Program-made: the position numbers and the translations under genes
Shown: one piece after another, positions 1 to 44,535 of the stretch
Numbering within the stretch: position 1 is the stretch's first letter
Layout: each line of letters begins with the position of its first letter
The notes under the pieces: model-generated
Told to the model about the DNA's origin: nothing
The model's database searches: none
What the model saw: only the letters and a program-made list of their open reading frames with translations
Assembly: GCA_023386955.1 (NCBI GenBank)
Contig: JAEWIS010000002.1
Location: 1 to 44,535, forward strand
DNA length: 44,535 nucleotides
Reading direction: 5' to 3'
From: Bacillota bacterium
GTDB lineage: Bacteria > Bacillota > Bacilli > Paenibacillales > NBRC-103111

Positions 1-114
1 CATGTGGTACCCAACCCACGGATAGCAGCGTGCCGACCGTCGCTCGTTTATTTGCTCCCGCGCCACGTGCTCCGACCCTGCTAAACCGGAGGGCTTGACA
101 AAAACGTTCATAGC

Positions 115-312
115 AACGAATCTCAGCGGCGTTATTTCACCAATTTGGCCCTTTTCCTCTTTTTAACGAATCTGAGGAATCTTATTTTGGCAAAAGGAAG
201 CTGAATGAGGCGGCGCAAGCAATAGCGTGGCTCAGATTCGTTACATTCCCAAACACGCTGATTTTCGGGAAATAAGCGCTGTGAGATTCCTTAGAGTGTT
301 AAGAGATTCGTT
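115..312. repeat. Cluster of 23-bp elements, AACGAATCT subtype
   Basis: Four copies align over 23 bp without gaps: 115-137 (+), 165-187 (+), 220-242 (-) and 270-292 (-); a weaker copy ends at 312 (-). The pattern is AACGAATCTCAG, then about five variable bases, then TTATTT. The first half is best conserved and the middle is free. Copies are in mixed orientation with irregular gaps, so this is neither a tandem array nor a CRISPR. The same template, with AACGGA in place of AACGAA, recurs at 430-560 and 10354-10569. Confidence 0.75.
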
Positions 313-429
313 AGCGCGCAGACCGGACTTAGCCGGAACTCCGTAAGCCGAATACGTTGATTCCGGTAGTGCAACTGATCGCTCCCGGGATCGGCTACCT
401 CAACGAGCGCTTCCGGTTCCGCTATCTCA

Positions 430-615
430 AACGGACTCAGGAGCCGTTATCTGCCCAGAAAACAGTGTTTTTTCCTCGGAACGGACACAGGAGCTCTTAT
501 TGGGCAGAAAAGGGTCTCGCTGACGGCATTCCCGGGGGAATAGCGTACCGTGTGTCCGCGAAATGTGGCCAAGCTCGCTTTTTGACAAAATAACGGATCC
601 TCAGTCCGGGTGAAC
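430..615. repeat. Cluster of 23-bp elements, AACGGACTCAG subtype
   Basis: Copies at 430-452 (+) and 480-502 (+) share AACGGAC, CAGGAGC and TTAT in register, and both are followed by a CCCAGAAAA/GGCAGAAAA-like tail. A copy on the minus strand lies at 539-560. A partial copy begins at 592 (AACGGATCCTCAG). These follow the same 23-bp template as the cluster at 115-312. No coding function is apparent. Confidence 0.65.
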
Positions 616-657
616 GGGCCTTTAAGAGATTTTGTCGAATCAGACCCTTTCACTAAA

Positions 658-679
658 ATAATTGGTAGGGTCCAATTAT
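658..679. promoter_or_regulatory. Perfect 8-6-8 inverted repeat upstream of tkt
   Basis: ATAATTGG is followed by a 6-bp spacer and its exact complement CCAATTAT. It lies about 45 bp upstream of the probable tkt -10 element, where an operator or activator site would sit. The bound protein is unknown. Confidence 0.45.
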
Positions 680-694
680 CATTTCTCCTAGCGT

Positions 695-717
695 TTCCCG
701 TACGGGAATGTTAGAAT
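695..717 (+). promoter_or_regulatory. Probable tkt promoter (extended -10) with overlapping palindrome
   Basis: TG at 709-710 followed by one base and TAGAAT at 712-717 forms an extended -10 element; no good -35 hexamer is seen. The perfect 14-bp palindrome TTCCCGTACGGGAA (695-708) sits directly upstream, inside the space between -35 and -10. A second dyad (CCGGGAA-AA-TTCCCGG, 731-746) with the same half-site falls in the predicted 5' leader. This arrangement suggests repressor control or a leader hairpin. Confidence 0.45.
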
Positions 718-772
718 GAAATCAATAGTGCCGGGAAAATTCCCGGAGACTTCCCAAAGGAGGAAAGATCGA

Positions 773-2794
773 ATGACAGCAAGCTTTACGACAACCGATC
801 AGCTGGCGGTTAACACCATCCGGATGCTGGCGGTGGATGCCATCGAGAAATCCAAATCCGGCCATCCCGGTATGCCCATGGGGGCGGCTCCTATGGCCTA
901 TACCCTGTGGACCCGGCATATGAATGTCAATCCTTCCAACCCGTCCTGGTTCAACCGGGACCGCTTTGTCCTGTCCGCAGGACATGGCTCGATGCTGCTG
1001 TATGCTCTGCTGCACCTGGCAGGCTATGGTCTGACCATCGACGACCTCAAGCAGTTCCGCCAATGGGGCAGCCTGACTCCGGGTCACCCGGAATTCGGCC
1101 ACACTGCTGGCGTAGACGCCACCACAGGCCCGCTGGGCCAAGGGGTTGCCATGGCAGTGGGCATGGCAATGGCGGAAGCGCATCTCGGCGCTACATATAA
1201 CAAGGACAGCTTCCCGGTGGTGGACCATTACACCTACGCCATCTGCGGCGACGGTGACCTGATGGAGGGTGTATCCTCCGAAGCAGCTTCCCTTGCGGGC
1301 CATCTGAAGCTGGGCAAGCTGATTGTCCTGTACGATTCCAATGACATCTCCCTGGACGGCGAACTGGGCCTGTCCTTCTCCGAAAATGCCCATGCCCGCT
1401 TCGAAAGTTACGGCTGGCAGGTCATCCGTGTGGAAAATGAGAATGACCTGGTTGCGATTTCGGCAGCCATCGAGCAAGCCAAGGCGGAAACAAGCCGTCC
1501 GACCCTGATTGAAGTGAAGACCACCATCGGCTTCGGCAGCCCCAACAAGGGCGGCAAGGGCGGACATGTCGGTCCCCATGGTTCTCCGCTGGGCACTGAA
1601 GAAGCCAAGCTGACCAAGGAAGCCCTAGGCTGGCCTTTGGAGCCTGAATTCTATGTTCCGGATGAGGTACAAGCCTATTTTGCTGAGGTGAAGGCTTCCG
1701 GTGAAACCAAAAACGCGGAATGGGACGCCCTGGTGGACAAGTATGCGGCAGCGTTCCCGGATCTGGCCCGCCAGTTCAAGCAAGCCCTTGCCGGCGAGCT
1801 TCCTGAAGGCTGGGACAAGGATATTCCGGTGCTCACCTCCGCCGAGAAGGCTGTGGCCACCCGTGCCAGCTCCGGCCAGGCACTGAACGCCATTGCGCCT
1901 AACCTGCCGACGCTGATCGGCGGCTCTGCCGACCTGGAGTCCTCCACCAATACCCATCTGAAGGGTATCGACCAGTTCACCCCGGCCAATTATGCCGGCC
2001 GCAACGTATACTTCGGCGTCCGTGAATTCGCCATGGCTGCGGCTACCAACGGCATGATGCTGCACGGCGGCGTCCGCGCTTACTGCGGCACCTTCTTCGT
2101 TTTCTCGGATTATCTGCGTCCGGCTGTCCGTCTGGCCGCGCTGATGAAAACACCGTCTGTGTATGTGCTTACCCATGACTCCATTGCTGTTGGCGAAGAC
2201 GGGCCTACCCACGAGCCTATCGAACAGCTGCCGGCGCTGCGGATTATTCCCGGCATGACCGTGCTGCGTCCTGCCGATGCTAACGAAACCATGGAAGCCT
2301 GGCGGTATGCCATCGAGAACAAGGAAGGTCCGGTGGCTCTGATTCTCACCCGTCAAAACCTGCCTGTGCTGGAGAAGACCGCCGAGCTGGCCCGCGACAA
2401 CGTGCGCCGCGGCGCTTATGTGGTCTCCGACGCCGCTAACGGCAAGCCCCAGGCGCAAATCATCGCTACCGGCTCCGAAGTCAGCCTGGCTGTGGAAGCC
2501 CAGAAGAAGCTGGCTGAGGAAGGTGTGCAGGTTCGCGTCATCAGTATGCCGAGCTGGGAGCTGTTCGAGAAGCAGCCGCAGGATTACAAGGATTCCGTCC
2601 TGCTGCCCGATGTGAAGGCTCGTCTGGCTGTGGAAATGGCCTATCCTCTGGGATGGGAGCGTTATGTGGGAGACCAAGGCGCTATTCTTGGGATCAGCAT
2701 ATTCGGCGCTTCCGCACCGGGACCGAAGGTGCTGGCGGAATACGGCTTTACGCCGGATAATGTAGCGGCCAAGGTAAAGGCTCTTTTGAAATAA
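773..2794 (+). CDS. tkt: Transketolase
   Basis: Transketolase (673 aa, the usual family size) is the cytosolic thiamine diphosphate enzyme that moves two-carbon ketol units in the non-oxidative pentose phosphate pathway. The N-terminal TPP domain carries [14 protein letters not shown] and the metal/diphosphate motif [19 protein letters not shown]. The pyrimidine-binding domain carries [15 protein letters not shown] and [13 protein letters not shown]. The C-terminal domain ends [17 protein letters not shown] chose the ATG at 773 because it follows AAAGGAGG (756-763) and begins [17 protein letters not shown] as in homologues; an in-frame ATG at 716 lies within the probable -10 element. The leader contains three dyads. 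A GC-rich hairpin without a T-run follows the stop, and ppnP comes 57 bp later, so partial read-through is possible. Confidence 0.97.
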
Positions 2795-2802
2795 TATGGG
2801 GA

Positions 2803-2824
2803 AGGGGCGCCCGGCGGCGCCCCT
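2803..2824 (+). other. GC-rich stem-loop between tkt and ppnP
   Basis: AGGGGCGCC (2803-2811) pairs perfectly with GGCGCCCCT (2816-2824) around a 4-nt loop. No T-run follows, so it is not a standard intrinsic terminator. It may stabilise the 3' end of tkt mRNA or reduce transcription into ppnP. Confidence 0.45.
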
Positions 2825-2851
2825 GACAGATCATAGGGAGAAGGTAGACAG

Positions 2852-3163
2852 ATGGCTCAGTTCGACAATGTATCCGTGGTGAAGAAAGCGAATATTTACT
2901 TTGACGGAAAGGTAAGCAGCCGGACGGTCCTGTTTGCCGACGGAACCAAAAAGACCCTGGGCATCATGCTGCCGGGGGATTATGAGTTTGGCACAGATAC
3001 CGTTGAAATTATGGAGATTCTGGCCGGCGAGCTGAAGGTGCTGCTTCCGGAAGCCACAGAATGGCTTGAAATCAACGGCTCCGGGGAGTTTACCGTTCCC
3101 GCGAATACACGCTTCAAGCTCGAGGTCAAAACACCTACCGACTACTGCTGCTCCTACATCTAG
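2852..3163 (+). CDS. ppnP: Pyrimidine/purine nucleoside phosphorylase (PpnP/YaiE family)
   Basis: A 103-aa single-domain cupin of the PpnP (DUF1255, E. coli YaiE) family, which splits nucleosides with phosphate to a free base and ribose 1-phosphate. The family pattern is clear: [11 protein letters not shown] near the N-terminus, [13 protein letters not shown] in the middle, then [30 protein letters not shown] and a C-terminal YCCSYI. Length matches the family. GGGAGAAGG precedes the ATG. It lies downstream of tkt in the same direction and ends at a strong terminator; pentose released from nucleosides would reach the pentose phosphate pathway, a plausible but unproven link to tkt. Confidence 0.9.
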
Positions 3164-3183
3164 AATACTTCTCCTGAACCCAA

Positions 3184-3228
3184 AACCTCCCGGCGCCTGG
3201 CTGTACGCAGGCATCGGGAGGTTTTTTT
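3184..3228 (+). terminator. Intrinsic terminator after ppnP
   Basis: The arms AACCTCCCG and CGGGAGGTT flank a loop with a smaller internal GCCTG/CAGGC pairing and are followed by seven T residues. It lies between the convergent ppnP and cidB genes; in the minus direction only four T residues follow the stem. Confidence 0.85.
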
Positions 3229-3246
3229 GGCTATTGGCAGAGCGCC

Positions 3247-3927
3247 TTACAGCAGCAGCGGAACGATCCAGGGGGCGGTGCACAGGGTGAAGAAGGCGGT
3301 GAGAATCATCGCCACAGTGGAGACGGAGCCGGAGGCGGAGCTCAGCTCGAAGGCCTTGCTGGTGCCGACGGCGTGGGCGCTGGTGCCCAGCAGAACCCCA
3401 TGAGATACATCGTTCTTAAAGCGGAAGAACCGGATGACCACCGGTCCCAGCACCATACCCAGAACCCCTGTAGCCAGCACGAATACGGCCGTGATGGCGG
3501 GAATGCCGCCGATAAGCCCCGAAACCACTACGGCGATGGGGGTGGTGGCGGAGCGGGGGGCGATGCTGTCGATAATCGCCAGGTCCAGGTGCAGCATTTT
3601 GGCGGCCCAGGCAGTGCTCACAATGGCTACGGTAGACCCGGTAAGCACACTAATCAGAATAGACAGGGCGTGCTTCTTCATCACATGGCGGTTCTTGTAT
3701 AAGGGAACGGCCAGCGCCACGGTGGCGGGACCGATCATATTGCTTATGTAGCGGGTGCCCTCATGGTACGTATTGTAGGGGATATCCGCGAAGGCCAGCA
3801 CCACGATTACCAGAAGCGGGGTGAGAATAACCGGGGTGTAGAGCACCCGCTTATGGGATTTATAAAAGGTCTTGGTGCCGAAGTAAACCAGCACGGTTAA
3901 GATAAAGCAGCTAATTCCCAGAATCAC
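3247..3927 (-). CDS. cidB: CidB/LrgB family membrane protein
   Basis: A 226-aa polytopic membrane protein of the LrgB/CidB family, partner of the CidA/LrgA holin-like protein; the pair influences murein hydrolase activity, lysis and, in some species, pyruvate or glycolate transport. Family signatures are NMIGPATVALAVPLYKNR, SIAPRSATTPIAVVVSGLIGG and GTSAHAVGTSKAFE. It starts at a GTG that overlaps the cidA stop by 4 bp (GTGA), with AAGGGAAG upstream, so the two are translationally coupled. cid versus lrg cannot be settled from sequence alone; the divergent LysR regulator is the usual arrangement for cid. Confidence 0.88.
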   Translation of the reverse strand: MILGISCFILTVLVYFGTKTFYKSHKRVLYTPVILTPLLVIVVLAFADIPYNTYHEGTRYISNMIGPATVALAVPLYKNRHVMKKHALSILISVLTGSTVAIVSTAWAAKMLHLDLAIIDSIAPRSATTPIAVVVSGLIGGIPAITAVFVLATGVLGMVLGPVVIRFFRFKNDVSHGVLLGTSAHAVGTSKAFELSSASGSVSTVAMILTAFFTLCTAPWIVPLLL

Positions 3928-4295
3928 GACTGTCGCTTCCCTTCATGGGTCGACAGCTTCTCGGCAATCAAACCCGTTATGACCATGACACACAGAATGC
4001 TGAACACAATAACTAATGCGATTCGCAGGCCATTTTGCAGCATCAAATCTTTGTATTCTACAATGCCTACAACCGGAGGGATGAAAAACAGCAGCATCTC
4101 GGCCAACAGCCATTTGGAGCCCAGGTCCACCCATTCCAGCTTGATCACCTTAAAATGTAATAGCGCAAACAGCAGCACAATTCCTACAATGCTTCCCGGA
4201 ACCGGCAGATGAAGCGCGGACGTGACGGCGTTGATCAGCATGGAATACAGAATGAAGCAAACCACCTGGCCGAACCCCCGTAATAATGGCTTCAT
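3924..4295 (-). CDS. cidA: CidA/LrgA family holin-like protein
   Basis: A 123-aa protein with about four membrane helices and the CidA/LrgA signatures LPVPGSIVGIVLLFALL and WLLAEMLLFFIPPVVGIVEY. Members are thought to form holin-like membrane oligomers. The ATG at 4295 is chosen because AAGGAGG lies just upstream; a longer reading frame reaches 4373 but would add a polar N-terminal stretch not typical of the family. First gene of a two-gene operon with cidB, divergent from a LysR regulator across about 100 bp, so the regulator probably controls it from that gap. Confidence 0.88.
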   Translation of the reverse strand: MKPLLRGFGQVVCFILYSMLINAVTSALHLPVPGSIVGIVLLFALLHFKVIKLEWVDLGSKWLLAEMLLFFIPPVVGIVEYKDLMLQNGLRIALVIVFSILCVMVITGLIAEKLSTHEGKRQS

Positions 4296-4396
4296 GAAGA
4301 ATCCCTCCTTTTGAAAGTGTACATCATGTGCTTTCATTGGTAAAATGAATGAATCGAATGATTTCCATTCCATTTAGCTATAGTTGGAGGGCGCCT

Positions 4397-5287
4397 ATGG
4401 ATATCCGTCATATGCAGTATGTATTGGAGCTTGCCCGCAGCGGAAGCTTTACCCGGGCGGCCCAGACGCTTCATATTACCCAGCCTACCCTGAGCAAGGC
4501 CATCAAGAGCCTCGAAGAGGAGCTGGGTGTGGAGCTGTTCAAGCGCGACGGCAAACGTATCGAGCTGACAGACGCGGGCAGAGCTATCACCGGACAGGCT
4601 CATAATATCACTGAGGCCTTCCATAATCTCACCCTGGAGCTGGAGGATCTCACCAATCTGAACAAGGGTGTGATCCGGATCGGCATTCCTCCAATGGCAG
4701 GCTCCAGCTTTTTTCCTCAGGTGCTGAGGCAGTTCCGTCAAAAATATCCCGGTCTGGTGATTCAAATGGTGGAAGACGGGGCAAAGAAGCTAGAGACCAA
4801 AGTGGCGGAGGGCAAGCTGGATGTGGGCGTGGTCCTGCTGCCCGTGGATGGGGAGCGGTTTGATTCCTTCACGGTGGTCAAGGAGCGGTTGAAGGTGATT
4901 GTGCATACGGGCCATCCCCTGGCAGATAGCGGCACAGTGCAGCTACGGAAGCTGGCGGAGGAGCCGTTTATTCTGTTCAAGGAGGAGTTCGCCCTCCATG
5001 ACCGGATTATTGCGGAATGCCACAGAGTCGGCTTCCGTCCCAATGTCCAGTATGAAAGCTCCCAGTGGGATTTCATCTATGAGCTGGCGGCGGCGGGGCT
5101 GGGGGTGGCGATGCTGCCGGAGACCATCTGCCGCTCTCTGGACACGAGCAGGGTGGCGGTGTTGGATCTGGTGGAGCCGCAAATTCCGTGGCATCTGGGG
5201 ATGATCTGGGGCAAAAAGAGCTACCTGCCTCTAGCCGCCCGGGAGTGGGTGCGGTTTACCGGGGGGATATTTAACTCCCAAAGGTGA
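4397..5287 (+). CDS. LysR family transcriptional regulator (CidR-like)
   Basis: A 296-aa LysR-type regulator: N-terminal winged HTH (residues about 1-60, GSFTRAAQTLHITQPTLSKAIKSL split as helix-turn-helix) and a periplasmic-binding-protein-like effector domain (about 90-290). The ATG at 4397 follows GGAGG and gives the standard LysR start MDIRHMQYVLELA; an upstream in-frame ATG at 4349 would overlap the regulatory gap. Its divergent position to cidAB makes it the likely cid regulator (CidR in staphylococci responds to acetate/pyruvate metabolism), an inference from arrangement rather than from effector residues. Confidence 0.9.
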   Translation: MDIRHMQYVLELARSGSFTRAAQTLHITQPTLSKAIKSLEEELGVELFKRDGKRIELTDAGRAITGQAHNITEAFHNLTLELEDLTNLNKGVIRIGIPPMAGSSFFPQVLRQFRQKYPGLVIQMVEDGAKKLETKVAEGKLDVGVVLLPVDGERFDSFTVVKERLKVIVHTGHPLADSGTVQLRKLAEEPFILFKEEFALHDRIIAECHRVGFRPNVQYESSQWDFIYELAAAGLGVAMLPETICRSLDTSRVAVLDLVEPQIPWHLGMIWGKKSYLPLAAREWVRFTGGIFNSQR

Positions 5288-5330
5288 AGAGAAGCGCTGA
5301 AGCATATTCCGAATACTTTTGGGGGAGCCC

Positions 5331-5361
5331 AAAAACAAAAAGCCCGGGAAGCCCCGGGCTT
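5331..5361 (-). terminator. Terminator of the dehydrogenase-PilZ gene
   Basis: Read on the minus strand, AAGCCCGGGG pairs with CCCGGGCTT and is followed by TTTTGTTTTT. It lies 34 bp beyond the stop of the minus-strand gene, in the convergent gap with the LysR gene. Confidence 0.85.
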
Positions 5362-5394
5362 GCGTGTAGCGCAGGCTGCGGGGCAGCTCCCGCT

Positions 5395-6645
5395 TTAGCC
5401 TTCGTGCCGCTTGATATATTGCTCCAGCTTGATCCGGGTGTACGGCGGCAATCCCGACAGCATACAGCCGTAGCGGAATTCCCCTTCCCGCGAATCGATG
5501 CGGATGATCTTGCCGGTGATCGGGGGCAGATCGGCTTCCTTGGGGAAGTGGATCACCACGAACATGTCCTGGGCCAGCGGGAAGGCCGAGCTGATTTGCA
5601 GTCCGCTTTCCGACAGGTCGTGGAGGATTCCTTCGATGTTCTGTCCCGAAAAGCTGCCCTCCTGCTCCCATTGGTACACGGACAGATGCAGCTTGATGCC
5701 TAGGCTGATCCGGTTGGCACCGCGGCGCTCCTTGTCTGCCGGCGCTGTCCTTTCGCCCGAGGGGGTAATGGTGAGCTTCATCCAGTCCTCGTAGCATTGG
5801 ATCACGGAGGAGAGGTCCTGATCCCCTAATCCCTTGGCCAGGCCCATCTGAAAAATGGACGTAGCCGCATGGAGCAGAGGCGCAGGAAGCTGGAAGCCTG
5901 CCGTCAGCTTTTGGGCCAGGAGCAGATCCTTCAGCATCAGGGCCGTGGAGAACTGGTTGGAGAAGTCCCGCTGGATGATCTTGTTGCCCTTCAGCTCCGC
6001 CTGCCGGCTGTTGGCACCGCCTGCGGTTACAATCTCCAGGAACTTCTCCGGGGAAAGCCCCGCTTTGGCGGCAATGGAGAAACCCTCCATCAAGCCGATA
6101 GCGTTGATACCCACGATGGTATTGTGGGCCAGCTTGGCATAGGAGCCGGAGCCGCTGTCGCCCATGTACAGGCACTTGCTGCCCAGCACCTCGAACAGGT
6201 CCAGATTCTCCTCGTAGACGGCTTCCTCGCCGCCCACCATAAAGACCAGCGTGCCGCTCTCTGCGGCGGGTTTGCTGCCTGTTACAGGCGCATCCAGGAA
6301 GAAGGCCTGCTGTGCCTTCAGCTCCTCTGCGATCCTCTGGCTGGTGGCGGGAGATACGGTGCTGCAGTCAATCACGGTAAGGCCCGGACGGGAGCCCTCG
6401 AGAATACCCCCCGGCCCGTACACCACCTCCAGCAAAGCATCATCATTGCTCACATTGGTAAAAATCACATCCGCCTGGCGGGCAGCCTCAGCCGGAGTGG
6501 CCGCTTCCAACGCGCCAAGCGCTTTCAATTGCTCCCGCTTGGCAGCCGTGCGGTTATAACCGTATACCGTATATCCGCTTTTGAGCAGATTGACAGCCAT
6601 GGGCATTCCCATGGTGCCAAGTCCGATAAAACCGATGGTTTTCAT
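5395..6645 (-). CDS. Beta-hydroxyacid dehydrogenase fused to a PilZ domain
   Basis: A 416-aa two-domain protein. Residues 1-290 form a complete 3-hydroxyisobutyrate dehydrogenase-like enzyme: Rossmann motif GLGTMG (8-13), substrate loop DAPVTGSKPAAESGT (from about 118) and catalytic lysine K171 in AKLAHN. After a short polar linker (about 295-305), residues 306-413 form a PilZ domain with the c-di-GMP motif RxxxR (R308-R312) and DxSxxG (D343, S345, G348), ending in GKIIRI, YGCML and KLEQYIKR. Ordinary family members stop near 290-300 aa. The reading frame is uninterrupted from one domain to the other, so this is a genuine fusion in this sequence. The ATG at 6645 follows AGAGGTG; a GTG 9 bp upstream is less likely. 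Substrate is unknown. Inference: a cytosolic oxidoreductase controlled or positioned by cyclic-di-GMP. Confidence 0.92.
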   Translation of the reverse strand: MKTIGFIGLGTMGMPMAVNLLKSGYTVYGYNRTAAKREQLKALGALEAATPAEAARQADVIFTNVSNDDALLEVVYGPGGILEGSRPGLTVIDCSTVSPATSQRIAEELKAQQAFFLDAPVTGSKPAAESGTLVFMVGGEEAVYEENLDLFEVLGSKCLYMGDSGSGSYAKLAHNTIVGINAIGLMEGFSIAAKAGLSPEKFLEIVTAGGANSRQAELKGNKIIQRDFSNQFSTALMLKDLLLAQKLTAGFQLPAPLLHAATSIFQMGLAKGLGDQDLSSVIQCYEDWMKLTITPSGERTAPADKERRGANRISLGIKLHLSVYQWEQEGSFSGQNIEGILHDLSESGLQISSAFPLAQDMFVVIHFPKEADLPPITGKIIRIDSREGEFRYGCMLSGLPPYTRIKLEQYIKRHEG

Positions 6646-6703
6646 CCAAGTCACCTCTTGTCCTTATCTTACCATGCGCCCGGAAGTATGTGAAAGACCT
6701 TAC

Positions 6704-6732
6704 TTGCAATTCGGGCATTGAATAAGTATTCT
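6704..6732 (+). promoter_or_regulatory. Possible sigma-A promoter for pgi
   Basis: TTGCAA (6704-6709) and TATTCT (6727-6732) are separated by exactly 17 bp, each matching consensus at four of six positions. It lies about 115 bp upstream of the pgi start and downstream of the divergent dehydrogenase-PilZ start. Confidence 0.45.
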
Positions 6733-6846
6733 TATCATAGACACCAGATATATGCAGGTAAACCTTCCCCCAAAAGTGAAAATGCTCTGAAGCAATGGAG
6801 GGTACTTTTGAGGGAGCCCCCAATTGGATAAGGAGGTTTTTGACCC

Positions 6847-8196
6847 ATGAGCGGAAAATTGCAGTTTGATTTCAGCAAAGCACTGGGCTTTATCGGCAAG
6901 CATGAGGTGGACAACCTGGCAGGCGCCATCAAGGCCGCCCACGATGATCTTCATAACGGAACAGGTGCAGGCTCGGATTATCTGGGCTGGATCGATCTTC
7001 CGGTAAATTATGACCGGGCGGAGTTTGACCGGATCAAGAAGGCAGCGGAAAAAATCCAGTCGGATTCGGACGCGCTGGTTGTTATCGGCATCGGCGGTTC
7101 CTACCTGGGAGCCCGGGCGGCTATCGAAATGCTGACCCATTCCTTCTATAATATTCTTCCGAAGGACAAGCGCAAAACCCCCGAGATTTATTTCGTCGGC
7201 AATAATATCAGTTCTACATATACCTCCCATCTGCTGCAGCTTTTGGATGGCAAGGACATCTCCGTGAACGTCATCTCCAAGTCCGGCACCACTACGGAGC
7301 CGGCTATCGCCTTCCGGATTTTCCGGGAGCTCCTGGAGCGCAAGTACGGCAAGGAAGGCGCCCAAAAGCGGATCTACGCCACCACCGACAAGGCCCGCGG
7401 CGCCTTGAAGAAGCTGGCCTCCGAGGAAGGCTACGAAACCTTCGTGATTCCGGATGATGTAGGCGGACGTTACTCCGTATTGACCCCTGTTGGCCTCTTG
7501 CCCATCGCCGTAGCCGGCGTGGATATCGATGCTATGATGCAGGGTGCGGCGGATGCCAGAACCGATTACTCCAGCCCGTCCGTAGCAGAAAATGAAGCCT
7601 ACCAATACGCGGCTGTGCGCAACGCCTTGTACCGCAAGGGCAAAACCACCGAAATCCTGGTGAACTACGAGCCTTCTCTGCACTTTGTGTCCGAGTGGTG
7701 GAAGCAGCTCTTCGGCGAAAGCGAAGGCAAGGACAACAAGGGGATTTACCCATCCTCCGTCGACTTCTCTACAGACCTGCACTCCATGGGCCAATTCATC
7801 CAGGAGGGCAACCGCAACCTGTTCGAAACGGTCATTCAGGTGGCTGAAGTGCCGTACCATCTGACCATCGGAACCGATCCGACAGATCTGGACGGACTGA
7901 ATTTCCTGAGCGGCAAAACCATGGATTTCGTCAACAAAAAGGCGTTCCTGGGTACGCTTCTGGCCCACAGCGACGGCGGCGTGCCGAATCTGGTGGTGAC
8001 CCTGCCGGATATGTCCCCGTACACCTTCGGCTATATGGTCTATTTCTTCGAGAAGGCCTGCGGCGTGAGCGGATACCTCTCCGGCGTGAATCCGTTTGAC
8101 CAGCCGGGTGTGGAAGCGTACAAGAAGAATATGTTTGCACTCCTGGGCAAACCTGGCTTCGAGCAGGAAAAGGAAGAGCTGGAGAAGCGCCTGTAA
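6847..8196 (+). CDS. pgi: Glucose-6-phosphate isomerase
   Basis: A 449-aa phosphoglucose isomerase, the cytosolic enzyme interconverting glucose 6-phosphate and fructose 6-phosphate. Signatures in order: [16 protein letters not shown] (sugar-phosphate binding), [36 protein letters not shown], the catalytic region [11 protein letters not shown], and a C-terminal [12 protein letters not shown] with LLGKPGF. Length equals the Bacillus enzyme (about 450 aa). A strong AAGGAGG sits upstream of ATG. Monocistronic: promoter-like hexamers precede it and a hairpin follows. Confidence 0.97.
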
Positions 8197-8247
8197 TTAA
8201 AAAACCAGTTCATTCGGCTTGAAAAGTGAATAAATATGCAATCCGGT

Positions 8248-8278
8248 CCCCTTTTCGAAAGAGAAGGGGGCTGTTTAT
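8248..8278 (+). terminator. Probable terminator after pgi
   Basis: CCCCTTTTC pairs with GAGAAGGGG (one wobble) around a GAAA tetraloop, followed by a weak T-rich tail (CTGTTTATAT). The short T-run lowers confidence. Confidence 0.55.
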
Positions 8279-8538
8279 ATATTAATGGCATGTCAGATTA
8301 CATAACCGAAGGTATGGCGATAAACGGAAATAATCAGCCTTACGGGAAAATATTTACTGACAAACGGCCAATAAGTCAGGTAATATAACGTTAAAGCCTC
8401 CTGGTGGAATACATTTGTCCACTGTGCTGCGTATTTATCCCATGAATTGTTTGAGATATGTCACAATTAATTGATTGAATAGTTATAGAAATCTGATTAC
8501 TTCTATGCTAGAATGCTTTAAAGCGACTCTATACGAAG
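8279..8538. promoter_or_regulatory. Gap between pgi and the yigZ-like gene; extended -10 at 8506-8514
   Basis: This AT-richer gap holds no gene that I can support. Its clearest signal is TG at 8506-8507 followed by one base and TAGAAT (8509-8514), an extended -10 element 40 bp upstream of the next start. No convincing -35 hexamer is seen. Confidence 0.4.
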
Positions 8539-8553
8539 GTGGATTGCTGCTGC

Positions 8554-9189
8554 ATGCTATCGCAATACAAAACAGTCAGCCAATGGGGCTCCGCTGAAAT
8601 TGTGATTAAGAAATCCCGGTTTATCGGGCAGGCCAAACCGGTGGAATCCGAGGAGGAGGCCATCGCTTTTATTGAAGCCGTGAAGAAGGAGCACTGGAAC
8701 GCCACCCATAATTGCTCAGCTTATATGGTGGGGGAGCGGGACCAGATTCAGAAGGCTTCTGACGACGGCGAACCCAGCGGTACGGCAGGCAAGCCCATCC
8801 TGGAGGTTATCCGGCAGCAGGGGCTGAAGAATGTGGTCGTAGTGGTGACCCGTTATTTTGGAGGAATTCTGCTGGGCGCAGGCGGACTGATCCGGGCGTA
8901 TACGGACGGAGCGGTGGCGGGTATCGCCGCTGCGGGACCTGTCACCAAGAAGCTGCATCAGGATATTTTCGTATCCATTGATTATACCTGGCTGGGCAAG
9001 GTGGAGAACGAGCTCCGCAACCGCGGTACGCTATTGGGGGAAACCCAGTTTACCGATAAGGTAACCCTCATGTGCAGACCGCTTTCGGAGGAATCGGACC
9101 CCTTCGTTTTGTGGATGACGGATTTGACCCAGGGTCAGGCGGAGATCCGGAAGGGTGAAGCGTCTTACATCGATCATCAAGATATATAA
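8554..9189 (+). CDS. YigZ/IMPACT family protein
   Basis: A 211-aa member of the YigZ family (B. subtilis YvyE). The N-terminal domain is related to eukaryotic IMPACT (IKKSRFIGQAKPV, HWNATHNCSAYMVGE, SDDGEPSGTAGKPILEVI, VTRYFGGILLGAGGLIRAY); the C-terminal DUF1949 domain (about 140-205) has an elongation-factor-like ferredoxin fold. Biochemical role is not settled; links to translation and to regulation of secreted or stress factors have been proposed. I take the ATG at 8554 because the protein then begins MLSQYKTV, like relatives; AAGGTGG precedes it at a somewhat long spacing, and a GTG at 8539 is the alternative. A TetR gene follows after 38 bp. Confidence 0.9.
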   Translation: MLSQYKTVSQWGSAEIVIKKSRFIGQAKPVESEEEAIAFIEAVKKEHWNATHNCSAYMVGERDQIQKASDDGEPSGTAGKPILEVIRQQGLKNVVVVVTRYFGGILLGAGGLIRAYTDGAVAGIAAAGPVTKKLHQDIFVSIDYTWLGKVENELRNRGTLLGETQFTDKVTLMCRPLSEESDPFVLWMTDLTQGQAEIRKGEASYIDHQDI

Positions 9190-9227
9190 AAACATAGAAG
9201 ATCGAGAAGAAAGCAGGTGGAGAGAGC

Positions 9228-9821
9228 ATGTGTGCAAGAAGAATAGTGGATCAAGAATTGAGCAGAGACAGGATTTTAGAGGAGGCCCGGGTGCTGTTTG
9301 TAACCAGGGGGTATGACACGCTGACCATGCGCAGTATTGCCAAAGCCCTTGGTTACAGCCATGGCGCGTTGTATTACCATTTCCGGGATAAAGCCGAGCT
9401 CTTCTATGCGCTAGTAGTGGAGGATTTCAACTACCTGCTGTCCCGCCAGAAGGAAATGCTGGACCGGGCCGAGTCCTGCGGCATCGAGAACCTGAAGGAA
9501 ATTATGCTGGAATTTGTCCGCTTCGGCATGGAGAACCCCCATCATTATGAAATCATGTTCTCCGTCCGGGACGGGGAGCTGCGGAAGTATTCGCGGACCA
9601 AGCAGGCCCAATGTATGGAGATGTTCGCCACGGTGGTGAGAGGTGTGTTCGCCAACGGCGAGCTGACTCCGGGCCAGCTGTATTCCATGCCCTGGATACT
9701 GTTTATGTCTCTGCACGGGTTTATCTCCTACAGCATTCATTATTACCAGTCGTACGAGGAAGTGGAGAGCCTGGCGATGGAGCATGTGGAATTCCTGTGC
9801 CGGAACATAGCCGCCGGATAA
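9228..9821 (+). CDS. TetR/AcrR family transcriptional regulator
   Basis: A 197-aa TetR-family regulator. The N-terminal HTH (residues about 12-60) has the family pattern RILEEARVLFVTRGYDTLTM followed by SIAKALGYSHGALYYHF and KAELFYAL. The C-terminal ligand domain (about 80-195) is rich in aromatic residues and shows no assignable effector. AGGTGGAG precedes the ATG. It may be cotranscribed with the YigZ-like gene 38 bp upstream. Target genes are unknown; no transporter lies beside it, the usual clue for this family. A terminator follows. Confidence 0.88.
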   Translation: MCARRIVDQELSRDRILEEARVLFVTRGYDTLTMRSIAKALGYSHGALYYHFRDKAELFYALVVEDFNYLLSRQKEMLDRAESCGIENLKEIMLEFVRFGMENPHHYEIMFSVRDGELRKYSRTKQAQCMEMFATVVRGVFANGELTPGQLYSMPWILFMSLHGFISYSIHYYQSYEEVESLAMEHVEFLCRNIAAG

Positions 9822-9926
9822 GCGCATAGGCGCGTTTTCCTGCTTTAGCGATTTAACGGGTTTAAACGTTGTAGTGTTGCTCTGTGAAAGACATTTTCCC
9901 GTTTCTGTGCATACGGGAGAAACAAA

Positions 9927-9966
9927 ACGGCGCCTCGCATGGGATTCACGCGGGGCGCCTGTTTGA
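9927..9966 (+). terminator. Terminator after the TetR gene
   Basis: GGCGCCTCGC pairs with GCGGGGCGCC around an 11-nt loop, followed by TGTTTGATTT. The T-run is short but the stem is strong. It lies about 105 bp past the stop. Confidence 0.6.
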
Positions 9967-10062
9967 TTTGTGGAAGGCCTGGGCGGGGATGCGGGAGGGG
10001 TGTTACAGAACTCAGGAGCGCCAAGAGTAGAGCTTGAGGGTGAGTTGCTGGTTAGACCAGAT

Positions 10063-10360
10063 CCCGCACCCTGCGTCCCGCATTCGAGTACCGGACTCCG
10101 CCCTCCAGCATCCCGCGTCCCAGGCTCCGCACCCCGCACCCTGTACTGCGCACCCTGTACTCCGCACCCTGTACTTCGCACCCTGCGTCAGCAGCCCGCA
10201 CACACCGCACCCTGGACTCCAGCATTCGCAACCCAGGCTCCAGTATCCCGCACACCGCACCCTGCGTCCGCAGTCTGGATTCCAGCATCCCGCACACAGC
10301 AGCCTGCACTCCAACATCCCGCACTCCAGTATCCGCAACCCGGACTCCAGTATCCCGAGC
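10063..10360. repeat. Decayed short tandem array, core unit CGCACCCTGTACTC
   Basis: From 10135 to 10190 four perfectly phased 14-bp units occur (10135, 10149, 10163, 10177), of which the first three differ only in the last base. On both sides the same vocabulary (CCCGCA, CACCCTG, GACTCCAG, ATCCCG) continues with slips and substitutions to give about 300 bp of one-sided pyrimidine-biased sequence. This looks like a microsatellite-type array that expanded and then decayed by slippage and mutation. Confidence 0.75.
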
Positions 10361-10569
10361 GAACTGAGTTCCAGTTAGCGGTGGGTGTAACGGAACTCAG
10401 CGACTGTTAGAGCTAAATTTGTGGTTGTTGGCGAACGTAACGGAACTGAGCGACTCTTAGAAGGGTTTCTGTGGGAGTTTTGCGCCGATTTTGGTTCCTA
10501 AGGGTCGCTGAGTTCCGTTAGAATCCGAAACGGGGGCAAAACCGCCTGTAAGGGCTTCTGAGTTCCGTT
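10354..10569. repeat. Cluster of 23-bp elements, AACGGAACTCAG subtype
   Basis: Four strong copies: 10389-10411 (+), 10439-10461 (+), 10497-10519 (-) and 10547-10569 (-). A divergent copy is at 10354-10376 (-) and another probable one at 10004-10026 (+). The pattern is AACGGAACTCAG, then GCGAC-like bases or a variable middle, then CTTAGA. The four strong copies are arranged as two direct plus two inverted, with about 50, 58 and 50 bp between starts. The left half is almost invariant while the last 11 bp vary, as in the clusters at 115-312 and 430-615. Confidence 0.8.
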
Positions 10570-10819
10570 AGCGCGGGGCCGGTGGTTCAGGAGGTAGTGT
10601 GCCTCGAGCGGGATAGGCGGGCGGCTGTTACTTGGTGCGCCCGGTGAACGGTTTCATGGACATACATTGAGCGGTTTCATGGTTGCGCCAAGCGAGCGGT
10701 TTCTCAGTGTGCCCAACGGACCTGAATCGGTCATACGGCGTTGCACCAACGGATTCGGGAGCGGCAGCTGCCGCTTAGGCACGTTCATCCGCCGCAACCC
10801 GTTCACCCTGCTGCTTCGT

Positions 10820-12058
10820 TTACTGCTGCACCAGTTCCCGCCAGGCGGGCGGGACGTAGGCGCAGGCGGGATCGCTGCCCATATAATCGCCGGTGGCGGT
10901 GTAGGCCCGCGCCCGGGAACCGCCGCACATACGGCTGTAGTCGCAGACGCCGCATTTGCCCGTATACAGCTCCGGCGAGCGGATGGAGGTGAATACCGGA
11001 TGAGTCCGGTACACGTCGGACAGCTTCTCCTCCCGCACATTGCCGCAGACGAGAGGAAGAAAGCCGCTGGGCGAAATCTCCCCGGTATGGGAGATGAAGA
11101 CGAAGCCGCTGCCATCGGTCACGCCACGGGGAGCGCGCATGGCGGCTTTGCCGTCGCCGGCTCCGAAGGGGCTGCTGCTGCGATGAGCATGTGGATGCCC
11201 TCCAGGCTGTCCGCCCATGCCGTGCGGATGCCCGGCGGGCTGGCCGCCTGCCGCAGCAAAGGGATGTTTGCCGGTGGTGGTGGCCAGCTCCGGCACCCCC
11301 AGCATCCGCCCGGCCACCTCGCCGGGCGCTTGCCCTGCCGCCTTGGCCCGCTGGTCCAGGACCCGGCGGTAGAAAGGAGCGGCGGTGGTTTTGACGCCGA
11401 AGGGCACCCGTTCCCCCAGCTCCGCCAGCCAGTGGAGAATCTCCTCGCCCTCTTCCGGCGAGATCATGTCGTCATCCTTGCCTCTGCCCGTGGGCACCAG
11501 GAAGAACACACTCCACATGACCACACCCATCTCCGTCAGCAGATTGGCGATATGGGGCAGGTCATGTTTGTTATGTACACAAACGGTCGTATTGATCTGC
11601 AGGGGCATACCCAGTTCCCGCAGATATTTCAGGGAGCGCATAGTCAGGTCGAAGGAGCCGGAGGTGCCCCGGAACCGGTCATGGATGGCGGCGTTGGAGC
11701 CGTCCAGACTGAAGGCCCAGCGGTCCAGTCCGATCTCCGCCGCCTTCTTCATGGAGTCGATCGTCACCCGTGGGGTGGCGCTGGGGGTCATGGATACCCG
11801 CAGCCCGATGCTTTTGCCATAGGCGGCCAGCTCAAACAAGTCCTCCCGGATCAAGGGATCGCCCCCGGTAAATACGAAGATTGGCGAATCCATACTCTGG
11901 ATTTCGTCCAGCAGGCGTTTGCCCTCCTCGGTGGACAGCTCATCCGGATGGCGGCGGTGCTGTGCCTCAGCCCGGCAATGGACACAATGAAGGGCGCAGG
12001 CCCGGGTTATTTCCCACACAACAATAAATGGATTACGGTTAAAATCCACAGGCATCAT
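10820..12058 (-). CDS. Radical SAM/SPASM protein, AhbD/NirJ-like, with His-rich insert
   Basis: A 412-aa radical SAM enzyme. The 4Fe-4S cluster motif CxxxCxxC is C21-C25-C28 in RACALHCVHCRAEAQ, with TGGDP (64-68) as the SAM-binding GGEP-like motif; the C-terminal SPASM-type region supplies C338, C369, C372, C378 and C399 for extra clusters. The sequence style (RNPFIVVWEITRACAL) resembles AhbD/NirJ-type heme and heme d1 enzymes; exact reaction is unproven. Unusual: residues about 265-292 form a Gly/Pro/His-rich loop with H265, H277, H279, H288, H290 and H292, which could bind metal. AGGGGG precedes the ATG pair. Divergent from a second radical SAM gene across about 200 bp containing a Fur-like half site. 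Confidence 0.85.
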   Translation of the reverse strand: MMPVDFNRNPFIVVWEITRACALHCVHCRAEAQHRRHPDELSTEEGKRLLDEIQSMDSPIFVFTGGDPLIREDLFELAAYGKSIGLRVSMTPSATPRVTIDSMKKAAEIGLDRWAFSLDGSNAAIHDRFRGTSGSFDLTMRSLKYLRELGMPLQINTTVCVHNKHDLPHIANLLTEMGVVMWSVFFLVPTGRGKDDDMISPEEGEEILHWLAELGERVPFGVKTTAAPFYRRVLDQRAKAAGQAPGEVAGRMLGVPELATTTGKHPFAAAGGQPAGHPHGMGGQPGGHPHAHRSSSPFGAGDGKAAMRAPRGVTDGSGFVFISHTGEISPSGFLPLVCGNVREEKLSDVYRTHPVFTSIRSPELYTGKCGVCDYSRMCGGSRARAYTATGDYMGSDPACAYVPPAWRELVQQ

Positions 12059-12131
12059 ACCCGTTATCCCCCTTGGTTAATGCTGCATAAACATCCTTTA
12101 CCAGTCTTACCATATCAAATCCGAAATCATT

Positions 12132-12146
12132 CTATTATGATAATAA
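12132..12146. promoter_or_regulatory. AT-rich dyad resembling a Fur-family half site
   Basis: CTATTATGATAATAA is a near-perfect 7-1-7 inverted repeat (6 of 7 pairs) and contains TGATAAT, the half site of the Bacillus Fur box, although the second half of a standard Fur box is poor. It lies in the shared gap between two divergent radical SAM genes, so iron control of heme-type enzymes would make sense, but this is weak evidence. Confidence 0.3.
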
Positions 12147-12255
12147 TCACAGAGTTTGTCCGGGTCATTCGTTTACAATTTAGACAATATTGCCATCGGC
12201 ATAGTTTGGAACAATCTAGGGAACACAAGTAGGATGAATGAAAGGGGAGACAGCC

Positions 12256-13434
12256 ATGTTAGCCGTTTCACATCTCCTTGCGGACGTGGAATCCTACGGC
12301 GACCAGCTCCGGTATTCGGAGGGATCGCGGGGCCACCGGACGGGCACCCATTCGGGAGCGGGCCCTGTTGTCGTGTGGAGCGTAACCCGTTCCTGCAACT
12401 TGAAGTGTATGCATTGTTATGCCAATTCCGAGAATAAAAAGTACGAGGGTGAGCTGGATACCCAAGAAGCGCTCCGGCTGATCGACGAGATGGCGGAGAT
12501 GAAGGTTCCCGTCATCCTGTTTTCCGGCGGGGAGCCGTTGGCGCGTCCGGATATTTTCCAGCTGGCGGAATATGCCATCGGCAAGGGCATCCGCATTACC
12601 TTTTCGACCAATGGCACCTTGATTGATGAAACCGCTGCCCGCCGGATCAAGGAGCTGGGTGTGGGATATGTGGGCATCAGCCTGGATGGCATCGGTGAGG
12701 TCCATGATTATTTCCGGAACCGGACCGGAGCCTTCGAGCTGGCGATGCGGGGAGTGCGCAATTGCATCAGCCAAGGCCAAAAGGTGGGTCTGCGCTTCAC
12801 CATGAACCGCCACAACATTGCCCAGCTGCCGCTGATCTTCGAGCTCATGGAGAAGGAGGGTATCCAACGGGCCTGCTTCTACCACATGGTATATACCGGC
12901 CGGGGTTCACTCTCCGACGATATCTCCCACGAGGAGACCCGGGCTGCACTGGATTTTATCTTCGAGAAGGCCCGGGACTTCATCCGCCGCGGCCTGCCAA
13001 AAGAGCTTCTGACCGTGGACAACCATGCCGATGCAGTTTACCTGTATATGAAGGCGCTGGAGCTTAATGAGGAGCGTGCCGCGGATATTCTGCGCAAGCT
13101 GCGCATGAACGGCGGCAACCGGACAGGCATCGCCATCTGCAACATCGACCATCTGGGCAATGTCCATCCCGACCAGTTTACGCCGGATGTGACCTTCGGG
13201 AATGTGAAGCAGGAGCCTTTCCGGGACATCTGGTTCGGCTCCCATCCGGTGCTGACAGGGCTCCGTGACCGGAAGCCCCTGCTATCCGGGCGCTGCGGCA
13301 GCTGCCGGTATCTGGATATCTGCAACGGAAACTTCCGTTCCCGCTCCTTGGCCGTGCACGGAGACCTGTGGGCGGACGATCCGGCCTGCTTCCTCAGTGA
13401 CGAGGAGATCAGGCAGGAGCAGGCCGTCCGATAA
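12256..13434 (+). CDS. Radical SAM/SPASM protein, NirJ1/AhbC-like
   Basis: A 392-aa radical SAM enzyme with cluster cysteines C47, C51 and C54 (TRSCNLKCMHCYANSE), SAM motif SGGEPLARPD, and a C-terminal SPASM-type region (GRCGSCRYLDICNGNFRSR and DDPACF). The start MLAVSHLLADVESYGDQLRY matches the N-terminal style of AhbC and putative NirJ1 proteins, which act on siroheme-derived tetrapyrroles in alternative heme or heme d1 synthesis. The ATG at 12256 follows GGGGAG; an ATG 18 bp upstream lies before that site. It is divergent from the AhbD/NirJ-like gene, so the two may act in one tetrapyrrole or cofactor pathway. No nir or other heme genes are visible beside them, and a peptide-modifying role is not excluded. 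Confidence 0.85.
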   Translation: MLAVSHLLADVESYGDQLRYSEGSRGHRTGTHSGAGPVVVWSVTRSCNLKCMHCYANSENKKYEGELDTQEALRLIDEMAEMKVPVILFSGGEPLARPDIFQLAEYAIGKGIRITFSTNGTLIDETAARRIKELGVGYVGISLDGIGEVHDYFRNRTGAFELAMRGVRNCISQGQKVGLRFTMNRHNIAQLPLIFELMEKEGIQRACFYHMVYTGRGSLSDDISHEETRAALDFIFEKARDFIRRGLPKELLTVDNHADAVYLYMKALELNEERAADILRKLRMNGGNRTGIAICNIDHLGNVHPDQFTPDVTFGNVKQEPFRDIWFGSHPVLTGLRDRKPLLSGRCGSCRYLDICNGNFRSRSLAVHGDLWADDPACFLSDEEIRQEQAVR

Positions 13435-13507
13435 GAAAACTCGGGCGCAATTCTCGTGCGGCATATTTGCGGAGGGACAGATATACACTATAGGGATCTC
13501 AAACAAG

Positions 13508-13546
13508 CACCGGGAGAGCGGAATAGCCTCTTCCGGTGTTTTTTGC
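13508..13546 (+). terminator. Terminator after the NirJ1/AhbC-like gene
   Basis: CACCGGGAGAG pairs with CTCTTCCGGTG and is followed by six T residues. Confidence 0.85.
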
Positions 13547-13615
13547 ACACAGGCATGATACAATGAGAATTAAAACAATTCCCCTTCCGAAAAAAATCGC
13601 AAAGGACGGTAGACC

Positions 13616-13846
13616 ATGGACGTGTCCCGCAATAACGAGGAATCCATCGCCCATATGATTGAGGCTATCAAAACCAAGCTGCGGGTAGCCAGCGGCGCGG
13701 CCATCCGGCCGGAGTTTTTTGACGAGAGCAAATATGAGGATCTGCAGGATATCTACGAGCTGGTTTCCGGCAAGGAGCGGTTCAGCGTAAGCGAAATTGA
13801 CGCCATCGTCTCTGAGCTTGGCAAGCTGCGCAAGCCGCAGGCGTAA
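13616..13846 (+). CDS. UPF0435 (DUF1128, YfkK-like) protein
   Basis: A 76-aa soluble protein of the UPF0435/DUF1128 family found in Bacillales, all helical and of unknown function. Recognisable segments are MIEAIKTKLRVASGAAIRPE, YEDLQDIYELVSGKERFSVS and EIDAIVSELGKLRK. AAGGACGG precedes the ATG. A second small gene follows after 20 bp in the same direction, so the two are probably cotranscribed and end at a shared terminator. Confidence 0.85.
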   Translation: MDVSRNNEESIAHMIEAIKTKLRVASGAAIRPEFFDESKYEDLQDIYELVSGKERFSVSEIDAIVSELGKLRKPQA

Positions 13847-13866
13847 TACAAGGAGGCAACAGACAG

Positions 13867-14181
13867 ATGGATACGATGTTTAAATTAGGGCGCAAGGTGA
13901 CCTTTCCCAAGGAATGGCTGGATATGAAGCTGGGCGTCCATGATGAGGAGTATTACGACGAGGAACGGTTTATTGTCGTCGGCCAGCAGCGGTATGCGCT
14001 CCGGGGCCGTTCCCGTACGGAGGAGGGTTCCTGGGATTACAATGAAGTATTCGAGGTGACCCGCGACCAGGTGACGGCGTATCATATCACCACGGATTAC
14101 CAGGATTTGATGGCGAAGGACCTGGAGGAGCGCAAGGCCCGGGGGGAATACATCGAGAAGGAAGACAAGCCTCAGGAATAA
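13867..14181 (+). CDS. Hypothetical protein, 104 aa
   Basis: I do not recognise a family. The protein is soluble, acidic and tyrosine-rich, with no signal peptide or membrane helix; the C-terminus (AKDLEERKARGEYIEKEDK) is a charged helix. The middle (RYALRGRSRTEEG, WDYNEVFEVT) looks like a small beta domain. AAGGAGG precedes the ATG at good spacing, and codon use is like that of neighbours, so it is very likely real. It follows the UPF0435 gene by 20 bp and shares its terminator. Confidence 0.8.
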   Translation: MDTMFKLGRKVTFPKEWLDMKLGVHDEEYYDEERFIVVGQQRYALRGRSRTEEGSWDYNEVFEVTRDQVTAYHITTDYQDLMAKDLEERKARGEYIEKEDKPQE

Positions 14182-14206
14182 AGAGCTTTATACTAAGCAA
14201 AACAGA

Positions 14207-14247
14207 AGGACCGGAGGATGTACGCCATCCCTGCCGGTCCTTTTTTT
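14207..14247. terminator. Bidirectional terminator between convergent genes
   Basis: AGGACCGG (14207-14214) and CCGGTCCT (14234-14241) flank an inner GATG/CATC pairing; seven T residues follow on the plus strand, and on the minus strand a T-rich TTCTGTTTTG follows. It serves the 104-aa gene and probably the RluA-type gene. Confidence 0.85.
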
Positions 14248-14254
14248 CGTCCTG

Positions 14255-15139
14255 TTACACCTGCTCCGAGCGTTTATAGAAGGCTTTGGGCACCTTGGTT
14301 GCAAAACGCATGGCCTCCCCGGTAATCGGGTGAGTGAAGGCGATGGATTGGGCATGCAGGCCCAGGCGTCCCAGAGGATTTTGGCGGGAGCCGTACTTCT
14401 TGTCTCCGGCAATGGGGTGGCCCAGATCCTCCATATGAACGCGGATCTGGTTCTTCCGTCCGGTCTCGAGCTCCAACTCCAGGAGGCTGTATTCCGCATT
14501 CTGCTGAAGCAGCTTATAGCGGGTTACCGCTTTTTGGCCGTCGTTGGGGTGGGGGCTGGAGTACATTTTCAAAGTTTTGCTCTCCTTAAGCCAGGAGGTG
14601 ATGACTCCTTCCGGCTGCCGCACCTTGCCTTCCACCAGCGCCACATAGATACGGGCTTCCACAGCGTCCTGCCAGTTAGCCTGCAGGGTTTCCTTGGCCT
14701 TCTCCGTTTTGGCGAAGATCATGACCCCAGAGGTATCCCGGTCCAGCCGGTGGACCACAAAAATCCGGTTGCGCGGATTGGCGCGCCGAACATAATCCGT
14801 CAGCATGGCGTAGGCGGTGAACTGCTGCTCCTTGTCGGAGGCGATGGAGAGAAGTCCCGCTTCCTTTTCCACCACCAGGAGATGGTCGTCCTCAAACAGG
14901 ATAGACACTCCCTGAAGAATCTCCTCCTCGAAGGATTTGGTCCAGGAAACCGTGACCTTCTGCCCTGGTGATAGCGGATGGTTGTGCTTGGTGGTGCGTT
15001 TGCCCCCTACATAGACCTGGCCTCTGGCGAGTATGGCTTTCACATGGTTTCTTCCCTTGCCCGGCATGCTGCGGATCAGGAAGGGGAGCAATTCTTCTTG
15101 CTCCGTGGCGGTGAAGACCGTTTCATTGGACTTGCTCAA
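14255..15139 (-). CDS. RluA family pseudouridine synthase
   Basis: A 294-aa RluA-type synthase that isomerises uridine to pseudouridine in rRNA or tRNA. An N-terminal S4 RNA-binding domain (about 15-70, GKGRNHVKAILARGQVYVGG) is followed by the catalytic domain with HRLDRDTSG, D133 being the predicted nucleophile, and later RKNQIRVHMEDLGHPI and GDKKYG. The start codon is TTG at 15139, preceded by GAGGGA at short spacing; no in-frame ATG exists before the S4 domain. Target site cannot be told from sequence; Bacillus paralogues YlyB, YhcT and YjbO are all similar. Confidence 0.93.
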   Translation of the reverse strand: MSKSNETVFTATEQEELLPFLIRSMPGKGRNHVKAILARGQVYVGGKRTTKHNHPLSPGQKVTVSWTKSFEEEILQGVSILFEDDHLLVVEKEAGLLSIASDKEQQFTAYAMLTDYVRRANPRNRIFVVHRLDRDTSGVMIFAKTEKAKETLQANWQDAVEARIYVALVEGKVRQPEGVITSWLKESKTLKMYSSPHPNDGQKAVTRYKLLQQNAEYSLLELELETGRKNQIRVHMEDLGHPIAGDKKYGSRQNPLGRLGLHAQSIAFTHPITGEAMRFATKVPKAFYKRSEQV

Positions 15140-15298
15140 GACAATCCCTCATTTTCTATAAAAATCCTCAATGTATAAAACAGACTCCGTATGGGCATTT
15201 TACCATATACGGCATAAGTGTTCATCATCCGTTGATGTTTGCAGTGTACCATGGAAACGGGTTGAAGACCAAATCATGCCTTAAAGGAGGCGAATGCC

Positions 15299-15475
15299 AT
15301 GTTATTGTACCGCATGACCAAGCTGGTGGAGGACCATTCCCGGCTGAAGCAGGATTTTACCGATCCCTTCGGAGAGCTGATGGAAATGGCCAGAGCACGG
15401 GAGCAAATGGAGCTGTCCCTGCGTGGAGTGGCGGAGGAGGACTGCTCGGATTGGGGCAGACACGCTACCTATTGA
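15299..15475 (+). CDS. Small hypothetical protein, 58 aa
   Basis: A short gene easily missed by length cut-offs. The ATG at 15299 follows a perfect AAAGGAGG (15283-15290) at 8-nt spacing, and the frame ends TGA before a long bidirectional terminator. The product starts MLLYRMTKLVEDHSRLKQDF, continues with acidic and methionine-rich helices (GELMEMARAREQMELSL) and ends SDWGRHATY. It is soluble, predicted helical, with a single cysteine. I recognise no family. Isolated gene between the divergent RluA-type gene and the convergent cysK, so it must have its own promoter upstream of 15280. Confidence 0.7.
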   Translation: MLLYRMTKLVEDHSRLKQDFTDPFGELMEMARAREQMELSLRGVAEEDCSDWGRHATY

Positions 15476-15542
15476 GCGGAGCATGTATACACCGCGGTTA
15501 TCCTGCCGGAGATTTTACGCAAACCAGATTTATTTTGGCGCC

Positions 15543-15612
15543 AAAAAAGGCTGTCCATCGGTAGAAATCCTGTTGCCTGTGAGGATTTCCGTACCGGAGG
15601 ACAGCCTTTTTT
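15543..15612. terminator. Long bidirectional terminator
   Basis: GGCTGTCC and GGACAGCC close a long imperfect hairpin with an inner CGGT..AAATCC / GGATTT..ACCG pairing. It is flanked by six A residues on the left and six T residues on the right, so it can work for the 58-aa gene (+) and cysK (-). Confidence 0.88.
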
Positions 15613-15635
15613 CGGATTAGAGCGCGTTTGCGCCC

Positions 15636-16571
15636 TTAGTCGAACAAACCGGGGACAGACAGATACCGTTCACCGGAGTCGGGCAGCAGGACGACGATGG
15701 TCTTTCCCCTGGATTCCGGACGGGCAGCCACAACGGCAGCTGCCCACACCGCGGCCCCTGAGGAAATCCCCACCAGGAGCCCCTCGCGCCGGCCCAGCTC
15801 CCGTGTGGTTTCGTAGGCGTCCACGGACTTAACGGCGATAATCTCGTCGTAGACGCTCCGGTTCAGCACCTTGGGGATAAAGCCTGCACCAATGCCCTGA
15901 ATCCGGTTGGGACCTGGCCGGCCCCCTGACAAAACGGGGGAGTCCTGGGGCTCCACGGCAATGATGCGGATGGCGGGATTTTTCTTTTTCAGCGTTTCGC
16001 CTACTCCGGTGATGGTGCCGCCTGAGCCCACCCCCGCCACAAAAATATCCACCTTGCCGTCCGTGTCCGCCCAAATCTCCTCTGCCGTGGTGCTGCGGTG
16101 GGCCTCCGGATTGGCCGGATTATCGAATTGCTGAAGGATCACAGAGCCGGGGATGGCTTCCGCCAGATCCTTGGCCCGGCGGATTGCGCCGCCCATACTC
16201 TCCGCACCCGGAGTGAGCACCAGCTCCGCCCCCAAGGCCTGGAGCAGGTTCTGCCGCTCCACGCTCATGGTCTCCGGCATGGTCAGAATCAGCCGGTAGC
16301 CCTTGGCTGCGGCAACGAAGGCCAGCGCGATGCCCGTATTGCCGCTGGTGGGTTCAATGATGGTGCCGCCGGGATGAAGCACACCCCGATTCTCCGCATC
16401 CTGGATCATGGCGTAGCCGATCCGGTCCTTGACGCTGCCCGCGGGATTGAAGTATTCCAGCTTCGCCAGGAGCCGGGTGTTATGAAGGCCGCGGCTTTCC
16501 GCATATTTTCCCAGCTTCAGAAGCGGGGTGTTTCCGATCAGGTCCGTCAGGCATTCCGCAATTCGTTCCAT
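15636..16571 (-). CDS. cysK: Cysteine synthase (O-acetylserine sulfhydrylase)
   Basis: A 311-aa PLP enzyme that makes L-cysteine from O-acetylserine and sulfide. The PLP lysine is K48 in [14 protein letters not shown]; the substrate loop TSGNTG is at 75-80; the phosphate-binding loop is [21 protein letters not shown] near the C-terminus completes the fold. The ATG at 16571 directly follows AGGAGG; a longer frame to 16586 would place the ribosome site inside the gene. A perfect TATAAT (minus strand, 16590-16595) is close upstream but has no clear -35. Paralogues such as CBS-like OAS-TL enzymes look alike, so the exact sulfur donor is inferred. Confidence 0.92.
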
Positions 16572-16749
16572 AGCGACCTCCTGCATTCTATTATAAATCC
16601 GATTAGTTTACTGTGTTTATTTTACTTTTTTTGAGGGTTTCTGTCAATCGGGTGAAAAGTCCGAGTGTGTTTAGTAGGACGGACTTTGCTTTTGGTGGCG
16701 GTCTCTATGTATGATAGAAGCATCTTATACGAATAGAGGCTTGATTCCC

Positions 16750-18552
16750 ATGAAGGTGGTTCTCGCCGCCCTGAACGCCAAGTACATCCACACCTCCCTG
16801 GCTCTTCGCTATCTGAAGGCCTACAGCCAACGGGAGTTTGATATTGAAATTGCCGAATACACCATCAAGGACCCGGTGATGCAGGTGGTAACCGACCTGT
16901 ATCTGAAAAGCCCAGAGGTGCTGGGCTTTTCCTGCTATATTTGGAACATTGAAGAGACGATTAAGATTATCGCCGCGCTGAAGCAGCTGAAGCCCGGGCT
17001 GACCATCGTGCTGGGTGGGCCGGAGGTTTCTTATGATACGGAATATTGGCTCCGGCGCATTCCGCAGGCAGATTTTATCGTGATGGGCGAAGGAGAGGAG
17101 ACCTTCCACCACCTGTTGACGGAGATCCGCGGAGAGAAGCGGTGGCATGAGGTGCTTGGGGCCGCTTACCGGCAGGGGGAGAAGCTTGTGGTGAACCCGC
17201 CCCGGCAGAAGCTGGTGCTGGATACGATTCCCACACCGCACCGTTTTGCGGAGGATGTGCCTGCATTGCCCAACCGGGTGGTGTATTTCGAAACCAGCCG
17301 GGGCTGTCCCTTCAACTGCCAGTTCTGTCTGTCCAGCGCGGAGGTGGGGGTGCGGTATTTCGATCTGGACCGGACCAAGCGGGATCTGGAATACCTGGTG
17401 GATTCCGGGGCTAAGCTGGTGAAGTTCGTGGACCGGACCTTCAACATCAAGCGGGACTATGCCATGGATATCTTCGGCCATCTGATCAAAAACCACGGCG
17501 GCTGCACCTTCCAGTTCGAGATTACGGCGGATATTATGCGGCCGGAGGTGCTGGATTTCCTGGCGGGGAATGCGCCGAAGGGGCTGTTCCGCTTCGAGGT
17601 GGGCGTCCAGTCCACCAATGAGGAGGCCAACCGGCTGGTGGAGCGGCGGCAGAATTTCGAGAAGCTGGCGCGGACGGTGAACAAGGTGAAGGAGATTGCC
17701 GCCATCGACCAGCATCTGGACCTGATTGCGGGGTTGCCGGGAGAGGATTATGCCTCGTTCCGCAAAACCTTCAACGATGTGTTCGCCCTGCGGCCGGAAG
17801 AGCTGCAGCTGGGTTTCCTGAAGCTTCTGCGGGGGACCGGACTGCGCCGGGATGCGGCGAAATACGGGTACGTGTTTATGGAGGACGCGCCGTACGAGAT
17901 GCTGTGCAATGATGTGCTGTCCTTCGACGATGTAATCCGCATCAAGCGGGTGGAGGATGTGCTGGAGAAATACTGGAATGCCCACCGGCTGGACAGGACG
18001 GCGGAATATCTGATCCGCCATGAGTTTCCATCGGCCTTCGACTTCTTCCAGGAGTTCGGGGACTACTGGGAGAAGCGGGGCTGGTCGCGGATCGGCCATC
18101 AGCTGGAGGATCTGTTCAGCCGACTCCAGGCGTTTCTTGCGGAGCGGGGAATTGCCGGTTATGAGACGGCGCTGGGGCTGATGAAGCTGGATTATTTCCT
18201 GAACCACAAGTTCAAACCCCGGAAGATCTGGTGGGATTTCACCCTGGGCAAAAACGGCCAGGCGGAGCTTCTGCGGCTGGTCGCCCGGGAGCCGGAGCTG
18301 TTGTCCCCGGAGCTGGCCGGGACGGAATGGAACGAGCGGGAGCTGCACAAGTGGGCGATGGTGGAGGTGCTCCCGTTTGACCTCACTGTCTACGAGGAGA
18401 GCGGGGAGCTGGTGCCGGAGGAGACGCTCCTGCTGGTGCTGTACGGCGGCGAAGGCAGCGGGGGCGGCGACGGAGGAGCGGGGGCCCGGTATTATTCAGC
18501 GCCGCTCGGGCAGGTGGTGAAGGGCGGCAGCTTGGGTTTGGGGAGCAAATAA
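16750..18552 (+). CDS. B12-binding radical SAM protein with DUF4080 domain
   Basis: A 600-aa enzyme with three parts: an N-terminal cobalamin-binding-like Rossmann domain (about 1-135, VLAALNAKYIHTSLALRYL, GFSCYIWNIEETI, VLGGPEVS), a radical SAM core (about 170-380) with C186, C190 and C193 in SRGCPFNCQFCLSS, and a C-terminal DUF4080 region (about 390-560). The classical B12 motif DxHxxG is absent, as is common in this group, so cobalamin binding is uncertain. Substrate unknown. I start at ATG 16750 (MKVVLAALNAKYIH); an ATG at 16711 would add an untypical stretch. The tail is a Gly-rich low-complexity segment (GGEGSGGGDGGAGA) after about residue 570. Monocistronic, with its own terminator. 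Confidence 0.85.
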   Translation: MKVVLAALNAKYIHTSLALRYLKAYSQREFDIEIAEYTIKDPVMQVVTDLYLKSPEVLGFSCYIWNIEETIKIIAALKQLKPGLTIVLGGPEVSYDTEYWLRRIPQADFIVMGEGEETFHHLLTEIRGEKRWHEVLGAAYRQGEKLVVNPPRQKLVLDTIPTPHRFAEDVPALPNRVVYFETSRGCPFNCQFCLSSAEVGVRYFDLDRTKRDLEYLVDSGAKLVKFVDRTFNIKRDYAMDIFGHLIKNHGGCTFQFEITADIMRPEVLDFLAGNAPKGLFRFEVGVQSTNEEANRLVERRQNFEKLARTVNKVKEIAAIDQHLDLIAGLPGEDYASFRKTFNDVFALRPEELQLGFLKLLRGTGLRRDAAKYGYVFMEDAPYEMLCNDVLSFDDVIRIKRVEDVLEKYWNAHRLDRTAEYLIRHEFPSAFDFFQEFGDYWEKRGWSRIGHQLEDLFSRLQAFLAERGIAGYETALGLMKLDYFLNHKFKPRKIWWDFTLGKNGQAELLRLVAREPELLSPELAGTEWNERELHKWAMVEVLPFDLTVYEESGELVPEETLLLVLYGGEGSGGGDGGAGARYYSAPLGQVVKGGSLGLGSK

Positions 18553-18572
18553 GACATATAAAATGATCACTA

Positions 18573-18610
18573 AAAAACCCGCCTCTCCCGAAGAAGAGAG
18601 GCGGGTTTTG
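18573..18610. terminator. Bidirectional terminator between convergent genes
   Basis: AACCCGCCTCTC pairs with GAGAGGCGGGTT around a short loop; six A residues precede on the left and four T residues follow on the right, so it terminates manA (-) well and the radical SAM gene (+) moderately. Confidence 0.88.
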
Positions 18611-18618
18611 CTGCGCCC

Positions 18619-19584
18619 TTAAGGCACCAGGCTGCGGAGCATGGTCAGCTGGCCGCTGAAGGCATAATCCCCCAGGGACGCGGGGATCAGGAAGCAGTCG
18701 CCCGGCTTCGCCTGCAGCTCGCCGTCTTCCCAGCGCAGTGTGCCGGCTCCGTCGCAGATGATGTGGATGGCGAAGCTGTCTCCCGGGGAGGACAGCGGCC
18801 AGGTGCCGTCTACCTTGCCCTTTTCCACCACGAAGTACGGGGAGTGGGCGATATTCAGCCAGGTATGGGCCTCGGGCAGATCCGTGGTCATCCGGGCCGC
18901 CCCTGCATTATCATAGGCGATAACATTCAGGGAATCCTCCACATGCAGCTCCCGGGGTTTGCCGTCCAGACCCGGACGGTTGTAATCGTAGAGCCGGTAA
19001 GTGGTGTCGGAGTTCTGCTGGATTTCGGCCACCAGCACTCCGGAGCACAAGGCATGGACGGTCCCTGCCGGAATATAGAAGGTATCCCCGGCGGCCACAG
19101 GCACCTCGTGAAGGGTATCCATAATCCGGCCTTCCTCGATGGCGGCGGTAACGGATTCCCGGGTTTCCCCGGCCTTCAGGCCGTAGATGATCTTGGCACC
19201 CGGTTTGGCGTCCAGCACGTACCACATTTCCGTTTTGCCCAGCTCGCCTGCGGGCAGACGCTCGTATTCGTCGGTAGGATGCACCTGTACAGAGAGGTCA
19301 TCCTCGCAGTCCAGCAGCTTGATCAGCAGCGGGAAGCGGCCGGTTCGTTCGGAAAAACCCTTCTTGCCGAAGAATTCCTTGCCGTAGCGCTCCCGAACCT
19401 CGTCTAGTCCTGTTCCGGCCAGCTCGCCGTTCATGACTTTCGTTGTGCCATTGGCATGATCGCCGATGGTCCAGGCTTCACCGATTTTGCCCTCAGGCAT
19501 TGTATAACCGAAGCGCTCCAGATTCCGGCCGCCCCACACCCGTTCCTTGAACTCGGGTTGAAATTGCAAAGGATAAGGCTTCAT
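18619..19584 (-). CDS. manA: Mannose-6-phosphate isomerase, class I
   Basis: A 321-aa zinc-dependent cupin enzyme interconverting mannose 6-phosphate and fructose 6-phosphate, of the short Bacillus type. The zinc ligands are visible as Q100 and H102 in [13 protein letters not shown]119 in KTEMWYVLD and H177 in IPAGTVHAL. The N-terminus begins [19 protein letters not shown]. The ATG at 19584 follows GGGGAACGG; a longer frame to 19644 lacks such a site. It stands alone, with a bidirectional terminator downstream. No mannose transporter is adjacent, so it may act in precursor supply for mannosylated polymers as well as in catabolism. Confidence 0.94.
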
Positions 19585-19758
19585 AATACCGTTCCCCGCT
19601 TTCCGCATAAAAGGTTTTCTTCCATTGTAATCACCGGACCCCATGCCGTAAAGCCTGTCCGCTTAAAAAGCCAGCGTCGTCCGGCCAGGGCCCGTTCCTG
19701 CAGAGCCGTATGTTTTCCCTCACAGCCCGCGTTGGGGCTGCCCGTTAGCTGCGGTCCT

Positions 19759-20352
19759 TCATTTGGCGGCAGGCTGGCGCTTCTCCACGGCGATGAGATA
19801 GGGAGGATGGTTCTGCTGGTTCATGAACCGGTAGCTCATTACCTGGAACTCCCGCTGCGGCAGTGCCTCCGCCCAGGTGTTCACAGCCTCGGCTTCCTCC
19901 TCGCCGCCCGGGTGTCCGGAGTAAACCACCACCGTGAGCACCCCGCCGGGCCGCAGAAGCTCGAGGGAGCTGTCCAGAGCCGCCAGTGTAGTGCCGGGCT
20001 GGGTGATGACCGTATGCTCGGCCCCCGGAAGATAACCCAGATTAAACATAATCGCAGAAATCCGCCCGTGATGCTCCGCTTCCACATAGTCCTTCATCCG
20101 GTCGTGGGAGGCCAAATGCAGTCTCACCCCGGTAAACCGTTCCGAAAGCTCTCCCGAAAGCCTGGCCGCCGTGCTGGCCAAGGCTGTTTCTTGAATGTCG
20201 AAGGCGTGCACCAGACCGCCCGACCCTGCCGCTTTGGCCAGAAAAAGAGTGTCCACCCCGTTCCCCGCTGTAGCATCGATACAGCAATCGCCCGGCTCAA
20301 CCCGCTGCCCGGCCAGCTCCTGGGCCAGACTCAATACCGATATAAATCCCAT
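19759..20352 (-). CDS. mnmM: tRNA (mnm5s2U34)-methyltransferase MnmM (YtqB)
   Basis: A 197-aa class I SAM methyltransferase of the YtqB family. The SAM-binding motif is CIDATAGNGVDTLFLAK; the family-specific FNLGYLPG and TQPGTTLAALDSSLELLRPGG follow. In B. subtilis MnmM methylates nm5s2U at the wobble position to give mnm5s2U in tRNAs for Glu, Gln and Lys. It lies 6 bp after mnmL, as in the Bacillus ytqAB operon, which supports the assignment. Confidence 0.9.
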   Translation of the reverse strand: MGFISVLSLAQELAGQRVEPGDCCIDATAGNGVDTLFLAKAAGSGGLVHAFDIQETALASTAARLSGELSERFTGVRLHLASHDRMKDYVEAEHHGRISAIMFNLGYLPGAEHTVITQPGTTLAALDSSLELLRPGGVLTVVVYSGHPGGEEEAEAVNTWAEALPQREFQVMSYRFMNQQNHPPYLIAVEKRQPAAK

Positions 20353-20358
20353 TGCTCC

Positions 20359-21324
20359 TTATCCTCCTGTCCAAAGCTTGCCCTGCCAGGTATCCCGCCG
20401 TCTGAGCTCCTCGTCGAAGGCGTTCAGAACCTCCCATTTTTTGAGGCTCCACATGGGGCCGACCAACAGATCCCGGGGCGCATCCCCGGTGAGGCGGTGG
20501 ACAATCATCTCCGGCGGCAGCCGCTCCAGCGTATCCACCACAAGCTCCACGTATTCGTCCTTCTCCAGAAAACGGAGCAGCCCTTCCTCATACTGGCGGA
20601 CCATGGGGGTTTTTTTGAGCAGATGCAATAGATGGATCTTAACCCCCTGCACATCCATGTGGGCCACAGCCTCACCGGTAGCCAGCATCATGTCCCGGTC
20701 CTCGCCGGGCAGGCCGTATATGATATGGGCGCAGGTGCGGATGCCCCGCTTGCGCAGCTCCTCCAAGGAACGGTAGTAGGTGTCGGTGTCGTGGGCCCGG
20801 TTAATCAGCCTGGAGGTGCTTTCGTGAATGGTCTGCAGCCCCATTTCCACCCAGAGATAGGTCCTGCTGTTCAGCTCCTCCAGATAGTCCAGCACATCCG
20901 GCGGCAGGCAGTCCGGACGGGTTGCAATGGATAGGCCCACCACACCCGGCTGCTCCAGAATCACCTCATAATACTCCCGCAGTTCCTCCACCGGCGCATA
21001 CGTATTGGTGTAGGCCTGGAAGTAGCCGATATATTGAGCTTCGGGCCACTTCAGATGCTGGCGGTCCCGCACCGTATTGAATTGGGTCACCAGATCGTCC
21101 CGGCGTCTCCCTGCAAAGTCTCCCGACCCCCGCGCGCTGCAGAAGGTGCAGCCTCCTGTGGCAATGGTGCCGTCCCGGTTGGGGCAGGTGAAGCCGGCGT
21201 CCAGCATCACCTTGAACACCTTGGCGCCGAATTGGCGCCTCATTTCGAAATTCCATGTATGAAACCGCTTGTCCTCCCACAAAAGGGGTGTTTGACGCGG
21301 CGGGACAGCTTGATTGCCGTTCAT
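20359..21324 (-). CDS. mnmL: Radical SAM tRNA-modification protein MnmL (YtqA)
   Basis: A 321-aa radical SAM protein of the YtqA (TIGR01212-type) group. The cluster cysteines are C47, C59 and C62 in TCPNRDGTIATGGCTFCS, the long-spaced form typical of this group. Further marks are YFQAYTNTYAPVEELR, ATRPDCLPPDVLDYLEEL and HIIYGLPGEDRDMML. In B. subtilis and S. mutans this group converts cmnm5s2U towards nm5s2U in wobble uridine synthesis where MnmC is absent. AAGGAGG precedes the ATG. First gene of the two-gene mnmL-mnmM operon. Confidence 0.9.
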   Translation of the reverse strand: MNGNQAVPPRQTPLLWEDKRFHTWNFEMRRQFGAKVFKVMLDAGFTCPNRDGTIATGGCTFCSARGSGDFAGRRRDDLVTQFNTVRDRQHLKWPEAQYIGYFQAYTNTYAPVEELREYYEVILEQPGVVGLSIATRPDCLPPDVLDYLEELNSRTYLWVEMGLQTIHESTSRLINRAHDTDTYYRSLEELRKRGIRTCAHIIYGLPGEDRDMMLATGEAVAHMDVQGVKIHLLHLLKKTPMVRQYEEGLLRFLEKDEYVELVVDTLERLPPEMIVHRLTGDAPRDLLVGPMWSLKKWEVLNAFDEELRRRDTWQGKLWTGG

Positions 21325-21456
21325 TGTATTCCTCCTTGCTTAAGCATCTTTTTTATTGTAGTGGATGACGGCGCCGAAAGCGAATGGTAAACGGGATACC
21401 GGGTATTCTAAGGGAGAAGCCGTTGGAAATAAATCGCGGAAATTTCGGATTTCGGC

Positions 21457-21485
21457 TTGAAAAACCTAACATGATGTGTTATATT
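21457..21485 (+). promoter_or_regulatory. Sigma-A promoter for the 68-aa gene
   Basis: TTGAAA (21457-21462) and TATATT (21480-21485) are separated by exactly 17 bp, each five of six to consensus. The predicted transcript start near 21492 leaves a leader of about 95 nt. Confidence 0.75.
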
Positions 21486-21585
21486 AAAAGTGAGCAAAAT
21501 AAAGGATTTTTGCCACCAAAACCTTAACTCCAAGTCCCTTTTTCTACAATATTTAATTGGAAATTACAAAGGAGGCGCATGAGGA

Positions 21586-21792
21586 ATGACGACACATGTT
21601 CTGGTTCCCCAAGGTGAGGAGCGGATTACGGTAGAGCTGACAGTGAAGGAAGCGATGGCCCTGTCCGGTTTCCGGTTCAATCAGAATTCCGGCCAGCTGG
21701 CTGATGCACGCCGCAAGGTCAGAAGTGCCCTGGACAGCCAAGTGATGAAAGAGAGCGATATACCTCTGCTTTATGAGGAGCTGACCCACTGA
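21586..21792 (+). CDS. Hypothetical protein, 68 aa
   Basis: A short soluble protein (MTTHVLVPQGEERITVELTV then KEAMALSGFRFNQNSGQLADA and a C-terminal ESDIPLLYEELTH). I do not recognise a family. AAAGGAGG lies 10 bp before the ATG, a good sigma-A promoter lies upstream and an intrinsic terminator follows the stop, so it is a complete single-gene transcription unit and very likely real. A 12-codon out-of-frame mini-ORF starting at 21579 overlaps the start region, but sits too close to the ribosome site to compete well. Confidence 0.82.
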   Translation: MTTHVLVPQGEERITVELTVKEAMALSGFRFNQNSGQLADARRKVRSALDSQVMKESDIPLLYEELTH

Positions 21793-21815
21793 CATGGTGA
21801 TGTCGGTGTTCGGAT

Positions 21816-21853
21816 AGAGGAATCCGCCGGATGAGGCTGGATTCCTCTTTTTT
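21816..21853 (+). terminator. Terminator after the 68-aa gene
   Basis: GAGGAATCC and GGATTCCTC form a perfect stem followed by six T residues. Confidence 0.9.
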
Positions 21854-21962
21854 GCATTTCTCCGCAATAATCGCCGGGAAGGATTTTAATGCTTTGCATT
21901 TTCAATGGTGATCGACTATTCTTGAAGATAAGCTATTCGTCACTATTTGGAGGAATAAGAGA

Positions 21963-22673
21963 ATGCGTTTGCGTGGCAGAAAAGGGATCCGCGAGTCGCT
22001 GGAGCGGCAGCCGGATCTTGTTGTGCTGGATGGAAAAAGCTTAAAGGGCCGGTGGGCCGAGTATTTTGGCAACACGAATCCCATCCATGTTGAATTTGGC
22101 ATGGGCAAGGGCCGGTTTATCAGTGAGCAGTCCGTGCGGAATCCCGATATCAATTATATCGGTGTGGATATGTATGACGAGCTGCTGCGGCGGGCTGCCG
22201 ATAAGGCGCGGCTGGCCCATGGTGGACTGTCCGAAAATGAGTCCATCCCCAATCTGGCTCTGGCTTTATGTAATCTGGAATATGTGCTCGATATGTTCGA
22301 GACCGGGGAGCTGGAGCGGATTTATTTGAATTTCAGCGATCCTTGGCCGAAGAAGCGCCATGCCAGGAGAAGATTGACCCACCATGAGTTTTTGCGCAAG
22401 TATATGCTGATTTTGAATGACCGCGGAGAGATCCACTTCAAAACGGATTCCATGTCGCTGTTCGAGTTTTCGCTGAACTCCTTCGCGGATATGGGCTTGC
22501 GGATGCGCAACATCACCCTGAACCTGCATGCGGATGGGCTGCGCGACGATCTGGTGCCCACGGAGTACGAGCTGAAGTTTGTGGACCGGGGTATGCCCAT
22601 TTACCGGTGCGAGGTGCTGGTGGGCAAGCTCGCTCTGGAGGAGCATGTGGAACGGCTCATGGAGCCCCAGTAA
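21963..22673 (+). CDS. trmB: tRNA (guanine-N7-)-methyltransferase TrmB
   Basis: A 236-aa SAM-dependent enzyme that makes m7G46 in the variable loop of tRNAs. Signatures: VEFGMGKGRFI (SAM binding), YIGVDMYDELL, the catalytic NFSDPWPKKRHARRRL, HFKTDS and the C-terminal TEYELKFVDRGMPIYRCE. GGAGG precedes the ATG. The Bacillus orthologue is of similar size; the last about 20 residues (LALEEHVERLMEPQ) are an extra helix. Near mnmL-mnmM, giving a local tRNA-modification neighbourhood though on the other strand. Confidence 0.96.
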   Translation: MRLRGRKGIRESLERQPDLVVLDGKSLKGRWAEYFGNTNPIHVEFGMGKGRFISEQSVRNPDINYIGVDMYDELLRRAADKARLAHGGLSENESIPNLALALCNLEYVLDMFETGELERIYLNFSDPWPKKRHARRRLTHHEFLRKYMLILNDRGEIHFKTDSMSLFEFSLNSFADMGLRMRNITLNLHADGLRDDLVPTEYELKFVDRGMPIYRCEVLVGKLALEEHVERLMEPQ

Positions 22674-22700
22674 CCGAGCAAAACAAAACCTCTACGAAAC

Positions 22701-22736
22701 GGAAATGCCGGACGATGTCCGTCATTTTCTTTTTTT
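22701..22736 (+). terminator. Terminator after trmB
   Basis: AAATGCCGGAC pairs with GTCCGTCATTT with one bulged pair, followed by a run of T residues (CTTTTTTT). Confidence 0.8.
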
Positions 22737-22797
22737 GGGGCCAAAAAGGGGAGCGTAGGGGGAACGTTACTCTCCCCTCTTCCCAAAACTACCGAAA

Positions 22798-22971
22798 TGC
22801 AAAAGTGCATCTATTTGGTGTACAAACCTTCGATTTTACGGTTTATCCTGCAAAAGTGCAGTTATTTTCGTCAGATGGGAGCAAAATGTACCCCCGGCGG
22901 AAAATAGATGTACTTTTACATTTGGGGTACAGGGAGAGGCGGAATCCCAGCGGAATAGATGCACTTTTGCA
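22798..22971. repeat. Cluster of 19-bp elements, TGCAAAAGTGCA family
   Basis: Four copies: 22798-22816 (+), 22849-22867 (+), 22902-22920 (-) and 22953-22971 (-). The pattern is TGCAAAAGTGCATCTATTT with small changes (GT for TC, T for C). They show the same two-direct-then-two-inverted layout, with starts about 51-53 bp apart, as the unrelated AACGGAACTCAG cluster at 10389-10569. Each copy contains TGCA flanking AAAAG, a weak internal symmetry. Confidence 0.8.
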
Positions 22972-22987
22972 GGATAAGGATAGAAGG

Positions 22988-23277
22988 GCGCTCGCCCGAA
23001 CCCCCATCCAGCCTCCGGCCAGGACCGGTGGTTGGGCCAACCCAGCCCTCAATCAGCTGCGCTGATGCGAGCCACCCGACCCCCCATTCGGCCTCCGGCA
23101 GGGACCGGGGATTGGGCCAAGCCAGCCCTCAATCAGCTGCGCTGATTCGAGGCGCCCGAACCCCCATCCAGCCTCTGGCAGGGACCGGGGATTGGGCCAA
23201 ACCAGCCCTCAATCAGCTGCGCTGATTCGAGGCGCCCAAACCCCCATCCAGCCTCTGGCAGGGACCGGGGATTGGGC
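22988..23277. repeat. 80-bp tandem repeat array, about 3.5 copies
   Basis: Units start at 23001, 23081, 23161 and 23241 with exact 80-bp spacing; the last ends near 23277. Copies 2-4 are closest to each other and copy 1 is most diverged. Every complete unit carries the inverted repeat AATCAGC-TGC-GCTGATT (copy 1 has one changed base) and a CCGGGGATTGGGC-like box. Since 80 is not a multiple of three and frames differ between units, it is not a protein repeat. No gene is called here. Confidence 0.9.
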
Positions 23278-23309
23278 GGGTGAATCTTAAGCTTTCCTTA
23301 AACGAGCGC

Positions 23310-23335
23310 AGAGCGGCTTTTATTAAAGCCGCTCT
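23310..23335 (-). terminator. Perfect hairpin downstream of the PAP2 gene
   Basis: AGAGCGGCTTT and AAAGCCGCTCT form a perfect 11-bp stem with a TATT loop, 24 bp beyond the stop of the minus-strand PAP2 gene. A clear T-run is missing on either side, so termination is plausible but not certain. Confidence 0.5.
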
Positions 23336-23359
23336 CTTGGTACTATATTGAAGAAGCCG

Positions 23360-23881
23360 TTAAATCAGGAAGCCGGTCAGGATGGCGGATACGGTGCCGA
23401 TGATGGCCCCCGCCGCGCAGTCTGACGGATAATGCAGGCCCAGGTACATACGGGATACGGCGACGAGCAGCGCCAGAGGCAGGAGCATCAGCCCCAGCAG
23501 AGGCGACGCAAGCACGAACGGAATAATGACGGCGAAGATGGCGGTTGTATGTCCGGACGGAAATGAATGGTCTGTCAGCGGTTTTTTGCATATATTGATA
23601 TGGGGCAGGACAAGGTATGGGCGCAGCCGGGGATATTTCTTCTTCATAATATGGACGGGAACATGGCTTAAGGTAAGGGCCAGGAAGCTCTGCATGGCCA
23701 CCTCATTCCAGGGGCTGGGGCCGAATATGGACATCCCCAGGGTGAACAGGATGGTCAGAGTTGCGCCTCCCATGTGGGTGATCCGGTTCATCAGCCAATC
23801 GGTAAGAATATGCTGTCTTTTGTTCACCCAACGGAACATCTCGACTTCCCTGTACTGCAGCCAGGTGACTACACGGCTCAT
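23360..23881 (-). CDS. PAP2 family phosphatase (undecaprenyl-diphosphatase-like)
   Basis: A 173-aa membrane phosphatase. The three PAP2 motifs are present: KKYPRLRP (KxxxxxxRP form), FPSGHTTAIFA (PSGH) and SRMYLGLHYPSD (SRxxxxxHxxxD). About four to five membrane helices surround them. Such small proteins often recycle undecaprenyl diphosphate to the monophosphate lipid carrier for cell-wall synthesis; dephosphorylation of other lipid phosphates is an alternative. GAGGAGG precedes the ATG. Divergent from the GT4 glycosyltransferase, which suggests an envelope-related pair. Confidence 0.9.
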   Translation of the reverse strand: MSRVVTWLQYREVEMFRWVNKRQHILTDWLMNRITHMGGATLTILFTLGMSIFGPSPWNEVAMQSFLALTLSHVPVHIMKKKYPRLRPYLVLPHINICKKPLTDHSFPSGHTTAIFAVIIPFVLASPLLGLMLLPLALLVAVSRMYLGLHYPSDCAAGAIIGTVSAILTGFLI

Positions 23882-24069
23882 GGCTTCCGCCTCCTCTATT
23901 TATGATCCCGCCCTCATGCAATCGCGGAGATGTTCAACCCCGGCAATTGCGGGTATAGGTTGTATATTACCTTTATAATCGTACTTTTTTTATGTTAAAC
24001 GCAGATCAACGCACAGAACGGAAAATGTAAAATTTACTTGCGTTTGACGATATCCGAATAATCCGGGTC

Positions 24070-24075
24070 TATAAT
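24070..24075 (+). promoter_or_regulatory. Consensus -10 hexamer upstream of the GT4 gene
   Basis: A perfect TATAAT lies 35 bp before the GTG start of the glycosyltransferase. TTGACG is found upstream but 20 bp away, longer than usual. The in-frame ATG at 24074 lies inside this hexamer, which argues against that ATG as translation start. Confidence 0.45.
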
Positions 24076-24109
24076 GAATGTAAGCATGATCTCTAAAGGG
24101 GGAATATTC

Positions 24110-25288
24110 GTGAAAGTGGCATTGTTTACCGATACGTTCCTGCCCGATGTCAATGGAGTCGCCCGGACTCTTGGCCGCTGGGTGGATTATCTGGAGAGCC
24201 ACGGAGCGACCTGCCGTGTGTTTGCACCCCAGAGCGACGGCGAGGCCGGATCGGACTACAACAGCTTGCTGGTGGAACGTTTCTACAGTGTGCCGTTCCT
24301 GTTGTACCCGGAGTGCAAGCTGGCCATCCCTAACCCCATCAGCATCAAAAAGACGCTTCAGGAGTTCAAGCCGGACATTATCCATTGCGCCACACCGTTC
24401 AATCTTGGCCTGTACGGGCTGCATTACGCCAAGAAGCACAAAATCCCGGTAGTGGCTTCCTACCATACTCATTTTGACCAGTACCTGCAGTATTACAAGA
24501 TCCAATGGGTGGAGGGTATGCTCTGGCGGTATCTGGGCTGGTTCCACCAGACCTGCCGCAAAATTTACGTTCCTTCCCGGTCCACGCTTCATTATTTAAT
24601 GGACAGGGGCTTCTCCAATTTGGAGGTGTGGAGCCGCGGTGTGGATGTGGCCCGCTTTCATCCGGAGGTGGACCGCGAGGCGGTGCTGCGTAAGGCAGGC
24701 GCAAATCCCGACAAATTGTCTCTTTTATATGTAGGACGTTTGGCCCCTGAGAAAAGTGTCGATGTGCTGCTGGAGGCATATGACCAGCTGCCGGAGGAGC
24801 TGAAGTCGCAGACGGAGCTGATTCTTGCCGGCGACGGACCTTTATACAAGGAGCTCACCGAATCCTATATGGATCGGACGGACATTCACTTCCTCGGATT
24901 TACCGAAGGAACGGCGCTGACGGACTTGTATGCGGCAGCGGATCTGTTCGTATTTCCCTCCGCCACGGAAACCTTCGGGAATGTGGTGCTGGAGGCTATG
25001 GCATCAGGCACAACGGTGATCGGCGCGGCTGCAGGAGGCGTCCAGGATACCGTCAGACATATGGAGACCGGATGGCTATGCCAGCCGGGAGACGCGGGGG
25101 CTTTTGCGGAAGCCATCGCCACACTTTTGGAGAACGACACCCTCCGCAGCACAATGGCCCAGTCAGGGCGGGCCTACAGTGAGCTTCAAACCTGGGATTC
25201 TATCTTCTCCCGTTTGCTGGACAGTTATCGACAAGTGGTGCCCGAGCTGGGCGAATTGTCGAACCATGAGCTGGCAGCGGCTAAATAA
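24110..25288 (+). CDS. Glycosyltransferase family 4 protein
   Basis: A 392-aa GT-B fold glycosyltransferase of the GT4 family. The N-terminal half begins VKVALFTDTFLPDVNGVARTL, the acceptor-side pattern shared with mannosyl- and diacylglycerol glycosyltransferases (MgtA/PimB-like). The C-terminal half binds the nucleotide sugar: LYVGRLAPEKSVDVLLEA, LAGDGPLYKEL and the EX7E motif in ETFGNVVLEAMASGT. The start is taken as GTG 24110, after AAGGGGGAA. Cytosolic or membrane-peripheral. Probably makes a glycolipid or cell-envelope glycan; donor and acceptor cannot be named. A long hairpin follows the stop, and a membrane GT2 gene follows after 404 bp. Confidence 0.9.
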   Translation: MKVALFTDTFLPDVNGVARTLGRWVDYLESHGATCRVFAPQSDGEAGSDYNSLLVERFYSVPFLLYPECKLAIPNPISIKKTLQEFKPDIIHCATPFNLGLYGLHYAKKHKIPVVASYHTHFDQYLQYYKIQWVEGMLWRYLGWFHQTCRKIYVPSRSTLHYLMDRGFSNLEVWSRGVDVARFHPEVDREAVLRKAGANPDKLSLLYVGRLAPEKSVDVLLEAYDQLPEELKSQTELILAGDGPLYKELTESYMDRTDIHFLGFTEGTALTDLYAAADLFVFPSATETFGNVVLEAMASGTTVIGAAAGGVQDTVRHMETGWLCQPGDAGAFAEAIATLLENDTLRSTMAQSGRAYSELQTWDSIFSRLLDSYRQVVPELGELSNHELAAAK

Positions 25289-25692
25289 TGCGAAAGGCCC
25301 TAATTCCGGTGGAAGCACCGGAAGGGCCTCCGCATGCCCGGCGGAACCCTCAAGTTCCTAAAACAGTGGATGAAACCCCCTGCTGCTGGGTGATAATGAG
25401 AAGGACAAGATCTGGGCCTGTGGACCGGGGGTAAACTCCGCCAGAGGACAGCGAAGGTCAAGATACACCGTAAGATCGCGTTTGGATGCGCAGGACGGAG
25501 GAATTTCCCGGTTGTATTCCCTTTATTGGCCGTAAACCGCCTTAAGGAGGCGGTTTGGGGCTTTTGACAAACGGGGGTAAAGAGAGGAAAATCAGTATCG
25601 GCTTTCGAATCCGACGGAAAAGTTTTCAAAACACAAAGATTGGTTTAGAGAGAGAATGAAGAAAGGGAAGTAGTAAAAAAAGGGGGCTTACC
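25289..25692 (+). other. 404-bp gap with strong predicted RNA structure before GT2
   Basis: No gene is supported. Visible pairings on the plus strand are: GGCCCT..TCCGGTG-GAAG-CACCGGA..GGGCC (25296-25328), a long hairpin right after the GT4 stop; GGCGGA (from 25340) with TCCGCC (near 25436), enclosing CCCCC (near 25376) with GGGGG (near 25424); and AAACCGCC with GGCGGTTT (25535-25557). The nested arms look like a multi-stem leader, perhaps a regulatory RNA for the GT2 gene. It does not match riboswitch cores I can recall (cyclic-di-GMP I, cobalamin, TPP, SAM, ydaO, T-box). The AT-rich end (25600-25692) carries the GT2 ribosome site. Confidence 0.45.
25296..25328 (+). terminator. Long hairpin after the GT4 gene
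   Basis: GGCCCT pairs with AGGGCC and, inside, CCGGTG pairs with CACCGG around a GAAG loop, starting 7 bp past the stop. No T-run follows, so it may be a mRNA 3'-end stabiliser or part of the downstream structured region rather than a terminator. Confidence 0.45.
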
Positions 25693-26925
25693 ATGCTGGA
25701 CCATATTGTTTTGGCTTTACAGCTGATATTAGCTTTAATCGGCGCGTATCAGCTTGTGCTTACGTTTTTTGGATGGGTGCGTAAAAATAACAAAAAAAGC
25801 TTCGAGCCGCAAAAGTCGTTTGCCATTCTGGTTGCCGCCCATAACGAGGGCCAGGTGGTCGGAGCGCTGCTGGAGAACCTGAAGAGGTTGAATTACCCCA
25901 AAGAGCTGTATGATGTGATGGTCATCTGTGACAACTGCACCGACAATACCGCCGATATTGCCAGAAGCCACGGCGTTTATGCTTTCGAACGTTTTAATCC
26001 CAACCTCCGCGGCAAGGGATACGCCATCGAATGGATGCTCAAGGAGCTGTGGAAGCTTCCCCGCACCTATGACGGCATCGTGATGTTTGATGCGGACAAC
26101 CTGGTGGAGCAGGATTTCCTGATCCACATGAATAACGACCTTTGTGCCGGCCACCGTGTGGTCCAAGCTTATCTGGATACCAAGAATCCGCATGATTCCT
26201 GGATTACCTCCTCGTATGCCATTTCGTACTGGTACTGCAACCGTCTGTGGCAGCTGCCCCGCACCAATCTGGGGCTGGCCAATTATCTGGGCGGCACCGG
26301 CATGTGCTTTGAGACCACCCTGCTGAAGGAAATGGGCTGGGGCGCCACCAGTCTGGTGGAGGATTTGGAATTTACCATGCGCTGCGTCAAGAGGGGCATC
26401 AAGCCGTATTTCGACTATGATGCCAAGGTATACGACGAGAAGCCGTTGTCCTTTAATGCATCGGCCCGCCAACGGCTGCGCTGGATGCAGGGACACTTCG
26501 ATGTGGCCCGCCGCTACTTCTTCCCCCTCGTATGGCAGGGGCTGAAGGAAGGCAACTGGGCTAAGGTGGACACCGCCGTTTATGCCTTGAACGTCTACAA
26601 CCTGTTCCTGAGCGGCATCATCACCATCATGCTGTATGCCGACCAGCTCCGGCCAGAGCCGTACTTCACCTCTCTGTTCGAAAATGCGCCCTGGTTCTTC
26701 GGCGTACTGTACCTGCTGAATGTCCTGGTGTTCCCGCTGGCTCTGTATATGGAGCGGGCGCCGAAGAAGATCTGGAAGTCGCTCATCCTGTTCCCGGTGT
26801 TCCTGGTATCGTGGTACCCGGTAACCTTCTACGCCTTCTTCACCCAGAACAACAAACAATGGAGCCACACCCAGCATACCCGGGTGCTCCGGCTGGAGGA
26901 AGTACAGAGCAAGCAGGCCAGCTAA
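25693..26925 (+). CDS. Membrane glycosyltransferase family 2 protein
   Basis: A 410-aa inner-membrane GT2 enzyme of the processive, cellulose-synthase-like kind. One N-terminal helix (about 5-28) is followed by a cytosolic GT-A domain with VAAHNEGQVV, CDNCTDNTADIA, the DxD motif in MFDADN, the SLVEDLEF acceptor motif and QRLRWMQGH (QxxRW), then about three C-terminal helices (from about 295). It would polymerise or transfer sugars from a nucleotide donor to a surface glycan or lipid. Unlike BcsA it carries no PilZ domain. AAAAAAAGGGGG precedes the ATG. Downstream of a possible structured leader and of a GT4 gene. Confidence 0.9.
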   Translation: MLDHIVLALQLILALIGAYQLVLTFFGWVRKNNKKSFEPQKSFAILVAAHNEGQVVGALLENLKRLNYPKELYDVMVICDNCTDNTADIARSHGVYAFERFNPNLRGKGYAIEWMLKELWKLPRTYDGIVMFDADNLVEQDFLIHMNNDLCAGHRVVQAYLDTKNPHDSWITSSYAISYWYCNRLWQLPRTNLGLANYLGGTGMCFETTLLKEMGWGATSLVEDLEFTMRCVKRGIKPYFDYDAKVYDEKPLSFNASARQRLRWMQGHFDVARRYFFPLVWQGLKEGNWAKVDTAVYALNVYNLFLSGIITIMLYADQLRPEPYFTSLFENAPWFFGVLYLLNVLVFPLALYMERAPKKIWKSLILFPVFLVSWYPVTFYAFFTQNNKQWSHTQHTRVLRLEEVQSKQAS

Positions 26926-26964
26926 GGGCTTTTGATCCTGTGTTTGCAGATAGTTAAATTTGGT

Positions 26965-26993
26965 TTGACTTGACTTAGTTTCTATGTTAGACT
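26965..26993 (+). promoter_or_regulatory. Promoter of the infC operon
   Basis: TTGACT (26965-26970) and TAGACT (26988-26993) are separated by 17 bp, with TG just upstream of the -10. It is followed by a long leader ending in an attenuator. Confidence 0.65.
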
Positions 26994-26999
26994 GTTTGA

Positions 27000-27138
27000 G
27001 TGCTATTAAGAAGAAGCGCCCGCTTCTCACCTGACCGACAGAGCGTTGGCTGGTTCTAGTCACTTAAGTGAACGCTTAGCAGTGTTGCTTATGACGCGAG
27101 ATCAGGATGTGGGCGGTTAGTGCCTGCATCCTTTTTTT
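27000..27138 (+). promoter_or_regulatory. L20-type leader with attenuator terminator, infC operon
   Basis: The leader RNA before infC folds into several stems and ends in an intrinsic terminator: AGGATG (27104-27109) and CATCCT (27127-27132), with an inner GGC/GCC pairing, followed by seven T residues (27132-27138). This terminator lies about 40 bp before the infC start, so it must be conditional. In Bacillus, ribosomal protein L20, the last product of the operon, binds a leader of this layout and promotes termination. Position and layout match; the L20-binding fold itself was not verified. Confidence 0.75.
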
Positions 27139-27180
27139 AGGTTCAAGGTACAGGTGAGAAACTAGTGGAGGTGGAACGTT

Positions 27181-27687
27181 ATTAGCAAGGATCATATGAT
27201 TAACGAAGAGATTCGCGCCAAGGAAGTCCGTTTGATCGGTCCCGAAAGTGAACAACTGGGTATTAAGCCTTTCCGGGAAGCACTGCAAATGGCTCAGGAT
27301 GCGAATCTGGACCTGGTAAATGTAGCGCCTACCGCCAAACCGCCGGTTTGCCGGATCATGGATTACGGCAAGTTCCGGTATGAGACCCAGAAGAAAGAAA
27401 AGGAAGCGCGCAAGAATCAGAAGATTGTTGACCTGAAGGAAGTCCGCTTCAGCGCCACCATCGACGAGCACGACTTCCAGACCAAGCTCCGCAATGTTCT
27501 GAAGTTCATTCAGGACGGAGACAAGGTGAAGTGCAGCGTACGTTTCCGCGGCCGTGAAATTACTCATGCTTCCATTGGCCAGCGTGTGCTGGAGCGGGTA
27601 GCGACTGAAGCTGAGAGCATTTGTACAGTGGAGCGCAGACCCAAACTGGAAGGCCGCAGCATGATTATGATACTGGCGCCGAAGTGA
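27181..27687 (+). CDS. infC: Translation initiation factor IF-3 (AUU start)
   Basis: A 168-aa IF-3, which binds the 30S subunit, checks start codons and prevents subunit joining. N-terminal domain: [20 protein letters not shown]; linker with the lysine-rich [12 protein letters not shown]-terminal domain: [34 protein letters not shown] and [12 protein letters not shown] choose the non-canonical ATT at 27181: it follows GGAGGTGG (27167-27174) at good spacing and gives the (M)[16 protein letters not shown] start seen in Bacillus IF-3. The ATG at 27196 lacks such a site. AUU starts in infC are known to allow IF-3 to repress its own translation. Confidence 0.95.
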
Positions 27688-27724
27688 TTCGGAGCCGGGA
27701 ATAACTATTAGGAGGACTTCAGCA

Positions 27725-27925
27725 ATGCCTAAGATGAAAACTCACCGTGGCGCTGCCAAGCGTTTCACGAAAACCGGTACTGGCAAGATCAAGAGAAACA
27801 AATCGGGCAAACGCCACATTCTGGAGCACAAGAGCTCCAAGCAAAAGGCCAGATTGGGCAAATCCGCCATTATGACCAAGGGCGATACCAAGCGTATTGA
27901 GTCCCTGCTGGTATACGTGAAGTAA
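27725..27925 (+). CDS. rpmI: 50S ribosomal protein L35
   Basis: A 66-aa basic ribosomal protein with the standard L35 start [20 protein letters not shown] and the conserved [16 protein letters not shown] core. AGGAGG precedes the ATG. Second gene of the infC-rpmI-rplT operon. Confidence 0.98.
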
Positions 27926-28057
27926 ACAACGTTTCGGACGAAATTCCCCCTCAGATTGGCTAAAGCCGATTCCGAGGCTTCCATAACATGATCCGGCCTC
28001 TGGCACGGAGCAAGTTATCAGGGCAAAGCAATTCATTTATTCAGGAGGCTGACTACT

Positions 28058-28417
28058 ATGGCAAGAGTTAAGGGCGGGTTTGTGACTCGTCGTCGTCATA
28101 AAAAAATCTTGAAGCTGGCAAAGGGCTATTTTGGCTCCAAACACCGGTTATTCAGAACTGCTAACGAGCAGGTAATGAAGTCCCACATGTACGCATTCCG
28201 TGACCGCCGTCAAGTGAAGCGCGATTTCCGCAAGCTGTGGATCGCCCGTATCAATGCGGCTTCCCGTCAAAACGGATTGTCCTACAGCAAGTTCATGTAC
28301 GGTTTGAAGCTGGCCGGCATCGACGTAAACCGCAAGATCCTGGCTGACCTGGCTGTAACTGACGCTAAGGCATTCTCCGATCTGGCTGCCGCTGCTAAGG
28401 TAAAGCTGAACGCCTAG
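28058..28417 (+). CDS. rplT: 50S ribosomal protein L20
   Basis: A 119-aa ribosomal protein ([20 protein letters not shown] at the N-terminus, then [19 protein letters not shown] and [20 protein letters not shown]). It binds 23S rRNA early in 50S assembly and, in Bacillus, also its own operon leader to cause attenuation. AGGAGG precedes the ATG. The 132-bp gap after rpmI contains an imperfect hairpin (27949-27977, CCTCAGATTGGCT with AGCCGATTCCGAGG) that could tune rplT expression or mRNA processing. Confidence 0.98.
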
Positions 28418-28444
28418 TACTGCGGGTATACGCGTGACGGAAAG

Positions 28445-28483
28445 AACCGGACAGGGAGAGCAATCTCCTTGTCCGGTTTTTTG
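28445..28483 (+). terminator. Terminator of the infC-rpmI-rplT operon
   Basis: AACCGGACA with inner GGAGA pairs with TCTCC and TGTCCGGTT, followed by a T-run (TTTTTTG). Confidence 0.93.
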
Positions 28484-28748
28484 TATTTTGGAGGCATGAA
28501 AGGCCAGGCTATCACATAGAATCAACTAAATATTAACAATTCTCAATACGCGGTCAAATAGTATAGCAGATGAGGTAAAAAAAGTCATTTGTATAATTTT
28601 CCTTACTATTTTTGTAACAATTTCAGATAGCTGAAAACTGATTTTCATGTTAAGATTTCATTTGTAAAGTGATAAATATCACAAAAAAAGAGAGTGGATT
28701 GAACATATTGTGAAATTCGCATTTCTGTGAGAAGGGGAGTTGGCATAC
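28484..28748 (+). promoter_or_regulatory. AT-rich regulatory region of the qox operon
   Basis: This AT-rich gap precedes qoxABCD. A TATAAT is at 28592-28597 and TGTTAAGAT-like extended -10 sequence near 28648-28656, neither with a clear -35. The dyad AGTGATAAATATCACA (28668-28683) matches the TGTGA-N6-TCACA pattern of Crp/Fnr-family sites at all but one core position, and also resembles Rex operators. Oxygen- or redox-dependent control of a terminal oxidase would be sensible; which factor binds is unknown. Confidence 0.5.
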
Positions 28749-29726
28749 ATGCGAATGAAAAGGCTGCTTGCTCTGTTGACTGCAGGTGCAGGGACGGCTC
28801 TTTTGAGCGGCTGCGAAAGTCTGGTAGTTTTGAATCCTCAGGGTCCTGTGGCAAGAAGCATTGCAGAGCTGATCAACTGGTCTTTGATGTGGATGCTGTT
28901 GGTCGTGGTTGTCGTGATTGGTTTGTTTGTTTTCATTGTGTGGAAATACCGGGAGAAGCCGGGGAACGAGGATTACGAACCCCCCGAGGAGCATGGCAGC
29001 CTTGCCCTGGAGATTACCTGGGTTGTGATTCCGATCCTGATCGTGATCGCCCTGACCATTCCTACGGTGAAGGCCCTGTACAAGCTGGAGGAAGTACCTG
29101 TCGGTTATGAGGACCAGAACCCGCTTGTGATTCATGTGACCTCTGCAGACTGGAAATGGATTTTTAGCTATCCGGAGCAAAACATTGAGACAGTGAACTA
29201 CGTGAACATCCCCGCGGGACGTACGGTGGATTTCAGGCTGACCTCCGCCGGTACTATGCAGTCCTTCTGGATTCCGGCTCTTGCTGGCCAGAAGTATGCT
29301 ATGGCGAAGATGGAGAACCAGCTGTTTTTGGCGGCGGATCACCCGGGCTCCTATCTGGGCCGCAACACCAACTTTAACGGCAAGGGATATTCGGGAATGG
29401 AGTTTGAGGTTCTGAGCCAAACCCCCAAGGAGTTTGAGGAATGGGTGAGCGACGTGAAGGCCACTGCTCCCAAGCTGTCCGAGCCGGAATATGAGAAGCT
29501 GCTGGAGCCCACCCATTTGGGACGGCAGACATATTCCAACACTCACCTGGAATGGGTAAACCATGCGGATCCGGATTCCAAGTCTTACACCAATCCGGAG
29601 ATGTACCGTCTGGATCACGGCTATCCGGGTAAAACCTTCACCGAGCCTGATCAATACAATGCACCAAACAGCGGTGAATCCCAAAACAACACCAAGAAAG
29701 ACGGGGGTGAAAAGCATGGGCATTAA
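28749..29726 (+). CDS. qoxA: Cytochrome aa3 quinol oxidase subunit II
   Basis: A 325-aa lipoprotein subunit of the terminal quinol oxidase. The signal peptide ends at the lipobox LLSGC (C22). Two membrane helices follow (about 45-68 and 88-110), then an outward-facing cupredoxin domain. The copper-A ligands of cytochrome c oxidases are absent: the segment MQSFWIPALAGQKYAMA has no CxxxC and the final GMEFEV replaces the usual ligand set, so this is a quinol oxidase, not CtaC. The ATG at 28749 follows GAAGGGGAG; a TTG at 28740 is an in-frame alternative that overlaps that site. The stop overlaps qoxB by 11 bp. The C-terminus has a long polar tail. Confidence 0.95.
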   Translation: MRMKRLLALLTAGAGTALLSGCESLVVLNPQGPVARSIAELINWSLMWMLLVVVVVIGLFVFIVWKYREKPGNEDYEPPEEHGSLALEITWVVIPILIVIALTIPTVKALYKLEEVPVGYEDQNPLVIHVTSADWKWIFSYPEQNIETVNYVNIPAGRTVDFRLTSAGTMQSFWIPALAGQKYAMAKMENQLFLAADHPGSYLGRNTNFNGKGYSGMEFEVLSQTPKEFEEWVSDVKATAPKLSEPEYEKLLEPTHLGRQTYSNTHLEWVNHADPDSKSYTNPEMYRLDHGYPGKTFTEPDQYNAPNSGESQNNTKKDGGEKHGH

Positions 29727-31695
29727 ATGGGATAAAATACTGGTAACCGGGGATCCGATGATTCTCGGCGCCCAGATTTCGATTGTTCTGGTATCGGTGG
29801 GCATTGTAGCGCTGCTGATTTATCTCAAGCGCTGGCAATGGCTGTGGAAAGAATGGATCACCACGGTTGACCACAAGAAAATCGGTATCATGTATATACT
29901 TTCAGGTGTGGCTATGTTCTTCCGCGGCGGTATGGACGGTCTGATGATGAAGGTCCAGACCTCTCGCCCGGAAATGGAATTTTTAAATGCGCAGCATTAT
30001 AACGAGGTCTTCACGACTCACGGTGTGGTCATGATTTTGTTCATGGCCATGCCTATGCTCATCGGTCTTATGAATATTATTATTCCGCTGCAGATCGGCG
30101 CCCGCGACGTGGCGTACCCTCAATTGAATGCTCTGAGCTTCTGGCTGTTCTTCAGCGGAGCCATGCTGTTCAACCTGAGCTTCGTCGTCGGCGGTTCTCC
30201 GGATGCCGGCTGGACCTCTTATTTCCCGCTGGCAGGCAAGGAGTTCAGCCCGGGTATCGGTAATAACTTTTATGCCGTGGCGCTTCAGATTTCCGGTATC
30301 GGAACGCTGATGACCGGCGTCAACTTTATTGTGACGATTATGAAGATGCGTGCTCCGGGGATGACCCTGTTCAAGATGCCTATGTTTACTTGGACCTCCC
30401 TGGTTACCAACCTGATTATTGTTGCCGCGTTCCCGATTCTTACTGTGGCGCTGGCTCTGATGACCTTTGACCGTCTGTACGGCACCCACTTCTTCACAGT
30501 GTCTGCCGGGGGTATGGATATGCTGTGGGCCAATCTGTTCTGGCTCTGGGGCCATCCCGAGGTTTACATTGTTGTTCTGCCGGCTTTCGGGATTTTCTCC
30601 GAGGTGATAGCTACCTTCTCCCGCAAGACGCTGTACGGCTACACATCCATGATCGTTTCTATTGTGGGCATCTCTGTGCTTAGTATGCTGGTTTGGGTCC
30701 ATCACTTCTATACTATGGGGGCCGGGCCCGGGGTAAATTCATTCTTCTCCATCTCCACCATGCTCATTGCGATTCCCACCGGGGTGAAGATGTTCAACTG
30801 GCTGTTTACCATGCGCAAGGGGCGGATCAAGATGACCACTGCCATGCTGTGGGCGCTGGCCTTTGTTCCCTGCTTCGTCATCGGCGGCGTAACCGGCGTC
30901 ATGCTGGCTATGGGCGCGGCGGATTACCAGTATCACAATACCTTGTTCCTGGTGGCGCATTTCCACTATGTGCTGATTCCCGGCGTTGTATTCGCCGTCT
31001 TTGCTGGCCTATACTACTGGTGGCCGAAGATTTTCGGCACCCTGCTTAACGAACGTTTGGGCAAGTGGCATTTTTGGCTGTTCGTTATCGGCTTCAACGT
31101 AACATTTATGCCGATGTTCTTCCTGGGACTGAACGGCGCGGTAAGACGGGCCTACACCTACTCCGAGGAATCGGGCTTTTCACCGCTGTTCCTGCTTTCG
31201 GGTCTGGGCAGCGCAGTATTGGCAGCCGGCTTCGCCGTATTCTGCTACAATATTTATTGGAGCTTCCGCTACGGTCCGAAGAATGTCGTCAGTGACCCGT
31301 GGGATGCCCGCACCCTGGAGTGGACAACGGCTTCCCCGCCGCAATTCTATAACTTTGCCAAGATTCCGGTAGTGAAATCGCTGGATGCCTTCTGGCACAT
31401 GAAGAAGAAGGGTGAAGGCTTGACGCTGAAGGAGTCTGAGCTGGAGGAAATCCATATGCCGCGCAATTCCTGGCTGCCGGTGTATATGGGCGGAGTGTTT
31501 ATGGTAGCCGGCTTCCTGCTGGTCTTCGAGCTCCATATTGCCGCCTTGGTGGCACTGGTTGGCGTTGTGGTCGGCTTGATCATCCGTTCCTTCGACTATG
31601 ATGAGGGTTATCATGTGCATACCCATGAGATCGCGTATCGGGAGAAAGCATGGAGAAGCATGGAGAAAGAGGTGAACAAGTATGACGCATCATGA
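29716..31695 (+). CDS. qoxB: Cytochrome aa3 quinol oxidase subunit I
   Basis: A 659-aa heme-copper oxidase catalytic subunit with about 14-15 membrane helices. Heme and copper ligands are visible: H102 (FTTHGVVM, low-spin heme), H280 with Y284 (GHPEVYI, copper-B and the cross-linked tyrosine of A-family oxidases), H329-H330 (VHHFY), and H415 and H417 (VAHFHYVL, high-spin and low-spin heme). It reduces oxygen to water and pumps protons. The ATG at 29716 is inside the end of qoxA with GGGGGTGA upstream; its 3' end overlaps qoxC by 14 bp, so translation is coupled. Confidence 0.97.
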   Translation: MGIKWDKILVTGDPMILGAQISIVLVSVGIVALLIYLKRWQWLWKEWITTVDHKKIGIMYILSGVAMFFRGGMDGLMMKVQTSRPEMEFLNAQHYNEVFTTHGVVMILFMAMPMLIGLMNIIIPLQIGARDVAYPQLNALSFWLFFSGAMLFNLSFVVGGSPDAGWTSYFPLAGKEFSPGIGNNFYAVALQISGIGTLMTGVNFIVTIMKMRAPGMTLFKMPMFTWTSLVTNLIIVAAFPILTVALALMTFDRLYGTHFFTVSAGGMDMLWANLFWLWGHPEVYIVVLPAFGIFSEVIATFSRKTLYGYTSMIVSIVGISVLSMLVWVHHFYTMGAGPGVNSFFSISTMLIAIPTGVKMFNWLFTMRKGRIKMTTAMLWALAFVPCFVIGGVTGVMLAMGAADYQYHNTLFLVAHFHYVLIPGVVFAVFAGLYYWWPKIFGTLLNERLGKWHFWLFVIGFNVTFMPMFFLGLNGAVRRAYTYSEESGFSPLFLLSGLGSAVLAAGFAVFCYNIYWSFRYGPKNVVSDPWDARTLEWTTASPPQFYNFAKIPVVKSLDAFWHMKKKGEGLTLKESELEEIHMPRNSWLPVYMGGVFMVAGFLLVFELHIAALVALVGVVVGLIIRSFDYDEGYHVHTHEIAYREKAWRSMEKEVNKYDAS

Positions 31696-32287
31696 GAATA
31701 CGGCCCTGCCGATGGAGTACCGGACAGAGCAGAGCCGGATGAATATCCTTGGCTTCTGGATCTTCCTGGGAGCAGAGATTGTACTGTTCGCCACTCTCTT
31801 CGGCGTCTACGCCGCGCTGTATCACCGGTATGCGGGGGGACCCACTCATCAGGACCTGATTAATATCCGCGACGTTCTGATTCAGACCGTGCTGCTCTTA
31901 ACCTCCAGCTTCACCTGCGGCCTGGCCATTCTGCAAATGCGGCGCGGCAGTCTCAAAGGGCTCATTGGCTGGCTGGTAGTCACCCTCTTGTTGGGTGCAG
32001 GCTTTCTGTTTATGGAAATCAACGAGTTTGCCCACTATATCCACGAAGGGGCAACCATGCAGACCAGCGCCTTCCTGTCCAGCTTCTTCGTGCTGCTGGG
32101 TACCCACGGCTTGCACGTGACCTTCGGGATCGGCTGGGCGATACTGATTATTATCCAGCTGCTTCAGCGGGGGCTGACGCCCGTCACTACCCGAAAAGCC
32201 TTTATCATCGGCTTGTACTGGCACTTCCTGGACGTGGTGTGGATCTTTATCTATACCTTCGTCTACCTGAAAGGAATGGTGATGTAA
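31682..32287 (+). CDS. qoxC: Cytochrome aa3 quinol oxidase subunit III
   Basis: A 201-aa subunit III with five membrane helices. Signatures: MNILGFWIFLGAEIVLFATL, FLFMEINEFAHYIHEG and TSAFLSSFFVLLGTHGLHVT, then YWHFLDVVWIFIYTFVYL. AGAGGTGAAC precedes the ATG, inside the end of qoxB. It stabilises the complex and supports proton uptake. Confidence 0.96.
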   Translation: MTHHENTALPMEYRTEQSRMNILGFWIFLGAEIVLFATLFGVYAALYHRYAGGPTHQDLINIRDVLIQTVLLLTSSFTCGLAILQMRRGSLKGLIGWLVVTLLLGAGFLFMEINEFAHYIHEGATMQTSAFLSSFFVLLGTHGLHVTFGIGWAILIIIQLLQRGLTPVTTRKAFIIGLYWHFLDVVWIFIYTFVYLKGMVM

Positions 32288-32288
32288 G

Positions 32289-32588
32289 ATGCATAAGAAA
32301 GCCGGCTTTCCCACCGCACAAGTCCTGGGTTTTCTCGGTTCTCTTCTGATGACCTTCCTGGCAGGAGCAATTGCCCTCCGCACATCATTGAGCTTTTCGG
32401 CCATTATGTGGATCATCGGGTCTTTGGCTATTCTCCAGGCCGGCCTTCAGCTGTTTATGTTCATGCATGTCAATGAAGGCGATGACCGGAAGATGCAACT
32501 GCTCAATATTGCGTATATGGTTTTCCTGGTTGTGGTCATTGTTGTGGGTACAATCTGGATTATGTCCGGTTTGCATCAAACCCACTGA
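32289..32588 (+). CDS. qoxD: Cytochrome aa3 quinol oxidase subunit IV
   Basis: A 99-aa subunit IV with three membrane helices (VLGFLGSLLMTFLAGAIAL, IMWIIGSLAILQAGLQLFMF and NIAYMVFLVVVIVVGTIWIM). It begins 1 bp after the qoxC stop, and AAAGGA in the qoxC end is its likely ribosome site. Last gene of qoxABCD; the size and HVNEGDDRKMQ loop are typical. Confidence 0.93.
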   Translation: MHKKAGFPTAQVLGFLGSLLMTFLAGAIALRTSLSFSAIMWIIGSLAILQAGLQLFMFMHVNEGDDRKMQLLNIAYMVFLVVVIVVGTIWIMSGLHQTH

Positions 32589-32603
32589 TGTGAAAATTAA
32601 AAT

Positions 32604-32639
32604 GCGGCTCCCATCTCGAAAGAGGCGGGGGCCGTTTTT
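32604..32639 (+). terminator. Terminator of the qox operon
   Basis: CGGC, CCC and CTC pair in order with GAG, GGG and GCCG around a GAAA loop, followed by five T residues. Confidence 0.88.
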
Positions 32640-32655
32640 GATGTAAAGAGTGCCA

Positions 32656-32684
32656 TTGTGGGACAAGAGTTTTTATTATATGAT
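32656..32684 (+). promoter_or_regulatory. Sigma-A promoter for the agmatine genes
   Basis: TTGTGG (32656-32661) and TATGAT (32679-32684) are 17 bp apart. The transcript would start about 60 bp before the aguA ATG. Confidence 0.6.
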
Positions 32685-32751
32685 AAGAAGTTGATGGACG
32701 GGCTCCAAACTGTCTAACAACATTACACGCAAAAGAAATGCGAGGGACCCC

Positions 32752-33780
32752 ATGTATCCAAAAGAGCTTTCCTACACCATGCCCCCCGAGTGGGCTGAAC
32801 ATAGCGGCACATTTATCTCCTGGCCTGTCCGGGACTCCATGGTATACCCCGAGGATTATGAGGACGTATGCCTCGGCTATGAACAAATTATCCGGGCCAT
32901 CGCCGAATTTGAGCCGGTGACCGTGGTGGTGAATCCGGGAGATGAAGCCATGGTGCGCTCCAGACTGGCTGGAGTTCGGGCGGAATGTCTGCCTATTGCC
33001 CACAATGACGCCTGGCTCCGCGACAACGGCCCCACCTTCCTTGCGGATAAAGCCGGGAAGCTGGGAGCCGTCAACTGGGGCTTCAATGCCTGGGGCGGCA
33101 AATACGAGCCTTGGGATTTGGATGACGCAGTAGCTCCGGCCATTATCGCCCATACGGGAGTCCGGCAGTTTGATGCCCCAATTGTGATGGAGGGCGGCTC
33201 CATCCACACCGACGGGGAAGGCACCATCCTTACTACCGAGGAGTGTCTGCTGAATCCCAACCGCAACCCGGATCTGACCCGGGAACAGATCGAGGAAGAG
33301 CTGAAGCGCCATACCGGCACAGAAAAGGTGATCTGGCTCAAACGCGGCTTAAGCGGCGACGAAACCGACGGGCATGTAGATAATATTGCCTGCTTCGCGG
33401 CACCCGGCAAGGTCATTCTTCAGGTGTCCGGTGAACCGGGAGACGAGAACACGGATATTACCCGGGAGAATATCGGAATTCTTTCCGCAGCGGTAGATGC
33501 CAAGGGCCGCCCACTGGAGGTTATCCGGATTCAGCAGCCTCCGTACAGGGAGTACAATGGAAAACGCTTGACCCTGAGCTATCTGAATTTCTATTTTGTC
33601 AACGGCGGTATTATTCTGCCTGTATTCGGCGCAGACGCGGCGGAGACGGACCGCCTGGCGGAGGAGACGCTGGCGCGTACCTTCCCCGGACGACGCATCC
33701 GTACCGTAGATGGTATGGCGATTATTAAGGAGGGTGGAAACGTGCACTGCACCACCCAGCAGATGCCTGCGGCACAATAA
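32752..33780 (+). CDS. aguA: Agmatine deiminase
   Basis: A 342-aa pentein-fold enzyme converting agmatine to N-carbamoylputrescine and ammonia. Family motifs in order: MPPEWAEHSGTFISWP, NDAWLRDNGPTF, VMEGGSIHTDGEGT, GDETDGHVDN and, at the C-terminus, KEGGNVHCTTQQMP with nucleophile C333. Length agrees with bacterial AguA (about 340-370). GAGGGA precedes the ATG. Followed after 50 bp by aguB, the next enzyme, so the pair forms an operon for the agmatine-to-putrescine route. Confidence 0.96.
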   Translation: MYPKELSYTMPPEWAEHSGTFISWPVRDSMVYPEDYEDVCLGYEQIIRAIAEFEPVTVVVNPGDEAMVRSRLAGVRAECLPIAHNDAWLRDNGPTFLADKAGKLGAVNWGFNAWGGKYEPWDLDDAVAPAIIAHTGVRQFDAPIVMEGGSIHTDGEGTILTTEECLLNPNRNPDLTREQIEEELKRHTGTEKVIWLKRGLSGDETDGHVDNIACFAAPGKVILQVSGEPGDENTDITRENIGILSAAVDAKGRPLEVIRIQQPPYREYNGKRLTLSYLNFYFVNGGIILPVFGADAAETDRLAEETLARTFPGRRIRTVDGMAIIKEGGNVHCTTQQMPAAQ

Positions 33781-33830
33781 ATGCTTACGATCCAGTTTTG
33801 CTTCCCGCAAAACCTTCAGGAGGGACAATC

Positions 33831-34709
33831 ATGAGAAAAGTTACCGTAGCGGCTACCCAAATGAGCTGTACGTCCGATATCGAAGAGAACATCCGCCGGG
33901 CGGATAAGCTGGTCCGGGAGGCTGCGGCCAAAGGGGCACAGATCATCCTGCTTCAGGAGCTGTTTGAGACACCGTATTTTTGCCAGAAGGAAAAGTCCGA
34001 CTATTACGTTTATGCCAGAGAGCTGGAGGAAAACAAAGCGGTCGCCCACTTCCGGGAAGTGGCCCGTGAGCTGCAGGTTGTGCTGCCCATTAGCTTCTAT
34101 GAAAAGAAAAATTACGCCCGCTACAATTCTCTTGCCGTTATTGATGCGGACGGCTCTGTGCTGGGCATCTACCGCAAAAGCCATATCCCCGACGGCCCTG
34201 GCTACGAGGAGAAGTTCTATTTTAACCCGGGGGATACCGGCTTTAAGGTCTGGAAAACCCGCTATGCCAAAATCGGCGTCGGCGTCTGCTGGGATCAATG
34301 GTATCCCGAAGCGGCCCGCTGCATGGCACTTATGGGAGCGGAGCTTCTGTTCTACCCCACTGCCATCGGATCGGAGCCCCAGGACGGAACCATCGACTCC
34401 CGCGACCATTGGCAGATGTGCATGCTGGGGCATGCAGCCTGCAATTTGATGCCTGTCATCGCCTCCAATCGGATCGGTCTGGAATCCGATTGCGACTCCA
34501 GCATCACCTTCTATGGCTCCTCCTTCATTGCCGGACCCACCGGTCAGAAGGTTGCAGAAGCCGGGAGGGAGGAGGAGGCCGTCCTCACCGCGGAGTTTGA
34601 TCTGGATCAATTGGAAACCCAACGGATCGAATGGGGGATATTCCGTGACCGCCGCCCGGACCTGTACCGTGCAATTGCTACGTATGATGGAAGTACCCCT
34701 ATTGGCTGA
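33831..34709 (+). CDS. aguB: N-carbamoylputrescine amidase
   Basis: A 292-aa nitrilase-superfamily enzyme that hydrolyses N-carbamoylputrescine to putrescine, CO2 and ammonia. The catalytic triad is E43 (LLQELF), K116 (YRKSHIPDGPGYEEKFYFNP) and C153 (GVCWDQWYPEAARCMAL). The context after aguA supports this over other carbon-nitrogen hydrolases. The ATG at 33831 follows AGGAGG; the in-frame upstream codon at 33798 is not supported by such a site. A terminator follows, closing the aguAB operon. Confidence 0.95.
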   Translation: MRKVTVAATQMSCTSDIEENIRRADKLVREAAAKGAQIILLQELFETPYFCQKEKSDYYVYARELEENKAVAHFREVARELQVVLPISFYEKKNYARYNSLAVIDADGSVLGIYRKSHIPDGPGYEEKFYFNPGDTGFKVWKTRYAKIGVGVCWDQWYPEAARCMALMGAELLFYPTAIGSEPQDGTIDSRDHWQMCMLGHAACNLMPVIASNRIGLESDCDSSITFYGSSFIAGPTGQKVAEAGREEEAVLTAEFDLDQLETQRIEWGIFRDRRPDLYRAIATYDGSTPIG

Positions 34710-34717
34710 CACTGTAG

Positions 34718-34767
34718 AAAATCTCCAAATTTGGGACGGCATATGCCAGCCCGTTTGGGGATTTTTT
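34718..34767 (+). terminator. Terminator of aguAB
   Basis: AAAATCTCCAAA pairs with TTTGGGGATTTT, with an inner GGC/GCC stem, and runs into six T residues. Confidence 0.85.
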
Positions 34768-34797
34768 CATTTGTCGATGACGAAACGGAATGTCACA

Positions 34798-34851
34798 TGC
34801 TATAATAAATCCGATTATCCTGTTGAAATATGTTGATAAGACGGATAGATT
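34798..34851 (+). promoter_or_regulatory. Candidate promoters for the GGDEF-EAL gene
   Basis: TGC-TATAAT (34798-34806) is a perfect extended -10 element. Slightly downstream TTGAAA (34823-34828) and TAGATT (34846-34851) are 17 bp apart, a second candidate. Both lie 115-170 bp upstream of the start codon. Confidence 0.5.
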
Positions 34852-34965
34852 TGGAATTCATTTGCAAATAATTCGACATCATGGAAGCGTTGGGAACAGT
34901 TTTTTAACAGCGGGCCTAAAAAGAGAAACGAAAACAGATGCGGCTGCTCAGGAGAGGGTTTTTTC

Positions 34966-37900
34966 ATGCCAGGATTCCGCCAACCATACTTGCGAAGATT
35001 GATGCTGCTTTTCCTGATTTTGGCCGCCGCCGCCGGGTTAGCTCCCATAACTGCCCGCGGTGAAGAAAAGCTGACAGCCCCGCCGAAAGTTCTCATTCTG
35101 AACTCCTATCACAAAGGCTTCGAATGGTCGGACGAAGAAACGGCAGGAGTAACGGAAGCCCTGAAGAAGGCTGACCTTCATCCGGTAATCTATACCGAAT
35201 ATGCAGACTGGAAGAGGTTTCCCTCAGATTTTAACCGGGAAAACCTGTTTTCCACCCTGCTCTACAAATATTCGGGAACCGATATTGATCTGATTGTGGC
35301 ACTTGATGATTTCGCGGTGGATTTTGCCCTGCAATTCCGCAAGAGCCTGTTCAACAATGCGCCGGTGGTCTATGCCGGAATTGTGGAAGGGGCTTCAGAT
35401 AATCTGCTTTATGGACAAACTAACATAACTGGTGTTTTGGAAAATGTGGACCCCGTCCCCACTATCCAGTCAGCCTTGGCGGTGAATCCCGACATCTCCA
35501 ACGTCTACTTGCTGCATGACCGCTCCGAAAGCGGAGAGATGACAGGCAGGCAGATTCAAGAGAGGATCCGGGCAACGTATCCGGAGCTTGCCATCGTCCC
35601 TCTGGACGGCAAAACCTTCCCCCAGGTGCTGGAGCTGGCGAAGGGGCTGGACCCGGAGCGGGATATGGTTCTGATGACCACCTATTTCAGCGACGTCACC
35701 GGCAGTACCGTGGAATTCGAAACGGCGGCAAAGGAATTGGGCAGGACCAGCAAAGCCCCGGTTTATCACCTGTATGATTTTGGCATCCGCTACGACGGCT
35801 TCGGCGGAAGCACCATCAGCGGACGCACCCAAGGCGAGAAGGCTGCAGAATTAGCCCTGCGGTTACTTAAAGGGGAACGGGCCGATGATATACCCCGGGT
35901 GAAGCCCGAACAATTTACCACTACCTTCAATTATGACATGATGAAGAAGTTCGGTGTCGGAGAAGAAAGCCTTCCCAAGGACAGCATCATTCTGAACAAG
36001 CCGTTCTCCTTCTATGACGAATACCGGAACCTTGTGCTGGGTGTGCTTTGGTCGTTTGCGGTGCTTGTAGGTTTTATCCTCCTGCTTCTTATACATATCC
36101 GGCAGATTCGCCAGATGCGCCGCAGATTGGCAAGCAGCAACACGGAGCTGACCATGCTCAACCACAACCTGGAGGCCTCTGAAGAGGTGCTCCGCCGCCA
36201 GTACAAGGAGCTGTCCTCCGTCAAGGAGAGTTTATTTGTCAGCGAGGAGCGGTTCAGGCTGGCCACCGACGGCTCGGACGCCGTTATATGGGACTTGGAC
36301 TTGGAGAAGGGGCATTCCTATTATTCGGACCGGTGGTACGAGCTGATGGGCTACCCCAAGGATCTGTACATAACCTGTGATGACGGCTGGAAGCAGATGA
36401 TTCATTCCGAGGATGTAATCGAAGCGGAGCGGGCCATGCAGGCTCATCTGAACGGGGAAACCCCCTTTTATTCCACGGAATACCGGATGCGCAAGCAATC
36501 GGGAGAGGATATCTGGTTCCAGGTGCGCGGTAAGGTGAGCCGGGGAAATGCGGGGGAACCGAAGCGTTTTGCCGGATCGATGACCGACATCACGGAACGC
36601 AAAAGCTATGAAGTGATGCTTCAAAAAAGCTATCAGGAACTGGAGGCAACTTACGAAGAATTGACTGCTCTTCAGGATGAGTTGATGGAGCAGTATGACC
36701 GGCTGGTGGAGAATCAGACGATGCTCACCAGAAGCGAGGAGCGTTACCGGCTGATAACCGAAGCCACCAATGACGGAATCTGGGAGATCGACTACATTAC
36801 TAAGGAAACATTCATTTCCCAAAGATGGTGGGATCTGCTGAAGGTGGAGCCGTCGCGGAGAGTGAAGGATTTTTCCTTTGCGGAAATGATCCATCCGGAG
36901 GATCTGGCAGGTTACCAGCACTGTATTGAGGAGCATAAAACAGGCAAAAACGACTTTTATCAATATGAATACCGCTTGAGGCTGGGAACCGGGGAATACC
37001 GCTGGTTTCTGGGCAAAGGCAAGGCCATCCGGGATAAGAACGGACAGATTATGCGGGTGGTGGGCGCAGATTCGGATATCCATGATCTGAAAACCTCACA
37101 GAATAAGCTGCATGAGCTGGCATATTTTGATCCTCTTACCGGTCTTCCCAACCGGCTTTCCCTGACTGTGGAGCTGGAGCGTTATGTGAAGGCGCCTGAG
37201 GCTTGCGCGGTTATCTTCTATATGGATATCGATAATTTCAAGTATATCAACGACACCATGGGCTATTCCGTTGGGGATGAGCTGATTCAGCTGATCAGCC
37301 GGCGGCTGGAATCCTTTGACGGAGTGGAGGGGATCTTCTACCGTCTTGGCGGGGACGAATTCGTGATGCTCCACGAGGGCTTCCAATCCCCTGAAGCTGT
37401 TGCCCGGACGGCGGATCAGCTGATACGCTGGCTGAAGGAGCCGTTCCTGGTTGGAGGCAGCGTCATCCATCTGGCCCCCAGCATCGGGATTGTCCGGTAT
37501 CCGGAGGATGGCCAGTCTGCGGAGGAGCTCCTGATGTTTGCCGATGTGGCCATGTACAAAGCCAAGGAAACCTGCAAGGGCGGCTACATTGTGTATGGGG
37601 CGACTTTGCAGCAATCCTTTGCCAAACGGATGGAAATTGAGCGGCATCTGCGCAATGCTCTGCAGAACGGGGAGCTGGAGCTGCATTACCAGCCTCAATA
37701 TGAGCTCCAAAGCAACGAGGTATCGGGATTCGAGGCGTTGATCCGCTGGAGCAATCCGGTTCTGGGCAATGTGTCGCCGTTGTCCTTCATTCCCATTGCG
37801 GAGGCCTGCCAGCTGATCCTTCCCATTGGAGCGTGGGTACTGGTCAAGGCCTGCCGGTTCATCCGGGAGCTGCAGCGGCGGGACGGGAAGCCATACCGGA

Positions 37901-38436
37901 TATCTGTGAATATCTCCGTGGTGCAGCTGGTACAGGATGATTTCATCAGCACGGTGCTGGAGTCCCTGAAGGAGGCCGATCTGGCCCCGGAATATCTGGA
38001 AATTGAAATTACCGAGTCCATCTTCATGGAATCCTTCGAGCGAATCGTGGAGAAGCTGGACTACCTGAAATCTCTGGGGCTCCGTATTGCACTGGATGAC
38101 TTCGGAACGGGATACTCCTCTCTCAGCTACCTCAAGGCCCTTCCGATCACTACCTTGAAGGTGGACAAAACCTTCATTGACGACGTACCCAGCGCACCGG
38201 AGAGCCGCTCTCTGGCCAGCTCCATCGTCATGATCGGCCACCGGATGGGACTGGAGGTTATTGCCGAAGGTGTGGAATCCCGGGAGCAGCTGCAGTATTT
38301 GCGGAGCCGGAAATGCGACAAAATCCAGGGATACTTTATCAGCAAACCCCTGCCTGAGCATGCGATTCTCGGATGGCTGAAGGAAACAGCCGCGGCGCAG
38401 GAACACTCCGATACTCCTCCGAATTCTGAAGCATAG
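34966..38436 (+). CDS. Membrane cyclic-di-GMP enzyme: sensor-PAS-PAS-GGDEF-EAL
   Basis: A 1156-aa sensor protein. Residues about 10-31 form a signal peptide or anchor; 40-345 are an extracytoplasmic ABC-substrate-binding-like domain (KVLILNSYHKGFEWSDEE); 355-378 a membrane helix; then coiled coil, PAS (about 426-545), PAS with PAC-type ending (about 590-705), GGDEF (about 710-885) and EAL (about 888-1140). The synthesis motif is intact, GGDEF at 795-799, but the RxxD inhibitory site five residues before it is absent (GVEG). The phosphodiesterase motifs are also intact: EALIRW (923), NISVVQL, ITES, DDFGTGYSS (D1044-D1045), KVDKTF, EGVES and QGYFISKPL. It may therefore make or degrade cyclic-di-GMP depending on ligand. 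AGGAGAGG precedes the ATG. Single-gene unit with terminator. Confidence 0.95.
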   Translation: MPGFRQPYLRRLMLLFLILAAAAGLAPITARGEEKLTAPPKVLILNSYHKGFEWSDEETAGVTEALKKADLHPVIYTEYADWKRFPSDFNRENLFSTLLYKYSGTDIDLIVALDDFAVDFALQFRKSLFNNAPVVYAGIVEGASDNLLYGQTNITGVLENVDPVPTIQSALAVNPDISNVYLLHDRSESGEMTGRQIQERIRATYPELAIVPLDGKTFPQVLELAKGLDPERDMVLMTTYFSDVTGSTVEFETAAKELGRTSKAPVYHLYDFGIRYDGFGGSTISGRTQGEKAAELALRLLKGERADDIPRVKPEQFTTTFNYDMMKKFGVGEESLPKDSIILNKPFSFYDEYRNLVLGVLWSFAVLVGFILLLLIHIRQIRQMRRRLASSNTELTMLNHNLEASEEVLRRQYKELSSVKESLFVSEERFRLATDGSDAVIWDLDLEKGHSYYSDRWYELMGYPKDLYITCDDGWKQMIHSEDVIEAERAMQAHLNGETPFYSTEYRMRKQSGEDIWFQVRGKVSRGNAGEPKRFAGSMTDITERKSYEVMLQKSYQELEATYEELTALQDELMEQYDRLVENQTMLTRSEERYRLITEATNDGIWEIDYITKETFISQRWWDLLKVEPSRRVKDFSFAEMIHPEDLAGYQHCIEEHKTGKNDFYQYEYRLRLGTGEYRWFLGKGKAIRDKNGQIMRVVGADSDIHDLKTSQNKLHELAYFDPLTGLPNRLSLTVELERYVKAPEACAVIFYMDIDNFKYINDTMGYSVGDELIQLISRRLESFDGVEGIFYRLGGDEFVMLHEGFQSPEAVARTADQLIRWLKEPFLVGGSVIHLAPSIGIVRYPEDGQSAEELLMFADVAMYKAKETCKGGYIVYGATLQQSFAKRMEIERHLRNALQNGELELHYQPQYELQSNEVSGFEALIRWSNPVLGNVSPLSFIPIAEACQLILPIGAWVLVKACRFIRELQRRDGKPYRISVNISVVQLVQDDFISTVLESLKEADLAPEYLEIEITESIFMESFERIVEKLDYLKSLGLRIALDDFGTGYSSLSYLKALPITTLKVDKTFIDDVPSAPESRSLASSIVMIGHRMGLEVIAEGVESREQLQYLRSRKCDKIQGYFISKPLPEHAILGWLKETAAAQEHSDTPPNSEA

Positions 38437-38446
38437 CTATCCAACA

Positions 38447-38507
38447 CCAAAAAAATCCGTACCTTAGCCGCTGCGATGGCAGCGCCTGAAGTACGGATTT
38501 TTTTGGC
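38447..38507. terminator. Bidirectional terminator between convergent genes
   Basis: AAATCCGTAC pairs with GTACGGATTT, with an inner GCTGC/GCAGC stem; runs of A on the left and T on the right allow termination of the GGDEF-EAL gene (+) and the transporter gene (-). Confidence 0.92.
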
Positions 38508-38509
38508 AT

Positions 38510-39451
38510 TTATGCAGATTCGGCATGATTCTGCAGAGGAGTGGGTGCAGCCTGCTTGCGGCCTACCAGAAGCGTCTGCAGGCTGCGTAGATTCACCAGG
38601 ATGATGCCGGCCAGAATAATGAGCGCACCCGCTGCGGAAACCCAGGAGAAGGCTTCGCCGTAAACGAGACTGCCCAGCCCCATGGCTATCAATGGCGAGA
38701 TGTAAAGCCAGGTGGACGGAAAAACCGGATTGGTCTTCGCAATCAGCCAGTAAAACAGACTGTGGCCAATCATAGATCCCGCTACAGTTAGATACAGAAT
38801 GGAGCCCAACGCCGGAACGGAGAGGATCTGGTCCGGCCGGGGCTGCTCCACAACCAAGGACAGAATAAGGAGCAGGAAACCGCCGAAGAGCATCTGGGCG
38901 GCATTGAGAGCAAGGGGTGATTCATCGGGACGGCGGTTCATCACAGACTTGGAGTACAGCGCACCTCCCGAATAACAAAGCTCTCCCAGCAGCACCACCA
39001 GACAGCCTGCCAGCCACATGTAGCTGAAATCGAGCTTCAGGCCGGGCAGCATCAGCACGAATACGCCGGCAAAGCCTACTGCGCAGCCTGCAGCGGATAA
39101 GAAGGGTGCCCTCTGGCGGGTGCGTATTGTCTGGAGGAGCAGAATCATAATCGGTCCGGTTGCGGACAAAACAGCAGCCAGTCCGGAGCTGATATGCTGC
39201 TCTGCCCAATACAGGGTGGAGAAGGTGCCGAAGGTTATCAGGAATCCGGTAAGCATCGTCTCCTTGCGCCATAAGAGGGACAGGGCCGCTTTTTTCTTCC
39301 ACAGCATATACACGAACAGAAGCCCTCCTGCAGCGATAAACCGGATGCTTGCGGAATAAAACGGCGCCAGCCCCGCATCAATTCCCACTTTGATGGCAAG
39401 AAACGTTGTTCCGAAGATCAGGCACATAACCGTAAAGCCCAAAGCGATCAT
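38510..39451 (-). CDS. EamA/DMT family transporter
   Basis: A 313-aa membrane protein with ten predicted helices in two EamA repeats (about 5-135 and 150-290). Marks: CLIFGTTFLAIKVGI in the first repeat, LYWAEQHISSGLAAVLSATGPIMI, and FYWLIAKTNPVFPSTWLYISPLIA with YGEAFSWVSAAGALIILAG in the second. Members export amino acids or other metabolites. AGGAGG lies upstream of the ATG. It is divergent from a MocR regulator across about 160 bp that contains a 9-bp direct repeat, so the regulator probably controls it. Confidence 0.9.
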   Translation of the reverse strand: MIALGFTVMCLIFGTTFLAIKVGIDAGLAPFYSASIRFIAAGGLLFVYMLWKKKAALSLLWRKETMLTGFLITFGTFSTLYWAEQHISSGLAAVLSATGPIMILLLQTIRTRQRAPFLSAAGCAVGFAGVFVLMLPGLKLDFSYMWLAGCLVVLLGELCYSGGALYSKSVMNRRPDESPLALNAAQMLFGGFLLLILSLVVEQPRPDQILSVPALGSILYLTVAGSMIGHSLFYWLIAKTNPVFPSTWLYISPLIAMGLGSLVYGEAFSWVSAAGALIILAGIILVNLRSLQTLLVGRKQAAPTPLQNHAESA

Positions 39452-39526
39452 TCTGATTCCTCCTAAGGTGCTTTGCTGAGTAGCGAGCGTGAATGGATAT
39501 TGGTTTTTATCATAAGGGAGAAGGCT

Positions 39527-39554
39527 TAGAACAGATGGAAACGGATAGAACAGA
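39527..39554. promoter_or_regulatory. Direct repeat TAGAACAGA x2, likely MocR operator
   Basis: TAGAACAGA occurs at 39527-39535 and again at 39546-39554, an exact 9-bp direct repeat with 19-bp period (nearly two helical turns). It lies between the divergent transporter and MocR genes, just upstream of a TACAAT -10-like hexamer (39571-39576). GabR and other MocR proteins are known to bind direct repeats near their promoters. Confidence 0.55.
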
Positions 39555-39612
39555 CAGCCCCGAAATCATGTACAATAGGGATATGACACGTGTATAAGAG
39601 GAGGTGATTGGA

Positions 39613-41031
39613 GTGCAAAAGGAGCCAAGTGAGAGGACACAGCCGTTTCATCTGTTTGAGCAGGTGGTGGAATATCTGGTAACCCGGATTGGCAGGGGTG
39701 AGTGGCAAACCCATGAGAAGCTGCCCTCCGTACGCAGTCTGGCTATAGAGCTGAAGGTGCACCGGCTTACGGTTTTTCGCGCTTACCAGGAGCTGAAAAA
39801 CAGGGGATTGGTTTATGTCCGGGATAAAGCGGGATATTATGTGCACCCCGGTGCCGGAGCCTGTGCGCCCGAGCCAACCGCCGGAGCCATCGTTCCCGCC
39901 TATTCTGTACGCAATCGCTTGTCCGAAATCCATCAGGTTCCGGTGAGCTACCAATTTTCGGAGGCGCTGATCGATCCTAACCTGCTGCCGAATATGTATT
40001 TTTCGGATTATGTCAAAAGGGTCTTCGACCTCTATCCCAAGGTGCTGGCCACCTATGCTCCCGTACAGGGGGATGAGGAGCTGCGGGAAACCCTCTGCCG
40101 GCATTTTGCCCACATCCACCGTTTCCATCTTTCGGCTTCTGAGCTTCTGATCACCTCCGGCGCACAGCAGGCCATTGATCTCATTTCGCGGATTTTCCTG
40201 AAGCCCATGGATGCGGTCCTCATTGAACGGCCGACCTACAGCTCGGCGGTGGATATTTTCTCCCAGGCGGGAGCCAAGCTGGTAACGGTGGATATTCATC
40301 CGCATGGCTACAATATGGATCAGGTTGAATGGTGCATGCGGCATTATAAGCCCCGGCTGTTTTATATGAATCCTACCTTCCATAATCCGACGGGCTACAC
40401 TGTTCCGGCGGAGCAGCGGAAGCGCCTGGTGGAGCTTGCTGAGCAGTACCGCTGTTTGCTGGTGGATGATGATACCACTCACGACATTTATTTTGGCAAA
40501 GAACCGCCCCCGCCCTTGTTTACTTATGATACTGAAGGGGTGGTGCTGTACATCCGCGGCTTCAGCAAATATGTGTCGCCTGGCCTCCGCATTGCCTGCG
40601 TAGCCTGCCGGCCGCCGCTTATGAAGCATCTCTTGACAGCCAAATCCTTGACGGATAACGGCACTCCGCTTCTCAATCAGAAAATCTTCCTCCACTACTT
40701 CACCTCTGCGCGGCTGCAGCAGCATCTGGGCAAGCTGCGGATCGCCCTGCAGATCCGCAAGGATGTGATGGAGGAGGAGCTCCGGGACTCCGGCTGGCAG
40801 TGGTCCAGTCCCGGCGGCGGATTGAGCTTATGGATCCGGCTGGGCAAGGGTATATCCTCCCCGGCTCTTCTGGAGCGTTGCCTGGAAGCCTCTATCGCCT
40901 TTGTCCCCGGGGTAATCTGTGATCCTCTGCGCCAGATGGAGGAGTGGGCCAGGTTCAGCTTTTCCTTCGCCAACGAGCTGCAGATCCGCGCCGGCATGAG
41001 GCGGGTGCTGGAGCTTTCCCGCCGGATTTGA
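39613..41031 (+). CDS. MocR family regulator (GntR HTH plus aminotransferase domain)
   Basis: A 472-aa MocR/GabR-type regulator. The N-terminal GntR winged HTH (about 10-80: LPSVRSLAIELKVHRLTVFR and AYQELKNRGLVYV) is joined by a linker to a fold-type I aminotransferase domain (about 110-470) with the PLP lysine K319 in RGFSKYVSPGLRIA. Such proteins bind PLP and an amino compound to switch an adjacent gene. The GTG at 39613 follows AGGAGGTG; another in-frame GTG at 39604 overlaps that site. Divergent from the DMT transporter, its likely target. Effector unknown; PdxR- and GabR-like roles cannot be told apart here, as no pdx or gab genes are nearby. Confidence 0.92.
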   Translation: MQKEPSERTQPFHLFEQVVEYLVTRIGRGEWQTHEKLPSVRSLAIELKVHRLTVFRAYQELKNRGLVYVRDKAGYYVHPGAGACAPEPTAGAIVPAYSVRNRLSEIHQVPVSYQFSEALIDPNLLPNMYFSDYVKRVFDLYPKVLATYAPVQGDEELRETLCRHFAHIHRFHLSASELLITSGAQQAIDLISRIFLKPMDAVLIERPTYSSAVDIFSQAGAKLVTVDIHPHGYNMDQVEWCMRHYKPRLFYMNPTFHNPTGYTVPAEQRKRLVELAEQYRCLLVDDDTTHDIYFGKEPPPPLFTYDTEGVVLYIRGFSKYVSPGLRIACVACRPPLMKHLLTAKSLTDNGTPLLNQKIFLHYFTSARLQQHLGKLRIALQIRKDVMEEELRDSGWQWSSPGGGLSLWIRLGKGISSPALLERCLEASIAFVPGVICDPLRQMEEWARFSFSFANELQIRAGMRRVLELSRRI

Positions 41032-41138
41032 ACAGAATTCCCCTGAATTTGAAAAGCGCTGGAGGAATGGCTGCTGCTATGCTGGAAGCGCAGGATTTCC
41101 AATAACAGCGTTTCATTATCAGGGGAGGAAACAAACAA

Positions 41139-42068
41139 ATGAAGAAGCCGTTTGGCCTTTATGCCGAGTTGGTGCGCAAGCTGGAACGGGTGCCTGAAGC
41201 ACCAGTCCGCATGGTCCTGGACACAGACACTTATAACGAAATTGATGACCAATTTGCGGTGGTGTATGCCCTGCTTTCGCCGGAAAAGCTGAAGGTGGAG
41301 GCTCTGTACGCCGCGCCTTTCTTCAACCATATGAGCACCGGACCGGAGGATGGTATGGAGCACAGCTATGAGGAGCTTCACCAGCTTCTGGAGCGGATGG
41401 GGCGTGCGTCAGAGGGATTCGTGTACCGCGGCTCCCGGAGTTATCTGCCTGATGCGCGGACACCGGTGGAGAGTGAAGCAGCACGTGACCTGGTTCGGCG
41501 TGCCATGGCTTCATCTGCGGAGGACCCACTTTATGTAGTCGCCATCGGAGCAATAACCAATGTGGCTTCTGCCATTCTGATGGAGCCGGCGATTGTGGAC
41601 CGTATAGTTGTAGTCTGGCTGGGGGGACATGCCCGGCATTGGCCTGTCCAGAACGAGTTTAACCAAGTGCAGGATGTTCCCGCGGCGCGGCTTATCTTTG
41701 ACTGCGGTGTGCCTTTAGTGCAGATTCCCTGCTACGGGGTTGCTTCGGGGCTGAACACCACTACCTCGGAGATGGAGCGGTATGTGAAGGGCTGCGGGGC
41801 CATCGGGGACTTTTTGATGGAGCGGTTCTACGGGTTCCGGGAGGATCATTTCGGTTTTTCGAAAATTATGTGGGATATGACGGCCATAGCATTTCTAATC
41901 GATCCGGACTTTATCCCGACCCATTTGGTGCACAGTCCGGTTTTGACGGATCAGCTTACCATAAGTGAGGATGCGGGGCGGCATTTTATCCGGTGTGCCT
42001 ATTGGGTGGAGCGGGACAATATTATGCGGGATTTCTTCCGGAAGCTGAAGGAGTATGCGGACTCATAA
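41139..42068 (+). CDS. Nucleoside hydrolase family protein
   Basis: A 309-aa member of the inosine/uridine-preferring nucleoside hydrolase family, which cleaves ribonucleosides to base and ribose using a calcium-bound water. The N-terminal metal motif is LDTDTYNEIDDQFAV (D28, D30, D36, D37). It has two extra residues between DTD and DD compared with the classical DTDxGxDD, which marks a side branch of the family. Later marks are AIGAITNVASAI, VVVWLGGHARHWP and NEFNQVQDVPAARLIFD. A GGGGAGG site lies upstream of the ATG. It is 22 bp before a ribokinase gene in the same direction: the hydrolase would supply the ribose that the kinase phosphorylates. Confidence 0.88.
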   Translation: MKKPFGLYAELVRKLERVPEAPVRMVLDTDTYNEIDDQFAVVYALLSPEKLKVEALYAAPFFNHMSTGPEDGMEHSYEELHQLLERMGRASEGFVYRGSRSYLPDARTPVESEAARDLVRRAMASSAEDPLYVVAIGAITNVASAILMEPAIVDRIVVVWLGGHARHWPVQNEFNQVQDVPAARLIFDCGVPLVQIPCYGVASGLNTTTSEMERYVKGCGAIGDFLMERFYGFREDHFGFSKIMWDMTAIAFLIDPDFIPTHLVHSPVLTDQLTISEDAGRHFIRCAYWVERDNIMRDFFRKLKEYADS

Positions 42069-42090
42069 ACAATAAGGGCTGGTGGAATGG

Positions 42091-43029
42091 ATGGGCAAAA
42101 TAGCGGTGGTAGGCAGCATCAATATGGATGTGGTAAACCGGGTGGAGCGGCATCCGCTGCCGGGGGAGACAGTTAGCGGGCTGGAAACCGCCTATATCCC
42201 CGGCGGCAAAGGGGCCAACCAGGCGGTTGCGGCTGCCCGTGCGGGAGCACAGGTGCTGATGATCGGCGCTGTTGGCCAAGACCCCTTCGGCGGTCCATTG
42301 GTTGAAGCCTTGGGAAAGGCCGGAGTTGACACTGCGGGGGTGCTGGAGAAGGAAGGCACCTCGGGAATGGCTTTTATTACGGTGGATGCCCACGGGGAGA
42401 ACAACATTATTCTTTCACCCGGCGCCAACGGAAGGCTAAGTGCGGAGGATATGGAAGCCGGACTGATCGGTGCTGCGGGCGGGAGCGGCGGAGCCGGGCT
42501 TGGGGGAGTGCTGCTGCAGAATGAGATTCCGTGGGAGACGACGGCCGCTGCCGTCCGCCATGCACGTGCTTATGGCGCTGCCGTTTATTTGAATCCGGCA
42601 CCGGCCCGCAAGGTGGAGGATGAGGTGCTGGCGCTTGTGGATGTGCTGGTAGTGAATGAAACTGAGGCAGCAGCCATCAGCGGTTTGGAGGTGGCCAGCC
42701 GAGAGCATGCAGAGGCGGCAGCGGAATGGCTGCTTGGCCGTGGTGTCGGGGAGGTTATTGTGACGCTGGGGGCAGCCGGCGTGGTTTACGCCTCCAAGCA
42801 GGGAGAGCGGATAAGTGCGCCCGCCTTCCGTGTGGAGGCCGTGGATACGACAGCGGCAGGGGATACCTTCATCGGCTCTTATGCGGCCGCCCGGGACCGG
42901 GGAGAATTCGTACAGGAGGCCTTGCGGTGGGCCAATGCGGCCGCAGCGATTGCCGTTACCCGTCCTGGCGCACAGTCCTCGATTCCGTCCGCGGACGAGG
43001 TGAACCGGTGGCTGGAGAATAGGGGATAA
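42091..43029 (+). CDS. rbsK: Ribokinase (PfkB family)
   Basis: A 312-aa sugar kinase phosphorylating ribose to ribose 5-phosphate. Motifs: GSINMDVVNRVERHPLPGET, GGKGANQAVAAARAGA, FITVDAHGENNIILSPGAN and the ATP/anion-hole motif DTTAAGDTFIGSY with catalytic base D258. The ATG at 42091 follows GGTGG; a GTG 9 bp upstream is an alternative. Cotranscribed with the nucleoside hydrolase 22 bp upstream. No ribose transporter is adjacent, so the sugar probably comes from nucleosides rather than from external ribose. Confidence 0.93.
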   Translation: MGKIAVVGSINMDVVNRVERHPLPGETVSGLETAYIPGGKGANQAVAAARAGAQVLMIGAVGQDPFGGPLVEALGKAGVDTAGVLEKEGTSGMAFITVDAHGENNIILSPGANGRLSAEDMEAGLIGAAGGSGGAGLGGVLLQNEIPWETTAAAVRHARAYGAAVYLNPAPARKVEDEVLALVDVLVVNETEAAAISGLEVASREHAEAAAEWLLGRGVGEVIVTLGAAGVVYASKQGERISAPAFRVEAVDTTAAGDTFIGSYAAARDRGEFVQEALRWANAAAAIAVTRPGAQSSIPSADEVNRWLENRG

Positions 43030-43086
43030 AAGGTCGGATTCACTTTTGATGGAAGAATCGATTGTGGAGTGAATAGGGGAAGGCTT

Positions 43087-43256
43087 TGTTCCGCTATTCG
43101 CCGTTTCCTTCAGCTTAAGGCGCTTTAGCGGTAGGCAATTGTCCGCTATTGCGTCTTTTCCTTCTTGAAGTTATAACACCGGAGCAATAGAGGATGTTGA
43201 GCTTCCATTATCAGCACCAGATGTCGGATTCCCTCAATATAGCGGAAAGAGGAATT
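43087..43256. repeat. Cluster of degenerate CCGCTATT elements
   Basis: Two direct copies, 43088-43111 and 43139-43164 (+), share TCCGCTATT, then variable bases, then TTTCCTTC. Inverted, more diverged copies lie at 43117-43135 (ACCGCTAAAGCGCC on the minus strand) and 43231-43255 (TTCCGCTATATTGAGGG on the minus strand). They fill the gap between the convergent ribokinase and AraC genes. No clear terminator is seen there, except that the palindrome GAGGAATTCCTC lies at the end of the AraC gene. Confidence 0.65.
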
Positions 43257-43259
43257 CCT

Positions 43260-44042
43260 CTATTTAAAGTTACGGACCGCGTTCATTGCGGCCCCTGACA
43301 GCCCTTTGGCGAAGTCACTGGCGCTATGTCCGGTTAATTGCTTGAATACACTCCCAAATTGGGACAGGGAAGCAAATCCGCAATCCAATGCTATAGAGGT
43401 AAGATTCTTATCTCCTTGCTCAAGTATCATCTGTTTCGATTTATCGATGCGGATTTTGCGGATGTATTGGGTGGGAGTCATGCCGTTCTCTTCTTTGAAC
43501 ACATGCCGGAAATGATCCGGGCTGTAACCGCACATATCCGCCAGCTGGCTGAGCTGGATTTTTTGATTGTAATATTGCTCGATGTATTTCGCTGCATAAA
43601 GGGTCTGCCGGTTGGCGGGGGCAAATGCCTTGTCTCCGGTCAAACGGAGCACTTCTATCAGGAGCAGGCTCAAATAACAGCTGACAGCTTCATCCGAGTA
43701 GCTGCTTCGGCAGGTAAGCTCCCGGTGGATCTGGTCGATCCAATACAACACTCCGCCTGATTGATCCCGGTACAATCCCGGAGCTAAAGAGGGAAACCCG
43801 GAATCATAATCGAAGCAGAAAAACAACACCGATGTTTGGGTCTCTGAGTGCTCATTATGAATGATGTCGGCGGGCAGTACGGCAAATGTGCGGGGTTCGT
43901 AGCGGTATAACTGGCGGCCAAATTCGGTTGTGCCGGTGCCGGTTTGGTAATATACAATTTCATGAATCGGGTGGTTATGCCAATCCACGTGGTGATCCGG
44001 CGAATGGATGGCCTTGCGCAGGAAATGGAGAGAATGCTTCAT
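43260..44042 (-). CDS. AraC family transcriptional regulator
   Basis: A 260-aa AraC-type regulator: N-terminal cupin sensor (about 10-100, HVDWHNHPIHEIVYYQTGTG, FAVLPADIIHNEHSE) and C-terminal double HTH (about 160-255: IQLSQLADMCGYSPDHFRHV, KEENGMTPTQYIRKIR and LTSIALDCGFASLSQFGSVF). The cupin suggests a sugar or related ligand. AAGGGG lies upstream of the ATG, and TGC-TATAGT on the minus strand (44089-44097) is a plausible extended -10. It is convergent with the nucleoside hydrolase-ribokinase pair, so control of those genes is possible but not shown. Confidence 0.9.
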   Translation of the reverse strand: MKHSLHFLRKAIHSPDHHVDWHNHPIHEIVYYQTGTGTTEFGRQLYRYEPRTFAVLPADIIHNEHSETQTSVLFFCFDYDSGFPSLAPGLYRDQSGGVLYWIDQIHRELTCRSSYSDEAVSCYLSLLLIEVLRLTGDKAFAPANRQTLYAAKYIEQYYNQKIQLSQLADMCGYSPDHFRHVFKEENGMTPTQYIRKIRIDKSKQMILEQGDKNLTSIALDCGFASLSQFGSVFKQLTGHSASDFAKGLSGAAMNAVRNFK

Positions 44043-44097
44043 CTCGTAGACCCCTTGTTCTATTTATGGCTTTGTACGGATTAATTTCACTATAGCA

Positions 44098-44413
44098 TAG
44101 GATAGAGAAGGCATTTTCATATTTTTAAAAATAAGTGTTGCATTCCTGTTGAATTCTATGTTATTATCAAATTCCGCCGCTGAGACAAGCCGTGCAGCGG
44201 AAGGATGGAAAAGCAAGGCAAGCAAGAAATTAAAAAATAATGCTTGCAAAGATGCATGACAATGTGGTATATTAAAAAAGTCGCCTCTTGAAGAAGAGAA
44301 CGACGAAGAAACAAATGAGCTCCTTGAAAACTGAACAACGAGCAGCAAAACAATGAAGCCAAACGTTTGAACAATTGAGCAATCAGCTCTAACATAACGG
44401 TCTTCGGACCACT
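44098..44413 (+). promoter_or_regulatory. rRNA operon promoter and leader
   Basis: The main promoter is TTGCAA (44244-44249), an 18-bp spacer and TATATT (44268-44273), with TGG making an extended -10. A leader of about 135 nt follows, with a stem formed by CTCTT/AAGAG (44284-44299) and the CTTGAAAACTGAACA box (44322-44336), which resembles the antitermination/processing sequence of Bacillota rRNA leaders. TTGCAT near 44140 with TTATTA 17 bp on may be a second upstream promoter. No gene lies in this stretch. Confidence 0.75.
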
Positions 44414-44535
44414 TTTATGGAGAGTTTGATCCTGGCTCAGGACGAACGCTGGCGGCGTGCCTAATACATGCAAGTCGAGCGGGTTTGTCCCTTCGGGGAC
44501 AAGCTAGCGGCGGACGGGTGAGTAACACGTAGGTA
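44414..44535 (+). rRNA. 16S ribosomal RNA, 5' end (truncated by window edge)
   Basis: The sequence GAGAGTTTGATCCTGGCTCA and the following GACGAACGCTGGCGGCGTGC are the universal 16S start; GCGGACGGGTGAGTAACACG is also present. Only about 122 nt are inside the window. The V1 hairpin is the compact TTGTCCC-TTCG-GGGACAA form. The 5' boundary is set by similarity to Bacillus 16S and may be off by a few bases. It is presumably the first gene of a full rrn operon continuing to the right. Confidence 0.98.

Follow-up and report, generated by a model that had tools for sequence, protein, structure and literature searches.

Fusion of a PilZ domain to an enzyme is a stated principle (PMC10333796), and the PilZ outputs named in two recent reviews concern mainly exopolysaccharide synthesis, motility, pili and signalling (PMC10519070, PMC12564702). 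In the cellulose synthase BcsA, a catalytic domain is followed by a C-terminal PilZ domain, and the same combination within one chain is found in the protein described here. BcsA, however, sits in the membrane as an exopolysaccharide-making glycosyltransferase, whereas the present enzyme, judged by its relatives, is a soluble metabolic oxidoreductase. A recent, unusual enzyme-PilZ fusion is LIC_20173 of Leptospira interrogans, a PrsW-type protease-PilZ protein known from sequence and modelling; its enzyme is a membrane protease and not a metabolic dehydrogenase (PMC12943098). In Streptomyces venezuelae, the activity of the carbon-metabolism enzyme GlgX reportedly depends on binding of c-di-GMP; GlgX is a glycogen-debranching enzyme, and the abstract of the report does not mention PilZ (PMC9530166). 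The PilZ proteins MotI and YcgR have a motility function (PMC12564702).

Enzyme-PilZ fusions are thus a known kind, as BcsA, the general statement of the principle (PMC10333796) and the Leptospira protease (PMC12943098) demonstrate, and the new part in the present case is the kind of enzyme. The word “dehydrogenase” is absent from the main texts of PMC10519070 and PMC12564702, and the literature searched contained no description of a dehydrogenase-PilZ fusion; the review of PilZ architectures by Galperin and Chou (2020) might mention one. Since the architecture is visible in database Pfam columns, it is not wholly unseen. A sequence-only reading of this DNA had named the fusion and stated that no characterised example of such coupling to an oxidoreductase was known, which agrees with our searches.

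Organization of the Fusion Gene

The window, that is, the whole stretch of 44,535 nucleotides analysed, contains the following features, given with the evidence for each:

5395..6645, minus strand: fusion gene, 416 amino acids, beta-hydroxyacid dehydrogenase, linker and PilZ (frame, Pfam, orthologs)
5767..6645, minus strand: dehydrogenase part, residues 1–293, NAD_binding_2 and NAD_binding_11 (Pfam and fold comparison)
6607..6624, minus strand: dinucleotide-binding motif GLGTMG, residues 8–13 (conservation)
6121..6135, minus strand: K171 and N175 (conservation)
5731..5766, minus strand: variable linker, residues 294–305 (length variation and model confidence)
5398..5730, minus strand: PilZ part, residues 306–416 (Pfam and fold)
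5710..5724, minus strand: RxxxR motif, R308–R312 (conservation)
5602..5619, minus strand: DxSxxG motif, D343–G348 (conservation)
6651..6658, minus strand: Shine-Dalgarno-like AGAGGTGA, 5 nt before ATG 6645 (direct sequence reading)
6666..6694, minus strand: promoter-like TTCACA-17-TAAGAT with TG before the second hexamer (consensus match only)
5340..5361, minus strand: terminator-like hairpin directly 3' of the stop codon, 9 pairs, 7 of them GC (consensus match only)
6847..8196, plus strand: pgi, phosphoglucose isomerase, conserved divergent neighbour (Pfam PGI, E 1.6e-23)
34966..38436, plus strand: PAS-GGDEF-EAL protein, c-di-GMP turnover, not adjacent and with no operon link (domain content)

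The frame runs on the minus strand from ATG at 6645 to the stop codon at 5395–5397 and is open throughout, so that the single uninterrupted frame reported earlier was recovered with its coordinates and every named residue. A GTG at 6654, three codons 5' of this ATG, falls within the Shine-Dalgarno-like sequence; therefore, ATG 6645 is the likely start. Within 5250–6860, two promoter-like sites were found against a shuffle mean of 0.6, and three terminator-like hairpins were found in the region against a mean of 1.8. The promoter-like site and the terminator-like hairpin, as consensus matches, suggest that the fusion may be a single-gene unit. No c-di-GMP riboswitch was detected within the window at the gathering score.

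Pfam assigned NAD_binding_2 to residues 3–162 (E 3.9e-49), NAD_binding_11 to residues 165–284 (7.4e-28) and PilZ to residues 331–412 (4.3e-10), all exceeding the curated cut-offs, and the same three domains occur in 50 of the 50 members of alignment A1.

The Dehydrogenase Part

The GxGxxG-type motif and the catalytic lysine and asparagine have established roles in the beta-hydroxyacid dehydrogenase superfamily. The N-terminal part carries both Pfam domains, a GxGxxG-type motif, and the Lys and Asn (K171 and N175) that are catalytic in this family. Among 73 fused loci, G8, G10 and G13 are kept in 72, the remaining locus having a gap; K171 is present in 73/73 and N175 in 72/73, each being found in 132/132 sequences of a larger alignment; and K239 and D240 are invariant (73/73). 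Foldseek comparison of the dehydrogenase fold with 1vpd and 3pef gave TM values of 0.96–0.97 by target length. The solved relatives 3pef, 1vpd, 3cky, 3pdu and 3doj share this fold without a PilZ domain; MotI and YcgR, conversely, are not known to carry an enzyme part.

The earlier description of this part as 3-hydroxyisobutyrate-dehydrogenase-like is borne out in that the beta-hydroxyacid dehydrogenase is complete; the specific assignment was rejected because the score for TIGR01692 (HIBADH) was 200.8 bits against an NCBIfam equivalog cut-off of 291.6. 2-Hydroxy-3-oxopropionate (tartronate semialdehyde) reductase was rejected as well: NF008592 scored highest among the 17 NCBIfam models listed, yet reached 237.2 bits against an equivalog cut-off of 397. 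Neither the family models nor the closest structures single out one substrate, and the part is best explained as a putative reductase of small semialdehydes or dehydrogenase of 3-hydroxy acids. A motif of the N-R-T/S type is taken to indicate NADPH; the enzyme is therefore probably NADPH-linked, given its N31-R32-T/S33 motif.

The Linker and the PilZ Part

Both parts of the c-di-GMP signature, R308/R312 and D343/S345/G348, are present where the earlier reading had placed them. R308 and R312 are invariant in the 73 fused loci and in all 132 sequences of the larger alignment. D343, S345 and G348 are likewise found in 73/73 fused loci, with D343 in 131/132 (one N) and S345 and G348 in 132/132 of the larger set. 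All five c-di-GMP residues together with K171 are intact in 73/73 fused loci.

The modelled PilZ part resembles solved PilZ domains in Foldseek, with unrelated folds intermixed from rank 15 of the list. A search of the PDB with the PilZ profile returned no sequence relatives at E 1, so the fold assignment rests on structure comparison. The span from W288 to R308 varies from 16 to 40 residues across the 73 fused loci, and in the full-length model (pTM 0.70) the pLDDT falls below 50 at residues 299–311; because of both, fixed docking is not predicted.

The first PilZ hairpin, residues 322–339 (window 5629–5682), is nearly invariant and lies outside the ligand motif: W326 and Q335 are each kept in 72/73 fused loci, and G330, F332 and G334 in 73/73. 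It was modelled with low confidence at 328–331. This near-invariance possibly reflects a protein contact.

Distribution of the Fusion

A match through both parts, defined order-wide as reaching query residue 411 or beyond with no inner stop (listed matches to E 2e-102), was found in at least 107 of 392 Paenibacillales genomes, including genome G041 with a broken start. Thus, the domain pair, whose breadth had been put forward for checking, is conserved in many members of the order. Of the 104 genomes in the family to which G007 belongs, 81 (G041 included) align across dehydrogenase and PilZ alike; another 12 encode an unfused ortholog of at least 55% identity, and the other 11 gave weaker matches or none. 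A search keyed on the PilZ part returned 224 proteins, and 119 of the best 120 carry all three Pfam domains, the exception (P0113) being a 280-aa piece. Hosts include Paenibacillus contaminans, P. mucilaginosus, P. ehimensis, P. swuensis, Gorillibacterium, Gordoniibacillus and Ferviditalea, and further fused loci occur in Cohnella panacarvi and C. cholangitidis.

Two overlapping samples, of 398 genomes each from the class and the phylum, were searched for the fusion; among the matches listed (E 1e-70 or better), none outside Paenibacillales carried it, and the full-length ones (two and one, respectively) belong to the order. A plasmid search matched 2220 records, and four of the 10 listed cover at least 80% of the query, H6 (27%) and H7 (30%) among them.

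Absence of the fusion from all relatives, together with a frameshift or assembly error near 5730, had been named as one result that would undo the reading. No such error was found: the loci L001 and L002 (96 and 94% identical) are open through about 5730, and together with the order-wide matches they rule out an assembly or frame artefact. The PilZ part does occur as a separate short record in 37 cases (P0121–P0157). Ten of these lie letter for letter within longer fused proteins or frames, nine in complete fusions and P0122 in the G041 frame without a start; five more share at least 60 C-terminal residues with fused proteins, and the remaining 22 were unplaced. At L109, L029, L044, L046 and L111, a longer frame is open through both domains despite short public records, which are likely annotation fragments hiding the fusion. 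The G041 locus (L108) has a frame break near the dehydrogenase start, from which either a sequencing error or recent decay may be read; the match begins at residue 54 and the remainder of the fusion is open.

Gene Neighbourhood and Evolution of the Locus

In 71 of the 73 fused loci, pgi is encoded upstream in the opposite direction; in the other two (L102, L104), it was not found in the available stretch. It is also divergent in 33 of 35 unfused loci, the exceptions (L127, L128) being outgroup homologs. Shared position thus marks the fused and unfused genes as orthologs, and the 33 syntenic unfused orthologs share the enzyme fold and the position next to pgi and differ in having no PilZ domain. 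According to Pfam (PGI, UPF0029, Ppnp, transketolase and TetR were used for naming neighbours), yigZ, ppnP and tkt accompany 41, 49 and 52 of the 73 fused loci, respectively, in stretches of different lengths. Among the neighbours searched for, no partner gene was seen to travel with the fusion, since unfused loci share pgi, yigZ, ppnP and tkt.

The window carries a LysR regulator gene divergent to lrgA-lrgB (3247–5287) that separates the fusion from ppnP. This block stands at the same place in L001 and L002, adjoins the fusion in L003, and was not seen there in other fused loci; by this comparison it is a clade-specific insertion.

A maximum-likelihood tree of the dehydrogenase part was built from 130 tips (72 fused, 33 unfused syntenic and 25 homologs from elsewhere). 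On this tree, the orthogroup has 16 unfused homologs as its sister group; its basal state is fused, and five separate unfused clades of 20, 1, 1, 4 and 7 tips lie within it. Parsimony with equal costs required six changes, one gain and five losses of PilZ, against nine losses with a fused root and 14 changes with gains only. Several deep nodes have support of 37–71, so the number of losses may shift. In an earlier 117-tip tree, six homologs from elsewhere stood beside the long branch L105; they departed when more outgroups were included. A single ancestry of the PilZ fusion with repeated loss is thus supported by the tree, with weak deep nodes.

Each of 44 fused genomes has a single copy of the PilZ fragment. 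Its relocation to another gene in unfused genomes was rejected, since a related fragment was found in 0 of 32 unfused genomes at E 1e-5. The 32 unfused loci tested, a set that does not include L139, contained no PilZ remnant (best tblastn E 1.5). Among 85 conserved dehydrogenase columns compared between fused and unfused proteins, no column changed in more than one unfused clade; single clades showed 7, 3 and 1 changed columns, two of these clades being single sequences. No co-adapted docking surface for PilZ was detected among these columns. As about five losses of PilZ left no shared change in conserved positions, the dehydrogenase is probably active on its own, with PilZ as a switch laid on top.

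Elsewhere in the window, imperfect tandem repeats of 14, 15 and 21 bases (10134–10355) lie between a TetR gene and a neighbouring gene, presumably radical SAM, and the long open frames within them look spurious. An agmatine-deiminase-like (PAD_porph) gene adjoins a carbon-nitrogen hydrolase gene at 32752–34709, the usual pair for conversion of agmatine to putrescine. A ribosomal protein L20 leader at 27002–27143 barely exceeds the gathering score, and the 5' end of a 16S rRNA gene lies at the window edge (44414–44535).

Selection and c-di-GMP Gene Content

For 15 hand-picked pairs, dN/dS of the PilZ part was 0.016–0.100 in nine, 0 in two, undefined in two, 0.137 in one and 0.658 in one (the latter at dS 0.025). 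The dehydrogenase part gave 0.033–0.249 in 14 pairs and was undefined in one. These values support purifying selection of similar strength on both parts in most pairs.

The c-di-GMP synthesis/degradation protein previously noticed in the window is the PAS-GGDEF-EAL protein listed above. Counted at E 1e-10, GGDEF domains occur in 74/74 fused genomes (5 to 39 each, median 20.5) and in 32/33 unfused genomes (median 12). The difference was significant in a Mann-Whitney test that ignored kinship (p 9e-7 by count, 7e-5 per Mb). In five sister comparisons, the unfused side was lower by count in 5/5 and per Mb in 4/5; two of the unfused and two of the fused sides consist of one genome, and the G120 clade was compared with two of its four fused sister tips. 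Signal loss does not explain PilZ loss, because 32 of the 33 unfused genomes retain GGDEF. Nor does the number of cyclases predict loss of the gene: 2 to 32 GGDEF domains were counted in the eleven G007-family genomes that gave no ortholog. G010 (2.4 Mb, unfused, possibly incomplete) is the sole genome among 118 without a GGDEF match; at its locus (L060), the unfused dehydrogenase still stands beside pgi.

Possible Function of the Fusion Protein

We somewhat favour the view that the fusion is a c-di-GMP-responsive metabolic enzyme whose catalysis is switched via PilZ. In the protein, a floppy linker would run directly into the RxxxR arm of the C-terminal PilZ barrel. With rising c-di-GMP, the arm would fold onto the barrel around the ligand, making the tether shorter and stiffer and seating the barrel differently on the enzyme oligomer. 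The altered seating might then activate or inhibit catalysis, as PilZ does to the catalytic part of BcsA. Ligand binding, docking and a change of activity in the fusion protein are what we infer. The gene's divergent arrangement with pgi may point to a connection with sugar-phosphate or NADPH balance. Several results weigh against the switch: the variable linker and its low model confidence, which speak for no fixed docking, the failure to find a co-adapted surface on the dehydrogenase, the GGDEF domains kept in 32 of 33 unfused genomes, and the repeated losses, by which PilZ is dispensable.

The main rival, which we regard as possible and clearly the less probable, is targeting: PilZ would bind c-di-GMP and bring the dehydrogenase to an exopolysaccharide machine, the flagellar motor or the membrane, with catalysis unchanged. 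A linker that is flexible and variable in length would suit this role, YcgR-type PilZ proteins act via partner proteins (PMC12564702), and the near-invariant hairpin beyond the ligand motif suggests a protein contact. However, no co-travelling partner gene was found among the searched neighbours pgi, yigZ, ppnP and tkt.

Beta-hydroxyacid dehydrogenases form oligomers, and 2uyy, which is among the structural matches, is N-PAC, a dehydrogenase-fold protein in a non-catalytic role. The dehydrogenase fold might accordingly serve merely to display several PilZ domains, with catalysis irrelevant to signalling. This is improbable, since K171, K239, D240, N175 and the dinucleotide motif are kept almost without exception, and the dehydrogenase alone was retained after PilZ loss in 33 unfused syntenic loci. 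A relic PilZ domain, carried along without ligand binding, appears marginally less probable still: repeated loss implies that the domain is dispensable, but all five ligand residues are invariant in fused loci, and in most pairs purifying selection on PilZ is about as strong as on the enzyme. That a frameshift or assembly error joined two genes, as the separate PilZ records and the G041 frame break might suggest, has next to no probability given the matches through both parts in so many genomes and the ten short records inside longer fused frames.

We hold it an even question whether c-di-GMP directly gates, in much of Paenibacillales, a hydroxyacid or semialdehyde reductase (NADPH-linked) whose gene diverges from pgi, and whether lineages with fewer diguanylate cyclases dropped the PilZ domain about five times. 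If so, the sessile/motile signal would be hard-wired into redox or carbonyl metabolism, and the losses would leave a natural set of switched and unswitched orthologs. The conserved fusion would make direct c-di-GMP control of metabolism testable in Gram-positive soil bacteria with one purified protein, and the parallel losses provide ready-made controls, namely syntenic orthologs that either carry the receptor or have lost it.
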